Assembly: GCF_019599185.1 (NCBI RefSeq)
Contig: NZ_JAIEUL010000006.1
Location: 62,001 to 126,000, forward strand
DNA from: Cryobacterium inferilacus
Lineage (GTDB): Bacteria; Actinomycetota; Actinomycetes; Actinomycetales; Microbacteriaceae
Direction: 5' to 3'
Length of the DNA: 64,000 nt
A program made the translations under genes and the position numbers. Shown here piece after piece: positions 1 to 64,000 of the stretch (position 1 is the first letter of the stretch; each line of letters opens with the position of its first letter). The notes below the pieces were generated by a model. That model was not told the origin of the DNA. It saw only the letters and a list, made by a program, of their open reading frames with translations, and searched no databases.

Positions 1-1
1 G

Positions 2-478
2 GCCTTCGCCCCTGTGGACGGCGCCGCGTTCTCGATCTACACCCGGTGGATCGAGACCGAGTTCGAGAACACCATCGAACCGTGGACGGGTTCCGTCGAG
101 GACCGCGCCCACACCGCCGCACGCCACAGCGTCGTCGTCGAGGTGGACGGCCGCCGCATCGAGGTGAGCCTGCCGAGCAAGCTGCTGCCAGGCGCCGCGT
201 CGGAGAAGACCGGCGGACCCGCACCCCGCCGACGCACCGCGTCCCACGCCGTGAGCAGCGCCACCGGTGACGCCGTCAAGGCGCCCATGCAGGCCACCAT
301 CGTCAAGATCCTCGTCGCCGAGGGCGACTCCGTCGTCAAGGGCGACCTGCTCCTGGTGCTCGAGGCCATGAAGATGGAGCAGCCGCTGACCGCGCACAAG
401 GACGGCGTGATCGGCGCGATCGGCGCCGACGTCGGGGCCACGGTCTCCTCAGGTCACCTGCTGATGACGGTCGCCTAG
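2..478 (+). CDS. Acyl-CoA carboxylase alpha subunit (biotin carboxylase/BCCP), C-terminal part
   Basis: The reading frame is open from the left edge, so the true start lies outside the window and only about 158 residues are seen. The last 70 or so residues form a biotinyl domain: VKAPMQATIVK, then EAMKMEQ, whose lysine (codon 371-373) is the biotinylation site. Upstream, RWIETEFENTIEPW is the end of the carboxylase part as in AccA3-type acetyl/propionyl-CoA carboxylase subunits of actinobacteria, which are normally near 590 residues. The protein carries CO2 on biotin to a partner carboxyltransferase, which is not in the window. The gene converges on lpdA across a perfect 21-bp-arm palindrome. 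Confidence 0.9.
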   Translation, partial: AFAPVDGAAFSIYTRWIETEFENTIEPWTGSVEDRAHTAARHSVVVEVDGRRIEVSLPSKLLPGAASEKTGGPAPRRRTASHAVSSATGDAVKAPMQATIVKILVAEGDSVVKGDLLLVLEAMKMEQPLTAHKDGVIGAIGADVGATVSSGHLLMTVA

Positions 479-490
479 CGGCTCGCACGC

Positions 491-556
491 AACTGTTCCC
501 CGTGCGGACAACTGGTCCCGGTACACCGGGTGCAATTGTCCGCACGGGGAACAGTT
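491..556. repeat. Palindromic element A0 (family A), also likely bidirectional terminator
   Basis: Two perfectly complementary 21-bp arms, 491-511 and 536-556, enclose a 24-nt loop that itself holds a small CCCGGT/ACCGGG-like stem. The element fills the gap between two convergent genes, so as RNA it would make a strong hairpin from either side, although no T-run follows. The inner part of the arm (GCGGACAACTGG) resembles the GGACAnTT arms of the elements at 6.9-8.15 kb, so I group it with them as family A. Confidence 0.8.
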
Positions 557-578
557 AGTTGCGGATATGGGTGCTGGG

Positions 579-2018
579 TCAGTAGTGCACCTTGTGCATG
601 GCGCGCGCGGCATCCGTGATCGAACCGGTCAGTGACGGGTACACGGTGAACGCCTCGGCGACCTCGTCGACGGTGAGACCGTGCTCGACGGCCAGGGTGA
701 GCGGGAAGATCAGTTCGCTGGCCTTGGGCCCGACGATGACGGCGCCGATGACGGTGCCGGTGCCCCTAGAGGCGATGAGCTTGACGAAGCCGTCCTTGAT
801 GCCCATCATCTTGGCGCGCGGGTTCGACTCGAGCGGCATCTTGTGCACCTCGCCGCGGCGGGCGCCCTCCTCGATCTCCTTCTGGGTCCAGCCGACCGTG
901 GCGATCTCCGGCTGGGTGAAGATGTTCGCGGCCACGTTGCGGATCTCGATCGGATTCACGGCGTCGCCCATGGCGTGGTACACCGCGGTGCGGCCCATCA
1001 TGGATGCGACGGAGGCCAGCGGCATCTCCGTGGTGCAGTCACCCGCGGCGTAGATGTTGGGGATCGAGGTGCGCGCGACCCGGTTCACCCGGATGTGGCC
1101 GGACTCGGTCAGCTGCACACCGGCCTCCGCCAGGCCCAGCCCCGCGGTGTTCGGCACGGCGCCGACGGCGACGAGGCAGTGGCTGCCCTCAACGGTGCGA
1201 CCGTCGGTGAGGGTGACCAGCACGCCGCTGTCGGTGCGCTCGGCGGAGGCGGCGCGGGACTTGTTCAGCACCACCATGCCGTTGCGCTTGAACACGTTCT
1301 CGATCACGGCGGCGGCGTCGACGTCTTCGCCCGGCAGCACCTGGTCGCGGCTGGAGACGAGGGTGACCTCGGCGCCGAGCGCCCGGTAGGCGGAGGCGAA
1401 CTCCGCGCCGGTGACGCCGGAGCCGACCACGATCAGGTGCTTGGGCACGGACTTGAGGTTGTACAGCTGGGTCCAGGTGAGGATGCGTTCACCGTCGGGC
1501 ATCATGCTCGGCAGGGTGCGCGGGCTGCCGCCGACCGACAGCACGATGGTGTCGGCCTCGACCCGGTCGAAGTCGGTGCCGGAGCCGTCGTCTCCGGTGG
1601 AGACGATCACCGCGTCCCTGCCGTCGAGCCGGCCGTGGCCGCTGAGCAGCTTCACGCCGGCCTTGACGAGGCTTTCCCGCATGTCGCGGGACTGCTCCCT
1701 GGCCAACCCCAGCAGGCGCTTGTTCACGGCGGCCAGGTTGATCGCCACCTCGGGGTGCAGCGGCTTGCCGGCCTCGTTGCGGGCGAAGAACTGCACACCC
1801 AGGTCGCTGGCCTCGCGGATCGAGTTCGACGCCTCAGCGGTCGCGATCAGCGACTTGGAGGGCACCACGTCGGTGAGCACGGCAGCTCCGCCGACGCCGA
1901 CGCGTTCGATCAGCGTGACCTCTGCACCCTGTTGGGCGCCGGCGAGTGCGGCTTCGTAGCCGCCGGGGCCGCCGCCGATGATCGCGATGCGCTGTTTTCG
2001 TTCGAACTCGTAAGGCAT
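579..2018 (-). CDS. lpdA: NAD(P)H dehydrogenase (quinone), LpdA-type flavoprotein
   Basis: 479 residues of the pyridine nucleotide-disulfide oxidoreductase fold: FAD-binding GGGPGGYEAA at about 15-24, an NAD(P)-binding VVGSGVTGAEFA near 195, and a C-terminal dimerisation domain. The redox-active CxxxxC of dihydrolipoamide dehydrogenase is absent (GGAAVLTDVVPSKS, 43-56) and the usual C-terminal catalytic His-Pro is YPSLTGS. Both losses are typical of the mycobacterial LpdA (Rv3303c) group, which reduces quinones with NAD(P)H rather than lipoamide. A cytoplasmic FAD enzyme. Transcribed divergently from punA with only 69 bp between. The start is the ATG at 2018; GGAGGA lies about 12 bp upstream. 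Confidence 0.9.
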   Translation of the reverse strand: MPYEFERKQRIAIIGGGPGGYEAALAGAQQGAEVTLIERVGVGGAAVLTDVVPSKSLIATAEASNSIREASDLGVQFFARNEAGKPLHPEVAINLAAVNKRLLGLAREQSRDMRESLVKAGVKLLSGHGRLDGRDAVIVSTGDDGSGTDFDRVEADTIVLSVGGSPRTLPSMMPDGERILTWTQLYNLKSVPKHLIVVGSGVTGAEFASAYRALGAEVTLVSSRDQVLPGEDVDAAAVIENVFKRNGMVVLNKSRAASAERTDSGVLVTLTDGRTVEGSHCLVAVGAVPNTAGLGLAEAGVQLTESGHIRVNRVARTSIPNIYAAGDCTTEMPLASVASMMGRTAVYHAMGDAVNPIEIRNVAANIFTQPEIATVGWTQKEIEEGARRGEVHKMPLESNPRAKMMGIKDGFVKLIASRGTGTVIGAVIVGPKASELIFPLTLAVEHGLTVDEVAEAFTVYPSLTGSITDAARAMHKVHY

Positions 2019-2087
2019 TCACTTATTCTGTCCTCCCGCACGCGACCCGCCAAACCGTGCGACCTCACGGGCAATTAGAGTAGGAGG

Positions 2088-2921
2088 ATGCTCACGACCG
2101 AGATCAATCCTCTTGACGCGCCGGAAACCAACCCTTTCGACGTAGCCAGGACCGCCGCCCAGGACATCGCTGACGCCACCGGCGTCGCCCACCACGACAT
2201 CGCCCTCACCCTGGGCAGCGGCTGGGGCAAGGCTGCCGACCTGATCGGGGAGACCACCCACACCATCCCGGCGCAGGACATCACCGGGTTCAGCGCTCCG
2301 GCCCTCGCCGGCCACGGTGGCATGCTGCGGTCGGTGCTGCTGCCCAGCGGCAAGCGCGCGCTCGTGATCGGCGCCCGCACGCACTACTACGAGGGCCACG
2401 GCGTTCGCCGGGTGGTGCACAGCGTGCGCACCGCCGCCGCCACGGGTGCCACGACCATGATCCTCACCAACGGTGCCGGCGGCATCCGCGAGACCTGGAC
2501 GCCGGGCACCCCGGTGCTGATCAGCGACCACATCAACCTCACCGCGGACTCGCCGCTCGAGGGCGCCACCTTCGTCGACCTCACCGACCTGTACTCCCAG
2601 CGTCTGCGCGACCTCGCCCGCGGCATCGACTCCACCCTCGACGAGGGCGTGTACTGCCAGTTCCGCGGTCCGCACTACGAGACGCCCGCCGAGGTGCAGA
2701 TGGCCAAGGCCATCGGCGGCCACATCGTGGGTATGTCCACCGCGCTGGAGGCCATCGCTGCCCGCCAGGCCGGCATGGAGGTGCTCGGCATGTCGCTGAT
2801 CACCAACCTGGCCGCCGGCATCCAGAAGACCCCGCTCAGCCACGGTGAGGTGCTCGAGGCCGGCCAGGCCGCCGAGGCCACCATCAGCGCCCTCCTCGCC
2901 AACATTGTGGCCGCGCTGTGA
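2088..2921 (+). CDS. punA: Purine nucleoside phosphorylase, trimeric type
   Basis: 277 residues matching the trimeric PNP/MTAP family: phosphate-binding GSGWG near 43-47, AGHGG near 75, NGAGGI, a purine-site Glu in STALEAIAARQAG, and ITNLAAG near the C-terminus. It cleaves (deoxy)purine nucleosides with phosphate to base plus (deoxy)ribose-1-phosphate. Its GTGA overlap with the following phosphohexomutase indicates translational coupling. AGGAGG touches the ATG directly, too close for a normal ribosome site; with a possible -10 at TAGAGT (2076-2081) the mRNA may be leaderless. Part of a nucleoside-salvage neighbourhood with add, deoA and cdd. Confidence 0.95.
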   Translation: MLTTEINPLDAPETNPFDVARTAAQDIADATGVAHHDIALTLGSGWGKAADLIGETTHTIPAQDITGFSAPALAGHGGMLRSVLLPSGKRALVIGARTHYYEGHGVRRVVHSVRTAAATGATTMILTNGAGGIRETWTPGTPVLISDHINLTADSPLEGATFVDLTDLYSQRLRDLARGIDSTLDEGVYCQFRGPHYETPAEVQMAKAIGGHIVGMSTALEAIAARQAGMEVLGMSLITNLAAGIQKTPLSHGEVLEAGQAAEATISALLANIVAAL

Positions 2922-4867
2922 GCCACGACGACGAGACCCCGGTCGACCCCGCCGCCATGCGGCCGCGCGGGGCGCACGCCGCAGCATCCGCTGACCTGCC
3001 GGATGCCCCCGCGACGGAGCCGGCCGACGAGGCAGAGCCGCAGACGGCCGTGTTGGACACCGTCGACACGATTGACGCCGAGAGCGCACCCCGCACCGCG
3101 GTACTGGACACCGTCGAGGACGGCGAGGTCCTCGCCGCCACCGCGGTGCTGGACACCACCGCCACCGACCCGGTCAACAAGCTGCTCGTGACCGCGACGG
3201 CCTGGCTCGCCCAGGATCCCGACCCGGAGACCCGCGCTGAGCTGCGCCTGCTCATCCAGCAGGCCCAGGACCGCGACCCGGCCGCCGTCGCCGACCTGCA
3301 CTCCCGCTTCGACGAGCGTCTCGCCTTCGGCACCGCCGGTCTCCGCGGGGCCATCGCCGCCGGCTCCAACCGGATGAACCGGGTGCTGGTCAGCCAGGCC
3401 GCCGCCGGATTGGCCGCGTTCCTGCTCACCGCCGCCGCCGAGCGCCGCCCAGGCAGCATCCCCTCCGTGGTGATCGGCTACGATGGCCGCCGCAACTCGC
3501 ACGTCTTCGCCACCGACACCGCCGCGATCATGGCCGGAGCCGGCGTGCGCGCCGTGCTGCTGCCGCGCCTGCTGCCCACCCCGGTGCTGGCGTTCGCCGT
3601 ACGTCACCTGGGCGCCAGCGCCGGTGTGATGGTCACGGCCTCGCACAACCCGCCCAACGACAACGGCTACAAGGTCTACCTCGGTGACGCCGACGCTGGT
3701 TCGCAGATCGTCTCCCCCGACGACGTGACCATCGCCGCCGAGATCCAGAAGGTCGCAGACACCCAGCTCGTCACCGAGCTGCCGCGGGCCGCGTACGAGA
3801 CCGCCCCAGAGTCGGTCGTGCAGGCCTACGTCGACGCCACTGCCGCCGTCGCCCCCGCGCCGCGCGCACAGGTGAAAACCGTCTACACGGCGCTGCACGG
3901 CGTCGGCTGGGACACCACCCGCCGCGTACTCGACGCGGCCGGATTCGCCCTGCCCACCCTCGTCGACGCACAGATCGCCCCTGACTCCGCGTTTCCCACC
4001 GTCGCGTTCCCCAACCCCGAGGAACCCGGCGCGATGGACCTCGCCTACGAGACCGCGCGCGAGGTGAACGCCGAACTGATCATCGCCAACGACCCGGATG
4101 CCGACAGGCTCGCCATCGCCATCCCCGACACCGACGCACCGGAAGGGTACCGGCGCCTCAGCGGCAACGAGATCGGCGCCGTCCTGGGCTGGCGGGCGGC
4201 CGAGCTGGCCGCCAACGCGCCTGGCGACGGCGGTGCAGACGGCACGCTGGCCTGCTCGATCGTGTCCACGCCGGCGCTGAAGGCCGTCGCAGACGCCTAC
4301 GGGATGCGCTTCGCCGACACCCTCACCGGGTTCAAGTGGGTCTCCCGCGCCAACGGTCTGGTCTACGGGTTCGAAGAGGCCCTCGGCTACCTGGTCAACC
4401 CCGGCACGGTGCGCGACAAGGACGGCATTTCGGCCGCCGTCGCCCTGTTGTCCCTGGTCAGCGAGCTCAAGGCCGAGGGGTTGACCCTCGCAGACCACCT
4501 CGACGCCTTCGCCGAGAGGTTCGGCTTCTTCGCGTCCAGCCAGATCTCGGTGCGCGTGACCGACCTGACCGAGATCGACCTGGTGATGGCGCGCCTGCGG
4601 CAGAGCCCGCCCGCGATGATCGGCAGCAGCACCGTCGACCACATCGACGACCTCTCCGGCGGCTTCAACGGTCTGCCGCCGAGCGACGTGCTCCGGATCG
4701 TGCTCGCCGACGGCTCCCGGGTGATGGTGCGGCCCAGCGGCACCGAACCCAAGCTCAAGGTCTACCTCGACACGCACAGCACCACCGGCACGCTCGCCGA
4801 ACGGCGCGAGGCCGCATCCGCTGCCCTCGCCGAACTCGACCGGGGCATGCGCGCGCTGATCGGCTGA
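2918..4867 (+). CDS. Phosphohexomutase (PgmB/PmmB-like), possible phosphopentomutase role
   Basis: 649 residues of the alpha-D-phosphohexomutase family. Seen: FGTAGLRG (138-145), catalytic-Ser loop TASHNPPNDNGYK (Ser about 242), metal loop DPDADR (392-397), sugar loop GFEEALGY, and phosphate loop RPSGTEPKLKVY near the C-terminus. The GTG start overlaps the punA stop. Being cotranscribed with punA, and with deoA and cdd nearby, suggests it moves phosphate on ribose-1-P or deoxyribose-1-P (a phosphopentomutase role), but glucose or mannose phosphates are equally possible by family. Odd feature: an Ala/Asp/Glu-rich N-terminal extension of about 85 residues with three TAVLDT motifs at 43, 60 and 75. 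A strong hairpin follows the gene. Confidence 0.9.
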   Translation: MSHDDETPVDPAAMRPRGAHAAASADLPDAPATEPADEAEPQTAVLDTVDTIDAESAPRTAVLDTVEDGEVLAATAVLDTTATDPVNKLLVTATAWLAQDPDPETRAELRLLIQQAQDRDPAAVADLHSRFDERLAFGTAGLRGAIAAGSNRMNRVLVSQAAAGLAAFLLTAAAERRPGSIPSVVIGYDGRRNSHVFATDTAAIMAGAGVRAVLLPRLLPTPVLAFAVRHLGASAGVMVTASHNPPNDNGYKVYLGDADAGSQIVSPDDVTIAAEIQKVADTQLVTELPRAAYETAPESVVQAYVDATAAVAPAPRAQVKTVYTALHGVGWDTTRRVLDAAGFALPTLVDAQIAPDSAFPTVAFPNPEEPGAMDLAYETAREVNAELIIANDPDADRLAIAIPDTDAPEGYRRLSGNEIGAVLGWRAAELAANAPGDGGADGTLACSIVSTPALKAVADAYGMRFADTLTGFKWVSRANGLVYGFEEALGYLVNPGTVRDKDGISAAVALLSLVSELKAEGLTLADHLDAFAERFGFFASSQISVRVTDLTEIDLVMARLRQSPPAMIGSSTVDHIDDLSGGFNGLPPSDVLRIVLADGSRVMVRPSGTEPKLKVYLDTHSTTGTLAERREAASAALAELDRGMRALIG

Positions 4868-4878
4868 TCGTTTGTGCG

Positions 4879-4903
4879 GCGGATGCCCTGGCCGGGCATC
4901 CGC
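4879..4903. terminator. Hairpin terminator between convergent genes
   Basis: A perfect 10-bp stem, GCGGATGCCC (4879-4888) with GGGCATCCGC (4894-4903), and a 5-nt loop. It sits in the 45-bp gap between the phosphohexomutase (+) and the PTS IIB gene (-), so it can act in both directions. No clear T-run follows on either strand. Confidence 0.65.
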
Positions 4904-4912
4904 GGACGGCGC

Positions 4913-5185
4913 CTAACCCAGGGCGGCTTCGAGCTTGGCGGTGAGTTCGTCGAGGTCGAAGAAGTTGTCGATGATGATGACGTCGGCGTTGGTCTTGCCG
5001 ATCGACGGCACCAGCTCAGACGAGGTCAGGATGACCTGCGCGTCTGCGGCGGCCAGCTTGACGCTGGCAATGTCGGCCGCGGTGACATCGGCCTCGATGT
5101 CCAGGCGCTCGAGGGCGCGTTCGGCGTTGACCTTGAGGATGGCTGACGTGCCGATACCGACTCCGCACAGTGCGACGATCTTCAT
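4913..5185 (-). CDS. PTS system sugar-specific EIIB component (lactose/ascorbate-type fold)
   Basis: 90 residues, the usual size of a stand-alone EIIB. It opens MKIVALCGVGIGTS, the P-loop whose Cys (residue 7) accepts phosphate from EIIA. The start is the ATG at 5185, which overlaps the EIIA stop as ATGA. Last gene of add-IIA-IIB. Phosphoryl donor to an EIIC permease, but no EIIC gene exists anywhere in the window, so the substrate is unknown; linkage to adenosine deaminase hints at a nucleoside, pentose or related sugar. Confidence 0.85.
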   Translation of the reverse strand: MKIVALCGVGIGTSAILKVNAERALERLDIEADVTAADIASVKLAAADAQVILTSSELVPSIGKTNADVIIIDNFFDLDELTAKLEAALG

Positions 5186-5664
5186 GATGTTTCCTCCGTG
5201 CTGGCGTCTTCGCCGGTTGGTGCCGCGATGCCCAGGAGCGAGCGAACGGTTGCTGCGTCCGGAGCCGCTGCCAGCGCCGGGATGATGCTCGAATCGTTGA
5301 ACACGTTGGCGAGCTCGGCCACGAAGTGCACGTGCTCGTCCCCGGTGGTCACGGCCAGGCCAAGGACCACATTGACCGGGTCGTTGTGCGGATGCCCGAA
5401 CGCGACCGGTTCGGCCAGTGTGACCACGCTCAGCCCCTCGGTGAGCACATCGGGGCCAGGCCGGGCGTGCGCGAGGGCCAGTCCTGGCGCGATCACGACG
5501 TAGGCGCCGAATTCCTCGATGACCCCCACCATCCGTGCGGTGTAGCCGGGGGCGGTGGAGCCACTGCGCTCCAGGGCGTCTCCGGCGGCGCCGATGGCTG
5601 CCCGCCAATCGGGCACGTGCAGGCCGACGTCGATGGCGTCGAGGGGAAGCGGGGGAAGCGACAT
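5182..5664 (-). CDS. PTS system EIIA component (mannitol/ascorbate type)
   Basis: 160 residues from the ATG at 5664 (MSLPPLPLDAID). The phosphorylatable His is in GLALAHARPGPD, the standard EIIA (fructose/mannitol/ascorbate family) signature, followed by the DPVNVVLGLAV strand. It takes phosphate from HPr and passes it to the downstream EIIB, with which it overlaps by 4 bp. The frame stays open upstream into the adenosine deaminase gene, but the family fold begins at the chosen start. The C-terminal tail after about 140 is short and Thr/Glu-rich. Confidence 0.85.
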   Translation of the reverse strand: MSLPPLPLDAIDVGLHVPDWRAAIGAAGDALERSGSTAPGYTARMVGVIEEFGAYVVIAPGLALAHARPGPDVLTEGLSVVTLAEPVAFGHPHNDPVNVVLGLAVTTGDEHVHFVAELANVFNDSSIIPALAAAPDAATVRSLLGIAAPTGEDASTEETS

Positions 5665-5692
5665 GGCTGCTTTCACGGTGGGTTGGGTCGAA

Positions 5693-6814
5693 CTAGACGT
5701 CGGCAAAGCCGGCGACGATGGCATCGGCGAGTTCCTCGCGCTCCTCGAGCGGGAGGAATGCGCTCGACGCCGCGTTGAGCTGCAGGGCCTCGAGGTCATC
5801 GAGGTCGTACCCGAACGCGTCCGACAGCAGGGCGAGTTCGCGGCTGAGCGTTGTGCCGCTCATCAGCCGGTTGTCGGTGTTGACGGTGACGCGGAAACCG
5901 AGCTGGTAGAGCAGGTCGAACGGGTGGTCGAGGATGTCGTCGCCCCAGGCGGCGATGGCGCCGGTCTGCAGGTTGGACGACGGGCTGAGCTCCAGCGGGA
6001 TCTCCCGGTCGCGCACCCACTGGGCGAGCGGGCCGAGGGTGACGTAGGTGTTGTCCTGGTCTTCGCGGCCGATCTCGATGTCTTCGGCCAGGCGCACCCC
6101 GTGCCCCAGACGGAGGGCACGGCCGTCGATGAGGGCGCCGCGGATGCTGGCCAGGCCGTCGCCTTCACCGGCGTGCACGGTCACCGGGAAGAGGTTCTGG
6201 GCGAGGTAGTCGAACGCCACCCGGTGCTTGGCGGCGGGGAAGCCGGCTTCGGCGCCGGCGATGTCGAAGCCGACCACGCCGAGGTCACGGTGACGCACTG
6301 CGAGTTCGGCGACCTCGAGCGAGCGGTCGGCGTGCCGCATCGCGGTGATCAGCTGACCGACCTTGATGGTGATGCCGGCCTGGGCGACACGGGCGATGCC
6401 CGCCTCGATGCCCTCCTGCACGGCATCGACAGCCTGGTCGAGGGTGAGGCCGCCGGCGAGGTGCTGCTCGGGAGCCCAGCGCACCTCGGCGTAGATGACG
6501 CCGTCGAGGGCGAGGTCTTCGACGAACTCGCGGGCGACGCGCACGAGGGCGTCGTGGGTCTGCATGACGGCGACGGTGATGTCGAAGGTCTTGAGGTAGT
6601 CCTCGAGCGAGCCGGTGGTGGACTGGCTGACGAACCAGTCCGCCAGGTCTGGCTCGGTGGATGCCGGAAGGTCGAGGTCGATGGCCTCTGCCAGCTCGAT
6701 GATCGTCGCTGCCCGCAGGCCGCCGTCGAGGTGATCGTGCAGGGAAACTTTGGGCAGGGTGTTGATGCTGATGCCGCTGCCGGGCATCAGATATTCCTCA
6801 GAGCTGGTATTCAC
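5693..6814 (-). CDS. add: Adenosine deaminase
   Basis: 373 residues. Zinc ligands in VSLHDHLDGG (His26, His28), substrate/catalytic VHAGEGDG, LGHGVRL, SPSSNLQTG, and NTDNRLMSG in place of the classic TDDP, a change usual in actinobacterial enzymes. It deaminates adenosine and deoxyadenosine to inosine compounds, feeding punA. Cytoplasmic. First gene of an apparent unit with the two PTS subunits, 28 bp away. The start is the ATG at 6814; the region upstream carries palindromes A1 and A2. Confidence 0.95.
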   Translation of the reverse strand: MNTSSEEYLMPGSGISINTLPKVSLHDHLDGGLRAATIIELAEAIDLDLPASTEPDLADWFVSQSTTGSLEDYLKTFDITVAVMQTHDALVRVAREFVEDLALDGVIYAEVRWAPEQHLAGGLTLDQAVDAVQEGIEAGIARVAQAGITIKVGQLITAMRHADRSLEVAELAVRHRDLGVVGFDIAGAEAGFPAAKHRVAFDYLAQNLFPVTVHAGEGDGLASIRGALIDGRALRLGHGVRLAEDIEIGREDQDNTYVTLGPLAQWVRDREIPLELSPSSNLQTGAIAAWGDDILDHPFDLLYQLGFRVTVNTDNRLMSGTTLSRELALLSDAFGYDLDDLEALQLNAASSAFLPLEEREELADAIVAGFADV

Positions 6815-6910
6815 CCGTCCAATCTATCGCTCCGCCGCTGGGTGCGCCCCGATGCGGCCACATCCGCCCCTGGTCGAAGCCCGAACCGCCCGTATCGCGC
6901 CAATCGCCAC

Positions 6911-6969
6911 GCGAACGGACACTTTGGGCCCACTATTTGGGCCGCGACGGGCCAATGCTGTCCGTTCGC
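6911..6969. repeat. Palindromic element A1 (family A)
   Basis: Imperfect inverted repeat: left arm GCGAACGGACACTTTGGGCC, right arm complementary to it with about four mismatches (GGCCAATGCTGTCCGTTCGC). It lies between the divergently transcribed add and DUF559 genes, just upstream of A2. It shares the GGACAnTT and GGCC blocks with A2, A3 and A4. Confidence 0.75.
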
Positions 6970-6984
6970 CGAATTGGGATTTTG

Positions 6985-7041
6985 CGAGTGGGCAGTTGGG
7001 GCCCGTCAGCGGGCTGCAGACGGGCCGGAACTGTCCACTCG
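6985..7041. repeat. Palindromic element A2 (family A)
   Basis: 57-bp inverted repeat. The left arm begins CGAGTGGGCAGTTGGGGCCC and the right arm ends GGAACTGTCCACTCG; the arms pair over about 22 bp with two or three mismatches. It ends 68 bp before the start of the DUF559 gene. Confidence 0.8.
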
Positions 7042-7109
7042 ACGGGGCTTGATTGAGCGGGCGGTGGATAACTCTGACGCGCCGGCGAGGGAGCTGGCAC
7101 GGTGCTGGA

Positions 7110-8072
7110 ATGTCTCGTCGATCAGAATTGCCCCGCGGTCTTCCCCCGGAGGGTTTCACCGTGGCCGACGCCCGGGCAGCCGGTGTCAGCCGTAAGCGCA
7201 CGCGCGCACGCGACCTGGAGATGCCGTTCCGCGGGGTGCGTGCGGTGGCGGGCAGCGGGGATGCGGTAGCCGGGCGTGCTCGGGCCTACGCCGCTCGGAT
7301 GCCCACCGACCATTTCTTCAGCCACACCACGGCGGCGCTCTTGCTCGGTCTTCCGCTGCCGCGGCGGCTCGAGAACGATCCAAGGCTGCACGTGAGCGTC
7401 CTGTCTCCCGGGCGAGCGCTCCGGATGCGCGGTGTTGCGGGTCATTCACTGCAGCATCGTCCCGGACTGTGGATCGTCAACGGGCTCCCGGTGACAGACC
7501 CTGTAACCACCTGGTGTGACCTCGCCGTGAGCCTCGGGCTTGACGACCTCATTGCCGTTGGCGATCACCTTCTCGGCAAGCTCGAGCCGGCGGCCTCGAT
7601 GGACGAGCTTGGTGCGGCCGTTGCGGCGAGGGCCGGCCGACGCGGGGTCCACCGGCTGCGCGAGGCGCTGGAATGGGTGCGCCCCCGGGTCGAGTCCCCG
7701 CGCGAGACCCGCCTGCGACTGCTGGTGGTGCGCGCAGGATTCCCCGAGCCCGACACCAACCTCGATCTGCATCTACCCGCCGGCCGCAAGCGGGCACGCG
7801 GAGACCTGGTCTACATGCGGTACAAGATTTTGGTGGAGTACGACGGCGAGCAGCATCGCACCGACGACGCGCAGTACGCGCGTGACCTGGAACGCCTCGA
7901 CGATCTGGCTGCGGCAGGCTGGCGGGTCATTCGGGCGGCGAAGTTCAGCCGACCCGCCAAGATCCTGTCACGGCTCGACGAGGCTCTTCGCGCCCGGGGC
8001 TGGCGCCCCGAACTCCCCACGCCGAGAGGACAGTTGCGGCCCGTCGCGAGCCTCCACACGGGCCACAAGTGA
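7110..8072 (+). CDS. DUF559 (Vsr-like nuclease fold) protein with AbiEi-like N-terminus
   Basis: 320 residues from the ATG at 7110. N-terminal third: a winged-helix-like start as in AbiEi-type proteins (GFTVADARAAGVSRKRTRARDL, then a basic GVRAV strand). C-terminal part: a DUF559 domain, YKILVEYDGEQHRTDD..YARDLERLDDLAAAGWRVIR, with the Asp/Glu/Gln-His residues expected of a PD-(D/E)xK or Vsr-like nuclease core. The function of such proteins is not established. The last 15 or so residues (RGQLRPVASLHTGHK) and the stop are encoded by palindrome A3, so the repeat has replaced or extended the 3' end. A1 and A2 precede the gene and A4 follows it. A second DUF559 gene lies at 26.4 kb. Confidence 0.75.
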   Translation: MSRRSELPRGLPPEGFTVADARAAGVSRKRTRARDLEMPFRGVRAVAGSGDAVAGRARAYAARMPTDHFFSHTTAALLLGLPLPRRLENDPRLHVSVLSPGRALRMRGVAGHSLQHRPGLWIVNGLPVTDPVTTWCDLAVSLGLDDLIAVGDHLLGKLEPAASMDELGAAVAARAGRRGVHRLREALEWVRPRVESPRETRLRLLVVRAGFPEPDTNLDLHLPAGRKRARGDLVYMRYKILVEYDGEQHRTDDAQYARDLERLDDLAAAGWRVIRAAKFSRPAKILSRLDEALRARGWRPELPTPRGQLRPVASLHTGHK

Positions 8073-8080
8073 CCACTCGC
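8023..8080. repeat. Palindromic element A3, overlapping the end of the DUF559 gene
   Basis: Begins CGAGAGGACAGTTGCGGCCC and ends GGGCCACAAGTGACCACTCGC; arms pair at about 16 of 21 positions. The DUF559 reading frame runs through it and stops at TGA 8070-8072 inside the right arm. Nearly identical to A4, 15 bp downstream. Confidence 0.85.
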
Positions 8081-8094
8081 GAGAGGACACCCAG

Positions 8095-8153
8095 GCGAGA
8101 GGACAGTTGCGGCCCGTCGCGAGCCTCTACACGGGCCACAAGTGACCACTCGC
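8095..8153. repeat. Palindromic element A4, near-exact tandem copy of A3
   Basis: Over about 57 bp I see a single difference from A3 (CCTCCACACG versus CCTCTACACG). The 14 bp between them (GAGAGGACACCCAG) looks like a truncated start of a further copy. Such identity points to a recent duplication. It lies between the DUF559 gene and the end of deoA. Confidence 0.85.
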
Positions 8154-8177
8154 AGGCCGGGGCCTGCGGGTGGCGGG

Positions 8178-9491
8178 CTAGTTGGTGATGCGCTCGGCGA
8201 TCAGGGGGCCACCGTCGAGGATCGGGTCACCGGGGTCGCCGATGCGCCAGGCGCCCTCGACGGCCTCGAGGGCCCGCGCGAAACGCTCGGGCTCGTCGGC
8301 GCTGAGGGTGAACAAGGGCTCACCCATACGCACGGTGTCACCGGGCTTGGCGTGCAGGTCGATGCCGGCGGCGTGCTGCACCGGGTCCTGCTTGCGGGCG
8401 CGGCCGGCGCCGAGGCGCCAGGCGCCGATGCCGAAAGGCAGCGCCTGCTGCTCGACGAGCACACCGTCACGGTCGGCGAGCACCACGTGGGTTTCGCGAG
8501 CGACGGGCATGGGCGCGGTCGGATCGCCGCCCTGCGCACGGATCACGGCGTTCCACTTGTCCATGGCGCGGCCGTCCTTGAGCGCCGCCTCCACGTCCAC
8601 ATCGACGATGCCGGCCAGAGTGAGCATCTCGCGGGCCAGCGCGACGGTGAGCTCGACAACGTCGGCGGGGCCGCCGCCGGCGAGCACCTCGAGGGACTCG
8701 CGCACCTCGTTGGCGTTGCCGATGGCCAGGCCGAGGGGCACGTTCATGTTGGTCAGCAGGGCGGAGGTGGCCACCCCGGCGTCCTCGCCGAGCGCGACCA
8801 TGGTGCGGGCCAGTTCACGCGAACGTTCGATGTCCTTGAGGAACGCGCCGGAGCCGAATTTGACGTCGAGCACCAGCGCGCCGGTGCCCTCTGCGATCTT
8901 CTTCGACATGATCGACGACGCGATCAGCGGGATCGCCTCGACGGTGCCGGTGATGTCGCGGAGGGCGTAGAGCTTGCCGTCGGCCGGAGCGAGGCCGCTG
9001 CCGGCGGCGCAGATCACACCGCCGACGTCCTGCAGCTGCCGGAACATCTCCTCGTTGCTGAGGTTGGCGCGCCAGCCCGGGATGGACTCGAGCTTGTCGA
9101 GGGTGCCGCCGGTGTGGCCGAGGCCCCGGCCGGAGAGCTGCGGCACCGCGGCGCCGAAAACGGCCACGAGGGGCATCAGCGGCAGGGTGATCTTGTCGCC
9201 GACACCACCGGTGGAGTGCTTGTCGGTGGTCGGCTTGCCCAGGTCGGCAAAGCTCATCCGCTCGCCCGAGTTGATCATGGCCATGGTCAGGTCGCGGATC
9301 TCCCGGCGGGTCATGCCGTTGAGGAAGATCGCCATGGTCATGGCGGCCATCTGCTCGTCGCCCACGTAGCCGCGGGTGTACGCGTCGATCAGCCAGTTGA
9401 TCTGCGGCGTCGACAGCTCGCCCGCATCACGCTTGGCGTGGATCAGGTCGACGGCGTCGAAGGCTTCGATGGTGCGGGCGGTGGAGCTCAT
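8178..9491 (-). CDS. deoA: Thymidine phosphorylase
   Basis: 437 residues, the usual length for pyrimidine nucleoside phosphorylases. Phosphate-binding KHSTGGVGDK at 91-100, followed by LPLMPLVAVFGAAVPQLSGRGLGHTGGTLDKLESIPG, the family core. It splits thymidine/deoxyuridine to base and deoxyribose-1-phosphate. The stop codon of cdd directly abuts its ATG (9491), so the two are coupled. Last gene of the nucleoside importer operon (lipoprotein-ATPase-permeases-cdd-deoA). Confidence 0.95.
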   Translation of the reverse strand: MSSTARTIEAFDAVDLIHAKRDAGELSTPQINWLIDAYTRGYVGDEQMAAMTMAIFLNGMTRREIRDLTMAMINSGERMSFADLGKPTTDKHSTGGVGDKITLPLMPLVAVFGAAVPQLSGRGLGHTGGTLDKLESIPGWRANLSNEEMFRQLQDVGGVICAAGSGLAPADGKLYALRDITGTVEAIPLIASSIMSKKIAEGTGALVLDVKFGSGAFLKDIERSRELARTMVALGEDAGVATSALLTNMNVPLGLAIGNANEVRESLEVLAGGGPADVVELTVALAREMLTLAGIVDVDVEAALKDGRAMDKWNAVIRAQGGDPTAPMPVARETHVVLADRDGVLVEQQALPFGIGAWRLGAGRARKQDPVQHAAGIDLHAKPGDTVRMGEPLFTLSADEPERFARALEAVEGAWRIGDPGDPILDGGPLIAERITN

Positions 9492-9932
9492 TTAGTGGTC
9501 TTCCCGATAGGCGGCGAGCTGGCGGGGCCCGAAGGCGTCCGGCAGGACCTCGTCGATGGTGCGCACGCCGGAGACGGTCTCCAACAGCATGCCTGGCGCG
9601 GAGTGTTCGTAGAGCAGCTGGCGGCAGCGACCGCACGGCATCAGCGTGTTGCCGTCGCCGTCGACGCAGGAGAACGCCACGAGCTGGCCGCCGCCAGTGA
9701 GGTGCAGCACGGACACCAGCGCGCACTCGGCGCACAGGGTGAGACCGTAGGAGGCGTTCTCCACGTTGCATCCGCTGATCACCCGGCCGTCGCTGACCAG
9801 GGCGGCCGCGCCGACGGGGAACTTGGAGTACGGCACGTACGCGTGCGTCATCGCCTCGGCGGCCGCGGTGCGCAGCACGCCCCAGTCGATCTCGCCGGAG
9901 GTGGGGGTAGCGGTCACGGTCGTCTCCGTCAC
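9492..9932 (-). CDS. cdd: Cytidine deaminase
   Basis: 146 residues from a GTG at 9932 that overlaps the stop of the upstream permease as GTGA. Zinc/catalytic motif CAEC (Cys67, Glu69) and PCGRC (Cys100, Cys103), with substrate-binding CNVENASYG: the homotetrameric short cytidine deaminase family. It converts (deoxy)cytidine to (deoxy)uridine, the substrate class of deoA just downstream. Confidence 0.95.
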   Translation of the reverse strand: MTETTVTATPTSGEIDWGVLRTAAAEAMTHAYVPYSKFPVGAAALVSDGRVISGCNVENASYGLTLCAECALVSVLHLTGGGQLVAFSCVDGDGNTLMPCGRCRQLLYEHSAPGMLLETVSGVRTIDEVLPDAFGPRQLAAYREDH

Positions 9933-11227
9933 GATTTTATGTAGGGTTTGCCGGATGCCGCCGGGCCCCGCGAGGTGCCCACCAGACCGGCCACGGCGAA
10001 GATGGTGACCAGGTAGGGCAGCATCAGCATGAACTCGCTGGGCACCGGCGAACCGATGATGCTCAGCACGTTCTGCAGGTTGCTGGCGAAGCCGAACAAA
10101 AGCGCCGCGAGGGTGGCTCTGATCGGGTCCCATCGGCCGAAGATCACCGCCGCGAGGGCGATGAAGCCGGCGCCGGCCGTCATCTCCTTGCCGAAGGCGC
10201 CCACAGAGCCCAGCGTGAAGTACGCGCCTCCCAGACCGGCGACGGCGCCCGCGAGGGACACGTTCCAGAACCGGGTGCCGGTGACGTTGATGCCCACGGT
10301 GTCTGCGGCCTGAGGGTGCTCGCCGACCGCGCGCAGGCGCAGGCCCCACTTGGTGTGGAAGATACCGAAGTACACGGCCGCGACGGCGATGTACATGATG
10401 TAGACGATCAGGGTCTGGCGGAAGAACACCGGGCCGACGATGGGGATCTCGCTGAGCAGCGGGATGTTGATGCGCTCGAACTTGGGCGGCTGGTTGAGCA
10501 GCGCCTTGTTGGGTGCCAGCAGCTGCGAGAACAGGAACCCGGTGAGGCCGGTGACGAGCACGTTGAGCACCACACCGACGATGACCTGGTCGACGAAGTA
10601 CTTGATCGAGAACGCCGCGAGCACGAACGAGACCAGCACACCGGCGATCATGGCGGCGAGCAGGCCGAGCAACGGCTGCTGGGTGACGGAGGCGACCACG
10701 GCGGAGGTGAACGCCCCGGCCAGCAGCTGGCCCTCGATGGCCACGTTGACCACGCCGACCCGCTCGGAGATGACGCCGCCGAGGGCACCGAAGATCAGCG
10801 GTACGGCCAGGCTCAGCGAGCCGAACAGCAGGCCGGGCACCGGGATGCGTTCGTCGGCGGATGCCCAGGCGAGGAAACCGAGCAGGAGCAGGAACGCGAA
10901 CACCGAGTACAGCCAGATCGGCACCTTGCGGGAGCTCTGCACCATCCACACGCTGACGCCGGTGATGGCGGCGAGCAGGACGGTGACGACGATGCCGGTC
11001 TCCCTGGTGGGCAGCAGCACGTCGGGCAGCTGGATCAGGTCGCTCGAGGTGGACAACGACATGGTGCTGACGCCTGAACGGCCGAACACCACCAGCAGCA
11101 GGAAGCCGAGCACGGTGAAGACACCGAGGACGATCGGGGCCTTCCAGCTCTTGATGACCGTGGTGGCCGGCCCGTTGTCGGGGTCGTGCGGCTGCGTGGG
11201 CTGGTTCACGGGAGCGATCGTGCTCAT
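9929..11227 (-). CDS. Nucleoside ABC transporter permease (second subunit)
   Basis: 432 residues from the ATG at 11227. A hydrophilic start of about 30 residues is followed by ten or so hydrophobic segments of the BPD_transp_2 (branched-chain/monosaccharide) permease family, including the GALGGVISERVGVVNVAIEGQLLAGAFT core and the RAVGEHPQAADTVGINV coupling loop. Overlaps the preceding permease by ATGA. With the other permease, the double ATPase and the BmpA lipoprotein it forms a NupABC/YufNOPQ-type nucleoside importer; the operon partners cdd and deoA support nucleosides as cargo. Confidence 0.9.
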   Translation of the reverse strand: MSTIAPVNQPTQPHDPDNGPATTVIKSWKAPIVLGVFTVLGFLLLVVFGRSGVSTMSLSTSSDLIQLPDVLLPTRETGIVVTVLLAAITGVSVWMVQSSRKVPIWLYSVFAFLLLLGFLAWASADERIPVPGLLFGSLSLAVPLIFGALGGVISERVGVVNVAIEGQLLAGAFTSAVVASVTQQPLLGLLAAMIAGVLVSFVLAAFSIKYFVDQVIVGVVLNVLVTGLTGFLFSQLLAPNKALLNQPPKFERINIPLLSEIPIVGPVFFRQTLIVYIMYIAVAAVYFGIFHTKWGLRLRAVGEHPQAADTVGINVTGTRFWNVSLAGAVAGLGGAYFTLGSVGAFGKEMTAGAGFIALAAVIFGRWDPIRATLAALLFGFASNLQNVLSIIGSPVPSEFMLMLPYLVTIFAVAGLVGTSRGPAASGKPYIKS

Positions 11228-12489
11228 TTCGCCACCACCTCCTGGGTCACGTTCGGTACCGGTTTGCGGCGGGGAGCGCCGGGGGTCGGCAGGCGGAAGA
11301 TCGCCCGCACCAGCGGCGGCGCGGCGATGAAGAGCACGATGAGCGACTGCACGACCAGGACGATGTCGATGGGCACGCCCTCTGCCGCCTGCATCGAGAA
11401 GCTGCCGGCCTTGAACGCGCCGAACAGGATGCCTGCCGCGAACACGCCCCACGGCTTGGAGCGGCCGAGCAGGGCCACGGTGATGGCGTCGAAGCCGATG
11501 CCGGAGTCGATGCCGGCGCCGAAGCCGCTGGTGGTGGTGCCGATCACCTGGTTGATGCCGGCCAGGCCGACGAGCCCGCCGGAGAAGAGCATGGCGTAGA
11601 CGTACATGCGCTGCACACTGATCCCGGCCACCTTGGCGGCGTTGGGGTTCTCGCCGACGGCACGGAACTTGAAGCCCAGGCTGGAACGGCCCAGCAGCCA
11701 CCAGGTGAACACCGTGGCGGCGATGACGAGGATGAACCCGAAGTGCAGGTTGTAGCCGGGGCCGAGCAGGTCGAAGAACACCGAGTTGGGCTTGGAGGCC
11801 GGGCTCTGCGGGTTGTTGGAGCCGGGCGTCTTGAGGAACCCGTCCCGCAGCAGGTAGCTGACCAGGTAGAAGGCGATGTAGTTGAGCATGATCGTGGTGA
11901 TCACCTCGTGCGCACCGGTGCGGGCCTTGAGCAGCCCGACCAGACCACCCCAGAGGGCGCCACCGGCGACACCGGCGACGAGGGCGGCGACCATGTGGAT
12001 GCCGGCGGGCAGCTCCAGCGCGAAGGCGACCCAGCCGCCGAGGGTGGCGGCGATGAGCATCTGACCGCGCCCACCGATGTTGAACAGGCCCACCCGGAAC
12101 CCGAGCGCGACACCGAGACCGGCCGCGATCAGCGGGGTGGCGTACGTCAGGGTTTCGGTGAGGGGGCGGATGCCGTCGGCGAAGGTGTCGCGGCGGAAGT
12201 TGTAGATCGACCCCTGGAACAGGGCCGAATAGGCGCCGGACACGGCCTGCCAGACGGCGCTGAGCAGGTCGGTGGGCCGGGAGAAGAAGTACCCGGCGCT
12301 CTCCTGCACGTCTTCGTTGGTGAACGCGATCATGACCGCGCCCACGGCGAGGGCGATGACGACGGCGAGCACCGAGATGATGGCGTTACCGGTGGTGATC
12401 TCCCGGAAGATGCCGTGCCAGCGGGACTCCTCGACCGGCTCCGGCGTGGGGGTGCGCCCCGGGGCGGGTGGTTCCTGGACGGCGCTCAT
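11224..12489 (-). CDS. Nucleoside ABC transporter permease (first subunit)
   Basis: 421 residues. A proline-rich cytoplasmic N-terminus (1-30), then a transmembrane helix (about 38-57), a large periplasmic-side loop with FFSRPTDLLSAVWQAVSGAYSALFQG, and a BPD_transp_2 permease core with FRVGLFNIGGRGQMLIAATLGG and the FRAVGENPNAAKVAGISV coupling loop. Heterodimer partner of the next permease. Starts by ATGA overlap with the ATPase gene. Confidence 0.9.
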   Translation of the reverse strand: MSAVQEPPAPGRTPTPEPVEESRWHGIFREITTGNAIISVLAVVIALAVGAVMIAFTNEDVQESAGYFFSRPTDLLSAVWQAVSGAYSALFQGSIYNFRRDTFADGIRPLTETLTYATPLIAAGLGVALGFRVGLFNIGGRGQMLIAATLGGWVAFALELPAGIHMVAALVAGVAGGALWGGLVGLLKARTGAHEVITTIMLNYIAFYLVSYLLRDGFLKTPGSNNPQSPASKPNSVFFDLLGPGYNLHFGFILVIAATVFTWWLLGRSSLGFKFRAVGENPNAAKVAGISVQRMYVYAMLFSGGLVGLAGINQVIGTTTSGFGAGIDSGIGFDAITVALLGRSKPWGVFAAGILFGAFKAGSFSMQAAEGVPIDIVLVVQSLIVLFIAAPPLVRAIFRLPTPGAPRRKPVPNVTQEVVAK

Positions 12490-14003
12490 GCTGCGGCTCC
12501 TTCTTGGGGGTTTGCGCCCGCCATCATCAGACCCAGAACGGATCGGGGGGTGTCGCCGGGCACGATGCCCACGATGCGTCCGCGGTACATCACCATGATG
12601 CGGTCGGCGAGGGCGGCGACCTCGTCGAGTTCGGTGGAGATCACGATCACCGGCGTGCCGGCATCCCTGGTCGCGACGATGCGTTCGTGCACGAATTCGA
12701 TCGAGCCGACGTCGAGGCCGCGGGTGGGCTGGGCGGCGATGAACAGTCGCAGGTCCCGGCTGAGTTCTCTGGCCAGGACCACCTTCTGCTGGTTACCGCC
12801 GGAGAGGCGGCCGACGGGGGTCTCGATGCCCTGGGACCGCACGTCGAACTCCCGCACCTTGCTGCGGGCGAAGTCGGCGAGGTAGGACAGCTGCAGGTTG
12901 AACCGCTTGACGAACGGCAGTTTGTTGGAGCGGTCGAGCATGAGGTTCTCGGCGATGGTGAACGCGCCGACGAGGCCGTCCCTGGTGCGGTCCTCTGGCA
13001 CGAACCCGACACCGGCGTCGAGCACCTGCCGAACCGAACGGTTGCGCAGCGACTTGCCGTCGAGGCTGATCTCGCCCAGCACCCGCGGTTGCAGGCCCAT
13101 CAGGGCCTCGGTGAGTTCGGTCTGGCCATTGCCCTGCACACCGGCGATGGCGAGGATCTCCCCGACCTTGACGTCGAAGGAGACGTCGTTGACGAGCACC
13201 TGACCCGTGCGGTCGACCACGGTGAGGTTGGAGACCACCAGGGCAGGAGCGCCCGGTGTGGCGGGCGCCTTGTCCACGGTGAGGTCGACGGCCCGACCCA
13301 CCATGAGGGTGGCCAGCTCTTCGTTGTCTGCGGTGGGCGAGGCCTCACCGACCACCTTGCCCAGGCGGATGACGGTGATCCGGTCGGCCACCTCGCGCAC
13401 CTCGCGCAGTTTGTGGGTGATGAAGACGATGGAGGTGCCCGCATCCTTGAGCTGGCGCATGATGACCATCAGCTCGTCGGTCTCCTGCGGCGTGAGCACG
13501 GCGGTGGGTTCGTCGAAGACCAGAACCTTGGCGTCACGGGAGAGCGCCTTGATGATCTCCACCCGCTGCTGCACCCCGACGGGGAGGTTCTCGACGAGGG
13601 CGTCAGGGTCCACGTGGAATCCGAACCGGTCGGAGATCTCCTTGACCCGCACGCGCGCGGCCGCCAGGTCAAGACGTCCGCCGAGCGTGGTCTCCTCGTG
13701 TCCGAGCATGACGTTCTCGGCAACGGTGAAGACCGGGATGAGCATGAAGTGCTGGTGCACCATGCCGATGCCGGCGGCCATCGCGTCGCCGGGTCCGGCG
13801 AAGTGCTGGGCGACCCCGTCGAGCAGGATTTCGCCCTCCTCAGCTCGGTACAGGCCGTAGAGCACATTCATCAGGGTGGACTTGCCTGCCCCGTTCTCGC
13901 CGAGGAGGGCGTGGATCTCGCCTGCTTCCACGGTGAGGTTGATGTCGTCATTGGCAACCAGGGCACCGAATCTCTTCGTAATGCCGCGAAGTTCGAGCTT
14001 CAT
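12486..14003 (-). CDS. Nucleoside ABC transporter ATP-binding protein (two fused NBDs)
   Basis: 505 residues from the ATG at 14003 (MKLELRGITKRFG). The first nucleotide-binding domain has Walker A GENGAGKST (35-43), a degenerate signature LPVGVQQRVEI and Walker B VLVFDEPTAVL. The second has a weak Walker A, GVQGNGQTEL, but a good signature LSGGNQQKVVLA. Such asymmetry is normal for the carbohydrate/nucleoside double ATPases. An in-frame extension upstream to 14189 exists but runs into the terminator-like hairpin and lacks family similarity, so it is not used. Confidence 0.92.
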   Translation of the reverse strand: MKLELRGITKRFGALVANDDINLTVEAGEIHALLGENGAGKSTLMNVLYGLYRAEEGEILLDGVAQHFAGPGDAMAAGIGMVHQHFMLIPVFTVAENVMLGHEETTLGGRLDLAAARVRVKEISDRFGFHVDPDALVENLPVGVQQRVEIIKALSRDAKVLVFDEPTAVLTPQETDELMVIMRQLKDAGTSIVFITHKLREVREVADRITVIRLGKVVGEASPTADNEELATLMVGRAVDLTVDKAPATPGAPALVVSNLTVVDRTGQVLVNDVSFDVKVGEILAIAGVQGNGQTELTEALMGLQPRVLGEISLDGKSLRNRSVRQVLDAGVGFVPEDRTRDGLVGAFTIAENLMLDRSNKLPFVKRFNLQLSYLADFARSKVREFDVRSQGIETPVGRLSGGNQQKVVLARELSRDLRLFIAAQPTRGLDVGSIEFVHERIVATRDAGTPVIVISTELDEVAALADRIMVMYRGRIVGIVPGDTPRSVLGLMMAGANPQEGAAA

Positions 14004-14069
14004 AGTCTTCGATTCTATTGAGGTATCGCCCGGGCCGGGCCGCTCGCCCGGGGCGTCACGCACAGAAGC

Positions 14070-14099
14070 GGGGAGGCCAGCGAATGCGCTGACCTCCCC
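14070..14099. terminator. Hairpin between the lipoprotein and ATPase genes
   Basis: GGGGAGGCCAGCG (14070-14082) pairs with CGCTGACCTCCCC (14087-14099), 12 of 13 positions. It lies in the 151-bp gap downstream of the BmpA gene and upstream of the ATPase, so it may be a leaky terminator or mRNA stabiliser giving more binding protein than transporter. No T-run is present. Confidence 0.6.
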
Positions 14100-14154
14100 G
14101 ATTCCTGACCGGCGAACCGCGACGTGCGGATTCGGTCGTGTTACTGCGTTCTGA

Positions 14155-15252
14155 TTACGGCGTTGCTTCGGACTCGACGACGATGTCACCGCTGATGATG
14201 GCGGCTTCGATCTCGTCCAGTGCGGTCACGACGGCGGGGTCGACCTTGGACTCCCACTCGTGCAGCGGGGCCAGGCCAACGCCCTCGTTCTCCAGGGTGC
14301 CGACGTAGGGCTCGCTGGTGAAGTCATCGGCGGCCGCGTCGGTGATGATCTGCTGGGTGGCGTCGGTCATCGACTTCATGATCGAGGTCAAGTACAGGTC
14401 GGCGAAGTCCGGGGCGGTCTCGAACAGGTCGCTGTCGACGCCGACGATGGCAACGTCCTTGCCGGATTCGGTGATGGCCTGCGCGGTGCCCTGGAAGAGC
14501 GGTCCGGCGACCGGGAGGATGATGTCGGCACCGGCGTCGATCAGGCCCTGGCTGAGGGTCTTGCCCTGGTTGATGTCTTCGAAGCCACCCGCGAACAGGC
14601 CTTCCTGGGTTTCCTTGTTCCAGCCGGAGAGCTGCACGTCGGCGCCGTTCTCGGTGTTGTAGTAGTCGATGCCGTCGGCGAAGCCGTCCATGAAGATGGT
14701 GACGGACGGGTACTGCATGCCGCCGAAGGTGCCGACGGTGCCGGTGGTGGTGGTGCCTGCGGCGAGGTAGCCGGCGAGGAACGCGGCCTGCGCGGTGTCG
14801 TAGAGGACCGGCTTGACGTTGTCGAGCTCCAGCGGGCTGAAGTCGTCGTTGGAGAGCGCGGAGTCGATGATCGCGAAGTTGATGTCCTCGTTGGCCAGGG
14901 CCGCGTCGCGGGTGGCGTTGGCGAGTGCGAAGCCGACGGTGAGGATGAAGTCGCAGCCCTGGTCGACCATGCTGGTGACGTTGCCGTCGTACTGGTCGGC
15001 TGAAGCGGATTCGGCCTCGAGGAAGTCGACGCCGAGCTCGTCGGACGCTGCCGAGATGCCCTCGTAGCTGGACTGGTTGAACGACCTGTCGTCGAAGCCG
15101 CCGAAGTCGGAGACGATGCAGGGGGTGAAGTCAACCGCAGCGTCGTCGGCTGCGCCGTCCTCAGTGGGGGCCGGCGCACACGCCGCGAGCAGAGCGAGAA
15201 CGCCGAGAGAGGCAAGGCCGCCGAGCGTTGCCTTGCGGGTCGTGATTGTCAA
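14155..15252 (-). CDS. bmpA: BmpA/Med-family nucleoside-binding lipoprotein
   Basis: 365 residues. Signal peptide with basic start (TTRK), hydrophobic stretch and lipobox LLAAC (Cys25), then an acidic linker and a periplasmic-binding fold of the BMP family (SDFGGFDDRSFNQSSYEG, GTFGGMQYP..FMDGFADGI). It captures nucleosides outside the membrane for the permeases encoded next. The start is an unusual TTG at 15250-15252, supported by a GGAGG six bases upstream and by the lack of another start giving a full signal peptide. Confidence 0.9.
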   Translation of the reverse strand: MTITTRKATLGGLASLGVLALLAACAPAPTEDGAADDAAVDFTPCIVSDFGGFDDRSFNQSSYEGISAASDELGVDFLEAESASADQYDGNVTSMVDQGCDFILTVGFALANATRDAALANEDINFAIIDSALSNDDFSPLELDNVKPVLYDTAQAAFLAGYLAAGTTTTGTVGTFGGMQYPSVTIFMDGFADGIDYYNTENGADVQLSGWNKETQEGLFAGGFEDINQGKTLSQGLIDAGADIILPVAGPLFQGTAQAITESGKDVAIVGVDSDLFETAPDFADLYLTSIMKSMTDATQQIITDAAADDFTSEPYVGTLENEGVGLAPLHEWESKVDPAVVTALDEIEAAIISGDIVVESEATP

Positions 15253-15458
15253 GATTGACCTCCAGATGAGGCCCGGCGTGGGATCGCGCGGGCTGCTATA
15301 TGGCTTACACGTTACCCAGAAGATCCCGGCTCACATGAGCAAACCGACACTGTAGCCAAATGGTTATCAAGCCGCGACATTCCGGAAATGCCGACGACAC
15401 AATTCGTCACCTGGTCGGGGCTATTCCTGAGGAACCCTCGCCGAGGGCCGTCTGGCTG
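15253..15458 (-). promoter_or_regulatory. Promoter region of the nucleoside importer operon
   Basis: 206 bp between the end of manC and the TTG start of bmpA, both on the minus strand. It holds the bmpA ribosome site, a small palindrome GCTCACATGAGC (15329-15340) that could be an operator, and AT-richer DNA near 15293-15305 where a -10 could sit. I see no convincing -35. Nothing coding is supported here. Confidence 0.4.
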
Positions 15459-16580
15459 TCAGAGGACGTCCGAGCTGCCGGAGAGCCGCAGCGCGTCGAC
15501 GACGGCCTTGACCTTCTGGGCGTTCGCGCTGGTGGTGACCAGCAACGCATCCGGGGTGTCGACGACGACGATATCGTCGACGCCGATCAGCGCGATCATG
15601 CGCTTGGTGTGGCTGACCACGATTCCGCTGGAGGAGTCGGCGAGCACCCGGGCGCCCTCGCCGAGGATCGCCAGGTCGCGCTTGCGGCCGTTGGCGTGGA
15701 TCTTGGCGATGGAGGCGAAGTCTCCGACGTCATCCCAGTCGAACTGGCCGGGGATGACGGCCAGCTTGCCCTGCGCGGCGGCAGGTTCGGCGACGGAGTA
15801 GTCGATGGCGATCTTGGTGAGCTTGGGCCAGACCTTGTCGACGACGGCGCCACGGCGCGGGGTGTCCCAGGCCTCGGCGAGTTCAAGCAGACCGGCGAGG
15901 AGTTCCGGCTCGGTGGCGCCGATCTCCTCGAGCAGCCGGTCGGCGCGGGCGATGAACATGCCGGCGTTCCAGAGGTACTGGCCGCTGGAGAGGTACCGCT
16001 TGGCGGTGGCCGGGCTGGGCTTCTCGACGAAGGAGTTGACCGACTGCGCGCTCGGGGCGCCCGGGATGTCCAGGGTCGCGCCGGTCTTGATGTAACCGAA
16101 GCCGATGGCCGGCTCTGTGGGCTGGATGCCGATGGTGACGATGAGCCCGGTGTCGGCGGCGGCGATGGCCTCGACCACGGCCTGGCGGAACGCGGCCGGG
16201 CCCTTGATCACGTGGTCGGCGGCGAACGAGCCGATGATCACACCGGGTTCGCGGCGTTCCAGGATGGCGGCGGCCAGGCCGATCGCGGCCGAGGAGTCGC
16301 GCGGTTCGCTCTCGAGCACCACGTTCAGGTCGGCCAGCTCCGGCAGCTGCTCCTCGACGGCGGCGCGGTGCGCGCGCCCGGTGACGACCATGATGCGCTG
16401 GTCGCCGGAGAGCGGCGCGAGCCGGTCCCAAGTGGCGCGCAGCAGGGTCTGCCCGCTGCCGGTGAGGTCGTGCAGGAACTTGGGGGCGTCGGCGCGGGAC
16501 AGCGGCCACAACCGGGAACCGATCCCGCCAGCGGGGATGACACTGTAGAAGCGGTCGAGGGCGTCGCTGGAGGTAGGCAT
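15459..16580 (-). CDS. manC: Mannose-1-phosphate guanylyltransferase
   Basis: 373 residues. Nucleotidyltransferase signature PAGGIGSRLWPLSRADAPKF (16-35), then SFAADHVI and FVEKPS in the expected order. The C-terminal mannose-6-phosphate isomerase domain of bifunctional ManC enzymes is absent, so this is the short GDP-mannose pyrophosphorylase form common in actinobacteria. It makes GDP-mannose from mannose-1-P and GTP, for mannosylation of glycolipids or polysaccharide. Divergent from a GT4 glycosyltransferase with 78 bp between the starts, an association that fits mannosyl transfer. Confidence 0.92.
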   Translation of the reverse strand: MPTSSDALDRFYSVIPAGGIGSRLWPLSRADAPKFLHDLTGSGQTLLRATWDRLAPLSGDQRIMVVTGRAHRAAVEEQLPELADLNVVLESEPRDSSAAIGLAAAILERREPGVIIGSFAADHVIKGPAAFRQAVVEAIAAADTGLIVTIGIQPTEPAIGFGYIKTGATLDIPGAPSAQSVNSFVEKPSPATAKRYLSSGQYLWNAGMFIARADRLLEEIGATEPELLAGLLELAEAWDTPRRGAVVDKVWPKLTKIAIDYSVAEPAAAQGKLAVIPGQFDWDDVGDFASIAKIHANGRKRDLAILGEGARVLADSSSGIVVSHTKRMIALIGVDDIVVVDTPDALLVTTSANAQKVKAVVDALRLSGSSDVL

Positions 16581-16658
16581 TGCGCCAGACTACAGCTCGG
16601 CCGAGCCTGTTCACCGAGGGTTCATCGTGTGGACGCCTGCCCTGCCTACTCTGGCGGC

Positions 16659-17813
16659 ATGAGGGTTGCCGTCATCAGTGAAAGCTTCCTCCCCACTATC
16701 AGCGGGGTCACCACGAGCGTCTGCAAGGTGCTGGACGAGCTGCGCCGCCTGGGGCACGACGCCCTGGTGATCGCCCCGTCGGGAGCCCCGGCCGAATACG
16801 CCGGGTTTCCGGTGCACACCGTGCCCGCGCTGTCGTACCGGCAGTTCCCGGTGGGCCTGCCCAACCCCCGGGTGCTCAAGCTGCTCGCCGATTTCGGGCC
16901 CGATGTGCTGCACGCGGCATCGCCGTTCCTGCTCGGCGCGCAGGGCATCGCCGCCGCCCGCCGACTCGGGGTGCCCAGCGTGGCCGTATTCCAAACGGAT
17001 GTGGCCGGCTACGCCCGCCGCAACCACCTCGGCCAGGCCACCAGACTGGCCTGGCGCTTCGTCAAGTGGGTGCACGACGGCGCCGACCTCACCCTGGTTC
17101 CCTCCGAGGCCTCGATGGCGGCGCTGGGCCGCGTGGGTGTGCCCCGCCTGGCGCGCTGGACCCGGGGTGTCGACCTGGCCGGGTACCACCCGAATCACCG
17201 CAGGCACCCCCTCGCCGTGGCCCTGCGTGACCGGCTCGCGCCGAACGGTGAGGTCGTGATCGGGTATGTCGGGCGGATCGCCCCGGAGAAGCAGGTGGAA
17301 CGGCTGCGGGCCCTGCGGGGTGTGCCCGGCATCAGCATCGCCCTGGTCGGTGACGGGCCGTCCACTCCCCTGGTGGCCCGCGCGCTGGCCGGGCTGCCGG
17401 TCACCTGGCTCGGCCGGCTGGCCGGCGAGGAGCTCGCGCACGCCTATGCCGCGTTCGACGTGTTCGTGCACGCCGGCACCGAAGAGACCTTCGGGCAGAC
17501 CCTGCAGGAGGCGCACGCCGCCGGGCTGCCCGTCGTGGCCCCGCGGGCCGGCGGGCCGATCGACCTGGTCGAGCACGGCGTCGACGGGTTCCTCTTCACC
17601 CCGGACGACGACCACGACCTGCGCCGGCACGTGGCCGCACTCGTCGCCGACGGGCCACTGCGGCACCGGATGGGCGAGGCCGGCCGCCGGGCCGTGCTCG
17701 GCCGCAGCTGGGAAAACGTGTGCGCCACCCTGTTCGACCACTACGGCACGGTCATCGACGAGGGCCTGTCGCGGCGCGCGGAAACGCTCGTGCCCCTCGC
17801 CCAACGGCGCTGA
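16659..17813 (+). CDS. GT4-family glycosyltransferase (MgtA-like, probably mannosyltransferase)
   Basis: 384 residues starting MRVAVISESFLPTISGVTTSV. GT-B fold: an N-terminal Rossmann-like half with PDVLHAASPFLLG, and a C-terminal half with YVGRIAPEKQVERL, then HAGTEETFGQTLQEAHAAGLPVVAP, which holds the EX7E nucleotide-sugar motif. Members of this branch include GDP-mannose-dependent alpha-mannosyltransferases such as MgtA (known family); the adjacent divergent GDP-mannose synthase gene supports that donor here, though the acceptor is unknown. No membrane segment is seen. Confidence 0.85.
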   Translation: MRVAVISESFLPTISGVTTSVCKVLDELRRLGHDALVIAPSGAPAEYAGFPVHTVPALSYRQFPVGLPNPRVLKLLADFGPDVLHAASPFLLGAQGIAAARRLGVPSVAVFQTDVAGYARRNHLGQATRLAWRFVKWVHDGADLTLVPSEASMAALGRVGVPRLARWTRGVDLAGYHPNHRRHPLAVALRDRLAPNGEVVIGYVGRIAPEKQVERLRALRGVPGISIALVGDGPSTPLVARALAGLPVTWLGRLAGEELAHAYAAFDVFVHAGTEETFGQTLQEAHAAGLPVVAPRAGGPIDLVEHGVDGFLFTPDDDHDLRRHVAALVADGPLRHRMGEAGRRAVLGRSWENVCATLFDHYGTVIDEGLSRRAETLVPLAQRR

Positions 17814-17867
17814 GACATCCGTTCGACCCGGTTGGGCCCTTAGCCTCTGGCCGTCGACCCGCTTGTT

Positions 17868-17914
17868 CGGTTAGGACGCCCTAACCGGCTTATCTCGTTG
17901 TCGAGACATACAAT
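17868..17914 (+). promoter_or_regulatory. Candidate sdh promoter with two inverted repeats
   Basis: A good -10, TACAAT (17909-17914), is preceded by two inverted repeats: CGGTTAGG-ACGC-CCTAACCG (17868-17887) and TCTCG-TTGT-CGAGA (17893-17906). They cover the -35/spacer positions, as operators do. The first resembles halves of the DtxR/IdeR box (GGTTAGGCTAACC) but with a wider spacer, so the binding protein is uncertain. The sdhC start codon is 70 bp further on. Confidence 0.5.
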
Positions 17915-17984
17915 GGTCGAACGTGTTTGTTCAACGATGACGCCTCGTTCGCAGGGGTCGCGACTCAGCCAGGGAGGGTTGGTC

Positions 17985-18398
17985 ATGCCAAAATCGGCAG
18001 GGGCCCTGACAGCTCAGCGGAGGACGACGTCACGTCGCCCGGCCGGAACGCTCTACCGCGGCCGTGAGGGCATGTGGTCGTGGGTTCTGCACCGCATCAC
18101 CGGGGTGGCGATCTTCTTCTTCCTCCTCGTGCACATCCTCGACACCGCCCTCGTGCGGGTCAGCCCCGAGGCGTACAACGCCGTGATCAGCCAGTACCAG
18201 ACGCCCATCATGGGCCTGGGCGAAGTGGCGCTCGTCGGCGCGATCGTGTTCCACGCCTTCAACGGCCTGCGCATCATCGCCATCGACTTCTGGAACGCGA
18301 AGTACCAGCGGGTGCTGTTCTACGTGGTGATCGGCCTCTGGGTGGTCACCATGCTCGCGTTCACTCCCCGTCACCTGATCAACGTGTTCAGCCACTAG
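17985..18398 (+). CDS. sdhC: Succinate dehydrogenase cytochrome b556 subunit
   Basis: 137 residues from the ATG at 17985, preceded by GGGAGGG. Three hydrophobic helices (about 37-58, 79-98 and 112-130). LHRITGVAIFFFLLVHILDTA and GAIVFHAFNGLRI carry conserved His residues likely to bind heme b. It anchors the SdhAB dimer in the membrane and passes electrons to quinone. First gene of sdhCDAB. An upstream in-frame extension would run into the promoter and is not used. Confidence 0.93.
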   Translation: MPKSAGALTAQRRTTSRRPAGTLYRGREGMWSWVLHRITGVAIFFFLLVHILDTALVRVSPEAYNAVISQYQTPIMGLGEVALVGAIVFHAFNGLRIIAIDFWNAKYQRVLFYVVIGLWVVTMLAFTPRHLINVFSH

Positions 18399-18411
18399 GA
18401 GGCGACAGATC

Positions 18412-18864
18412 ATGACCTCGACACTCGCCGCCCCCCGCAGCCCCTACGCCCGCACCCCGCAGAAGCGCGGCGTGAACTGGGAGAAGTGGGGCTGGATCTA
18501 CATGCGCGTCTCCGGCATCGTGCTGGTGGTGCTGATCTTCGGCCACCTGTTCGTGAACCTGATGGTGGGCGAGGGCGTCAGCGCCCTCAACTTCGCTTTC
18601 GTCGCCGGCAAGCTGGCCAACCCGTTCTGGCAGTGGTGGGATGTGGCGATGCTCTGGCTCGCGCTGATCCACGGCGGCAACGGCATGCGCACGCTGGTGA
18701 ACGACTACGCCACCACCCGCGTCTCCCGCGGCATCCTCAAGTCCGCGATCCTCGCCGCAGTGGTCATCCTGATCGTGCTCGGCACGCTCGTGGTCTTCAC
18801 CTTCGACGCCTGCCCGGTCGGCCAGCCCGCCGATCTCCTGCCCACTTTCTGCCAGGCCCTTTAG
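18412..18864 (+). CDS. sdhD: Succinate dehydrogenase hydrophobic membrane anchor
   Basis: 150 residues with three transmembrane helices: about 30-50 (YMRVSGIVLVVLIFGHLFVN), 76-96 and 113-132. The His in GHLFVNLMV and those in LIHGGNG are candidate heme or quinone ligands. Thirteen bases after sdhC with an AGGAGG in the gap. Partner of SdhC in complex II. Confidence 0.93.
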   Translation: MTSTLAAPRSPYARTPQKRGVNWEKWGWIYMRVSGIVLVVLIFGHLFVNLMVGEGVSALNFAFVAGKLANPFWQWWDVAMLWLALIHGGNGMRTLVNDYATTRVSRGILKSAILAAVVILIVLGTLVVFTFDACPVGQPADLLPTFCQAL

Positions 18865-18891
18865 GCCCTCGAGGAGCTGTAAACAACTTTC

Positions 18892-20706
18892 ATGACGGAT
18901 GCACCTGTGACCAAGCCCGCCGAGTCCACCATCGTCGACGGCGTGCACTACCACCAGTTCGACATCGTGATCATCGGGGCGGGAGGCGCCGGCATGCGAG
19001 CCGCCATCGAGGCCGGCCCGAACGCATCCACCGCCGTGATCTCCAAGCTCTACCCCACCCGCTCACACACCGGTGCGGCGCAGGGCGGCATGGCCGCCGC
19101 CCTGGCGAACGTGGAGGAAGACAACTGGGAGTGGCACACCTTCGACACCGTCAAGGGCGGCGACTACCTGGTTGACCAGGACGCGGCGGAGATCCTGGCC
19201 AAGGAAGCCATCGACGCCGTCATCGACCTCGAGAACATGGGCCTGCCGTTCAACCGCACCCCCGAGGGCAAGATCGACCAGCGCCGCTTCGGCGGTCACA
19301 CCCGCGATCACGGCAAGAGCCCGGTGCGCCGCGCCTGCTACGCCGCCGACCGCACCGGCCACATGATCCTGCAGACGCTGTACCAGAACTGCGTCAAGCG
19401 CGGCATCAACTTCTTCAACGAGTTCTACGTGCTCGACCTGATCATGACCAACGTCGACGGTGTCGACCAGCCCTCCGGCGTGGTCGCGTACGACCTCGCC
19501 AGCGGTGAACTGCACGTCTTCTCCGGCAAGGCGTTCATCTTCGCCACCGGCGGTTTCGGCAAGATCTACAAGACCACCTCGAACGCGCACACCCTCACCG
19601 GCGACGGCGTGGGCATCATCTGGCGCAAGGGCCTGCCGCTGGAGGACATGGAGTTCTTCCAGTTCCACCCGACCGGCCTGGCCGGCCTGGGCATCCTGCT
19701 CACCGAGGGCGCCCGCGGTGAGGGCGCCATCCTGCGCAACGCCTCCGGGGAGAGGTTCATGGAGCGCTACGCGCCCACCATCAAGGACCTCGCCCCGCGT
19801 GACATCGTGGCCCGCTGCATGGTCAAGGAGGTCGCGGAAGGTCGCGGCGCCGGCCCCAACAAGGACTACGTCTACCTGGACTGCACCCACCTGGGCGCCG
19901 AGGTGCTCGAGACCAAGCTGCCGGACATCACCGAGTTCGCCCGCACCTACCTCGGTGTCGACCCGGTCACAGAGCCGGTACCCGTGATGCCCACCGCGCA
20001 CTACGCGATGGGCGGTATCCCCACCAACGTCAAGGCTGAGGTGCTGCGCGACAACACCACCGTCGTGCCCGGCCTGTACGCCGCCGGCGAATGCGCCTGC
20101 GTCTCGGTGCACGGCTCCAACCGGCTCGGCACCAACTCGCTGCTGGACATCAACGTGTTCGGCAAGCGCGCGGGCAACAACGCCGTCGAGTACGTCAAGA
20201 CGGCCGAGTTCGTACCGCTGCCAGAAGACCCGGCCAAGTTCGTGCGCGAACTGCTCGCCACCATCCGCACCTCCACCGGCACCGAGCGCATCGCCGTGCT
20301 CCGCCGCGAGCTGCAGGAGGTCATGGACGCCAAGGCCCAGGTGTTCCGCACCGACGAGTCCCTGCGCGAGGTGACCGAGATCATCCACACCCTGCGCGAG
20401 CGTTACAAGAACATCGGCGTGCAGGACAAGGGCCGCCGGTTCAACACCGACCTGCTCGAGGCCGTTGAGCTGGGCTTCCTGCTCGACCTGGCCGAGGTGG
20501 TCGTGTTCTCCGCCCGCAACCGCAAGGAGAGCCGCGGCGGTCACATGCGCGACGACTTCCCCCTGCGCGACGACGTCAATTACCTGCAGCACACCATGGC
20601 CTACCTGTCGGGCGACGCCCTGTCGGCGGATGCTGCCGACCACATTTCGCTCGACTGGAAGCCCGTCACCATTACGCGCTACCAGCCGATGGAGAGGAAG
20701 TACTAG
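18892..20706 (+). CDS. sdhA: Succinate dehydrogenase flavoprotein subunit
   Basis: 604 residues. FAD-binding [19 protein letters not shown] (24-42), covalent-flavin His59 in [11 protein letters not shown], active-site [30 protein letters not shown], and [13 protein letters not shown]. It oxidises succinate to fumarate in the TCA cycle. The stop shares a base with the sdhB GTG start. Confidence 0.97.
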
Positions 20707-21467
20707 TGAGCACCCCCACCCTCGAGAAGCCCCCCGCGGTTCCCGAAGAGATCCAGTCGTTCACGGTCACCCTGTCGGTGCGCCGGTTCAACCCGGAGCT
20801 CGACGAAGACCCGCACTGGGAGAACTACGACGTACAGATGTACGCGACCGACCGCATCCTGGATGCCCTGCACAAGATCAAGTGGGAACAGGACGGGTCC
20901 TTGAGCTTCCGTCGTTCCTGCGCGCACGGCATCTGCGGCTCGGATGCGATGCGCATCAACGGGCGCAACCGCCTGGCCTGCAAGACCCTGATCAAGGACC
21001 TCGACATCACCAAGCCGGTGACGGTGGAGGCCATCAAGGGTCTGCCGCTGGAGAAGGACCTGATCGTGGACATGGAGCCGTTCTTCGCCTCCTTCCGCGA
21101 GGTGCAGCCGTTCCTGATGGCCCAGAACACGCCCAAGGACGGCAAGGAGCGCATCCAGACCGTCGCCCAGCGCGAGCGGTTCGACGACACCACCAAGTGC
21201 ATCCTCTGCGCCGCGTGCACGTCGAGCTGCCCGGTGTTCTGGACCGACGGGCAGTACTTCGGCCCGGCCGCGATCGTGAACGCACACCGGTTCATCTTTG
21301 ACTCCCGTGACGAGAGCGCCGCCGTGCGCCTCGACATCCTCAACGACAAGGAAGGCGTGTGGCGCTGCCGCACGACCTTCAACTGCACCGAAGCCTGCCC
21401 GCGTGGCATCCAGGTGACGCAGGCCATCGCCGAGGTCAAGCAGGCGATCATGCGCGGCAAGCCGTAA
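20706..21467 (+). CDS. sdhB: Succinate dehydrogenase iron-sulfur subunit
   Basis: 253 residues from GTG. [2Fe-2S] site SCAHGICGSDAM..LAC (Cys72, Cys77, Asp80, Cys92; Asp as a ligand also occurs in the E. coli enzyme), and CILCAACTSSCP plus CRTTFNCTEACPRGI for the [4Fe-4S] and [3Fe-4S] clusters. It relays electrons from SdhA to the membrane subunits. Last gene of the operon, followed by a strong terminator. Confidence 0.97.
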   Translation: MSTPTLEKPPAVPEEIQSFTVTLSVRRFNPELDEDPHWENYDVQMYATDRILDALHKIKWEQDGSLSFRRSCAHGICGSDAMRINGRNRLACKTLIKDLDITKPVTVEAIKGLPLEKDLIVDMEPFFASFREVQPFLMAQNTPKDGKERIQTVAQRERFDDTTKCILCAACTSSCPVFWTDGQYFGPAAIVNAHRFIFDSRDESAAVRLDILNDKEGVWRCRTTFNCTEACPRGIQVTQAIAEVKQAIMRGKP

Positions 21468-21484
21468 CCTCTGACGGTTTCCTC

Positions 21485-21514
21485 ACGAACGGCGGCCCAC
21501 GGGCCGCCGTTCGT
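21485..21514 (+). terminator. Terminator of the sdh operon
   Basis: ACGAACGGCGGCC (21485-21497) pairs perfectly with GGCCGCCGTTCGT (21502-21514), a 13-bp stem with a 4-nt loop, 18 bp after the sdhB stop. It is followed by CGTTTC rather than a long T-run. Confidence 0.75.
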
Positions 21515-21558
21515 CGTTTCGCACCGGCCGCCGGGCACCCGCTGACTAGGCTGGGTCG

Positions 21559-22644
21559 ATGAAGATCGGCGACCTTGTCACGCGCATCATGGCCACCCGC
21601 CCCGTGCGCGTGTTCACCCATTTCACCCAGAGCCGCGGGAACGTTCTCGCCTCCGGGATGGCCTACCAGGCGATCTTCGCGATCTTCGCCGCCCTCTGGC
21701 TGGTTTTCTCCATCGCCGGCCTCTGGCTGACCAGCAACCCGGAGCTGATGAACCAGCTTTTCGTGCTGATCAACCAGTCGGTGCCGGGGCTGATCGGCAC
21801 GGACGGCTCCGACGGCGTGGTCAATGCCGAGACCCTCGCGGACACCGACGCGTTCAGCTGGGCCAGCGCCATCGCGCTGGTGGGGTTGCTCGCCACCACC
21901 CTGGCCTGGCTGAACACGACCTCGCAGGCCGTGCGCGGCATCTTCGGCATGGGTCAGGAGACCACCTTCTTCGTGCTGGTGAAGCTGCGTGAGCTCGGTC
22001 TCGGCCTGCTCTTCGGCCTGGCCCTCGTGGTCTCCGCGGTCATCTCGCTGGTGTCGTCGCAGCTGCTCGAGGTGTTCCTGGGTTTCTTCGGCCAGGGCAG
22101 GGACTCGTTCTGGTTCCAGGCCTCCAGCACCTCGGTGGGACTGCTCATCGTGCTGATCATCGACACCATCACCCTGGCCGCCCTGTTCCGGGTGCTGTCC
22201 CGCGTGCGCATCCCGTTCCGGAACCTGCTGGTCGGGTCGGTGCTCGGCGCGGTGGCGCTCGGAGTGCTCAAGGTGCTCGGTGCCGCCCTGCTCGGCGGCG
22301 CAGCCAGGAACCCGCTGCTGGCCGGTTTCGCGGTGATCATCGGTCTGCTGATCTGGTTCAACCTCACCTCCACCGTCACCCTGCTCGCCGCGGCCTGGAT
22401 CGCCGTGGGCATGCAGGACGCCGGAATCCCGCCGTCGACGCTGAGCGCGGACGAGGCCAAGAAGCTCGCCGAGGAGAAGGAGGCGGAGGCGAAACGGCTC
22501 GTGGCTGCCGCGGAACTGCGCGAGGCGCGGGAGGCGCTGGCGGAGGCGTCCTGGTATCAACGCCCCAGCGCGACCCGACGGCTGCGCCGGGCGGAGAAAC
22601 GAGCGGCGAAGTACGAGCCGAGCGCGACCACGGCGGTGCGCTGA
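21559..22644 (+). CDS. YihY/BrkB-family inner membrane protein
   Basis: 361 residues. Six hydrophobic helices spread over about 30-300, with the family-typical SRGNVLASGMAYQAIFAIFAALW near the start and the second half ending in LIWFNLTSTVTLLAAAWIAVGMQDAG. The C-terminal 65 residues are charged and predicted coiled coil (EEAKKLAEEKEAEAKRLVAAAELREAREAL). The function of the family is unsettled despite its old ribonuclease BN label. No operon partner; a terminator lies before it. Confidence 0.85.
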   Translation: MKIGDLVTRIMATRPVRVFTHFTQSRGNVLASGMAYQAIFAIFAALWLVFSIAGLWLTSNPELMNQLFVLINQSVPGLIGTDGSDGVVNAETLADTDAFSWASAIALVGLLATTLAWLNTTSQAVRGIFGMGQETTFFVLVKLRELGLGLLFGLALVVSAVISLVSSQLLEVFLGFFGQGRDSFWFQASSTSVGLLIVLIIDTITLAALFRVLSRVRIPFRNLLVGSVLGAVALGVLKVLGAALLGGAARNPLLAGFAVIIGLLIWFNLTSTVTLLAAAWIAVGMQDAGIPPSTLSADEAKKLAEEKEAEAKRLVAAAELREAREALAEASWYQRPSATRRLRRAEKRAAKYEPSATTAVR

Positions 22645-22691
22645 CGTCTCGGCCAGGCCCCGGCGTCGGGGGCACTCGGTAGAATCGGCGC

Positions 22692-23549
22692 ATGCCGCTT
22701 TCTCCCTCAGACTCCACCGTTGCGCCCCTGCGCATCGCCAGCATCAACACCAACGGCATCCGTGCCGCCTTCCGTAAGGGCATGGGCGACTGGCTCGCCA
22801 CCAGGGACGTCGACATCCTGGCCATTCAGGAGGTGCGCGCCGCGACCGAGGACATCGAGGCCCTGCTCGGCCCGGACTGGAACATTCTGCACGACGCCGC
22901 GTCGGCCAAGGGCCGCGCCGGTGTGGCCATCGCCAGCCGCAAGAGCGCGTCGATCCACCGGGTGGAGCTGGGCCACCCCGACTTCGACAGCGCCGGCCGT
23001 TGGCTCGAGGCCGACTACGAGGTCAACGGCAAGATCGTCACCGTGGTGAGCACCTACGTGCACTCCGGTGAGGTGGACACCCCCAAGCAGGTGGAGAAGT
23101 TCACCTTCCTCGATTCCATGCTCACCCGGCTGCCCGAGCTCGCCGCGCACAGCGACCGGGTCGTGGTGCTCGGCGACCTCAACGTGGGCCACCGCAAGTT
23201 CGACATCAAGAACTGGAAGGGCAACGTCAAGCGCGCCGGCTTCCTGCCGGAGGAACGCGCCTACTTCGACCGAATCCTCGGCGCCGAAGACGAGGCCGAC
23301 TACAACAACGGCGCCGGCCTCGGCTGGGTGGACGTGGGCCGCAAGGCGGCAGGTGAGATCGACGGGCCGTTCACCTGGTGGTCCTGGCGGGGCCAGGCGT
23401 TCGACAACGACACCGGCTGGCGCATCGACTACCAGCTCGCGACGCCCGCACTGGCGGCATCCGTCGTGAATTACACGGTCGACCGGGCGGACGCCTACGA
23501 CCAGCGCTGGAGCGACCACGCGCCCGTGGTCGTCGACTACAACATCTGA
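22692..23549 (+). CDS. xth: Exodeoxyribonuclease III
   Basis: 285 residues of the exonuclease-endonuclease-phosphatase fold. Catalytic signatures: [12 protein letters not shown] (Asn), ILAIQEVRA (Glu47), [11 protein letters not shown] (Asp/Asn), WRIDYQLAT, and [11 protein letters not shown] (Asp-His). It nicks DNA at AP sites and removes 3' blocking groups in base-excision repair. The ATG at 22692 is used; gap to the next gene 49 bp. Confidence 0.93.
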
Positions 23550-23598
23550 TTTTTGTATTGCCGCTGCTGCGGCCTTGAACCTGACGAAAGACTCCCCT

Positions 23599-24603
23599 AT
23601 GACCAAGACCCGCCTCTACTCCGGCATGCAGCCGTCGGCCGATTCGCTGCAGATCGGCAATTACATCGGTGCGCTGCTGAACTGGAAGAAGCTGCAGCAG
23701 ACCCACGACGCGTTCTTTTCGATCGTGGACCTGCACGCCATCACCGTGGCGCAGGACCCGGCCAAGCTGCGCGAGAACACCCGCGCCACCGCCGCTCAGT
23801 ACATCGCCGCGGGCATCGACCCGGCCGAATCGACGCTGTACGTGCAGTCGCACGTGGCCGCGCACGCGCAGCTGGCCTGGGCGCTGAACACCCTCACCGG
23901 ATTCGGTGAGGCCAGCCGGATGACCCAGTTCAAGGACAAGTCGGTGAAGCAAGGAGCTGACGCCACCACGGTGGGGCTGTTCGCCTACCCGGTGCTGATG
24001 GCCGCGGACATCCTGCTGTTCCAGAGCGAGATCGTGCCGGTGGGCGAGGACCAGCGCCAGCACGTCGAACTCACCCGCGACCTGGCCGCCCGCTTCAACT
24101 CCCGGTTCGGCGAGACCTTCACGGTGCCGACCGCTTCGATCATCCGTGACACCGCGAAGATCTACGACCTGCAGAACCCGACCGCGAAGATGTCGAAGTC
24201 GGCCGAGTCGCACGCCGGCGTGATCTGGATGCTCGACGAGCCATCCGTGACGGCGAAGAAGATCATGCGGGCCGTGACGGATGCCGAGGGCGGCGTGGTC
24301 TTCGACCGGGAGAACAAGCCCGGCGTGGCCAACCTGCTCACGATCTACTCCGTGATGGCCGAGCGTTCGGTGCAGTCTCTGGAGGACGAATACGCGGGTC
24401 GCGGTTACGGCGATTTCAAGAAGGGCCTGGCCGAGGTGGTCACCGAGACCTTCGGCGGCATTCGCGCACGCGTGCTCGAGCTGCTCGACGACCCGGCCGA
24501 GCTGGACCGGATTCTGGCCGGCAACGCCGACCGGGCCGCGGCCGTGGCCGACGTCACGCTGGCGAACGCGTTCGACCGGATGGGGTTCCTGGCGCGCCGC
24601 TGA
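23599..24603 (+). CDS. trpS: Tryptophan--tRNA ligase
   Basis: 334 residues from the ATG at 23599 ([24 protein letters not shown]). The HIGH-equivalent is QIGN (18-21); KMSKS is at 197-201. Class Ic synthetase charging tRNA-Trp. An in-frame TTG at 23575 would add eight residues, but the family normally begins at this ATG. The only tryptophanyl synthetase seen in the window. Confidence 0.96.
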
Positions 24604-24624
24604 GGCGTGCGCGGGGGTGTGCGG

Positions 24625-25233
24625 ATGCTGCCGGTCGAGTTGTCTTCTGGGGTGTTGCGGTTGGATGCGCCGCAGGGCGCCGATGCCGACCGGGTGGTCG
24701 AGTATTGCCAGGACCCGGTCATGCCGAGCTACCTGGCGCGCCTGCCCTGGCCGTACCGGGTGACGGATGCGACCGACTTTCTGACCGGGTACGTGCCGGC
24801 GGCCTGGGCGGACGACCAGGAGTACACCTGGGCGCTGCGCGGGCCGGCATCGGCTGCGTCGTCGGCGTCTGTGTCTCCGCTGCTGGGTGTGATCAGCCTG
24901 ACCGTGCCGGTCGGTGGCGACCGGGCCAGTTCGATCGGGTTCTGGCTGGGCCCGCAGCATCGCGGCCGGGGCCTGATGGTGGAGGCCCAGCGGTTGGTGC
25001 TCGACTGGGGCTTCACGACCGGCCTCTGCGAGAGCGTGCGCTGGGAAGCCGTCGCGGGCAACCTCGCGTCGGCCAGGGCCGCCCGGAAGGCCGGGTTTCG
25101 CTACACCGGGCTGGGTCCGGCCGGGATCGCGTATCGCGACGGCACGCATCCGCCGTCGTGGAAGGGCGAGCTGCACGCCGCCGACGACCGCACACCGGCC
25201 CAGGGGTGGCCGGCCGAGGTCGTGGGCGCGTGA
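24625..25233 (+). CDS. GNAT-family (RimJ/RimL-like) N-acetyltransferase
   Basis: 202 residues from the ATG at 24625, which has GGGGGTG about eight bases upstream; a GTG at 24607 is an alternative. RimJ-type start (LRLDAPQGADADRVVEYCQDP), acetyl-CoA loop QHRGRGLMVEAQR, and the ENLASARAARKAGFRYTG region (here GNLASARAARKAGF). The acceptor is unknown. Three nt after the alternative start lies the trpS stop, so cotranscription with trpS is likely. Confidence 0.8.
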   Translation: MLPVELSSGVLRLDAPQGADADRVVEYCQDPVMPSYLARLPWPYRVTDATDFLTGYVPAAWADDQEYTWALRGPASAASSASVSPLLGVISLTVPVGGDRASSIGFWLGPQHRGRGLMVEAQRLVLDWGFTTGLCESVRWEAVAGNLASARAARKAGFRYTGLGPAGIAYRDGTHPPSWKGELHAADDRTPAQGWPAEVVGA

Positions 25234-25261
25234 GCGCCGCCGTGCGCTCCTGCGGGCTGCT

Positions 25262-26044
25262 GTGGCCGGTGAGGCTGCTGTGACGGGTGGGGGCGGTGTG
25301 GCTACGCCCGTTCTGGTGCTGTTCGACCTCGACGACACCCTCTTCGCGCACCGGGAGGCCGTGGCGGCCGGCATCCTCGGCCACGTCGCCGCGCAGGGCG
25401 GCCGCGGTGCGGCCGCCGACCCGCACGAGGTCGTCACGCTGTGGAATGCCCTCGAGGAGCAGCACTATCACGCCTACCTCGCCGGCGATCTGGACTTCGC
25501 CGGGCAGCGCGGTGCCAGGGCGCGCGACTTCGCGGCCGCCCACGGGGTGCAGCTCTCGGCCGCGGAGGCCGCGGCCTGGTTCGAGGACTACTTCCTGCAC
25601 TACCGGGCGAATTGGCGCCTGCACGACGACGCCCTGCCCTGCCTGGACGAGTTGGCTCTGCGCATCCCTGGCGTGCGATTCGGGCTGATCACCAACGGCG
25701 AGCTGGCCTACCAGAGTGTGAAACTGGTCGACACCGGCCTGGACGCCCGGGTGGAGCAGGTGGTCACCTCGGCGGAGTTCGGCCTGGCCAAGCCCCGGCC
25801 GGAGATCTTCCTGCACGCCGCCGGCCTGTTCGGGGCCGACCCGGCGTCGGTCGTGTACGTGGGTGATCGGCTGCGCACCGACGCGATCGGGGCCGCCGCC
25901 GCGGGGCTCACCGGCGTGTGGCTGGACCGCGTGGGCACGGCCGGCCCTCCCCCGACCGAGGCCGACCTGGCCGAGGCCCGCCGGCTCGGCGTCATCCGTC
26001 TCAGCACCCTCGACGCACTGCCGAACGCCCTGACCCCCTACTAA
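25262..26044 (+). CDS. HAD-family hydrolase (probable phosphatase)
   Basis: Up to 260 residues. Catalytic LFDLDDTLF gives the nucleophile Asp and general-acid Asp. A helical cap of about 100 residues follows, then GLITNGEL (motif II), AKPRPEIF (motif III Lys) and VVYVGDRLRTDAIGA (motif IV Asp). Subtype YjjG/HAD-IA, so a small phosphorylated metabolite is expected. The start is uncertain: GTG codons at 25262 and 25280 both precede the conserved part at about residue 17. Converges on the DUF559 gene across elements B1 and B2. Confidence 0.82.
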   Translation: MAGEAAVTGGGGVATPVLVLFDLDDTLFAHREAVAAGILGHVAAQGGRGAAADPHEVVTLWNALEEQHYHAYLAGDLDFAGQRGARARDFAAAHGVQLSAAEAAAWFEDYFLHYRANWRLHDDALPCLDELALRIPGVRFGLITNGELAYQSVKLVDTGLDARVEQVVTSAEFGLAKPRPEIFLHAAGLFGADPASVVYVGDRLRTDAIGAAAAGLTGVWLDRVGTAGPPPTEADLAEARRLGVIRLSTLDALPNALTPY

Positions 26045-26096
26045 CCGCTCGACCATCCCTGGCGACACCCAGGCCCCGGCACGCCCCGGGCGGTGG

Positions 26097-26188
26097 GCAT
26101 AACTCCTGCAATTCTCAGCTTGCGTGCGCGCCGGTCCCGGAATCACGCGGCTGCCAGTATCAAGACTCGAGAATTGCAGGAGTTATGC
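26097..26188. repeat. Palindromic element B1 (family B)
   Basis: 92 bp. The left end is GCATAACTCCTGCAATTCTC and the right end is its exact complement over 20 bp, so the terminal arms are perfect. The centre carries GGTCCCGGAATCACGCGG, which includes the GAATCACG core shared with B4 and B6. Confidence 0.9.
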
Positions 26189-26277
26189 TCGCCCAAGCTC
26201 CGCAAGTCGACGTGGGGACCGTCTGCGGGCTGGTGCTGACGTCGCCGAGTTGGATGCGTCCTCCGCCGCCGAGCGCT

Positions 26278-26370
26278 GCACAACTCCTGCAATTCCCGAC
26301 TACCTCGGCGCAGCTGCCCCGTAAAGACGCGGCGGGTTGCATCCGAACTCGAGAACTGCAGGAGTTATGC
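26278..26370. repeat. Palindromic element B2 (family B)
   Basis: 93 bp. Left arm GCACAACTCCTGCAATTC, right arm GAACTGCAGGAGTTATGC; two mismatches between arms. The GAATCACG core is not recognisable. It ends 46 bp from the stop codon of the DUF559 gene. Confidence 0.85.
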
Positions 26371-26416
26371 ACGCTGCAGGTCTTGGACGGCCGGGCAGGA
26401 GAGGGCTGGGGGGCGG

Positions 26417-27307
26417 TCAGGGCCGCGCGGCGCCGCCGCGGCTGATCTCGACCAGATGACGAATGGCCGCCACCACGGTCTCCGGCTCGAACATGATGTG
26501 CTGGTACAGCACCCGCAGGGACACATAGCCCCGCTCGGCCAGGAGCAGGTCACGACTACGGTCGCGGACGTGCTGCTCCCACTCCTTGTGAAATCCTTGG
26601 CTATCGGCCTCGACCACAACGCAGCCCTCAACGAGCGTGTCGACCCGGCCGACCCCGTCGATGACGACCTGAATCTCGCACTGCAGTCCGGCGTTGAGGA
26701 TCACCTCGCGCAAGACGGTCTCCTGGCCCGCCTCTGATCGGGCGTTGATCCGCGGACGCAGACTCTGGTGCGCAGCGGGCACCCTGGCGAATATTTCAGC
26801 CAGGTCGTGATGACGGATGCGCCGCTCGTGCAGCGCGAGATCCAGCGCTGCGAGGGCGAAGCGTGGCTCCTGGCAGCGGATGATCTGCACGAGGGCGTCC
26901 CGCACGCCCACGCAGAACTCGGTACCCTCGCTCTCGTCGATCAGCGGCCACCAGTGCAGTTGCACACCGTCGCGCGGCAGCTCGGCGAGAGGCCGAAACC
27001 GGGTGTGCGGGCTGCGAAGCCGGGAGGCCTCCCGATCCAAGTGCAGGTGGGTGTGGCTGTCGTCGAAGACGAACAGTCCAAGCTCTGCTGCGGCCGAGAC
27101 GCAGGCCAGCCGACCGCCCACTCGCACGGCCTCGAGGGTGTGTTGGTCGAGGGTGGGTCGGGCGTAGTGATCGCGGCGCACGCGGATGATGTCGCCGTTG
27201 CGCACAGCTGCCGTGATCGCCCCACCGCTCATACCGCTCCGACGCAGGTCCATGCGGTGGATGATGCGGCGGGAGCCGAACAGGTAGGCGAGGTAGACGG
27301 GAGGCAT
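26417..27307 (-). CDS. DUF559 (Vsr-like nuclease fold) protein with AbiEi-like N-terminus
   Basis: About 296 residues from the ATG at 27307; a GTG at 27364 is possible and neither has a clear ribosome site. The start (RIIHRMDLRRSGMSGGAITAAVRNGDIIRVRRDHYA) is the helix-turn-helix/wing of AbiEi-like proteins. The last 110 residues form a DUF559 domain: INARSEAGQETVLREVILNAGLQCEIQ, VGRVDTLVEGCVVVEADSQGFH and RDRSRDLLLAERGYVSLRVLYQHI, with Glu, Asp and Glu-x-Asp spaced as in PD-(D/E)xK/Vsr-like nucleases. Same architecture as the gene at 7.1 kb but clearly diverged. Flanked by family B palindromes on both sides. Function unestablished. Confidence 0.75.
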   Translation of the reverse strand: MPPVYLAYLFGSRRIIHRMDLRRSGMSGGAITAAVRNGDIIRVRRDHYARPTLDQHTLEAVRVGGRLACVSAAAELGLFVFDDSHTHLHLDREASRLRSPHTRFRPLAELPRDGVQLHWWPLIDESEGTEFCVGVRDALVQIIRCQEPRFALAALDLALHERRIRHHDLAEIFARVPAAHQSLRPRINARSEAGQETVLREVILNAGLQCEIQVVIDGVGRVDTLVEGCVVVEADSQGFHKEWEQHVRDRSRDLLLAERGYVSLRVLYQHIMFEPETVVAAIRHLVEISRGGAARP

Positions 27308-27469
27308 ACCGGTACGGTGCGGCAGGTGCGCATCCGCTGACCAAGAGGCGGCCAGTCTGTGCACAACCGGGCCCGACCATCACCTGTGGAGAACACCCAC
27401 CACCGTCGATCTGGCGAGCGGCCCCCGCAGTCAGTGACAATCCGTCCGCCGGTCACCCGCTCGACGTCT

Positions 27470-27562
27470 GCATAACTCCTGCAATACGACCGCCGGCCGG
27501 ATGCCCAGCCCCGTGATTGCGGGGCCGGCAGCCGGCCGGCAGAGAAATAGCAGGAGTTATGC
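27470..27562. repeat. Palindromic element B3 (family B)
   Basis: 93 bp. Ends GCATAACTCCTGCAAT and ATAGCAGGAGTTATGC, outer 13 bp perfectly complementary. The centre has CCCCGTGATTGCGGGG, the core in the opposite orientation to B1. It lies between the start of the DUF559 gene and the end of glpK, about 160 bp upstream of the former. Confidence 0.88.
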
Positions 27563-27612
27563 GCCCCACCCTCACGTTGACGGGCGGGGCGGGGCGGGGG
27601 GGGCGGGCGGGG

Positions 27613-29130
27613 CTACAGGACGTCTTCGTCGACCCAGTCGAGGGTCTTGGTGACGGCCTTCTTCCAGTTGCGCAGCAGGCGGGCGCGCTCGGCGTCCTCC
27701 ATGTCGGGCTCCCAGCGGGCGTCTTCCTGCCAGTTGGTGCGCAGCTCGCCCAGTCCGCTCCAGAAGCCCACGGCCAGGCCGGCCGCGTACGCGGCGCCGA
27801 GCGCGGTGGTCTCGGCCACGACCGGGCGCACCACGGGCACGCCGAGGATGTCGGCCTGGAACTGGAGCAGCAGGTTGTTGCCGGTGGCGCCGCCGTCGAC
27901 CTTGAGCTCGGTCAGCGGCACGCCGGAGTCCGCGTTGACGGCGTCGATGACCTCGCGGGTCTGGAACGCGATGGCCTCCAGCGCCGCCCGGGCGATGTGG
28001 CCCTTGTTGACGAACCGGGTCAGGCCCACCAGCGCACCGCGGGCATCCGCACGCCAGTACGGCGCGAACAGGCCGCTGAACGCCGGCACGAAGTAGGCGC
28101 CGCCGTTGTCGTCGACGGTGCGGGCCAGGGTCTCGATCTCGCTCGCCGACGAGATCAGGCCCAGGCTGTCGCGCAGCCACTGCACCAGCGACCCGGTGAC
28201 GGCGATCGAACCCTCGAGGGCGTAGTGCGGTTCGGCGTCGCCGAGCTTGTAACCCAGCGTGGTGAGCAGGCCGTTCTTGGAGTGGATGATCTCGGTGCCG
28301 GTGTTGAAGATCAGGAAGTTACCGGTGCCGTAGGTGTTCTTCGCCTCGCCCTGGTCGAACGCGGCCTGACCGAAGGTGGCGGCCTGCTGGTCACCGAGGA
28401 TGCCCGCAATGGGCACCTCGCGCAGCAGGCTGTGCTCGTTGACGGTGCCGTAGACCTCGCTGGAGGAGCGGATCTCGGGCATCATCGAGCGCGGCACGCC
28501 GAATTCGGCAAGGATCTCGTCGTCCCATTCGAGGGTCTCGAGGTTCATGAACAGGGTGCGGCTGGCGTTGGTGACGTCGGTGGCGTGCACGCCGCCCTCC
28601 AGGCCGCCGGTGAGGTTCCAGAGCACCCAGGTGTCTGTCGTGCCGAACATCAGGTCGCCCCGCTCGGCCTTCTCGCGGGCGCCCTCCACGTTCTCCAGGA
28701 TCCAGACGATCTTGGTGCCGGAGAAGTAGGTGGCCAGGGGCAGGCCGACGGTGGCCTTGAACCGGTCACCGCCACCATCCGCGGCGAGACGGTCGACGAT
28801 GGGCTGGGTGCGGGTGTCCTGCCAGACGATGGCGTTGTAGACCGGCAGGCCGGTGGTGCGGTCCCAGACCACGGCGGTCTCGCGCTGGTTGGTGATGCCG
28901 ACGGCCTCGATGTCGTGCCGGGTCAGGTTGGCCTTGGACAGCGCCTGGCCGATGACCTGGCGGGTGTTGCCCCAGATCTCCATCGGGTCGTGCTCGACCC
29001 AGCCGGCGCGGGGGAAGATCTGCTCGTGCTCGAGCTGACCGGTGGAGATGATCGAGCCGGCGTGGTCGAAGATGATGGCGCGGGTGCTCGTGGTGCCCTG
29101 GTCGATGGCGAAGATGTACTTGTCACTCAT
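27613..29130 (-). CDS. glpK: Glycerol kinase
   Basis: 505 residues from the ATG at 29130, with AGGAG nine bases upstream. FGGY-kinase features: [15 protein letters not shown] (8-22), [26 protein letters not shown], the [17 protein letters not shown] segment and the C-terminal ATP-binding half. It phosphorylates glycerol to sn-glycerol-3-phosphate, substrate of GlpD encoded upstream. Third gene of glpD-glpF-glpK, all on the minus strand. Confidence 0.96.
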
Positions 29131-29204
29131 GTCGGAACTCCTGTGTTGGGACGCGGTTGTGTGAGATTGAGCTGATGAGATTGATGGCTGAATCGAGGGG
29201 TGGA

Positions 29205-29969
29205 TCAGGTGAGGATGGGCAGCAGCACCAGCGACGCCCAGCCGGCGAGCACTCCGCCGATGACCGGGCCGGCGACGGGAACCCAGGAATAGGCCCAGTC
29301 GGAGCCGCGCTTGCCCGGGATGGGCAGCAGGGCGTGGGCGATGCGGGGGCCCAGGTCGCGGGCCGGGTTGATGGCGTAACCGGTCGGTCCGCCCAGCGAG
29401 GTGCCGATCACGATCACCAGGAAGGCTACCGGCAGGGCGCCGAGGGCGGCCATGCCGCCGTTTTCGCCCTGACGTCCGTCGCTGAAGCCGATGATCACCA
29501 GCACCAGCACGAAGGTGCCGATGATCTCGGTGACCAGGTTCCAACCGTACGAGCGGATGGCCGGCCCGGTGGCGAACACGCCGAGCTTGTTGGCCGGGTC
29601 GGTCTCCTGGTCGAAGTGCTGTTTGTACGCCAACCAGACGAAGACGGCGCCGAGGATCGCGCCGATCATCTGCGCGGCGATGTACACGAGCACCGACAGC
29701 ACGTTCACCGGCACGCCCGAGCCGAACTCGGTGGCGCCGGAGGCCACGAGGCCCAGTGTCACCGCCGGGTTCAGGTGCGCGCCGGAGTTGTAGGAGACGA
29801 TCACACCGGCGAAGACCGCGAGGCCCCAACCGATGGTGACCATGAGGAAGCCGGCTCCGAAGCCTTTGTTCTTCGTGAGGGCGACGTTGGCGACGACGCC
29901 ACAGCCGAGCAGGACGAGGAGAGCGGTGCCCACCACCTCCGCGAGGAATACAACTCCGAGATTGTCCAC
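29205..29969 (-). CDS. glpF: Glycerol uptake facilitator (aquaglyceroporin)
   Basis: 254 residues from a GTG at 29969 with AAAGG upstream; earlier in-frame starts give an implausible hydrophilic leader. Six transmembrane helices plus the two NPA half-helices of the MIP family: [11 protein letters not shown] near 60 and [13 protein letters not shown] near 190. Asp after the second NPA and small neighbours fit a glycerol-conducting channel. Lets glycerol enter for GlpK. Confidence 0.93.
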
Positions 29970-30029
29970 ATTGACCTTTCGTGTTTCGGCGCACACGGAA
30001 GGTTCCGCGCACACCGTCGTGCAGCAGTG

Positions 30030-30054
30030 GGGAGCGGAGAAGTCCTCCGCTCCC
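30030..30054 (-). terminator. Hairpin between glpD and glpF
   Basis: GGGAGCGGAG (30030-30039) pairs perfectly with CTCCGCTCCC (30045-30054) around a 5-nt loop. In the gap between glpD and glpF it could end part of the glpD transcript or protect its 3' end; no T-run is seen, so a partial terminator is most likely. Confidence 0.5.
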
Positions 30055-30068
30055 TCACATTCGAAGAA

Positions 30069-31799
30069 TTACAGCGAGTGCACCGCGTCCGCGGCGGCCA
30101 GGTCAACGCCGTGCACCTCACGCAGCTCCAGGGTGGCCTGGGCCACCTCGGCGGCGCTCGTGGCGGCATCCCAGCCCAGCACGGGTGCGAGCACCCCGGC
30201 CAGCTCGTCGAGCAGGGCCAGGCTGAGCCCGCCGACGAAGGCGAGGGACGTGCGGCGCAGCAGCAGGTCGATCAGGTGGGTGACCGACTCCTCGCGCGCC
30301 AGGTACTCGATCTCCCGGCGGGTGTAGAGCGGGTTGTGCGCCAGCGGCGCATCCGGCTGCTCCGTGAGGAAGTCGATGATCGCGCCGGCCCGGGTGCCGT
30401 ACCGGGTGAGCAGGGCCTGGGCGCGGGCCCGGCCGACCTCGTCGCCGTGCGCGGCGAGCCAGACGGTGTGCGCGGCCGGAGTGGCCGGGAAGTCCTTGCC
30501 GCCGCCGATGGCGAGCCCCTCGGTGGACACCGTGCGCGGCAGGCCGAGCAGGGTGAGGATGTCGCCGCTGAGGTGTTCGGCCAGGGCGCGGAAGGTGGTC
30601 CACTTGCCGCCGACCAGGCTGAGCAGGGTGCCGGGGCGCGCTCCCAGCGGGCTGGACTCGATGCGGTAGTCCCGCGACACGAAGCCGGGCGCCTCGTCGT
30701 CGTGCCGGGGCAGCGGACGCACGCCGGAGAACCTGAACACGATGTGCGAACGGTCCACCACGATGTCGGGGAAGACGTGCTTGACCAGGTCGAAGAAGTA
30801 GTCGATCTCGTCTTCGGTGGTGCGGATCGGCTGGCTCATGTCGTGCTCGAGGTCGGTGGTGCCGATGAGCACCCGGCCGGCGAGCGGGTAGATCAGCACG
30901 ATGCGGCCGTCGTTGTTCTCGAAGAAGATTTCGCCGCCGCCGGTCGCGGCGAGCAGCTCCGGGTGGTCGAGCACGATGTGCGACCCCTTGGTGCCGCCCA
31001 TGTAGGTGCTGGCCTGGCCGAGCGCCGAGTTGGTCAGGTCGGTCCACGGTCCGGAGGTGTTCACGACGACGTCGGCGGCGAAACTGAATTCCTCGCCGGT
31101 TGTGGTGTTGCGCAGGCGCACGCCGTCGGCGTCCATCCCCACGGCTTCGACGTAGTTGGCGGCGCGGGCGTGCGGCCCGGTGTCGAGGCCGTCGCGGAGC
31201 ACGTCCAGGGCCAGGCGCTCCGGGTCGTGCATCGACGCGTCGTAGTAGGTGGCGGTGTACTTGAGGCCGGGGTTCAGCCGCGGCAGGCGTTCGAGCGACT
31301 TCTTGCGGCCGTGGAACTCGTGCTTGGGCACCGAGCCGCCGTCGCGGGAGAAGGAGTCGTAGAGCACCAGGCCGACCTTGATCAGCAGCGCACCGCGCTC
31401 CTGGGCCTTGCCCTGCTTGTGGGTGAGGAAGCGCAGCGGCGCGGCGAGCACGCCGGAGAGGGCGGAGAACATCGGCACCGTGGTCTTCAGCGGCTTCACG
31501 TAATGCGGGGCGATCTTGAGCAGGCTGTTGCGCTCGGTGACCGACTCCTTCACGAGCCTGAATTCGCCGTTCTCCAGGTAGCGGATGCCACCGTGGATCA
31601 TGTGCGAGGACGCCGCGGAGGCGCCGGAGACGAAGTCGCCCCGGTCGACGATGGTGACGTCAACACCCTGCAGTGCCAGGTCGCGGAAGGTGGCGATGCC
31701 GTTGATGCCGGCGCCGATGATGAGGACCTTCGCCCAGGGACGCGCGGCCAGTGCGGATCGGGCGGAATCGGCGGGCGAGGAATGGGAGTTGGACTGCAC
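30069..31799 (-). CDS. glpD: Glycerol-3-phosphate dehydrogenase
   Basis: 576 residues from GTG 31799, with AAAGG about nine bases upstream. FAD-binding KVLIIGAGINGIATFRDLALQG, then FVSGASAASSHMIHGGIRYLE, the family signature of aerobic GlpD, and a C-terminal helical cap domain. It oxidises glycerol-3-P to dihydroxyacetone-P at the membrane, giving electrons to quinone. First gene of the glp cluster, divergent from a SorC-type regulator; an operator-like palindrome lies between. Confidence 0.94.
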   Translation of the reverse strand: MQSNSHSSPADSARSALAARPWAKVLIIGAGINGIATFRDLALQGVDVTIVDRGDFVSGASAASSHMIHGGIRYLENGEFRLVKESVTERNSLLKIAPHYVKPLKTTVPMFSALSGVLAAPLRFLTHKQGKAQERGALLIKVGLVLYDSFSRDGGSVPKHEFHGRKKSLERLPRLNPGLKYTATYYDASMHDPERLALDVLRDGLDTGPHARAANYVEAVGMDADGVRLRNTTTGEEFSFAADVVVNTSGPWTDLTNSALGQASTYMGGTKGSHIVLDHPELLAATGGGEIFFENNDGRIVLIYPLAGRVLIGTTDLEHDMSQPIRTTEDEIDYFFDLVKHVFPDIVVDRSHIVFRFSGVRPLPRHDDEAPGFVSRDYRIESSPLGARPGTLLSLVGGKWTTFRALAEHLSGDILTLLGLPRTVSTEGLAIGGGKDFPATPAAHTVWLAAHGDEVGRARAQALLTRYGTRAGAIIDFLTEQPDAPLAHNPLYTRREIEYLAREESVTHLIDLLLRRTSLAFVGGLSLALLDELAGVLAPVLGWDAATSAAEVAQATLELREVHGVDLAAADAVHSL

Positions 31800-31900
31800 T
31801 GTGCACTACCTTTGTTCGTTCTTCGGCCGGACGGGAGACCCGGTGGTGCCGGCCGAATTGGTGCGGACGGCCCAGCCGGGTTTGCGCGGGGGCCCTCCAT

Positions 31901-31932
31901 GTGGATTAATCAAGCTTGAGTAGATCAATCAC
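31901..31932. promoter_or_regulatory. Candidate operator between glpD and the SorC-type regulator
   Basis: Imperfect palindrome: GTGGATTAATC at the left, GATCAATCAC at the right, with a perfect TCAAGCTTGA (31910-31919) inside. It is AT-rich against its surroundings and placed 102 bp upstream of glpD and 41 bp upstream of the regulator start, as expected for a SorC/DeoR-family site that governs both genes. Confidence 0.55.
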
Positions 31933-31972
31933 ATCCGGTCAAGCTGGGTGAACAAACGTGCAAGGAGGGGCT

Positions 31973-32947
31973 GTGAGCCTCGTTGACGAGTCAGCGCAGT
32001 CCGATCGGGTGCGGGATGCCCTCACGGCCGCGCACCTGTATTACATGCAGGACCTGACCATGGATGCCATCGCCCACGAGCTGCACACCTCCCGCTCCTC
32101 GGTGTCCCGCCTGCTCAGCCACGCCCGCGCCACCGGCCTGGTCGACATCCAGATCCGCTCTCCCCTGGACGCGCCGAGCCGCCTGGAATTGCTCATCCAG
32201 GAGCGCTTCCACATCACCGCGCACGTCGTTCCGGTGCCCGATCACGCCACGGATGTGGACAGATTGGAGCGGGTGGCGCTTTCGGTTGCACGGATTCTCG
32301 GCCAGTTCTTCGACTCGAACATGGTGATGGGCATCGCCTGGGGGTCGACGATGAACGCGATCAGCCGCCATGTCACGCCCAAGCAGACCCACGGCTCGCA
32401 GATCATCCAGCTCAACGGCGCGGGCAATATGCGCACCACCGGCCTCAGCTACGCCAGCGAGATCCTCGGCCGGTTCGGGTATGCCTTCGGCGCGCACGTT
32501 CACCAGTTTCCGGTGCCGGCCTTCTTCGACAGCCCCGCGACCAAGCAGGCGCTCTGGCGCGAACGCAGCGTGAGCCGGCTGCTGGAGATGCAGGCCCGGA
32601 TGGACGTGGCCCTGTTCGGCCTCGGCTCGCCGTTCTCCGAGGTGCCCAGCCACGTCTACGCGGGCGGGTACCTCGAGGAGCCGGACTACGCCTCGCTCAG
32701 CCGCTCCGGCGTGGTGGGCGATGTGGCCACCATCTTCTACCGGGCCGACGGCTCCACCGACGGCATCCAGCTGAACGCCCGCGGCACCGGCCCGGACTTC
32801 ACCGTGCTCAGGCAGACACCGCGCCGGCTCTGCGTGGTATCGGGAACGGCCAAGCTCGCCAGCCTCCGCGGCGCGTTGAAAGCCGACCTGATCACCGATT
32901 TGTTCGTGGACGAGAGTACCGCCCGGGCCCTGGTCGCCAATATCTGA
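31973..32947 (+). CDS. SorC/DeoR-type sugar-binding transcriptional regulator
   Basis: 324 residues from GTG 31973, chosen for the GGAGGGG directly upstream. HTH at about 15-55 (LYYMQDLTMDAIAHELHTSRSSVSRLLSHARATGLVDI). The rest is the SorC sugar-phosphate-binding domain: GIAWGSTMNAISRHV, LNGAGNMRT, GLGSPFSEVPSHVYAGGYL, and VSGTAKLASLRGALKADLITDLFVDESTA. By position it probably controls the divergent glp genes in response to a phosphorylated intermediate such as glycerol-3-P or DHAP. The ligand is inferred, not seen. Confidence 0.88.
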   Translation: MSLVDESAQSDRVRDALTAAHLYYMQDLTMDAIAHELHTSRSSVSRLLSHARATGLVDIQIRSPLDAPSRLELLIQERFHITAHVVPVPDHATDVDRLERVALSVARILGQFFDSNMVMGIAWGSTMNAISRHVTPKQTHGSQIIQLNGAGNMRTTGLSYASEILGRFGYAFGAHVHQFPVPAFFDSPATKQALWRERSVSRLLEMQARMDVALFGLGSPFSEVPSHVYAGGYLEEPDYASLSRSGVVGDVATIFYRADGSTDGIQLNARGTGPDFTVLRQTPRRLCVVSGTAKLASLRGALKADLITDLFVDESTARALVANI

Positions 32948-33023
32948 CCCGCCGCGGACGACGTCGGGTTACGTCGGGAATACCCCGGAGCGGCACGCGT
33001 TGAGATATAACTGACAGTAGATA

Positions 33024-33151
33024 CGTGCTCCGGGGTCGGTGAGAATCCGAACCGGCGGTTACAGTCCGCGAGCTGAGACCCGATGTTTGGGTTTCGGTTG
33101 AGCTGGTGAAACTCCAGCACCGACGGTTAAAGTCCGGATGGGAGGCGCACG
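33024..33151 (+). promoter_or_regulatory. FMN riboswitch (RFN element)
   Basis: Conserved RFN blocks in order: GGGGTCGGTGAGAATCCG, ACCGGCGGTTACAGTCCGCG, AGCTGGTGAAACTCCAGCAC, CGACGGTTAAAGTCCGGATG. P1 closes by CGTGC (33024-33028) with GCACG (33147-33151). It senses FMN and controls the rib operon that starts 83 bp further on. Confidence 0.95.
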
Positions 33152-33182
33152 AATCGATGGTTCCTCGTGGACCGTCGACGGT

Positions 33183-33232
33183 TTTCGCGTACGCGAAATC
33201 CCCTCCCGGAGCGTCCAAACGACGGGAGAGGG
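33183..33232 (+). promoter_or_regulatory. Expression platform: ribosome-site sequestering hairpin
   Basis: CCCCTCCCG (33200-33208) can pair with CGGGAGAGGG (33223-33232), burying the GGGAGAGGG ribosome site of ribD, with one bulged base. Just upstream, a perfect 16-bp palindrome TTTCGCGTACGCGAAA (33183-33198) may be the alternate or spacer hairpin. No terminator T-run is seen, so regulation is probably translational. Confidence 0.7.
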
Positions 33233-33233
33233 A

Positions 33234-34322
33234 ATGCACCAGCAGCACACGCTTGAGCGCGCGATGCGCCGAGCCCTGCAGCTGGCCGGCAACGGCCCGG
33301 CCGAGGGCGTCAACCCCCGCGTCGGCTGCGTGATCCTCAGCCCGGCCGGCGAGATCATCGCCGAGGGCTGGCACCGCGGCGCCGGCACCTGCCACGCCGA
33401 GGTGGATGCCCTCGCCCGGCTCGACCCGGCCGCCGCCCACGGCGCCACCGCCGTGGTCACCCTCGAACCCTGCAACCACACCGGCCGCACCGGCCCGTGC
33501 GCTCTGGCGCTCATCGACGCCGGCATCGGCCGGGTGGTCTACGCCGTCGCCGACCCCGGACCGCACTCCTCCGGCGGCGGCGACCGGCTGCGCGCGGCCG
33601 GCATCGACGTGACCGGCGGCCTGCTCGCCGACGAGGTGGCGGCCTTCCTGGCCGACTGGCTGGTCTCGGCGCGCCTGGGCCGACCGTTCGTGACCGTGAA
33701 ATGGGCCTCCAGCCTCGACGGCCGCGCCGCCGCCGCCGACGGCTCCAGCCGCTGGATCACCGGGCCGGCCGCCCGCCGGGACGTGCACGAACGCCGCGCC
33801 CGCGCCGACGCGGTCCTGGTGGGCACCGGCACCGCCCTGGCCGACGACCCGTCGCTGACCGCCCGATCCGACGACGGCACCCTGCTGCCGCACCAGCCGC
33901 GACCCGTGGTGGTGGGGCGCCGACCGGTGCCGGCCGACGCGGCCGTGCACCGGCATCCGCTCACCCCGTGGTTTCCGGCCGGGCACGACGTGGCCGCGCT
34001 GTTGCGTGAGCTGCACGAGCGCGGCATCCGCCGGGTCTTCGTGGAGGGCGGCCCCACCCTGGCCAGCGCCTTCGTGCGGGCCGGCCTGGTCGACGAGTAC
34101 CTCGTCTACCTGGCGCCCACCCTGCTCGGCGGCGACAGGCTCGCCCTGGGCGACATCGGCGTCGCCGGCATCGACGCCCAGCGTCGGCTGCGGATCGATC
34201 AGCTGCACAGGCTCGGCGACGACCTTCTCCTGGTCGCCCGGCCGGCCGACACCGACCAGACCACCCCCACCGACCAGACCGACCACACCACCACCAGGGC
34301 CGACACGGCCCCGACGAGCTAA
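33234..34322 (+). CDS. ribD: Bifunctional riboflavin deaminase/reductase
   Basis: 362 residues from the ATG at 33234. Zinc deaminase domain: HAEVDAL (His54, Glu56) with PCNHTGRTGPC (Cys80, Cys89). RibD_C reductase domain follows (FVTVKWASSLDGRAAA, HERRARADAVLVGTGTALADDPSLTAR, FVEGGPTLASAF). Carries out the second and third steps of riboflavin synthesis. The last 25 residues are a low-complexity Thr/Asp-rich tail. First gene after the FMN riboswitch. Confidence 0.95.
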   Translation: MHQQHTLERAMRRALQLAGNGPAEGVNPRVGCVILSPAGEIIAEGWHRGAGTCHAEVDALARLDPAAAHGATAVVTLEPCNHTGRTGPCALALIDAGIGRVVYAVADPGPHSSGGGDRLRAAGIDVTGGLLADEVAAFLADWLVSARLGRPFVTVKWASSLDGRAAAADGSSRWITGPAARRDVHERRARADAVLVGTGTALADDPSLTARSDDGTLLPHQPRPVVVGRRPVPADAAVHRHPLTPWFPAGHDVAALLRELHERGIRRVFVEGGPTLASAFVRAGLVDEYLVYLAPTLLGGDRLALGDIGVAGIDAQRRLRIDQLHRLGDDLLLVARPADTDQTTPTDQTDHTTTRADTAPTS

Positions 34323-34329
34323 GGACCAG

Positions 34330-34998
34330 ATGTTCACCGGAATCATTGAGGAACTCGGCACCGTCGAGCGCATCGAGCGCACGGCGGATGCCGCCCGCCT
34401 CACCATCCGCGGCCCCCGCGCGGTCGACGGCGCCGGGCACGGCGACTCCATCTCGGTCAGCGGCGTCTGCCTCACCGTGGTGGAGCAGACCAGCGACACC
34501 TTCACCGCCGACGTGATGGCGCAGACCCTGTCGATGTCCACGCTCGCCGGTGTCACCGAGGGCACCCCGGTGAACCTCGAACGCGCCGCCCTGGTGGGCG
34601 GCCGCCTCGGCGGCCACATCGTGCAGGGCCACATCGACGGCACCGGCACGGTGCTGGCCGTCGTGCCCGGCGACGCCTGGCGCGTCGTGCGGTTCAGCCT
34701 CGATGCGGCTCTGGCGCCGCTGGTGGTGGACAAGGGCTCCATCGCCATCGACGGGGTCTCCCTCACGGTGAGCACCATCTCGCCGCCCGAGCTGCCCGAC
34801 CAGTGGTTCGAGGTGTCGTTGATCCCCGAGACCCTCGCCGCCACCACGCTGGGCGGCCTGACCGTGGGCGACAGGGTCAACCTGGAGACCGACATCCTCG
34901 CCCGGCACGTGCAGCGGATGCTCGCCCTCGCGGCGAGCGCCGCCGCCCCCTCGACCGAAGCATCCGTACCATCCGCAGTTCTAAGGAGCACCTCATGA
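34330..34998 (+). CDS. ribE: Riboflavin synthase, alpha chain
   Basis: 222 residues, MFTGIIEELGTVE start. Two lumazine-binding repeats: GDSISVSGVCLTVVE with GGHIVQGHIDGTG, and KGSIAIDGVSLTVS. It dismutates two lumazines to riboflavin. Seven bases after ribD and overlapping ribBA by ATGA. The last 20 residues are Ala/Ser-rich and unlikely to be structured. Confidence 0.95.
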   Translation: MFTGIIEELGTVERIERTADAARLTIRGPRAVDGAGHGDSISVSGVCLTVVEQTSDTFTADVMAQTLSMSTLAGVTEGTPVNLERAALVGGRLGGHIVQGHIDGTGTVLAVVPGDAWRVVRFSLDAALAPLVVDKGSIAIDGVSLTVSTISPPELPDQWFEVSLIPETLAATTLGGLTVGDRVNLETDILARHVQRMLALAASAAAPSTEASVPSAVLRSTS

Positions 34999-36257
34999 GC
35001 CTCGCCGACATCCCCACCGCACTGGCGGCACTCCGGCTCGGCAAGCCCGTCATCGTCGCCGACGACGAGGGCCGCGAGAACGAGGGCGACGTGATCATCT
35101 CCGCCCAGCTGGCCACCCAGGAGTGGATCGCCTGGACGGTGCGGCACTCGAGCGGCTTCATCTGCGCGCCGATGACCAACGACATCGCCGACACCCTCGA
35201 CCTACCCGTGATGGTGCTCAACAACGAGGACCCGCGCGGCACCAACTACACGGTCACCGTCGACGCCGCCGACAGGTTGAGCACCGGCATCAGCGCCGCC
35301 GACCGGGCGCACACCCTGCGGGTGCTGGCCGAGCCGACGTCCACGCCGGCCAGCCTCAACCGGCCCGGCCACATCCTGCCCTTGCGGGCCGTGGACGGCG
35401 GGGTGCGGGAACGCGACGGCCACACCGAGGCCGCGGTGGACCTGATGAAGCTGGCCGGGCTCATCCCCGTCGCCGGCATCGCCGAGATCGTCGCCGAGGA
35501 CGGCGAGATGATGCGCCTGCCCGGGCTGCTCGTGCTCGGCGAGCGCGAGGGCGTGCCGGTGATCACCATCGCCGACCTCATCGCGCACCTGCAGGAGTTC
35601 CACTGCGACGACGACCTCGCCTCGGTCAGTCCGATCCGCGAATCGCCGCGGGTGGACTTCGAGGTGGAGACCACGGTGCCCACCGAGCACGGCGCGTTCC
35701 AGATTCGCGCCTACCGCGACCGGATGACCGGGGCCGACCACGTCGCCATCGTCTCCGGCACCCCGCGGGACGGCGCCCTCGTGCGGGTGCACTCCGAATG
35801 CCTCACCGGCGAGGCCTTCGGCTCGCTCAAGTGCGAGTGCGGGCCGCAGCTGCAGGCCGCGCTGGACACCATCGACCGCGACGGCGGCGTCGTGGTCTAC
35901 CTCCGCGGCCAGGAGGGTCGCGGCATCGGCCTGATCAACAAGCTGCGCGCCTACAAGCTGCAGGAGGACGGCCTGGACACCCTCGACGCGAACCTCGCGC
36001 TGGGCCTGCCGGCCGACTCCCGCGACTACGGCGCGGCCTCCGCCATCCTCGACGAACTGGGCCTGGGCTCGGTGCGGCTGCTCACCAACAACCCGGAGAA
36101 GGCGCGCCAGCTCCAGGCCTACGGCGTGACGGTCACCGAACGGGTGCCGCTGGTCGTGGGCGTCGGCAGCCACAACGAGGACTACCTCGCCGCCAAACGT
36201 GACCGCATGGGCCACGACATCTCAGCACACCAGATCGTGAAAGGACTCGCACTATGA
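34995..36257 (+). CDS. ribBA: Bifunctional DHBP synthase / GTP cyclohydrolase II
   Basis: 420 residues. The N-terminal RibB domain has [10 protein letters not shown] and ST(G/A)-type [11 protein letters not shown], and [13 protein letters not shown]. The C-terminal RibA domain has [21 protein letters not shown] with three zinc Cys, [10 protein letters not shown] and LPADSRDYG. Supplies both precursors of the pathway. A TAAGGAG lies before its ATG, which overlaps ribE; it overlaps ribH by 4 bp. Confidence 0.96.
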
Positions 36258-36727
36258 GTGGAGCAGGCTCCCCCGACATCGCTGTCGACGGCACCGGACT
36301 GGAGGTCGTGATCATCGCCGGCCGCTGGCACGACGTGATCACCGACGGCCTCATCGCCGGGGCCACCCGGGTGCTCGAGGCCTCCGGGGCCCGGTACTCG
36401 CTGGTGCGGGTGCCCGGCAGCTTCGAGCTGCCCGTGGCGAGCAAGGTGGCGCTGGACAGCGGCGCCGACGCTGTCGTGGCGCTGGGGGTCATCATCCGCG
36501 GCGGCACCCCGCACTTCGAGTACGTCTCGGCGGCGGCGACGGACGGCCTCACCCGGGTGGCGCTGGACACCGGCAAGCCGGTGGGTTTCGGCGTGCTCAC
36601 CCTCGACGACGAGCAGCAGGGCCTGGACCGGGCCGGGCTGCCCGGCTCGAAGGAGGACAAGGGCGAGGAGGCCGCGACCGCGGCGCTGGCCACGGCCGTG
36701 CTGCTCAAGGCCCTGCGCGAGCGCTAG
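36254..36727 (+). CDS. ribH: 6,7-dimethyl-8-ribityllumazine synthase
   Basis: 157 residues. [30 protein letters not shown], and [18 protein letters not shown] with the catalytic His, as in the icosahedral/pentameric lumazine synthases. Last gene of ribD-ribE-ribBA-ribH. Its stop TAG lies in a 19-bp sequence (36717-36735) that recurs exactly at the end of the convergent response regulator gene. Confidence 0.95.
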
Positions 36728-36735
36728 GCCCTAGC
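36717..36735. repeat. 19-bp direct repeat, copy 1 (at ribH stop)
   Basis: GCGAGCGCTAGGCCCTAGC, identical to 36956-36974. It contains the ribH stop codon and a near-palindromic GCTAGGCCCTAGC. The two copies bracket about 220 bp that include palindrome B4. Confidence 0.9.
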
Positions 36736-36794
36736 TGTCTCGGGAGCCGCCACCCGCCCTGCACTCAGTCCCGGCCGTTCCCGGCCTTTCTGGT

Positions 36795-36886
36795 GCATAA
36801 CTCCTGCAATTTCTCGGATGACGCGCATCCGGGCCCGGAATCACGCGGGAGTGCGGCCCCGCGACAAGAATCTGCAGGAGTTATGC
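36795..36886. repeat. Palindromic element B4 (family B)
   Basis: 92 bp. Left GCATAACTCCTGCAATTTCTC, right GAATCTGCAGGAGTTATGC; outer 15 bp pair exactly. The centre GGGCCCGGAATCACGCGG is almost the same as in B1. Between convergent ribH and the response regulator gene. Confidence 0.9.
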
Positions 36887-36955
36887 GTCACGGCACGGGC
36901 CAGGCGCAGCAGGGCCGGACGGGGCAGAGCACTGGGCGGGACTGGGGAGCGGGGA

Positions 36956-36974
36956 GCGAGCGCTAGGCCCTAGC
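36956..36974. repeat. 19-bp direct repeat, copy 2 (at response regulator stop)
   Basis: Exact copy of 36717-36735, and it holds the stop codon of the response regulator gene on the minus strand. Confidence 0.9.
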
Positions 36975-37338
36975 GGGGTTCCAGCAGCGCGGTGACCCGT
37001 TCGAGCAGGTCGTTGGCGCGGAACGGCTTGATCAGGTAGCCATCCGCGCCCGTCGCCATGGCCAGGGCGATGTCGCTGTCCTGCGACTTGGCGGTGAGCA
37101 GCAGGATGCGCGGCTGGGTCAGCGCGGTGTCGGCGCGAACCTGCGCGCACACCTCGATGCCCGTGAGCTTGGGCATCATCCAGTCCAGCACGATCAGCTC
37201 GGGCGAGCCGGCTCGGGCGGCCGCGAGGCCCTCCTCGCCGTCGCCGGCCTCGGACACCTCGTGCCCGGCACGGCGCAGCTTGTGGCCGATCAGGGCCCTG
37301 ACGTCCTCGTCGTCCTCGACGATCAAAATGCGTGGCAT
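36970..37338 (-). CDS. Single-domain response regulator
   Basis: 122 residues, a CheY-like receiver alone: acidic pair Glu8/Asp9-Asp10, phosphoacceptor Asp52 in LIVLDWMMPK, Thr82 in LLTAK and Lys104 in YLIKPF. No output domain, so it probably signals by protein contact. Divergent from the membrane histidine kinase 125 bp away, its likely partner. Start is the ATG at 37338; the longer frame upstream crosses the shared promoter region. Confidence 0.9.
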   Translation of the reverse strand: MPRILIVEDDEDVRALIGHKLRRAGHEVSEAGDGEEGLAAARAGSPELIVLDWMMPKLTGIEVCAQVRADTALTQPRILLLTAKSQDSDIALAMATGADGYLIKPFRANDLLERVTALLEPR

Positions 37339-37463
37339 GCGGCGTGTCCCCTGGTTCGGCGTTCGATCTTTCGCGCCTGTCACCCGCACTGGGCACACGA
37401 CACGCTACGTTGACATTATCCAATCGCGCCGCGGTCGGTTTCACAGGGGGAGACACCACGCCG

Positions 37464-39128
37464 GTGAACAATCTCGTCGCGTCACTCTGGGCCGCGCCGC
37501 GCCAGTGGCGGTACGCGGCGATACTCCTGCTGCTGGTGGTGGCCTACGGCCTCGGCGTTGCCGCGCTGGCCGCGCCCAACGCCGAGTTCGGGGTCGCCGC
37601 CTGGTGGCCCGCCGCCGCGGCTAGCGTGCTCGCCATGTGTGTGGCCAGGGGCCGGGAACGTTGGGCGGTGGCGCTATTGGTGGCCCTGGTCAGCGTGGCC
37701 TCGAACCTCGGCGGCGGCCGCGCCCTGCCCGTGGCCCTCGGTTTCGGGCTGGCCAACGCGCTCGAGGCGGTCGTGGTCACCGGCATTCTGGCGTCCCGCG
37801 ACGAACCGGCCCGGCTGCACACCGTGCGCGACGTGCTCGGCTTCGTGATCGCGGTGCTCTGCGGGGCCGTGACCATCGGGCTCGTCGCCGCGAGCACCCT
37901 GGTCCTGTTCGCGGATGCCGACTTCGGCGCGGTGCTGCTCTCGGCCATCCCCTCACACGCGTTCGCGGTCTTCGTGCTCGTTCCGCTCGCCCTGGTGCAG
38001 AAGGGCCGCGGCCGGCCGGAGCGCCGCCTGGAGCTGCTCATCCATGTGGGTGTGCTGCTGCTGGTGCTCGGCGTGGCGTACGGACCGGGCCGGTCACTGC
38101 CGATCTCCTTCCTGATCCTGCCGCTGCTGACCTGGGCCGCATTCAGGTTCGGCATCAGGATCGTGGCCTGGGAGCTGTGCGGCACGGCGCTGGTCGCGTC
38201 GGGCCTGACGTCGATGGGTATCGGCTACTTCACCTCCGGCCAGGGCACCGCCATCGGCACCACCGGGTCCTTCGTTCAGATCTTCCTGGTCACCTTCGCC
38301 AGCTCAATGCTGCTGCTGGCTGCCGAGCTGGCGCAGCGGGACGACCTGCTCGCCCGGGAACGGGACGTGGTGCAGGCCCTGCGCGAGCTCAACCGGCAGA
38401 AGGACGACTTCGTCTCGTCGGTCAGCCACGAGCTGCGCACCCCGATCACGAGCATCCTGGGCTTCGCCGAGGAGCTCGAGGACACCGCGCTCGACGCCGA
38501 CCAGGCCCGGTTCACCCGGGTGATCGTGCGCAACTCGCACCGGCTGGCGCAGCTGGTGGAGGACCTGCTCGACCTCTCCAAGATGAGCACCCAGACCGAC
38601 GCCGGCCAGGCCGAACCGGTTGACCTGGCGGCGCTGGTGACCGAGTGCGTCGAGGAACTGGCCCCGCAGGCGCACGCCGCCGGGGTACGTCTGACCGCCG
38701 AGTTCGGTGCCGGACCGTTCAACGTGCGCAGTTCGGTGTCCGACCTGCGCCGGGTGCTCACGAACCTGGTCTCGAACGCCGTCAAGTTCACGCCCCCGCA
38801 CGGCCAGGTCTGGGTCGGCTGCACCGTCGACGCCGACGGCGTGCTGCTCACCGTCAGCGACAACGGCGTCGGCATCCCGCCGCAGGACATCGAGCGGGTC
38901 TTCGACAGGTTCTTCAGATCGGCCAGCGCCGAGTTGCTGGCGGGCACCGGACTGGGGCTCCCCCTCACGAAGGGACTCGTCGACAGGCTCGGCGGCACCA
39001 TCGACCTGCAGTCCGACGGACGCACCGGCACCCACGTCACCGTCGCCCTCCCCCGTGTCCCGGCGCTGCGCATCGCGAGCGCCGCTGCCCCCGCGGCCGA
39101 TTCGTCGGGCGCCGCGGCGCGAATGTAG
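37464..39128 (+). CDS. Membrane sensor histidine kinase, MASE1-like
   Basis: 554 residues from a GTG at 37464 with GGGGGAG upstream. The N-terminal 290 residues hold about eight transmembrane helices with the AAWWPAAAASVLAM pattern of MASE1-type sensors. Then a coiled linker (LAQRDDLLARERDVVQALRELNRQKDDF), HisKA with VSHELRTPIT (His322), and HATPase_c with NLVSNAVKFTPP, DNGVGIPPQD and GTGLGLPLTKG. The ligand is unknown. Pairs by location with the divergent receiver protein. A short GC-rich hairpin follows. Confidence 0.88.
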   Translation: MNNLVASLWAAPRQWRYAAILLLLVVAYGLGVAALAAPNAEFGVAAWWPAAAASVLAMCVARGRERWAVALLVALVSVASNLGGGRALPVALGFGLANALEAVVVTGILASRDEPARLHTVRDVLGFVIAVLCGAVTIGLVAASTLVLFADADFGAVLLSAIPSHAFAVFVLVPLALVQKGRGRPERRLELLIHVGVLLLVLGVAYGPGRSLPISFLILPLLTWAAFRFGIRIVAWELCGTALVASGLTSMGIGYFTSGQGTAIGTTGSFVQIFLVTFASSMLLLAAELAQRDDLLARERDVVQALRELNRQKDDFVSSVSHELRTPITSILGFAEELEDTALDADQARFTRVIVRNSHRLAQLVEDLLDLSKMSTQTDAGQAEPVDLAALVTECVEELAPQAHAAGVRLTAEFGAGPFNVRSSVSDLRRVLTNLVSNAVKFTPPHGQVWVGCTVDADGVLLTVSDNGVGIPPQDIERVFDRFFRSASAELLAGTGLGLPLTKGLVDRLGGTIDLQSDGRTGTHVTVALPRVPALRIASAAAPAADSSGAAARM

Positions 39129-39136
39129 GCTGAATC

Positions 39137-39153
39137 CGGCCGCCACAAGCGGC
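39137..39153 (+). terminator. Short hairpin after the histidine kinase gene
   Basis: GGCCGC (39137-39142) and GCGGCC (39148-39153) with a 5-nt loop, nine bases after the stop. Small and without T-run, so only weakly supported. Confidence 0.35.
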
Positions 39154-39254
39154 CGCCCTCGTCCTGAAACGTCCCCGTCCGCCCCCAGACGACTGACCGC
39201 CGTCTCGCGCCCAGACTCAGCCACGCCATCCCCTTCTTTCGGAGCGCCACACCT

Positions 39255-40610
39255 ATGTCAGCATCCACCGCGGCGGCCACAGCCGCCGCCCCCGCGCCCA
39301 CGAACCCGCGCAGTCGAGTCATCCTGGCCAGCCTCATCGGCACCACGATCGAGTTCTATGACTTCTACGTCTACGCCACCGCCGCGGTCCTGGTCTTCCC
39401 GCACCTGTTCTTCCCGTCCGGTAACGAGACCGCGGCCCTGCTCGCCTCGTTCGCGGTGTTCGGCGCCGCCATGGTGGCCCGCCCGCTCGGCGCCCTGTTC
39501 TTCGGCCACTTCGGTGACAAGAAGGGCCGCAAGGCCACCCTGGTCGGCGCGCTGCTCACGATGGGCATCGCCACCTTCCTGATCGGGCTGCTGCCCACCT
39601 ACGCCATGGTCGGCTGGCTCGCCCCGGCGATGCTGGTGATCCTGCGCCTGGCCCAGGGCTTCGCGCTCGGCGGCGAGTGGAGCGGCGCGGCCCTGGTCGC
39701 CACCGAGAACGCACCCAAGGGCAAGCGCGCCTGGTACGGCACCTTCCCGCAGGTCGGCGCGCCGCTGGGCTTCATCATCGCGAACGGCCTGTTCCTGCTC
39801 ATCGCCGTGCTGCTGCCCTCCGACGACCCGACCCGGCCGTCGGACGCGTTCCTCGAGTGGGCCTGGCGCATCCCGTTCCTGTTCAGCGCGTTCATGGTGA
39901 TCGTGGGCCTCTGGGTGCGCCTGCGCCTGGTGGAGAGCGACGCGTTCACCAAGATCGTCACCACCAAGAAGGTCGCCAAGCTGCCGCTCGCCGCGGTTTT
40001 CAAGTCCAACTGGCGTGAACTCATCCTGGGCACCTTCATCATGCTGGCCACCTACGTGCTGTTCTACCTGATGACCACGTTCAGCCTCAGCTACGGCCGT
40101 GCCGCAACGGATGCGCCGGTGGCGGGCCTGGGTTACAGCTACACGACCTTCGTGCTGATGATGATCGGCGGCGTCGTGTTCTTCGGCATCTTCACCCTCG
40201 CCTCCGGCCCCTGGGCCGACAGGTTCGGCCGCCGCCGCACGCTGCTCTGGGTGACCGCGGGCATCGTGGTGTTCGGGTTCCTCTTCGTGCCGCTGCTGGG
40301 CGCCGGGTTCCTCGGCGTGATGGTGTTCCTGGTGCTCGGCTTCACCCTGATGGGCATGACGTTCGGCCCGATGGGCGCGCTGCTGCCCGAGCTGTTCCCC
40401 ACCCAGGTGCGCTACACCGGCTCCGCGTTCGCGTACAACATGAGCTCGATCCTCGGCGCGGCCGTGGCCCCGTTCATCGCGGTGTGGCTGTGGACCCTCG
40501 GCGAGGGCAGCCCGTTCTGGGTGGGCATCTACCTCTCGGTGATGGGCCTGATCACCCTGGTGGCGCTGTACCTGAGCCGCGAGACCCGCGACCTCGACCT
40601 CGAGCGCTAA
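39255..40610 (+). CDS. MHS-family MFS transporter (metabolite:H+ symporter)
   Basis: 451 residues with twelve hydrophobic helices. Family signatures: SLIGTTIEFYDFYVYATAA at the first helix, GALFFGHFGDKKGRK in loop 2-3, RLAQGFALGGEWSGAALVATENAP, and a second-half GPWADRFGRRRTLLW. Relatives such as ProP, KgtP and ShiA import organic acids, betaines or shikimate with protons; the substrate here is not deducible. Stands alone between the kinase and a UUCG-loop terminator. Confidence 0.88.
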   Translation: MSASTAAATAAAPAPTNPRSRVILASLIGTTIEFYDFYVYATAAVLVFPHLFFPSGNETAALLASFAVFGAAMVARPLGALFFGHFGDKKGRKATLVGALLTMGIATFLIGLLPTYAMVGWLAPAMLVILRLAQGFALGGEWSGAALVATENAPKGKRAWYGTFPQVGAPLGFIIANGLFLLIAVLLPSDDPTRPSDAFLEWAWRIPFLFSAFMVIVGLWVRLRLVESDAFTKIVTTKKVAKLPLAAVFKSNWRELILGTFIMLATYVLFYLMTTFSLSYGRAATDAPVAGLGYSYTTFVLMMIGGVVFFGIFTLASGPWADRFGRRRTLLWVTAGIVVFGFLFVPLLGAGFLGVMVFLVLGFTLMGMTFGPMGALLPELFPTQVRYTGSAFAYNMSSILGAAVAPFIAVWLWTLGEGSPFWVGIYLSVMGLITLVALYLSRETRDLDLER

Positions 40611-40642
40611 CCGGCGCGGCAGACCCGCCCTGGTTCGCACCT

Positions 40643-40676
40643 GAAGTGCGCCGCGACTTCGGTCGCGGCGCACTTC
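40643..40676 (+). terminator. Perfect 15-bp TTCG-loop hairpin terminator
   Basis: GAAGTGCGCCGCGAC (40643-40657) pairs exactly with GTCGCGGCGCACTTC (40662-40676) around a TTCG tetraloop, 33 bp after the MFS stop. The stem sequence (GTGCGCCGCGA) is also related to the 19-bp units of the array that follows. Confidence 0.8.
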
Positions 40677-40680
40677 GTCG

Positions 40681-40776
40681 TCGCGGCGCGCAGCTGTTGC
40701 TCGCGGCGCAGGTTATTGCTCGCGGCGCAGGTTGTTGCTCGCGGCGCAGGTTGTTGCTCGCGGCGCAGGTTATTGC
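40681..40776. repeat. Tandem array 1: five units of about 19 bp
   Basis: Units TCGCGGCGCAGGTTRTTGC at 40701, 40720, 40739 and 40758 (19 bp each, differing only at one A/G position), preceded by a diverged 20-bp unit at 40681. No spacer between units, so this is a minisatellite, not CRISPR. Confidence 0.92.
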
Positions 40777-40890
40777 GAGACATAAGATGCGCCACGAGAC
40801 GTAAGGTGCGCCACGAGACGTAAGGTGCGCCGCGAGACGAAAGGTGCGCCACGAGACACAAGGTCCGCCACGACACATAAAGTGCGCCGC
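40777..40890. repeat. Tandem array 2: six 19-bp units, inverted relative to array 1
   Basis: Units of the form GAGACGTAAGGTGCGCCAC at 40777, 40796, 40815, 40834, 40853 and 40872, with 1-5 changes each, and a decayed seventh. The complement of the unit (GTGGCGCACCTTACGTCTC) resembles the array 1 unit, so the arrays face one another head to head with no gap and could form a long imperfect hairpin. Confidence 0.9.
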
Positions 40891-40928
40891 GAGAAGAATG
40901 GAGCGCAGTCCTGGCGCGTCAACGCCGG

Positions 40929-40964
40929 TTGACAGTCGGCATCCGTGTCAATTACGGTTGACAC
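40929..40964 (+). promoter_or_regulatory. Promoter/operator directly before the small HTH gene
   Basis: A consensus -35, TTGACA (40929-40934), followed by a perfect inverted repeat GTGTCAA-TTACGG-TTGACAC (40945-40964) that ends at the base before the ATG. Repeat halves match the -35 box, so a repressor bound here would block the promoter. The start of transcription would fall at or next to the ATG, giving a leaderless mRNA. The -10 is poor. Confidence 0.55.
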
Positions 40965-41192
40965 ATGTTGGATGACACTGGACGAACCCTGGTGGGTGAC
41001 GCGGGCTCGCGCGACCCGATCGACGTGCTGCGGGCGATCAAAGCCCAACGCCACGAGCTCGACCGCGCCGAGGCCCTCGCGGTGCGGCGGGCACGCAACG
41101 CGAACGCCTCCTGGCAGCTGATCGCCCTGGCGCTCGAGGTCTCCCGGCAGGCCGTGCACAAGAAGTATGGCGGCAGTCGCCGCAAGGACTGA
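40965..41192 (+). CDS. Small HTH protein, probable DNA-binding regulator
   Basis: 75 residues. The C-terminal half, NASWQLIALALEVSRQAVHKKYGG, reads as a helix-turn-helix (ALALEVSRQAVHKKY) and the middle is charged and helical (DVLRAIKAQRHELDRAEALAVRRARNAN). No other domain. A perfect palindrome abuts its ATG, suggesting autoregulation. Not placed in a named family. Confidence 0.7.
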   Translation: MLDDTGRTLVGDAGSRDPIDVLRAIKAQRHELDRAEALAVRRARNANASWQLIALALEVSRQAVHKKYGGSRRKD

Positions 41193-41243
41193 TTTTCCCG
41201 ACCCGCACGGGCCACCGATCAGCCCTCTCGTGGGCTCCCCGGT

Positions 41244-41325
41244 GCACAACTCCTGCAGATCCCTCGAAACCTCCTCCAGATTTGCCGCCTGACCGGGATC
41301 GGCCGAAATACAGCAGGAGTTATGC
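41244..41325. repeat. Palindromic element B5 (family B, short)
   Basis: 82 bp. Ends GCACAACTCCTGCAGAT and ATACAGCAGGAGTTATGC; outer arms pair with one or two mismatches. The centre (CTCCAGATTTGCCGCCTGAC) lacks the GAATCACG core. It lies 61 bp before the ABC exporter gene. Confidence 0.85.
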
Positions 41326-41385
41326 CCGCGCACCGCCGGGCACAGGCCGCACGGGACCGCGCAACGCGCGAGTTAAGCTCGACTG

Positions 41386-43383
41386 GTGAGTACGACATCC
41401 CCCGGCACCGCCTCGTCCGAGACCCCCGCACCGAAATCCCGTTCCCGGATGGGCCGTCGCGGCGCACCGGCCGAGGGGCCGCGGGCATCCTTCAGCCAGC
41501 TGCTGCCCTACCTGACCGAGCACAAGGCCGTGCTCAGCGTGGTTGTGGTGCTCAGCGTGCTCGGCGCCGCCGCGAGCCTGGCCCAGCCGCTGCTGGTGAG
41601 CCAGGTGATCACCCTCGTCGAGGCCAACGACCCGCTCGACGGCATCGTCGGCGCCCTCGTTGCGCTCGTCGTGGTCTCCGCGTTGATCAGCGGCTACCAG
41701 CACTACCTGCTGCAGCGCACCGGCGAGGGTGTGGTGCTCTCCAGCCGCCGCCGCCTGATCGGGCGGATGCTCAACCTGCCGATCAGCCAGTTCGACGCCC
41801 GCCGCACCGGCGACCTGGTCTCCCGGGTGAGCTCGGACACCACCCTGCTGCGCGCCGTACTCACCCAGGGCGCGGTCGAGGCCATCGGCGGCTCACTCAC
41901 CTTCATCGGCGCGATCATCGCGATGCTCATCATCGACCCGGTGCTGCTGGGCCTGACGGTGCTCGTGATCGCGGTGTCGGTGGTCACGGTGGTGTTGCTG
42001 TCCCGGCGCATCCGCACCGCCAGCCTGGCCGCGCAGACCAAGGTCGGCGACCTGGCCGCCAGCATCGAACGCGCCATCAGCGCCGTGCGCACGGTGCGCG
42101 CCGCCAACGCCACCGCGCGCGAGATCGCGGTGGTCGAGAAGGACGCCGAGGGTGCCTGGCAGATGGGCATCAAGGTCGCCAAGGTCTCGGCCCTGGTCGT
42201 GCCGATCGCCGGCATCGCCCTGCAGGTGTCGCTGCTCGTGGTGCTCGGCGTCGGCGGCTTCCGGGTCGCGGACGGCAGCATCACCATCGCGAACCTGGTC
42301 TCGTTCATCCTGTTCCTGTTCATGATGATCATGCCGCTGGGCCAGTTCTTCGGCGCGATCACCTCGGTGAACTCGGCGCTCGGTGCGCTCGGCCGCATCC
42401 AGGAGATCATCGACCTGCCCAGCGAAGACCAGTTCGACCGCGACATCGCGCCGCTGGCCATTGTCGTGGGCGCCGCCAACGCCAAGGTCAACCCGGAGGC
42501 CCCGGCGATCTCGTTCGAGGACGTACGGTTCCACTACGCGCCCACCGTGCTCGCCACAACGGATGCCGTCACCGGCGAGCCGCTCGTGCAGCCGGGGCCG
42601 GTCGCCCAGGCGGTCCTCGCCGCCGAGGACGGCACCACCCCCGACGCCACGACCGAGTTCGCCGGCCCGGCTGCCGCCGCTGAAGCCGCCCCCGCCGCCC
42701 CGACGCCGGTGCTGCGCGGAGTCTCGTTCAGCGCCCCGCGGGGCCTCCGCACCGCGCTGGTCGGCCCGTCCGGCGCCGGCAAGAGCACCATCCTCGCCCT
42801 GATCGAGCGGTTCTACGACGCCGACTCGGGCGTGGTGCGACTCGGCGGCCTCGACATCCGCAGCCTGGACCGCACCGACCTGCGCGCGCAGATCGGCTAC
42901 GTGGAGCAGGACGCTCCCGTGCTGGCCGGGTCGCTGCGCGACAACCTCACCCTGGCCACGCCGGATGCCACCGACGAGCAGTGCGTGGCCGTGCTGCACG
43001 CCGTGAACCTCGGCGAGGTGCTCGACCGCGACCCGGCCGGGCTCGGCGCGGCGGTCGGCGAGGACGGCGTCAAGCTCTCCGGCGGCGAACGCCAGCGCCT
43101 GGCCATCGCCCGGGCGCTGCTCGCGGCGCCGCCGATCCTGCTGCTGGACGAGTCGACCTCGAGCCTGGACGGCATGAACGAACAGCTGATGCGCGAGGCC
43201 ATCGACGCCGTCGCGGTGGACCGCACCCTGATCGTGATCGCGCACCGGCTCTCCACCGTGGTGGACTCGGACCAGATCGTGGTGCTCGACCACGGCGAGG
43301 TCGTCGGCACCGGCACCCACTCCGAGCTGGTGCTCTCCACGCCGCTGTACCGCGACCTCGCCAAGCACCAGCTGCTGGTCTAA
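41386..43383 (+). CDS. ABC exporter half-transporter (fused membrane and ATPase domains)
   Basis: 665 residues from GTG. Six transmembrane helices over about 45-330 (ABC type IV exporter fold, with FDARRTGDLVSRVSSDTT), then an NBD: Walker A GPSGAGKST (460-468), signature LSGGERQR (564-571), Walker B ILLLDESTSSLD, H-loop IAHRLS. Odd feature: a 56-residue Ala/Pro-rich insertion (386-441) between the A-loop Tyr384 and the next strand (VLRGVSF), inside a normally tight region. Probably a homodimeric multidrug, lipid or peptide exporter; the substrate is unknown. Confidence 0.9.
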   Translation: MSTTSPGTASSETPAPKSRSRMGRRGAPAEGPRASFSQLLPYLTEHKAVLSVVVVLSVLGAAASLAQPLLVSQVITLVEANDPLDGIVGALVALVVVSALISGYQHYLLQRTGEGVVLSSRRRLIGRMLNLPISQFDARRTGDLVSRVSSDTTLLRAVLTQGAVEAIGGSLTFIGAIIAMLIIDPVLLGLTVLVIAVSVVTVVLLSRRIRTASLAAQTKVGDLAASIERAISAVRTVRAANATAREIAVVEKDAEGAWQMGIKVAKVSALVVPIAGIALQVSLLVVLGVGGFRVADGSITIANLVSFILFLFMMIMPLGQFFGAITSVNSALGALGRIQEIIDLPSEDQFDRDIAPLAIVVGAANAKVNPEAPAISFEDVRFHYAPTVLATTDAVTGEPLVQPGPVAQAVLAAEDGTTPDATTEFAGPAAAAEAAPAAPTPVLRGVSFSAPRGLRTALVGPSGAGKSTILALIERFYDADSGVVRLGGLDIRSLDRTDLRAQIGYVEQDAPVLAGSLRDNLTLATPDATDEQCVAVLHAVNLGEVLDRDPAGLGAAVGEDGVKLSGGERQRLAIARALLAAPPILLLDESTSSLDGMNEQLMREAIDAVAVDRTLIVIAHRLSTVVDSDQIVVLDHGEVVGTGTHSELVLSTPLYRDLAKHQLLV

Positions 43384-43390
43384 CCACCCC

Positions 43391-43451
43391 CGCGAAAGCG
43401 GCCGTGTGGCTGCTTCGGCACCCACGAAGCAACCACTTCGCCGCTCTCGCG
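43391..43451. terminator. Long two-part hairpin between convergent genes
   Basis: Outer stem CGCGAAAGCGGC (43391-43402) with GCCGCTCTCGCG (43440-43451), and inner stem GTGGCTGCTTCG with CGAAGCAACCAC; each has one mismatch. It fills the gap between the ABC exporter (+) and the alpha-mannosidase (-). Confidence 0.7.
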
Positions 43452-43457
43452 AGACGG

Positions 43458-46400
43458 CTAGGGGCGGATGAAGCGCAGGGTGACGATTTCGAACGGGCGC
43501 AGGGTGAGGGTGAGCTCCTGCGACAGCCCGGGGAGTTGCGGCTCGGACGACTCCTCGGCCGGCGGGGTTCCCTCGGCGAGCTCGACGCGGGGCTCGGCCA
43601 GCGGGCGCTCGAGCAGGTCGGTCTCGACCACATCCGTCGCCTCGAAGTGCCGGATGAGCCGCGCCGTCGACCGGTTGCCGTGCGCCTCGTAGAGCCGCAC
43701 GATCAGGTCGCCGCTCCGGTCCTCGGCGAGTTTGACCGCCTCGACCACCACGGCCGGATTGTCGATCCGCAGCAGGGCCTCGACGGTCGCATCGGCCACC
43801 CCGGTCACGGTGCGGACCGGCAGGTTCAGCCGGTAGCCCTCGGCCACGGCCTCGGGAATACCGGAGTCCACCCGCAGGGAGACCTGCAGCTCGTGCCGGC
43901 CCTGGTCGGCGGCGGGGTCGGGGAACACCGCCGCGCGCAGCAGCGACAAACGCACCGTGGTCGCGGACCGGCCCGCGCCGTCCGGGGACCGGCTGATGTC
44001 GTGCCCGTAGGTGGAGTCGTTGCCCACGGCCACCCCGTAGCCGGGCTCGCCCACGTGCACCCAGCGGTGCGCGACGGTCTCGAAGCGGGCGGCATCCCAG
44101 GAGGTGTTGGTGTGCGTGGCCCGGAAGACGTGGCCGAACTGGATCTCCGAGGCGGCCCGGTCGGCAATCACGTCGAGCGGGAACGCCAGTTTGAGCAGCT
44201 TCTGCCGTTCGTGCCAGTCCAGGTCGAAGTGCAGGTCCACCGCCGGCGACCCCGCCGACAGGGTGATGTCCTCGACCACGCGGGACGAACCGAAGGAACG
44301 GGTGACCCGCACTCGGACCCGTTCGGGCGTGTCCAGGATCACCTCGACGGACTCGGCCGCGGTCAGGTCGACGGTGTTGCGCTTGTAGTGTTCGTCGATG
44401 TCCCAGGCGTCCCACTGGGTGGGGGTGTCCCGGTGCAGCTGCAGCAGGTTGCTCCGGGCGCCCGCCGGCACCAGCTCGCGTTGCGCGATGACATCCCAGA
44501 CCGAGCTGAACAGCCCGTCGGCGTCGATGGTGACGGCCACGAGCCCATTGTCGAGCACCAGGCCCGCCGCCGTGCGGGTCAGGGTGACGTCGGCCGCCGG
44601 CGCCGCCGGATCGGGGTGGGCGGCATCCGCGCCGGCCAGGCCCGCCACGCCGTCGAGGGAATACGGGCCCGCGTTCAGCAGCACGGTGCCGTCGCCGGCG
44701 GAGCACAGCTGCCGCACCGTCGTCTCGATCAGCTCGGTCAGCGTGGCCGCGACGGCGGCGTAGTTGCGTTCGGCTTCCTGGTGCACCCAGGCGATGGAGG
44801 AGCCGGGCAGGATGTCGTGGAACTGTTGCAGCAGCACGGTGTGCCAGGTCTGCTCGAGCAGGTCGTAGGGGTACGCGACGCCCGAGCGCACGGCTGCCGT
44901 GGCCGCCCACAGTTCGGCCTCGCGCAGCAGGTGCTCGCTGCGGCGGTTGCCGCGTTTGGTGCGCGCCTGGGAGGTGTAGGTGCCCCGGTGGAACTCGAGG
45001 TACAACTCGCCGAGCCACACCGGCGGTTCGGGATACTCCGCTTCGGCCGCCTCGAAGAAGCGGCGCGGGCTAGACAGTTCAACCGTCGGCGAGCCTTCCA
45101 GCGACGCGGTTCGGCGGGCGGCGGCGATCATCTCCGTGGTCGGTCCGCCGCCGCCGTCCCCCCATCCGAATGGCACGAGCGATGTGTTGGCCGTCCCCTT
45201 TTCGGCATACTGGTGCTCCGCTCGAGCCAGCTCCTCCCCCGACAACTCCGCGTTATACGTGTCGACGGGAGGGAAGTGTGTGAAAATCTGGGTGCCGTCG
45301 ATGCCTTCCCACCGGAAGGTGTGGTGCGGCATCAGGTTGGTCTCGTTCCACGAGGTCTTCTGGGTCAGGAACCAGCGGGACCCGGCCGCCGCCACGATCT
45401 GCGGCAACGCCGCCGAGTAGCCGAACGAGTCCGGCAGCCACACCTCGAGGGGTTCGACGCCGAATTCCTCCATGAAGAAGCGCTTCCCGGCCACGAACTG
45501 GCGGGCCAGGGCCTCGCCGCCGGGCATATTGGTGTCCGACTCGACCCACATCCCGCCCACCGGCACGAAGGTGCCGGCCGCGACCTGCGCCTTGACCCTG
45601 GCGAACAGCTCCGGGTAGTGCTCCTTGAGCCAGGCGTATTGCTGAGCGGATGAGGCGGCGAAGGTGAAGTCGGGGTTCTGCTCGATCAGGGCCAGCACGT
45701 TGGAGAAGGTGCGGGCGACCTTGCGCACGGTTTCCCGCACCGGCCAGAGCCAGGCGCTGTCGATGTGCGCGTGCCCAACGGCGTGCAGGTGGTGGGCGCT
45801 CGCGTTCGCCGGTCGGGCGAGCACCTCGGCGAGCGCGGCGCGACCCCGCTCGGCGGTGCCCACCACGTCATCCGGGTCCACGGCGTCGATGCTGCGTTCG
45901 AGAGCCCGCAGGATCTCCGCCCGCCGGGCCAGACCCTGGGGAAGTTCCCGCATGAGACCCGTCAGGGTCCAGAAGTCCTGCAGGAGCTCCCACACGGTCT
46001 GGTCCGTGAGGACCACGTCCACCTGCCGAAGCCGGTAGATCGGGGTGGCCCCGGCCGTGGCGGGGTCGCCCTTGTCGGTGGCGACGAAGGTGAAACCGGA
46101 GGTGACATCCGGGTTGGCGGCCGCCTCGATGTAGAGGTCGATGCGCCCGCCGGGTCCCGTCGTCAGCGGCACGTTGCGGTTGCGGGGCTCGACGGCCTTG
46201 AGGATGACGCCGTCCGGGGACCAGACCAGGCCTTCGGCCTGGAAACCCGGTGTCGCCGTGCTGAAGCCCAGATCGACCTGTAGTTCGACCCGGAGGGCGT
46301 CATCGACCGGCCACTGGGCCGGAACGCTGCCGGTGACGTGCAACCAGGTCGTCCCCCACGGGCGGCCCCAGGCCCGGCCGGTGCCGAAGGGGCTGTAGTC

Positions 46401-46553
46401 CTGGCGGATGGCGTCGGCGAACGGCACCGGCTCACCCGGGGCATCCCAGGATTCAACGGTCAGGGGCGCGGCGGCCCGGTTGAGGGCTGGGCGGAGCCGT
46501 TCCCGCACGAACCGGCTGATCCGCAACTCCACGAGTGTGCTGTCATCATGCAT
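43458..46553 (-). CDS. Alpha-mannosidase, GH38
   Basis: 1031 residues, full length for bacterial GH38 enzymes. Zinc/catalytic HAHIDSAWLW (His261, His263, Asp265 region), nucleophile Asp340 in GGMWVESDTNMPGGE, LPDSFGYS (373-380), TQKTSWNETN, a middle helical domain and C-terminal beta domains with MHDDSTLVELRISRF-type start. No signal peptide, so it acts in the cytoplasm on mannosides brought in by the neighbouring importer. 15 bp after the MalG-type gene, and last in that unit. Confidence 0.93.
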   Translation of the reverse strand: MHDDSTLVELRISRFVRERLRPALNRAAAPLTVESWDAPGEPVPFADAIRQDYSPFGTGRAWGRPWGTTWLHVTGSVPAQWPVDDALRVELQVDLGFSTATPGFQAEGLVWSPDGVILKAVEPRNRNVPLTTGPGGRIDLYIEAAANPDVTSGFTFVATDKGDPATAGATPIYRLRQVDVVLTDQTVWELLQDFWTLTGLMRELPQGLARRAEILRALERSIDAVDPDDVVGTAERGRAALAEVLARPANASAHHLHAVGHAHIDSAWLWPVRETVRKVARTFSNVLALIEQNPDFTFAASSAQQYAWLKEHYPELFARVKAQVAAGTFVPVGGMWVESDTNMPGGEALARQFVAGKRFFMEEFGVEPLEVWLPDSFGYSAALPQIVAAAGSRWFLTQKTSWNETNLMPHHTFRWEGIDGTQIFTHFPPVDTYNAELSGEELARAEHQYAEKGTANTSLVPFGWGDGGGGPTTEMIAAARRTASLEGSPTVELSSPRRFFEAAEAEYPEPPVWLGELYLEFHRGTYTSQARTKRGNRRSEHLLREAELWAATAAVRSGVAYPYDLLEQTWHTVLLQQFHDILPGSSIAWVHQEAERNYAAVAATLTELIETTVRQLCSAGDGTVLLNAGPYSLDGVAGLAGADAAHPDPAAPAADVTLTRTAAGLVLDNGLVAVTIDADGLFSSVWDVIAQRELVPAGARSNLLQLHRDTPTQWDAWDIDEHYKRNTVDLTAAESVEVILDTPERVRVRVTRSFGSSRVVEDITLSAGSPAVDLHFDLDWHERQKLLKLAFPLDVIADRAASEIQFGHVFRATHTNTSWDAARFETVAHRWVHVGEPGYGVAVGNDSTYGHDISRSPDGAGRSATTVRLSLLRAAVFPDPAADQGRHELQVSLRVDSGIPEAVAEGYRLNLPVRTVTGVADATVEALLRIDNPAVVVEAVKLAEDRSGDLIVRLYEAHGNRSTARLIRHFEATDVVETDLLERPLAEPRVELAEGTPPAEESSEPQLPGLSQELTLTLRPFEIVTLRFIRP

Positions 46554-46568
46554 GACTGGTACCGCTCC

Positions 46569-47426
46569 CTAACCCTTGATCGCGCCTGACATGGTGAATG
46601 ACCCGCCCATGCCGCGGGAAACGAGGACGTAGAGCAGGATCACCGGAACCGAATACAGCACCGAGAACGCGGCGAGCTGACCGTAGGCGATGGCCCCGTA
46701 CTGGCCGAAGAAGCTGTAGATGCTCACCGCGGCCGGCTGCTTGCTCGGCGAGAGCAGCAGCACGAACGGCACGAAGAAATTGCCCCAGGCCTGAATGAAC
46801 ACGAAGATGAACACCACGCTCAGACCCGGCCGCATCAGCGGCACGACGATGCGCCGGAGGGCGTTCATCGCGGATGCCCCGTCGACCCAGGCGGCTTCCT
46901 CCAGGCTGACCGGGACCGAGTCCATGAAGTTCTTGGTCATCCAGATGGCCATCGGCAGCGAGGTCGCGGCCATGAAGAAGATCGTGGCGGGAATCGAATC
47001 CAGCAGATTCAGCCGGACGAACAGGCTGTACACCGGCACCATGATCGCGGTGATGGGCAGGCAGGTGCCGAACAGGACGCCGTACATGAACGGTTTGTTG
47101 AACCGCATGGTGTACCTGGAGAGCGGGTAGGCGGCCAGCACCGACGCCAACACGGTGACCACGGCGGCGCCGCCGGAGAGCAGGAGGCTGTTCCAGAGCG
47201 GCAGGAAGGTCAGCTCGGGGTTGAACACCGCGGCGAAGTTGGCCAGGGACAGCTGCTCGGGGATCTGGGTCTGGTAGGTGGCCTTGACATCGAGGGAGGC
47301 CAGGACCAGCCAGGCCAACGGCAGCAGGAAGCACAGCGCGATCACGATGAGTACGGCGTTGGCCAGGATCGCGGCGGTGGCCTTGCGGGGCGAGGCGACC
47401 GAGCTGGCGAGGGTGCTGACGGTCAT
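46569..47426 (-). CDS. Carbohydrate ABC transporter permease, MalG type
   Basis: 285 residues, six transmembrane helices (first at about 22-44). EAA loop EEAAWVDGASAMNALRRIVVPLMRPGLSVV is the ATPase-docking motif of sugar importers. Four bases after the MalF-type gene. With it forms the channel of an oligosaccharide importer; the GH38 gene downstream suggests mannose-containing glycans. No ATPase is encoded here. Confidence 0.92.
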   Translation of the reverse strand: MTVSTLASSVASPRKATAAILANAVLIVIALCFLLPLAWLVLASLDVKATYQTQIPEQLSLANFAAVFNPELTFLPLWNSLLLSGGAAVVTVLASVLAAYPLSRYTMRFNKPFMYGVLFGTCLPITAIMVPVYSLFVRLNLLDSIPATIFFMAATSLPMAIWMTKNFMDSVPVSLEEAAWVDGASAMNALRRIVVPLMRPGLSVVFIFVFIQAWGNFFVPFVLLLSPSKQPAAVSIYSFFGQYGAIAYGQLAAFSVLYSVPVILLYVLVSRGMGGSFTMSGAIKG

Positions 47427-47430
47427 CGGT

Positions 47431-48381
47431 TCAGACCTTTTCTGGGCGCAGCGCCCGAATGTAGACCAGCGAGAAGGCGGCGCCGATGAGCAGCATGACC
47501 GTCGCGATGGCGGTGCCGTAGCCGATGTCCCCGAACTTGAAGGCCTCCTGGAACGCCATGATCGGCAGGGTGGTGCTTTCGTTGCCGGGTCCGCCGGCTG
47601 TCATCACCCAGATCAGGGTGAACACCGACAGCGTCTGCAGGGTGATCAGCATCAGGTTGGTGGCGATGCTGTTCTTGATCATCGGGATGGTGATCCAGGT
47701 GAGGCGCTTGATGCCGTCGGCGCCGTCGATCATGGCGGCCTCCGTCACCTCCACCGGCACATCGTTCAGCGCCGCCCGGTAGACCATCATCGAGAACGCG
47801 GTGCCCCGCCAGGCGTTGGCCAGGATGATCGACAGCATCGGAAAGCTGTACAGCCAGTTCGGTCCGGTCATCCCCGCCGCGGCGAGCACCTGGTTCAGGG
47901 TGCCGTCCTCGCTGAAATAGGCGTAGGCGACGAAGGCGGCGACGATCTCGGGCAGTACCCAGGCCGCGACGACGGCCGTGCCGACCACGGCGCTGACCAC
48001 CGTGCTGGCCCGGTTCATCAGCAGGGCGATGCCCAGGCCGAGGAAGTTCTGTCCGACGATGGCTGAGGCGACCACGAACACGAAGGTCAGCCACAGCGAC
48101 AGCGGAAAGACCGGGTCCTTGAACAGGGTGAGGTAGTTGTCCAGGCCCACCCACTGCGGGTCCTGCGCGCTCGAGCCGGTGAGGGCCGCGTCGGTGAAGG
48201 ACCCGTAGAACGACCAGATGACCGGCCCGAGCAGGAAGATCGCGAGGAGCACGACGGCCGGCGCCAGGGGCAGCACCCGGGTCAGGGTGCGTCCCCGGGG
48301 CCGCCGGCGCGGGCCGGAACCCGAAGGTCCCGGCCCGGTCGCGGTCTCACGGGGAGAGCGGGATACGGTCTCGGCTGACAT
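47431..48381 (-). CDS. Carbohydrate ABC transporter permease, MalF type
   Basis: 316 residues. A basic, proline-rich cytoplasmic N-terminus (1-35), then six helices starting at about 38. The EAA loop is VEVTEAAMIDGADGIKRLTWITIPMIKNSI. Three bases after the solute-binding protein gene. Partner of the MalG-type permease. Confidence 0.92.
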   Translation of the reverse strand: MSAETVSRSPRETATGPGPSGSGPRRRPRGRTLTRVLPLAPAVVLLAIFLLGPVIWSFYGSFTDAALTGSSAQDPQWVGLDNYLTLFKDPVFPLSLWLTFVFVVASAIVGQNFLGLGIALLMNRASTVVSAVVGTAVVAAWVLPEIVAAFVAYAYFSEDGTLNQVLAAAGMTGPNWLYSFPMLSIILANAWRGTAFSMMVYRAALNDVPVEVTEAAMIDGADGIKRLTWITIPMIKNSIATNLMLITLQTLSVFTLIWVMTAGGPGNESTTLPIMAFQEAFKFGDIGYGTAIATVMLLIGAAFSLVYIRALRPEKV

Positions 48382-48384
48382 GGA

Positions 48385-49746
48385 CTACTTCGTGGTGACC
48401 TTGTCGGCGCCCACGATGCCCTCCACGGCGGTGTCGTACGCGGCCGCCGCCTCATCCACGCTCATCTGCCCGGTGATGACGGCCTCGGTGGCCGCCTGCA
48501 CTTCGGCGGAGATCTTGGAGTAGTCGCTCGTCGCCGGCCGGTAGTGGGTCACGTCGACCAGCGCGGTCACGTCGGCCACGAACGGGTTGGCGGCGAGGTA
48601 GGTCGGTTCGCTGGCGACATCCGTGCGCACGGCGATCTGGGAATTGTTGATCGCGTACCAGAGTGCGTTCTCCTGGCTCACGGCCAGGGCGAGGAAGTCG
48701 AACGCGAGGTCGGCGTCGGCCGTCTTCGCTCCCACGGCGAGGGTCCAGCCGCCCGACATGCTCACGCCCCCGGGTGCCTCACCGTTCTGGGTGGGGAACG
48801 TCGCGACGGCCATGTCCTCGGTGTACGCCGGCCACTCGTAGGAGCCGCCGCTCTGCCAGAACGACGGGGTGTACGAGCCTTCGACGGTGCCGCCGAGCTT
48901 GCCCTGCGGGAACAGCTCGCCGAAGACCTTCTTCCACACGTTCGGGTCCAGCGCCTCGGACGGGTCCAGGGCGAGCTTCTCCGTGTAGAGCGTCTGCAGG
49001 AACTCGAGGGAGTCCTTGAACCCCTGGGATTCGACCACCCATTTCTGGTCGTCCTCGTTGTAGAGGGTGTCGCCGGTGCCGTAGAGCAGCTCGTAGAAGC
49101 TCTGCATCACGGTGCCCTCCCCGGTGCCCTTGCCGGCGTACATGTTGAACGGCACCACATCGGGCTGGCTGGCCTGGATGGCGCGGGCCGCGGTCAGGAT
49201 GTCGTCCCAGGTTTCCGGCTGCCACGGCAGCTCGATGCCCGCGGCGGCGAAGACCGGTTTGCTGTACCAAATGCCCCGGGTGTCGGTGCCCAGCGGAACG
49301 GCGTAGACGCTGCCGTCATCGCCCATCCCGGCGGCCTTGGCGCCCTCGCTGAACTGCCCCCACTCGTCCCAGTCGGCGAGCTGGTCGTCGATGTTGAGCA
49401 GGTATCCCGCGTCGATGTCGGAGCGCAGCCGGAAGGTGTCCTCGTAGAACACGTCGGGTGCGGTCTCGGCGGACTTCTGCGAGAGCGCGAGCTTGGTGGA
49501 GTAGTCGTCGTCATTGGCCTGGATCGGCTCGAGCTCGACGGTGACTCCGGGGTTCGCGGCCTCGAACTCCGGCTTGATCTTGGTGAACAGCTCGTCCAGA
49601 GCCGTGAAGGAATCGGTCTTCTGGTACACGATCTTCAGAGATTGGCTGTCACCGTCGGCGTTGCCCCCGGCAGCCGTACAGCCCGCCAGCGCAACCATCG
49701 AGGTTGCCGCCAACACGGACAGGGCGAGTTTTGCGTTGCGATGCAT
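48385..49746 (-). CDS. Sugar-binding lipoprotein of an ABC importer
   Basis: 453 residues. Signal peptide with lipobox LAGC (Cys23), then a family-1 extracellular solute-binding protein (KIVYQKTDSFTALDELFTKIKPEFEAANPGVTVELEP, APDVFYEDTFRLRSDIDAGYL, a ligand-facing SGGWTLAVGAKTADADLAFDFL). AAGGAG precedes the ATG. First gene of the operon with both permeases and the alpha-mannosidase. Ligand inferred to be a manno-oligosaccharide or N-glycan fragment. Confidence 0.92.
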   Translation of the reverse strand: MHRNAKLALSVLAATSMVALAGCTAAGGNADGDSQSLKIVYQKTDSFTALDELFTKIKPEFEAANPGVTVELEPIQANDDDYSTKLALSQKSAETAPDVFYEDTFRLRSDIDAGYLLNIDDQLADWDEWGQFSEGAKAAGMGDDGSVYAVPLGTDTRGIWYSKPVFAAAGIELPWQPETWDDILTAARAIQASQPDVVPFNMYAGKGTGEGTVMQSFYELLYGTGDTLYNEDDQKWVVESQGFKDSLEFLQTLYTEKLALDPSEALDPNVWKKVFGELFPQGKLGGTVEGSYTPSFWQSGGSYEWPAYTEDMAVATFPTQNGEAPGGVSMSGGWTLAVGAKTADADLAFDFLALAVSQENALWYAINNSQIAVRTDVASEPTYLAANPFVADVTALVDVTHYRPATSDYSKISAEVQAATEAVITGQMSVDEAAAAYDTAVEGIVGADKVTTK

Positions 49747-49819
49747 GGTGCTCCTTTGCTCCAGCTCGTGCCCCCCAAACGCTGACCGGCCCAGTTACCG
49801 GCAGGTGGCATACAGGAAT

Positions 49820-49827
49820 ACTAAATC
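49820..49827. promoter_or_regulatory. Candidate ROK-regulator site upstream of the importer operon
   Basis: ACTAAATC in an AT-rich stretch 74 bp upstream of the solute-binding protein start. The same octamer occurs at 51158-51165 upstream of the ROK gene itself. Two shared short sites in promoter positions suggest one regulator, but eight bases is weak evidence. Confidence 0.4.
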
Positions 49828-49877
49828 GAATGGATAAATTCGCACAAGGGCCTGGCGGCACCTTTATCGAGCTGTGA

Positions 49878-51128
49878 CTAACCGAGGATCAGCCGGGCCG
49901 CGCGTGGTGCGAGCGCGTGGTCAAGCACCAGGCAGGCGGCGCCGACCGCGCCGACGTCCTCGCCGACACCCGTGCCCGTCACCTCGATGCGGTGGATGCT
50001 CCTGGCGACCGTCAGCTCGTCCAACAGGCCGGGTATCCGGCGCAGGTACACCCGGCTCAGCCGCGACCAGTACGGCCCGCCGAAGACCACCCGGTCGACG
50101 TCGAGCAGGTTTGTGAGCACGGACACCGCTTTCGCGACCCGGCCGGCGGACTGCTCCAGAACGGTCAGCGCCGCGGCCGACCCGCCCTCGGCGAGCGAGC
50201 ACAGGGCCGAGAACTGCACATCGGTCTCTCGGGCATCCGCGTTCGGCTTCGACGCGGTCAGCACGCCGAGCCCGATCGCCGCCCGCACCAGGCTCTGCGG
50301 GGTGCAGGTGACCGCGACACAGCCCCGAAGCCCGCAACCGCATTGCGGACCGTCGGGATCGACGATGATGTGGCCGATTTCTCCGGAGTTGTGCGAGCTG
50401 CCGCGCACGACCTCGTCGCGCAGCACCACGCCAGCCCCGATGCCGGTGCCGAGGTAGAAGAACACGAAGCTGCCCACCCCGCTGGGCCCGCCCGCCCACA
50501 TTTCGGCCACGGCGGCCGCGGTGACGTCCTTGTCGACGAGCACCTCGAAGCCGGTCGCCTGGGCGAGGGCATCACGCAGCGGCACCAGGTGCCAGCCGAG
50601 CAGGTGCGGCGGATCGACGACGGTTCCCCGCTCGGGGTCGATCGGCCCCGGCGTCGCGACGCCGAGCCCGGCGATCTTGGCGCGGTCCACTCCGGCCTCA
50701 CGGATCAGCCGTTCGATCTCCTCCGAGATGTGACGGATGACGTGTTCAGGGTCGCTGGCCGCGGGTGTGGCGCTGCGCGATCGGTGCACGACGGCTCCGG
50801 TGAGGTCGAGGATCGCGAAGGTCATCACCGCCGGGTCGAGGTGCACGCCAACGGCATACACGCCGCCGGGGTTCAGCTTCAGGATCGTGCGCGGCTTGCC
50901 GGGACCGCTGCTGGCCTTGCCGGCTTCGAGCACCATGTCCTGGTCCAGCAGCCGGCGACAGATGTTGGAGACGGTCTGCGCGGACAGCCCGGTGGAGTGC
51001 CCCAGTTCCACCCGGCTGAGGCCGTTGACCGAGCGGCGGATCGCGTCGAGCACGACGGCGGTATTGAAGTCGCCCATCCGGGGCAGGTTCGTGCCACGCC
51101 GCGCCCGCAGATCACCATCTGGAACCAC
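49878..51128 (-). CDS. ROK-family transcriptional regulator (NagC/XylR type)
   Basis: 416 residues from GTG 51128. The start RRGTNLPRMGDFNTAVVLDAIRRSVNGLSRVELGHSTGLSAQTVSNICRRLLD is the winged helix of ROK repressors. The ROK fold follows: GLGVATPGPID, GIGAGVVL, SGEIGH, and zinc motif CGCGLRGC. The usual GCxE Glu is Ala, and the sugar-site NDAN is KDVT, so kinase activity is unlikely and binding may be altered. Downstream of it (same strand) is the mannoside importer operon, its probable target. Confidence 0.9.
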   Translation of the reverse strand: MVPDGDLRARRGTNLPRMGDFNTAVVLDAIRRSVNGLSRVELGHSTGLSAQTVSNICRRLLDQDMVLEAGKASSGPGKPRTILKLNPGGVYAVGVHLDPAVMTFAILDLTGAVVHRSRSATPAASDPEHVIRHISEEIERLIREAGVDRAKIAGLGVATPGPIDPERGTVVDPPHLLGWHLVPLRDALAQATGFEVLVDKDVTAAAVAEMWAGGPSGVGSFVFFYLGTGIGAGVVLRDEVVRGSSHNSGEIGHIIVDPDGPQCGCGLRGCVAVTCTPQSLVRAAIGLGVLTASKPNADARETDVQFSALCSLAEGGSAAALTVLEQSAGRVAKAVSVLTNLLDVDRVVFGGPYWSRLSRVYLRRIPGLLDELTVARSIHRIEVTGTGVGEDVGAVGAACLVLDHALAPRAARLILG

Positions 51129-51157
51129 GGATCCACCTCATCGCTTACCTCGGGATG

Positions 51158-51165
51158 ACTAAATC
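51158..51165. promoter_or_regulatory. Candidate ROK-regulator site upstream of its own gene
   Basis: ACTAAATC followed by CTATTCCG, 30 bp upstream of the GTG start of the ROK gene. Matches the octamer at 49820-49827. Confidence 0.4.
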
Positions 51166-51229
51166 CTATTCCGTCACCGAGGCAAACCACTGAGCGCAGG
51201 CCGCCGCGAGGTGCGCGGGCTACGCGCCG

Positions 51230-53116
51230 CTAGGTGGCCAGGTGGTAGCGCAGGCTGGCGAGCTCGGAGCGCAGCGCGGGCGGCACCCGGCCGCCGAACC
51301 GGCCGAAGAACTCCTCGGTGAGGTCGCACTCTGCCAGCCAGGAGGCCGGGTCGATGCGGAACAGCTGCTCGAGGGCATCCGGTGTCAGGTCGAGACCGTC
51401 GACGTTGATGGCGCCGGGCACCGGCATCCGGCCGATCGGGGTGTCGACGGCGTCGACACTGCCTTCGACCCGGCGAATGATCCACTCGAGCACCCGGGAG
51501 TTCTCGCCGAAGCCCGGCCAGAGGAAGCTGCCGTCCTCGCCCTTGCGGAACCAGTTGACCTGGAAGATCGCGGGCGCCTTCGCGCCAAGGCCCCGGCCGA
51601 CCCGCAGCCAGTGCGCCCAGTAGTCGGCCATGTTGTAGCCGCAGAACGGCAGCATCGCGAACGGGTCCCGGCGCAGCTCGCCCACGGTGCCCTCTGCGGC
51701 GGCGGTCTTCTCCGAGGAGATGGTGGCGCCCATGAACACGCCGTGCTTCCAGCTGCGGGCCTCCGCGACCAGCGGCACGTTGGTGGCGCGGCGGCCGCCG
51801 AACAGAATGGCGTCGATCGGGACCCCACCGATGTCTTCCCAGCTGTCGGCGATCGACGGGCACTGCGCCGCCGGCACGGTGAAGCGGGAGTTGGGATGCG
51901 CGGCGGGGCGACCGGACCCGGGCGTCCAGGAGTTGCCCTCCCAGTCGGTGAGGTGCGCGGGCGGGGTGTCGGTCAGGCCCTCCCACCAGACGTCGCCGTC
52001 GTCGCGGAGGGCGACGTTGGTGAAGATGGTGTTGCCCCACACGGTCTGCACGGCGGTGGGGTTGGTCGTCTCGCCGGTGCCGGGGGCGACGCCGAAGAAC
52101 CCGGCCTCGGGGTTGATCGCCCAGAGCCGGCCGTCGTCGCCGGGCCGCAGCCAGGCGATGTCGTCGCCGATGGTCTCCACCTTCCAGCCGGTGATGGTGG
52201 GCTGCAGCATCGACAGGTTGGTCTTGCCGCAGGCCGACGGGAACGCGGCGGCCACGTGGTACGTGCCGCCCTCCGGGGACGTGACCTTGATCAGCAGCAT
52301 GTGCTCGGCCAGCCAGCCCTCGTCGCGGGCCATCACCGAGGCGATCCGCAGCGCGAACGACTTCTTCGACAGCAGCGCGTTGCCGCCGTAGCCGGAGCCG
52401 AACGACCAGACCTCGCGGGATTCGGGGAACTGCACGATGTACTTGGTGTCGTTGCAGGGCCAGGTGACGTCGGCCCGGCGGGCGCCCAGTGCGTCGACGA
52501 GCGGGAAGCCCACGCTGTGCACCGTGCGCACCCACGGGGTGCCGGCCTCGATCTGGTGTAGCACGGCCCGGCCCATCCGCGTCATGATGCCCATGTTCAG
52601 CACCACGTAGGGCGAGTCGGTGAGCTCCACGCCGAGCTGCGAGATGGGGCCACCGAGCGGACCCATCGAGAACGGCACCACGTACATCGTGCGGCCGCGC
52701 ATGCTGCCGGCGAAGACCCCGTTCAGCTCGGCGCGCATCTGGGCGGGGTCGGCCCAGTTGTTGGTGGGGCCGGCATCCTCACGCAGGGTGGAGCAGATGA
52801 AGGTGCGGTCCTCCACCCGGGCCACATCGGTCGGGCTGGTGCGGGCGAGGAAGCTGTTGGGCCGCCATTCCGGGTTGAGCCGGATGAGCTTGCCCTCGGC
52901 GACGAGCTGCTTGGACAGCACGTCGGCCTCCTGCGCGGTGCCGGTGCACCAGACGATATCGTCGGGCTGGGTGAGGCGGGCCATCTCGTCGACCCAGGCC
53001 TGCAGGGCGGGGTCGGTCGTGCCGGTCGGGGCGCCGTAGAGGGGCGCGCCCCCGGCGGTCTGGACGGCGGGGGTGTGGGCGCGGATCGTGTCGGGGCCGG
53101 GGTGCGTGACGGTCAT
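51230..53116 (-). CDS. pckG: Phosphoenolpyruvate carboxykinase (GTP)
   Basis: 628 residues from the ATG at 53116, the family's usual length. Seen: the PEPCK P-loop FPSACGKTN (292-300) with the active-site Cys, [40 protein letters not shown], and [27 protein letters not shown]. Converts oxaloacetate and GTP to PEP in gluconeogenesis. Divergent from a RamB/ScfR-like regulator with 148 bp between, which suggests control by acetate or fatty-acid status. Confidence 0.96.
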
Positions 53117-53229
53117 GGTCTGGCCTTCCTCAGTGTGCGGACGGGGCGGAAAGTGTCGGGCAGGAACGCTAATTTCGTCCTGTTCCTCAAGAATGCGGCC
53201 CAATCCGCGCCCAGAACGGAAAAAACATC

Positions 53230-53264
53230 GTTAAGAATCACGGTTCTTTACGTATGCTTAAGGA
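53230..53264 (+). promoter_or_regulatory. Probable leaderless promoter of the RamB/ScfR-like gene
   Basis: TTAAGA (53231-53236) and TATGCT (53253-53258) are 16 bp apart, and the ATG at 53265 is seven bases after the -10. Inverted repeat AAGAA-TCACG-GTTCTT in the spacer is a possible operator. The AAGGA beside the ATG is too close to serve as a ribosome site. Confidence 0.5.
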
Positions 53265-54707
53265 ATGCCAACGCCGGCCTCCGACCTCGTCACCTTGGGT
53301 CATCGCATCCGTCACTTTCGCAGCGAGCGCGCGCTCACTCTGGACCAGCTCGGCGAGCGGGTGGGCCTGGCGGCCAGCCAGCTCTCCCTGATCGAGAACG
53401 GCCGGCGCGAGCCCAAGCTCTCCACCCTGCAGAGCCTGGCGCAGGCCCTGGCGGTGCCGCTGGCCGAGCTGCTGAGCGGCGAGGCACCCAACACCAGGGC
53501 GGCGCTGGAGATCGAGCTGGCCAGGGCGCAGAAGAACCCGCTCTACGGGGCGCTCGGCCTGCCGCAGGTGAAGATCACCAAGGGCATGCCGCTGCCGGCG
53601 ATCGAATCGCTCGTGGGGCTGCATCGCGAGTTGGCCCGCCGGGCCAGCGAGGCCATCGCTACACCGGAGGAGGCCCGCCGGGCCAACACCGAGCTGCGTG
53701 AACGGATGCGCCAGCGCGGCAACTACATGCCCGACATCGAGAAGCTCGCCGAGGAGCGGGTGCGCTCCTCCGGGCATGTCTCTGGCGCGCTCACCCACCG
53801 CGAGGTGAGCGTCATGGCCGAGCAGCTCGGCTTCACCCTGATCTACGTGAACGACCTGCCGCACTCCACCCGCTCGGTGACCGACCTGGCCAACCACCGG
53901 ATCTACCTGCCGCCGGCGTCGATTCCCGGCGGGCACGGGCTGCGGTCGATGGCGCTGCAGGCGATGGGGCACCGGCTTCTCGGCCACGAACGGCCCGCCA
54001 GCTACGCCGAGTTCCTCTGGCAGCGGCTGGAGATCAACTACTTCGCGGCCTGCTGCCTGATGCCGCTCGAGGCGACCCGCTCCTTCCTGCAGAACGCCAA
54101 ACGCGACCGGGTGCTCTCGGTGGAGGACCTGCGCGACGCGTTCGGGGTCACCCACGAGGCCGCGGCCCTGCGGCTGACCAACCTGGCCACCACACACCTG
54201 GACATGACCGTGCACTTCCTCCGGGTCTCCGGAGACGGCGCGCTGCAGAAGGGCTACGAGAACGACGGCCTGCCGCTGCCCGCCGACGTCACCGGTTCGA
54301 TCGAGGGCCAGCTGGTCTGCAAGCAGTGGAGCGCCCGCAGCGCATTCACGCACACCAACCGCACCACCGAGTTCTACCAGTACACCGACACCCCGGCCGG
54401 CACGTTCTGGTGCGCCACCCAGACCGGCAGCACCGCGGATGGCGAATTCTCGATCAGCGTCGGTGCCCCATTCGCGCAAGCCAAGTGGTTCCGCGGCCGG
54501 GAGACCACGCAGCGCGCGGTGTCCCGCTGCCCGGACGAGTCCTGCTGCCGACGCCCCTCCGGTGCCGTCGCCGCGCGTTGGGCCGGGCAGGCCTGGCCCA
54601 GCGCCCGGCTACACGCGCACGTGCTCTCCCCGCTACCCTCCGGCACCTTCCCCGGCGTCGACGACACCGAGGTCTACGAATTCCTCGAGGCGCACGCCGA
54701 CCAGTAG
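53265..54707 (+). CDS. RamB/ScfR-type transcriptional regulator (HTH + IrrE-like domain)
   Basis: 480 residues. XRE-type HTH at about 10-65 (LGHRIRHFRSERALTLDQLGERVGLAASQLSLIENGRREPKLSTLQSLAQAL). Middle IrrE/ImmA-like region with HRLLGHERPASYAEFLWQRLEINYFAACCLMP; the metalloprotease HExxH is missing (GHRLLGHE), as in this family. The C-terminal domain has Cys residues in RCPDESCCRRP. Related regulators (RamB of Corynebacterium, short-chain fatty-acid regulators) sense carbon status. The divergent pckG gene is the likely target. Confidence 0.85.
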   Translation: MPTPASDLVTLGHRIRHFRSERALTLDQLGERVGLAASQLSLIENGRREPKLSTLQSLAQALAVPLAELLSGEAPNTRAALEIELARAQKNPLYGALGLPQVKITKGMPLPAIESLVGLHRELARRASEAIATPEEARRANTELRERMRQRGNYMPDIEKLAEERVRSSGHVSGALTHREVSVMAEQLGFTLIYVNDLPHSTRSVTDLANHRIYLPPASIPGGHGLRSMALQAMGHRLLGHERPASYAEFLWQRLEINYFAACCLMPLEATRSFLQNAKRDRVLSVEDLRDAFGVTHEAAALRLTNLATTHLDMTVHFLRVSGDGALQKGYENDGLPLPADVTGSIEGQLVCKQWSARSAFTHTNRTTEFYQYTDTPAGTFWCATQTGSTADGEFSISVGAPFAQAKWFRGRETTQRAVSRCPDESCCRRPSGAVAARWAGQAWPSARLHAHVLSPLPSGTFPGVDDTEVYEFLEAHADQ

Positions 54708-54736
54708 CCCGCCGGCGAGGATGCCGAGGTGCGGAT

Positions 54737-54829
54737 GCATAACTCCTGCTGTTTCTGGTTCGGCCGAGCCGGCACCCGCAGAATCACGGGCATCCGTCGC
54801 CCGCGGCACGAGAATTGCAGGAGTTGTGC
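54737..54829. repeat. Palindromic element B6 (family B)
   Basis: 93 bp. Left GCATAACTCCTGCTGTTTCT, right GAGAATTGCAGGAGTTGTGC. The centre GCACCCGCAGAATCACGGGC includes the GAATCACG core. Lies 29 bp after the RamB/ScfR-like gene and before the GAF-ANTAR pair. Confidence 0.87.
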
Positions 54830-54852
54830 GTCAGGCATCCGCACCCGAAAGT

Positions 54853-54862
54853 CAAGTACTTG
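54853..54862. promoter_or_regulatory. Perfect 10-bp palindrome upstream of the GAF-ANTAR genes
   Basis: CAAGTACTTG, 51 bp before the first GAF-ANTAR start, in the likely promoter. Its role is not known; position fits an operator. Confidence 0.35.
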
Positions 54863-54912
54863 TGTCAGTTTCAGCGCAGCGTAGGGTTGCCAAAAAGAGA
54901 CGAGGTGGAGCG

Positions 54913-55608
54913 ATGACCGTCGACCCATTCCGAACCGCATCCGAGGCGCTGTCCGAATCCGGTGGAAACCTCACCGAACTCGCCCGCCCGTTCGTGCGCT
55001 TCCTCCCCGTAACCGGCGCCTCGGTCTCGACCTTTGGGTCGCTGCTCAGCGCCGAGACGATCTCGGCCACGGATGCCCGGGCGCAGCGGGTGGACGAGCT
55101 GCAGTTCGACCTCGGCGAAGGACCGTGCTGGGACGCCCTGGCTACCCGGGCGCCCGTGCTCGAGCCGGACTTCGCCACCAGCGCCTCCTGGCCGGCTTTC
55201 ACGCCTGCGATCCGGCAGGAGGACGTCGCCGCCATTTTCGCGTTCCCGCTGATGTTCGGGCCGTTGGAGATCGGTGCCGTCGACCTGTACTCGTCCACGC
55301 CGGGGACCCTGACCGCCCGGCAGCAGAAGCAGGCCCTGGTGCTGTCGGCGGTCGTCAGCCGTATTCTCCTGCGGCACGCCATCAGCGAAGCCACCACGCC
55401 CGAGACGACCACGTTCTCCCGCCGGCTGATCCACCAGGCCACGGGCATGGTGCTCGCCCAGGTGGGGTCGACCGCCGACGATGCCTACCTGCTCATTCAG
55501 GCCAGGGCATTCGCCGACGACCGTCCGATGCGTGAGGTCGCCGAGGACATCATCAACCGCCGCATCCGATTCGGCGACCTTTCGGAGACTGACGAGGTAA
55601 CACCGTGA
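54913..55608 (+). CDS. GAF-ANTAR domain protein 1
   Basis: 231 residues from the ATG at 54913 with GAGGTGGAG upstream. A GAF sensor at about 25-155 (RVDELQFDLGEGPCWDAL, AIFAFPLMFGPLEIGAVDLY). A C-terminal ANTAR RNA-binding domain at about 170-222 (RRLIHQATGMVLAQVGSTADDAYLLIQARAFADDRPMREVAEDIINRR). Proteins of this kind bind paired hairpins in nascent RNA to prevent termination. Overlaps the next gene by GTGA, so two paralogous sensors are made together. Confidence 0.88.
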   Translation: MTVDPFRTASEALSESGGNLTELARPFVRFLPVTGASVSTFGSLLSAETISATDARAQRVDELQFDLGEGPCWDALATRAPVLEPDFATSASWPAFTPAIRQEDVAAIFAFPLMFGPLEIGAVDLYSSTPGTLTARQQKQALVLSAVVSRILLRHAISEATTPETTTFSRRLIHQATGMVLAQVGSTADDAYLLIQARAFADDRPMREVAEDIINRRIRFGDLSETDEVTP

Positions 55609-56318
55609 TCGAGACGACGCACACCGAACAACTTTTCGACGCCTTTGCGACACTCGCCGACACCCTCGTGGTCGGCTACGACGTGCTCGATCTGCTGCAA
55701 TCACTGGTGGAGTACTGCCACGACCTGCTCGACGTCGACTCCGCCGGCATCCTGCTGATGAACGAAACCGGCGATCTGGAGGTGGTGGCGTCCACGAGCG
55801 AGGCGAACACCCTGGTGGAGATCATGCAGCTGGATGCCAACGCCGGCCCGTGCCTGGAGTCGTTCACGACCCGCACCGTGGTCTCGGTGCCCGACATCGA
55901 CGTCGACGTCGACCGCTGGCCCGACTTCAGCCGCACCGCCAGCGCCCAGGGCATCCACTCCGTCTACGCCATCCCGTTGCGACTGCGCGAGACGACGATC
56001 GGCACGCTCAACCTGATGCGCAACGAGCGCGGGGAACTCGGCCGGCACGACATCCGGGCGGCACAGGCCCTCGCGGATGTGGCGACGATCGGGATCCTGC
56101 AGGAGCGCACCATCCGTGACGCCTCGACGATTCGCGATCAGCTGCAGCAGGCGCTGTCGAGCCGGATCGTGATCGAGCAGGCCAAGGGGGTCATCGCCGA
56201 GACCCACCAGCTGTCGATGGATGCGGCCTTCGAACGCATCCGTGGGCACGCACGCGCCCAACAGATGTCACTGAGCGTGGTCGCCAGACAGCTCGTCGCC
56301 GGGGAGCTGCGGCTGTAG
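55605..56318 (+). CDS. GAF-ANTAR domain protein 2
   Basis: 237 residues from GTG. A GAF domain (LLDVDSAGILLMNETGDLEVVAST, NAGPCLESFTTRTVVSVPDI, GIHSVYAIPLRLRETTIGTLNLM) and a clean ANTAR domain (SRIVIEQAKGVIAETHQLSMDAAFERIRGHARAQQMSLSVVARQLV). Same layout as its neighbour but with little sequence identity, so an old duplication. No RNA target hairpin was found in the window. Confidence 0.9.
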   Translation: MIETTHTEQLFDAFATLADTLVVGYDVLDLLQSLVEYCHDLLDVDSAGILLMNETGDLEVVASTSEANTLVEIMQLDANAGPCLESFTTRTVVSVPDIDVDVDRWPDFSRTASAQGIHSVYAIPLRLRETTIGTLNLMRNERGELGRHDIRAAQALADVATIGILQERTIRDASTIRDQLQQALSSRIVIEQAKGVIAETHQLSMDAAFERIRGHARAQQMSLSVVARQLVAGELRL

Positions 56319-56338
56319 GGCGACCACGCCGGTGCCGG

Positions 56339-57268
56339 CTATGGAACGATGTGGCCAGCGGCGCGGAACAGTTCGTACCATTCGGCTCGGGTGAGCACCA
56401 GGTCGGAGCCCTGCGCGGCGCCCGCGACCCGCTCGGGGCTGGTGGTGCCCAGCACGACCTGCATCTGCGCGGGGTGTCGGGTGATCCAGGCCGTGGCGAT
56501 GGCGATGGCCGGCACGTCGTACTGGGCGGCGAGCCGGTCGATGACGGCGTTGAGCTTGGGGTGATCGGGCGACCCGAGGAACACGCCGGTGAAGAAGCCG
56601 GCCTGGAACGGCGACCAGGCCTGGATAGTGATGTTGTTCAGACGGCAGTAGTCCACGATGCCGCCGCCGTCGAGGGTCACCGACTGCTGCTCGGCGAGCA
56701 TGTTGCCCGCCACGCCCTGCGCGATGATCGGCGCGTGCGTGATCGAGAGCTGCAGCTGGTTGGCCACGATGGGCTGACGCACGGAGGCGCGGAGCAGGTC
56801 GATCTGGCGCGGCGTGTGGTTGGAGACGCCGAAGGCTCGCACCTTGCCGGCGGCCTCGAGCTCGTCGAACGCCCGGGCGACCTCGTCGGGCTCGACGAGC
56901 GCGTCGGGCCGGTGCAGCAGCAGAATGTCGATGCGGTCCGTCTGCAGTGCGGCCAGGGAGCCCTCGACCGACTCGATGATGTGCTCGTAGGAGAAGTCGA
57001 AGTAGCCGTCGCGGATACCGGTCTTGGTCTGGATGGTGTACTCGTCGCGCTGCGCGGGCGTCAGCTGCAGCGCCTCGGCGAAGCGGCGCTCACAGCCGTG
57101 CCGTTCGTTGCCGTAGACGTCGGCGTGGTCGAGGAAGTCGATGCCGGAGTCGCGGGCGGTGCGTACGAGCTCACGCACCTCGTCGTCGGTCTTGTCGGCG
57201 ATGCGCATCAGCCCCAGCAGGATGTTGGGGGCGACGATGTCGGTGCCTGGCATGGTGAAGGTCTTCAC
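56339..57268 (-). CDS. Aldo/keto reductase (oxidoreductase of the YdhF type)
   Basis: 309 residues from GTG 57268, with AAAGGA correctly spaced; the frame stays open far upstream without similarity. AKR tetrad: Asp47 in FLDHADVYG, Tyr52, Lys82 in TKTG and His in LLLHRPDALVE, then FGVSNHTPRQIDLL and AWSPFQAGFF. Single-domain NADPH-dependent reductase of carbonyl compounds; substrate unknown. Converges on the GAF-ANTAR pair. Confidence 0.88.
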   Translation of the reverse strand: MKTFTMPGTDIVAPNILLGLMRIADKTDDEVRELVRTARDSGIDFLDHADVYGNERHGCERRFAEALQLTPAQRDEYTIQTKTGIRDGYFDFSYEHIIESVEGSLAALQTDRIDILLLHRPDALVEPDEVARAFDELEAAGKVRAFGVSNHTPRQIDLLRASVRQPIVANQLQLSITHAPIIAQGVAGNMLAEQQSVTLDGGGIVDYCRLNNITIQAWSPFQAGFFTGVFLGSPDHPKLNAVIDRLAAQYDVPAIAIATAWITRHPAQMQVVLGTTSPERVAGAAQGSDLVLTRAEWYELFRAAGHIVP

Positions 57269-57498
57269 GAGGGGTCCTTTCGACTGGACGCTCAGGGCCC
57301 GCGAGCGGGCGAGGCGTCGATTGGCGACGGCCCACAACAGCGTGGCCGCGCTTCTCTCACGGTACGGAGGCCCGCTCCAGAAGTACAACACCCATCCGCG
57401 ATGCGATTCAGAAGCGGCGGCGCTCAATGCGGCGGCGCCTCGGGAGCAGCCGGCCCGCCGAAACCGGCTCCTCCGCCGCGGTCTCACCCAAGCGCGAG

Positions 57499-57591
57499 GC
57501 ACAACTCCTGCAATTCTCGGATGCCCGGGGTCGCCGGCCCCGTGATTCGAGGCATCCGTCGTCTCGCCGTGAAATTCTGCAGGAGTTATGC
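57499..57591. repeat. Palindromic element B7 (family B)
   Basis: 93 bp. Left GCACAACTCCTGCAATTCTC, right GAAATTCTGCAGGAGTTATGC. The centre CCGGCCCCGTGATTCGAGG carries the core in reverse orientation to B1. The only copy here that lies in a divergent promoter region. Confidence 0.88.
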
Positions 57592-57616
57592 GTGGCGGCG
57601 GGTTAGGAGAGGGGCG

Positions 57617-57646
57617 CTTGCCAGATGGCAAGTAGATGCTAGATTG
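57617..57646 (+). promoter_or_regulatory. Promoter with palindromic operator before the membrane protein gene
   Basis: CTTGCCA-GA-TGGCAAG (57617-57632) is a near-perfect palindrome whose left half is a -35-like TTGCCA; TAGATT follows 16 bp later as a possible -10. The start codon is 40 bp on. The winged-helix regulator encoded next in the operon is the obvious candidate binder. Confidence 0.5.
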
Positions 57647-57685
57647 ACCGTGCGGCGGGATCGTCGCGGTGATCGGGGGGACACA

Positions 57686-58567
57686 ATGAGCGACCAGTAC
57701 ATCAACGACCGCCCACAGCCGGATGCGGCCGCACGGATGCTGCAGGCCAGCGACGCCGTCAGTATCCGGGTGCGCGAGGCCATCGACACGCGGACGCAGG
57801 CCGTCATCGACGCGTGGCTGGCTGTGGCCGTGCTGCTTTATGCGCTGGCCTTCGCGTTCTCCGGCACCGGACTGATCCCCGGGATCGTGCACACCCCCAC
57901 AGACGGGCTGTCGGTGGGCTTTCTGGTGCTGTCGGCGTTCCTGGCGGCCAGCACGCTCTGCGACGGACTCGGCCAGAGCCTGCATCGAGCCAAACGTCCA
58001 ACGGTGAAACGGCGCCGTTTTGTTTATGGCCTCGCCAGTGTTCTTCCGCTGCTCTCGATCGGCTACCTGGCGTTCTTCGCACCTGGCGCGTCGTTGCCTG
58101 TCGCGCTGAGCGTCGTGAGTGTTGCCGCGGCACCGGTCGTGGTGCTGGCGATCCGGTCGGCGCTGCACGCCAAGCGCGCCGGGGTCCGGCGCCCCGAGGC
58201 CGCGCTGTCCGGCGTCCTCAGCGCATCGGGGCGCACGGGCACCGCCGTCCTCGGTCTCTGGTTGGGCGCCATCGGCGTGGTCACCGCGCCCGCCTTCGGC
58301 CTCGCCGGCATAGTCGTGCCGACGATCTTCTTTCTCTTTCTGTTCGGCACCCGCTCGACCCGCATCGGCCTGGACCGGCTCGCCGAAGACTGGGGCCGCA
58401 CCCAGTGGACCGCGTTCGGGTGCTCCTACGTGTTCACACTTACCCTCTCGGTGGTGCTGGCCCGCACCAGCTGGGACCTCACCGTGGTGAGCGTCGTCGG
58501 CGGCATTCTCATCGCGGCCCCGGTGGTCGTGGCGGCGTTTCGCCCCGCACCCATCTGGGAGGCCTGA
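57686..58567 (+). CDS. Multi-pass membrane protein of unknown function
   Basis: 293 residues, ATG at 57686 with GGGGGG six bases upstream. A cytoplasmic N-terminus of about 40 residues, then seven or eight hydrophobic helices in pairs (about 42-62, 75-93, 112-127, 135-153, 183-200, 205-225, 240-260, 265-283) with basic loops such as HRAKRPTVKRRR. No motif I recognise. Its stop overlaps the ATG of a winged-helix regulator by one base, so the two are made together, an arrangement typical of a regulator with its membrane partner. Confidence 0.75.
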   Translation: MSDQYINDRPQPDAAARMLQASDAVSIRVREAIDTRTQAVIDAWLAVAVLLYALAFAFSGTGLIPGIVHTPTDGLSVGFLVLSAFLAASTLCDGLGQSLHRAKRPTVKRRRFVYGLASVLPLLSIGYLAFFAPGASLPVALSVVSVAAAPVVVLAIRSALHAKRAGVRRPEAALSGVLSASGRTGTAVLGLWLGAIGVVTAPAFGLAGIVVPTIFFLFLFGTRSTRIGLDRLAEDWGRTQWTAFGCSYVFTLTLSVVLARTSWDLTVVSVVGGILIAAPVVVAAFRPAPIWEA

Positions 58568-58881
58568 TGGCCGGACTTCACCCCCGGCACAATCTCGACG
58601 ATGCGCTGCTCACCCCGCTTCGCTTCTCGGTGATGGCGGCACTGCGAGCGGATGTCGAAATCGACTTCGCCACCCTGCGCGAGCTGCTCGAGACCGACGA
58701 TTCGGCCCTGAGCAAGGCCATCAGCACCCTCAGCGCGGCGGGCTACCTCACCGTGCGCAAGGGCTATGTGGGCAACCGGCCGCGCACCTGGCTCACCGCC
58801 ACGGCCGCGGGGATCGCGGCCATGCGCATCCACGTGGCCGCGCTGCAGGCCATTGCCGCCGGGCTGCCTCCGGCGCCCTGA
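58567..58881 (+). CDS. Winged-helix transcriptional regulator (HTH_34/MarR-like)
   Basis: 104 residues. LDDALLTPLRFSVMAALRADVEIDFATLRELLETDDSALSKAISTLSAAGYLTVRKGYVGNRPRTWLTATAAG is a full winged helix of the short MarR/PadR-like type often coupled to membrane proteins. No ligand domain. Overlaps the membrane protein stop (TGATG). Probably represses its own operon through the palindrome at 57617. Confidence 0.85.
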   Translation: MAGLHPRHNLDDALLTPLRFSVMAALRADVEIDFATLRELLETDDSALSKAISTLSAAGYLTVRKGYVGNRPRTWLTATAAGIAAMRIHVAALQAIAAGLPPAP

Positions 58882-58903
58882 CCCGGCCGGTACATTGTCA
58901 GAC

Positions 58904-59380
58904 ATGATTCGGATCGACCTCGACGACCCCACCCGGGAGGACGTGCGGCTGCTGCTCGACGAGCACCTGGCCGATATGTTCGCCACGTCGCCGGCCGAGA
59001 GCGTGCATTCCCTCGACCACTCGGCCCTGTCGGCACCGGAGATCTCGTTCTGGACGGCCCGCGAGAACGGCACCCTGCTGGGCTGTGGGGCGCTCAAACG
59101 GCTCACCGCGGTGCACGGTGAGATCAAGTCCATGCGCACCACGCCCGCCGCGCGCGGCCGGGGCGTGGCCGGGCTACTTCTCAGCTCGATCGTGGCCGAG
59201 GCCCGCCGGCGGGGCACCGAGCGGCTCTCCCTGGAGACCGGCACGGAGGAGTTCTTCGCCCCGGCACGCCGGCTCTACACCCGGCACGGTTTCACCGAGT
59301 GCCCACCCTTCGCCGGCTACGCCCTCGACCCGCACAGCGTCTTCCTGACCCTCGCCCTCACCCCGGGCGCGGCTGCATAA
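58904..59380 (+). CDS. GNAT-family N-acetyltransferase
   Basis: 158 residues. Core: EISFWTARENGTLLGCGALKRL, then KSMRTTPAARGRGVAGLLLSSIVAEARRRGTERLSLETG with the acetyl-CoA loop RGRGVA, and FFAPARRLYTRHGFTECPPFAGY. Resembles small-molecule or amino-acid acetyltransferases (ElaA/YiaC-like); substrate not known. Its last Ala codon and TAA stop are the first bases of palindrome B8. Confidence 0.88.
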   Translation: MIRIDLDDPTREDVRLLLDEHLADMFATSPAESVHSLDHSALSAPEISFWTARENGTLLGCGALKRLTAVHGEIKSMRTTPAARGRGVAGLLLSSIVAEARRRGTERLSLETGTEEFFAPARRLYTRHGFTECPPFAGYALDPHSVFLTLALTPGAAA

Positions 59381-59466
59381 CTCCTGCAATTCCTGATCGG
59401 CGGCGGATGCTCCCGCGTCTTTCCGGCATCCGTGCCTACGGCCGGCAGAAAATGCCGGAGTTATGC
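59375..59466. repeat. Palindromic element B8, providing stops to both flanking genes
   Basis: 92 bp. Left GCATAACTCCTGCAATTCCT, right GAAAATGCCGGAGTTATGC. GCA TAA at the left end terminates the GNAT gene; on the other strand GCA TAA at the right end terminates the alpha/beta hydrolase gene. There is no spacer on either side. The centre lacks the GAATCACG core. Confidence 0.9.
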
Positions 59467-60330
59467 ACCACCGAGGGCGGTGGGGCGCGACTCGGCCGGG
59501 CCGGTGAGCCAGGCGAGCATACGACGGATGCTGGCGTGCGCGCCGGGATTCTCCGGCTCGTTCAGGTGGCCGTGCCGGGTGCCCGGCTCGCGCACGACGG
59601 TCACGTCAACGCCGGCCAAGGCGAGTTCGGCGGCGAAGGCCTGCCCCGAGGCTCGCAGGCTGTCGTGCTCGGAGTTGAGGATGAACGTCGGCGGCAGCCC
59701 GGCCAGGTCGTGACCGCCGGGGAAGGCGTAGGGGTTGCCGAGCTCGGCGGGGTCGCCCACGTAGTTGAGGTTCATCGCGCGCACGTCGTCGGGCTCGAAC
59801 CGGGCGTCGGCGGGCAGCGCCGCGATCTGCCGCGCCAGTTCCGCGGCCGGTTGCGGCAGGGCGCTGTGCACGGTCGGGTAGGCCAGTAGCAGCGACGCCG
59901 GCTGCGCGCCGCCCGCGTCCCGCAACCGCAGCCCCACGCCAGCGGCCAGGTCGCCGCCGGCGCTCGCCCCGCCCAGTGCCAGCCGGTCGGGGTCGATGCC
60001 GTACTGCTCGGCCTGGTCGAACGCCCAGCGGTAGGCCGCGGCGACCTCCTCGGAGGCGACCGGGAAGAGCACCCCGGGGCGGGCCGGTTCGCTGGCGCTC
60101 AGGGCCGCCGACACCGGTGCCAGCCGGTAGTCCACGCTGATCACGGTGATACCGCCGGCGGCGAGCTGCTCGGACACCCAGTGCGCCTCGGGCATCTGCA
60201 GGTCACCCCAGGCAAACCCGCCGCCGTGCGCCCAGACCAGCCCGGGGGTCCGCGCGCCCTGCGGCGCCGCGGCCCGGTAGAGACGAAGCGGGATGGAGCC
60301 GTGCGGGCCGGAGATCGTCAGTGAGTCCAT
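59461..60330 (-). CDS. Alpha/beta hydrolase (HSL-like esterase/lipase)
   Basis: 289 residues from the ATG at 60330. Oxyanion HGGG (35-38), nucleophile Ser123 in GGASAGGDL, VDYRLAP, an acid in LNSEHDSLRAS and the His in GTRHGHLN: the hormone-sensitive lipase/acetyl-hydrolase group. Likely a cytoplasmic carboxylesterase on short esters. The stop codon is inside palindrome B8. GTGAC-CGTT-GTCAC lies 17 bp upstream of the start as a possible operator (60347-60360). Confidence 0.87.
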   Translation of the reverse strand: MDSLTISGPHGSIPLRLYRAAAPQGARTPGLVWAHGGGFAWGDLQMPEAHWVSEQLAAGGITVISVDYRLAPVSAALSASEPARPGVLFPVASEEVAAAYRWAFDQAEQYGIDPDRLALGGASAGGDLAAGVGLRLRDAGGAQPASLLLAYPTVHSALPQPAAELARQIAALPADARFEPDDVRAMNLNYVGDPAELGNPYAFPGGHDLAGLPPTFILNSEHDSLRASGQAFAAELALAGVDVTVVREPGTRHGHLNEPENPGAHASIRRMLAWLTGPAESRPTALGGA

Positions 60331-60657
60331 GGCTCCGATCCTCCCAGTGACCGTTGTCACCGTTCGGCCTCGACACGCTCGAGGGCCCGTTCTGGGGTGC
60401 CCGGCGAGCCGGCCGATGGATGCCCGGCTGAACAACCCGCTGGATCACCCGGTTCTGCCGATGCGTGGGTCAGGCGCCGGCACGCCCGCCCCGACCCCGC
60501 CCTCCACCAGCGAACCGATGGGGTGGGGTGCATAACTCCTGCAATTTCTCCGAAACGGCCCGAATCTGGCTGGTTTCGGCCAGTTTTTGGGATTCTGCAG
60601 GAGTTATGCGCCCGGCGCTGCGGTGAGGGGGCGGCGGTGAGGGGGCTGGCGGCGGGG
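60331..60657. other. 327-bp gap with palindrome B9
   Basis: Between the start of the hydrolase and the end of the nucleoside hydrolase, both minus strand. Contains the small inverted repeat at 60347-60360 and B9 at 60530-60609. The stretch 60361-60529 shows no gene or hairpin I can support. Confidence 0.6.
60530..60609. repeat. Palindromic element B9 (family B, short)
   Basis: 80 bp. Left GCATAACTCCTGCAATTTC, right GATTCTGCAGGAGTTATGC; outer 15 bp pair exactly. The interior forms its own stem (GAAACGGCCCGAATCTGGCT with its partial complement GGTTTCGGCCAG), different from the GAATCACG cores. Confidence 0.88.
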
Positions 60658-61629
60658 TCAGCCGGCGGCGTGGGCGGCGAGCTTGGTGGTGAAGTCGGAG
60701 AAGAGCAGCCGCAGGTCGAGCCGGGTGTACACCCGCATCGGCCGGGGGCCCTGCCGGGGGATGAAGTCATACGACCCGTCGGCACGGATGCGCGGCACCG
60801 TGCGGGTGACGTACGCGCTCGACGCGGGGTCCGCCTCGAACGACGACTGCAGCGCGGTGAGCAGCACGAGTGGGCTGTCGCCCAGGATGTACGTCTCGCC
60901 GAGGGGCAGGCCGTGGCTGCCGGCCATGACGGCGACCCGCGCGAGGGCGTCGTACAGGTGCGCCCCGATGGCGCCGTGCGGGCGCACATCCGTGATCAGT
61001 TCGGCCCAGGAGAACAGCGTCTGCCGGTAGGTGTCGCGGGGCACCTGCCAGATCGGCATGAACGAGTCGAAGATCACCCGGGCGGCGGGGATGTCGATGG
61101 CGAGGTTGTACTCGGGGCCGTGCGACCCGGGCGGCGGAACGGCCAGGCCGTCGTGTTCGGGACCGCCGATCCAGACCAGGGTGAGGCGGGTGGCGATGCG
61201 CGGCTCGAGCAGGTAGGCGCTGGCGATCTCGGTGAGGCCGGCCCCGCAGGCCACGTACAGCGGCAGGTCGGTGTCGGTGCGCATGGCCTCGGCGATGATG
61301 GCATCCGTTGCCGCCGATCTGATCGGAGACAGCGGGTCAGGCATCCCTGTGTTGGAGCCGGTCAGCACGGGAATCGTGCCCGCGCGGCCGAGGAGTTCGA
61401 GCACGGTGGTTGCCGCCGCGGCGGCGTTGTCGGCGGTGCATTCTGACGGGTCGAACGCGTCACCGGGCTTGAGGTGCGAGCCGATGATCGCCCGAATCTG
61501 CACCGACGGCGACAGCACGTGGTGGGCAAGCTGCACGAGGCCGTCGGGGTCGCCGGAGAAGTCGTTGTCGATGATGACCCGGGCGCGCGGCTGCACGACC
61601 CGACGCAATTCGGTCTCGAATGATGTCAA
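60658..61629 (-). CDS. Nucleoside hydrolase (inosine-uridine type)
   Basis: About 323 residues. DNDFSGDPDG (21-30) is the calcium/ribose-binding start of the family; TGSNTGMPDP, the LYVACGAGLTEIASA core and EYNLAIDIPAARVIFDS follow. The start is taken at TTG 61629, because GGGAAGG lies eight bases before it, while a GTG at 61638 would sit on that same site. Hydrolyses the N-glycosidic bond of nucleosides, or a modified ribosyl compound; substrate not certain. Alone, not near the salvage cluster. Confidence 0.82.
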   Translation of the reverse strand: MTSFETELRRVVQPRARVIIDNDFSGDPDGLVQLAHHVLSPSVQIRAIIGSHLKPGDAFDPSECTADNAAAAATTVLELLGRAGTIPVLTGSNTGMPDPLSPIRSAATDAIIAEAMRTDTDLPLYVACGAGLTEIASAYLLEPRIATRLTLVWIGGPEHDGLAVPPPGSHGPEYNLAIDIPAARVIFDSFMPIWQVPRDTYRQTLFSWAELITDVRPHGAIGAHLYDALARVAVMAGSHGLPLGETYILGDSPLVLLTALQSSFEADPASSAYVTRTVPRIRADGSYDFIPRQGPRPMRVYTRLDLRLLFSDFTTKLAAHAAG

Positions 61630-61708
61630 CGCCGGCACCTTCCCTGAGGGGGGTTTTCTGATGAGTGTACTGGCCCCGTCAAGGGCGATCGGCGAGGATC
61701 AGTCGCTG

Positions 61709-62614
61709 TTACTGGGGGCCCATCCGGATGCCGCCGTCGAGCCGGATGGTCTCGCCGTTGAGCATGGGGTTCTGCACGATGTGCCGCACCAGGGCGGCGA
61801 ACTCGGCGGGATCGCCGAGCCGGGCGGGGTGGGGCACCTGGGCGCCGAGCGACTCGCGCGCCTCCTCGGGCAGGCCCTGAAGCAGCGGGGTATCGAACAG
61901 GCCGGGCGCGATGGCAACGACACGGATGAGTGAGCGCGCGAATTCCCTGGCCAGCGGCAGGGTCATCGCCGCGACCCCGCCCTTCGACGCGGCGTAGGCC
62001 GCCTGGCCGATCTGCCCGTCGAACGCCGCAACGGATGCCGTATTCACGATCACGCCGCGCTCGGAGGTTCCCCGGGACGGTGTGCCGACCGGCTCGGTGG
62101 CCTGCATCGCCGCCGCGGCGAGGCGCACCACGTTGAACGTGCCGAGGAGGTTCACCCGCACCGCCCGCTCGAAGTCGGCGAGGGGCATCGGGCCGTCCCG
62201 CCCCACGGTGCGGGCCGCGGGCGCGATGCCGGCACAGTTGACCACGATGCGGACCGGACCGAGCGCGGCGGCGGCGGCCACGGCGGCCTGCACATCGGCC
62301 TCGGAGGTTACATCCCCCGCGAGGAATATGGCCGAAGCGGGGGTCGATGGCGACGCCTGCGACCCGGGGCCCTCACCGCCGATACGTCTGCTACTGCGCG
62401 GCGCATCCGCTGCTGACCAGCCCTTCGCCCCCGCCGCCGCAACGGAACGCGCGGCCGCCGCCGCGGTCAGCTCCGCGGCCCGATCGGCCCCCGCCGAGCT
62501 GGCCAGGTCGACGAGCACAACGTGGGCGCCGGCCTCGTGCAGCGCTCGCGCGGTGGCGAGGCCGAGGCCGGAGGCGGCACCGGTGACGAGGGCGGAGCAT
62601 CCGTGGATGCGCAT
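61709..62614 (-). CDS. SDR-family dehydrogenase (3-hydroxyacyl-CoA dehydrogenase-like)
   Basis: 301 residues from the ATG at 62614, which overlaps the thiolase stop by one base. NAD-binding TGAASGLG (11-18), DVTSEADV, NCAGIAP, Ser in NTASVAAFDG, catalytic YAASKGG. Closest in style to the HSD10/3-hydroxyacyl-CoA dehydrogenase type II group, and the thiolase partner supports beta-oxidation. Odd: a 40-residue Ala/Ser/Gly-rich insertion at about 45-85, after the NAD-specificity strand, and a shorter one at about 165-175. Confidence 0.85.
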   Translation of the reverse strand: MRIHGCSALVTGAASGLGLATARALHEAGAHVVLVDLASSAGADRAAELTAAAAARSVAAAGAKGWSAADAPRSSRRIGGEGPGSQASPSTPASAIFLAGDVTSEADVQAAVAAAAALGPVRIVVNCAGIAPAARTVGRDGPMPLADFERAVRVNLLGTFNVVRLAAAAMQATEPVGTPSRGTSERGVIVNTASVAAFDGQIGQAAYAASKGGVAAMTLPLAREFARSLIRVVAIAPGLFDTPLLQGLPEEARESLGAQVPHPARLGDPAEFAALVRHIVQNPMLNGETIRLDGGIRMGPQ

Positions 62615-63870
62615 CAGAGCCGCTCGATGATGGTGGCGTTGGCCATGCCGCCGCCCTCGCACATGGTCTGCAGGCCGTACCGACCGCCGCCGGCTTCGAG
62701 GGTGCCGAGCAGGGTGCCGAGCAGCCGGGTGCCTGACGACCCCAGGGCGTGGCCGAGGGCGATCGCGCCGCCCTGCGCGTTGAGCTTGGCCAGGTCGGCG
62801 TGCAGTTCGCGTTGCCAGACCAGCGGCACGCAGGCGAACGCCTCGTTGACCTCGTAGGCGTCGAGGTCGTCGATATCGAGCCCGCTGCGGGCCAGGATGC
62901 GCCGGGTGGCGGGAATCACGCCGGTGAGCATCAGCAGCGGGTCGCTGCCGGTGACCGCGAAGCTGTGGAACCGGGCGCGCGGGGTGAGTCCGAGCGCGGC
63001 GGCGCGGTCGGCGCTCATGATCAGCGCCGCGGAGGCGCCGTCGGTGAGCGGCGAGGAGTTACCGGCGGTGATCTGCCAGTCCACCTCGGGGAACCGGGCG
63101 GCGAGCTCGTCGGTGCGGAACGCGAGCGGCAGGTCGGCGAGGGTCTGCACCGTGGTGCGGCGACGGATGGTCTCGTCGGCCGACACCAGCCGGCCGTCGG
63201 CGAGGGTCACCGGCAGCAGGGCACCGTCGAAGTCACCACGGTCGACGGCCGCGGCGGCGAGCCGGTGCGACCTGGCGGCGTACTCGTCGAGCTCCGCGCG
63301 GGTGAGGCCCCATTTCGCGCTGATCAGCTCGGCCGAGACGCCCTGCCCGACGAGCCCCTCCGGGTAGCGCGCGTGCATGAGGCGGCCGTGCGGATCCTGG
63401 CTGACGATCGCGGATGCCGGCGATCCCCAGCCCTCGCTGCGGCCGGCCGCGTCGGAGCCGCCGGCCGGCCAGGGACCGCCCGCCGAGCCGAGCGGGATGC
63501 GGCTCATCGATTCCACCCCGCAGGCGATGACGATGTCGTAGCTGCCCGCGAGCACACCCTGCGCGGCGAACGTCGCGGCCTGCTGGCTGGAGCCGCACTG
63601 CCGGTCGATGGTGGTGCCGGGCACCGACTCGGGGAACCCGGCGCCCAGCAGCGCCGTGCGGGTGATGTTGGTGCTCTGCTCGCCGACCTGGGTGAGGCAT
63701 CCGCCGATCACGTCGTCGACCAGGGCCGGGTCGAGGTCGTTGCGGCTGACCAGGTCTTTCAGCACCCCGGCGAGCAGGTCGGCCGGGTGCACCTCTGAGA
63801 GCGCGCCGCCGGGTTTGCCGCGGCCGGAGGGAGTGCGGACAACGTCGACGATGACAGCATCAGTGCTCAT
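62614..63870 (-). CDS. Acetyl-CoA C-acyltransferase (thiolase)
   Basis: 418 residues from the ATG at 63870. Nucleophile Cys92 in DRQCGSSQQA, NEAFACVPL, catalytic His in GHALGSSGTR and Cys in CEGGGMANA. Cleaves 3-ketoacyl-CoA in beta-oxidation. Coupled to the SDR downstream. Together they could carry out the last two steps of fatty-acid, or side-chain, degradation. Confidence 0.92.
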   Translation of the reverse strand: MSTDAVIVDVVRTPSGRGKPGGALSEVHPADLLAGVLKDLVSRNDLDPALVDDVIGGCLTQVGEQSTNITRTALLGAGFPESVPGTTIDRQCGSSQQAATFAAQGVLAGSYDIVIACGVESMSRIPLGSAGGPWPAGGSDAAGRSEGWGSPASAIVSQDPHGRLMHARYPEGLVGQGVSAELISAKWGLTRAELDEYAARSHRLAAAAVDRGDFDGALLPVTLADGRLVSADETIRRRTTVQTLADLPLAFRTDELAARFPEVDWQITAGNSSPLTDGASAALIMSADRAAALGLTPRARFHSFAVTGSDPLLMLTGVIPATRRILARSGLDIDDLDAYEVNEAFACVPLVWQRELHADLAKLNAQGGAIALGHALGSSGTRLLGTLLGTLEAGGGRYGLQTMCEGGGMANATIIERL

Positions 63871-63945
63871 GAGCACAGCCTAGGCGCACCGTTGCCGACG
63901 TCGACGAATGCGGGCCGCGAGACCGGATGCCCGTCACCGGCGACC

Positions 63946-64000
63946 TCAGCCGTTCTCGGCTCCGGCCGCCCCCGGCCGGTGCACGGTGAGCAGGTGCGCC
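63946..64000 (-). CDS. Possible C-terminal end of a gene running off the right edge
   Basis: An open frame on the minus strand enters from the right edge and ends at the stop 63946-63948, giving only AHLLTVHRPGAAGAENG. Its orientation fits the thiolase unit. Too short to identify, and may be chance. Confidence 0.25.
   Translation of the reverse strand, partial: AHLLTVHRPGAAGAENG

Follow-up and report, generated by a model that had tools for sequence, protein, structure and literature searches.

DUF559 nuclease genes of Cryobacterium and its relatives are paired with palindromic elements of their own, in an arrangement resembling that of REP elements and RAYTs

We report that DUF559 genes in Cryobacterium and in other Actinomycetota are paired with palindromic elements of their own, in that the two sides of a gene often carry palindromes with matching arms and, in several cases, a motif specific to that gene recurs throughout the genome that holds it. 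The pairing itself is well supported. It recalls the REP elements of proteobacteria, which are spread by RAYT tyrosine nucleases whose genes are flanked by the cognate REPs, and the reading that we prefer, and hold to be probable, is that the partnership is REP/RAYT-like but involves an enzyme unrelated to RAYTs, in which the DUF559 protein would spread or maintain its own palindromes in trans. DUF559 is a little-studied Pfam family of unknown function, and we infer from sequence comparison that the protein may copy, mobilise or maintain these palindromes.

The window referred to throughout is a stretch of 64,000 nucleotides from Cryobacterium inferilacus, and its relevant features are collected in Table 1. 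It holds 23 matches to the half-site CAYAACTCCTGC with at most two mismatches, compared with a mean of 7.03 and a maximum of 13 in 100 shuffles, and across the whole genome (4,017,491 bases in 75 contigs) there are 98 exact half-sites and none for the reversed control, which rules out chance as the source of this family of palindromes, termed family B. Complete copies number nine in the window and 45 genome-wide, the nine included. The layout described in the earlier note is confirmed, with two B elements downstream and one upstream of the DUF559 reading frame and six more at 36-61 kb. Two of these six, so marked in Table 1, are missing from the orthologous sites of close relatives; the empty-site alignments show presence or absence, not element boundaries or target-site duplications. 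Separately, eight contig ends lie less than 450 bases from a B half-site. Each time, the palindrome is interrupted by sequence common to contigs, three sharing one end, three a second and two another; the first two shared ends can be read as the two ends of one putative IS3-like element, the open reading frame having been recognised by reading.

Table 1. Positions of the DUF559 genes, their palindromes and neighbouring genes in the window
Feature	Position	Strand	Remarks
Family A palindrome, upstream of second DUF559 gene	6985..7042		another at ~6911-6969
Second DUF559 gene, paired with family A	7053..8072	+	
Two family A palindromes, downstream of second DUF559 gene	8023..8153 (8023-8080, 8096-8153)		
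trpS, conserved neighbour of DUF559 gene	23575..24603	+	
HAD-like gene, convergent neighbour of DUF559 gene	25262..26044	+	
Family B palindrome, downstream of DUF559 gene	26098..26187		90 nt
Family B palindrome, downstream of DUF559 gene	26279..26369		91 nt
DUF559 / MTES_1575 (Vsr-type) nuclease gene	26417..27364	-	315 aa from GTG
Family B palindrome, upstream of DUF559 gene	27471..27561		91 nt
glpK, neighbour on other side of DUF559 gene	27613..29112 (approximate ends)	-	
Family B palindrome	36796..36885		90 nt, missing from relatives' orthologous site
Family B palindrome	41245..41324		80 nt, missing from relatives' orthologous site
Family B palindrome	54738..54828		91 nt
Family B palindrome	57500..57590		91 nt
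Family B palindrome	59376..59465		90 nt, mismatch in one arm
Family B palindrome	60531..60608		78 nt

A profile search of the genome for DUF559 found five genes, all of which have palindromes beside them, from four unrelated families, and four of which are flanked on both sides (partly judged by eye). The second DUF559 gene of the window is bracketed by family A, which is unrelated to family B, just as the earlier note had claimed. Elsewhere in the genome, the C21 gene has family C on both sides and the C1 gene has it on one side only, while the C55 gene is flanked on both sides by family D, the upstream copy being degenerate, recognised by eye and situated inside the longest possible reading frame. 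Family A is represented by 26 half-sites, which are clustered and lie partly at a 73-nt period. Families C (four exact and three one-mismatch matches) and D (one exact and three one-mismatch matches) are almost restricted to the surroundings of their genes. A matching gene therefore does not imply spread, and in this genome a matching palindrome is the rule and a high copy number is not. With the MTES_1575 profile there were seven matches in the genome, as against five for DUF559, among the matches listed, and one of the seven falls in a frame of 1885 aa.

The same pairing is found in other genomes. At the 30 best-match loci from 199 genomes of the family, this one included, 28 had at least one palindrome with a score of at least 13 within 700 nt, a count that stands without a control, and by eye the arms of the 30 mostly differ between loci and agree on the two sides of one gene. 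A controlled comparison used 65 named actinobacterial loci, 63 of them with both flanks and 62 entering the comparison of flanks with proteins, and control genes from the same stretches. Palindromes forming a pair across the gene with 12 of 12 identical arm bases were present at 30 of the 63 loci and at none of the 334 control genes. Palindromes with a score of at least 14 were found in either flank at 54/63 loci and 60/334 control genes, and in both flanks at 29/63 and 2/334 respectively. An earlier strict matcher working with narrow offsets gave 29/63 loci, 1/334 controls and 14/378 mispaired flanks, the mispaired control including orthologous loci with related arms. The upstream and downstream flanks of the same gene match in 47 of the 62 loci, and the other 15 fall below the shared-segment threshold of 17, with no clear match between the two sides. 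Outside the Microbacteriaceae we took 40 genes, hand-picked and non-random, from varied genomes among the matches listed (frames of ~280-440 aa), 39 of which were usable. The best segment shared by the upstream and downstream flanks had a median of 25 for these genes, compared with 14 for 99 controls and 13 for 195 mispaired flanks, and reached at least 22 in 22/39 genes, 3/99 controls and 1/195 mispaired flanks. Palindromes with a score of at least 14 in either flank were likewise more frequent (21/39 vs 11/99), as were palindrome pairs at 11 of 12 arm bases (7/39 vs 0/99), both palindrome measures being weaker outside the family than within it. The earlier note had proposed asking whether every DUF559 subfamily has a matching palindrome beside it, and the five genes of this genome, the named loci (the 15 without a clear match excepted) and the genes outside the Microbacteriaceae all lend this support.

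Arms and protein diverge together at a conserved chromosomal place. The trpS gene lies within ~4 kb of the DUF559 gene in 48 of the 65 named loci and in no fewer than ten named genera, so that the gene as a rule keeps its location by descent and does not hop often; a frequently hopping transposon gene was rejected on this evidence, and the movement of gene and ends to new sites that marks a composite transposon is not seen. When the upstream flank of one gene is compared with the downstream flank of another, the two match in 89% of 28 ordered pairs with 70-90% protein identity, in 20% of 198 ordered pairs at 55-70% and in 6% or less below 55%, with only 50% of the eight ordered pairs above 90% identity matching. 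Over the whole set, flank divergence is correlated with protein divergence (Mantel rho 0.15; 0/1000 permutations).

The suggestion in the earlier note that copy number tracks the presence of the gene was supported, with exceptions. Two motifs read beside the gene passed as predictions of dispersal: the arm of G164 (16 bases, one mismatch) has 77 matches in G164 and that of G091 (14 bases) has 18 in G091, each with at most one match in each of the 198 other genomes of the family. At least 12 B half-sites are present in 6/199 family genomes (G000, 98; G076, 40; G078, 39; G191, 38; G141, 13; G193, 12), and five of the six have a B-flanked orthologue. On the other side, no close orthologue of the B-type gene was found for G193 with its 12 half-sites, and in G120, G050, G175, G139 and G008, which have 5-9 half-sites, the gene is represented by remote relatives alone (best E 1.0e-38 to 4.5e-28). 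Moderate counts are likewise found in Cryobacterium genomes without the gene at its usual locus (G596, 25; G594, 23; G606, 16; G593, 16).

Within the genus, the trpS-glpK locus was genotyped in 26 of 31 genomes (those left out being G592, G600, G614, G616 and G618), and presence or absence of the gene was scored at this locus only. The motif used covers the B arms and those of a second type, GGCTAACTCAGG ('ox'); its reversed control gave 0-12 matches per genome (mean 3.0), so that low counts and single matches are inflated. Nine genomes in which the gene is B-flanked have motif counts of 87, 36, 55, 42, 24, 13, 40, 15 and 39, and four with ox flanks, one of which (G610) was assigned to this type from one exact arm, have counts of 47, 29, 27 and 50. 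Five genomes with other arms have 5, 7, 25, 2 and 1, seven without the gene at the locus have 23, 16, 8, 16, 25, 7 and 12, and one with a truncated gene (116-residue match) has 9. Counts in the B and ox groups together exceed those of the rest (p=1.1e-4) and of the gene-less group alone (p=0.0022), both values being uncorrected for shared ancestry. Intact pairs of half-sites were counted by hand in six genomes, in five from the full match lists of the genus motif and in G000 with a slightly different motif. They make up 168/192 half-sites in genomes bearing the gene (G597, 54/55; G615, 30/39; G000, 84/98) and 12/40 where it is absent from the locus (G591, 2/8; G593, 2/16; G606, 8/16). Eight of the 14 unpaired half-sites of G000 are interrupted by the putative IS. 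Where the gene is missing from its usual place, then, copy number is lower and fewer pairs are intact. The 7-25 motif matches in such genomes are possibly relics, or may have a gene elsewhere. In 469 kb sampled from ox-type genomes away from the gene there are six ox and four B half-sites, and B has therefore not been cleanly replaced.

The window protein matches Pfam DUF559 with 23 bits, above the cut-off of 20.6, and MTES_1575 (PF18741) with 23.8 bits, below the cut-off of 38.2; an in-frame ATG at 27307 offers an alternative start, giving 296 aa. In an alignment with 29 relatives of 34-65% identity (n=30), 26 sequences match MTES_1575 at E<=0.01 and 17 columns are invariant. These include E215, D242, E252, D254, H259 and D268, identical in 30/30, and R284, and such conservation of catalytic-type residues is as would be expected of an active nuclease. 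Against PDB, the family profile matched an endonuclease-like protein (3hrl, E 1e-5), with non-significant matches to two unrelated chains (a ribosomal protein with E 1 and MukF with E 0.46) and to a mobile intron protein (3r3p, E 0.5). The last of these, which we take to be the EDxHD enzyme I-Bth0305I, is a weak match to the nuclease region and hints at a likeness to Vsr-like homing endonucleases. These enzymes are site-specific, and the DUF559 protein differs from them in having a dispersed palindrome family as its partner. The AbiEi-like start described in the earlier note is faint: AbiEi_4 scores 16.4 bits against a cut-off of 25, the PADLOC AbiEi profile gives E 1.2e-4, and AbiEi_4 is matched at E<=0.01 by 15/30 of the aligned sequences. 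To this extent the proteins resemble the AbiEi antitoxins of type IV toxin-antitoxin systems, and a difference lies in the genes adjoining the window DUF559 gene, which are the HAD-like gene and glpK. A search of the protein for a Y1/HUH transposase domain (Transposase_17) gave none, the matches being to MTES_1575, DUF559 and AbiEi_4 instead, and by its domain matches the DUF559 protein is not a RAYT.

The 45 B copies fall into discrete length classes of 78-80 nt (13 copies: three of 78, eight of 79, two of 80), 90-92 nt (31 copies: 16 of 90, 12 of 91, three of 92) and 100 nt (one copy), with nothing between the classes. Conservation covers a central stretch and some 17 bases at either end, and the remainder is variable. 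In the G091 family the 14-base motif has start-to-start spacings of 76, 78 and 86, corresponding to elements of 90, 92 and 100 nt, and an ox-type pattern gave 13 matches of 92-94 and 102-103 nt, some of them double-counted and from two overlapping sets of loci. The gap between 80 and 90 nt, and lengths that rise by roughly one helical turn at a time, suggest that protein may hold the two ends of B on duplex DNA. The interiors show no co-variation of the kind expected in a symmetric stem, since pairing was 0.399 compared with 0.387 for shuffled partners (504/2000 shuffles) and, for interiors of the 79-nt type, 0.413 compared with 0.372 (153/2000 shuffles), and a long symmetric hairpin was rejected as the recognised form. 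Quantised length together with the absence of interior co-variation suggests that the form recognised would be the duplex and not a folded single-stranded hairpin. A search of the window against Rfam found no family at threshold on B, the sole match being an FMN riboswitch, and a known RNA family was accordingly rejected as the identity of B. The 45 copies lie between convergent genes in 18 cases, tandem genes in 18 and divergent genes in six, with three unclassified (by a GC3 heuristic), and a crude background of 17 window ORF pairs (six convergent, seven tandem, four divergent) is not clearly different; a bias of B towards convergent gene ends (18/42 classified copies vs 6/17 pairs) was rejected.

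In the reading that we prefer, the DUF559 protein would be a nuclease with sequence specificity, its target being the paired arms of the palindrome family that belongs to it. The palindromes would be non-autonomous and would depend on the protein, acting in trans, for their spread or their integrity, much as REPs are considered to depend on RAYT transposases. It may bind the arms as duplex DNA, a dimer bridging the two ends in keeping with the helical steps in length, and may then nick or cut at the arms, after which repair would copy or convert the element.

An alternative that we consider unlikely is that the protein regulates its own gene through the AbiEi-like winged helix, with the flanking palindromes as operators, the dispersed copies as a regulon and the nuclease acting elsewhere. 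The weak AbiEi-like start would agree with this, arms that evolve with the protein are what operators would show, and quantised lengths fit a dimer binding duplex DNA, but elements occur at either side of the gene, frequently downstream of it, and two B copies vary in presence between close relatives. There is also no excess of B at divergent promoters (6 of 45 copies), a weak objection as the background of 4/17 is not clearly different. Less likely again is a role of the nuclease in resolving cruciforms or in cutting foreign DNA, in which case its own chromosomal sites would act as marks or for titration and would not be elements that it spreads. Repair nickases are found among Vsr-type nucleases, and phage-defence systems contain relatives of AbiEi, with which the PADLOC profile match of the window protein is in line, but such a role does not predict that arm pairs are less often intact without the gene, nor that counts reach 13-87 where gene and matching arms occur together.

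The gene and its flanking palindromes could instead form one transposon, with solo palindromes as its deletion derivatives. Identical arms on both sides would be expected of such a unit, and in five close relatives the gene and palindromes are missing as a block, leaving a HAD-glpK gap of 152-515 bp. Against this stand the persistence of trpS beside the gene across genera and the form of the flanks, each of which, where palindromes were found, is a complete palindrome and not half of a terminal repeat, and we regard this explanation as very improbable. Least probable of all is that the palindromes have an ordinary function in terminating transcription or stabilising mRNA, the nuclease merely tolerating or processing them, since the 18/42 classified B copies between convergent genes (against a background not clearly different) and a gapped RNA fold of B interiors stronger than that of shuffles (mean z -1.34 and -1.11) would suit it, but gene-specific arms, flanking on both sides and two motifs spread only in the genome of their own gene are left unexplained and no Rfam family reached threshold on B in the window.

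Returning to the REP/RAYT-like reading, the comparison with REPtrons can be drawn point by point. In the excerpted text of PMC2817692, RAYT genes are flanked by two inverted REPs and co-evolve with them, and their presence correlates with REP abundance. DUF559 genes share each of these features with REPtrons as the excerpts of PMC2817692 and PMC8266576 present them: palindromes of the gene's own family were found on both sides, enzyme and palindromes co-evolve, and the presence of the gene correlates with the abundance of its own palindromes, with the exceptions of G193, G594, G596, G606 and G593. Family A supplies clusters like the BIMEs of those systems. The DUF559-palindrome system behaves as a REPtron does yet falls outside that class. 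Its enzyme is a Vsr-type nuclease and not an HUH/tyrosine (Y1) transposase, and the B arms lack the GTAG-type head of REPs. The elements, at 78-100 nt and in discrete lengths, also differ from REPs, to which the abstract of PMC3733652 assigns 20-40 bp. Qualifying RAYT homologues were confined to gammaproteobacteria in the excerpt of PMC2817692, and that of PMC6006769 places related subclasses in further phyla, Cyanobacteria and Bacteroidetes among them; unlike the RAYTs of these two excerpts, the DUF559 pairing is found in Actinomycetota. The domain itself is described, in the part of PMC3710099 that treats MTES_1575, as a Vsr-type REase within a large HEPN/helicase/wHTH fusion protein. DUF559 proteins come from the same domain family, PF18741, and contrast with the fusion protein of that excerpt (PMC3710099) in standing alone at ~300 aa with a palindrome partner. 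We found no paper linking DUF559 to palindromes in the open PMC literature, as judged by titles and the beginnings of abstracts.

More broadly, the DUF559/Vsr-type nucleases of Actinomycetota may constitute a second class of enzymes that propagate palindromes, one of independent origin, in which each gene owns a fast-evolving dispersed family that would be copied or repaired by helically phased synapsis of the arms on duplex DNA, so that REP-like elements would have arisen at least twice, with nucleases unrelated to each other; in our judgement the case for this wider proposal is evenly balanced.

To our knowledge the RAYTs are the only class of enzyme with which REP elements have so far been linked. 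If the present reading is true, nuclease-palindrome pairs would have evolved convergently, and the pairing, which several families of Actinomycetota show, would suggest a function for DUF559. The genus Cryobacterium, made up of cold-adapted environmental bacteria, in which the same gene in the same place has six arm types, has been lost and is in one instance truncated, would offer a natural experiment in which recognition and mobility are directly testable.

At the ends of contigs in the genome of the window, family B palindromes (the dispersed elements found around one of its DUF559 genes) are interrupted by what we read as two insertion sequences (stretches L054-L060 and L065). In six contigs whose ends cut B palindromes we read the interrupting sequence as an IS3-like element, which enters the palindrome near its centre, approximately 40-54 nt from one end, and in two further contigs as the second insertion sequence.

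In the related genome G617, which is poor in motif matches, a DUF559 match of only 116 residues (L270, 14185-14529) has one B element remaining alongside it. Outside Microbacteriaceae, a DUF559 gene in L209 lies between 107-nt composite palindromes that are very similar to each other.

Another dispersed repeat, CTCGACAAGCTCGA, is present in 19 copies across 20 stretches (L231-L250) and in 1 copy in the window, and copies of it occupy the place in two related genomes, G593 and G591, that is orthologous to the site of the B copy at window 36796-36885. None of the scanned flanks of DUF559 genes, taken from 65 named loci and 40 others, contained this repeat. By eye, the arms of the palindrome of pair I5 have no resemblance to family A or B.

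Further features of the window and the dispersed repeat
Feature	Location	Strand	Detail
Palindrome (pair I5)	window 484-563		80 nt; arms 85% complementary
FMN riboswitch	window 33022-33153	plus	98.7 bits
Two neighbouring tandem arrays	window 40695-40907		shared 19-nt period, unlike units
CTCGACAAGCTCGA repeat	L232, L235, L240, L241, L246		dispersed copies

Family A palindromes, which bracket the second DUF559 gene, are grouped in the genome of the window into alternating clusters that repeat roughly every 73 nt (contig C6, 68097-68590; contig C66, 150357-150542), an arrangement like that of BIMEs. The interruption of B elements by the IS3-like and second putative insertion sequences resembles that of REPs in other bacteria, which are cut by some insertion sequences, ISPpu9 being an example.
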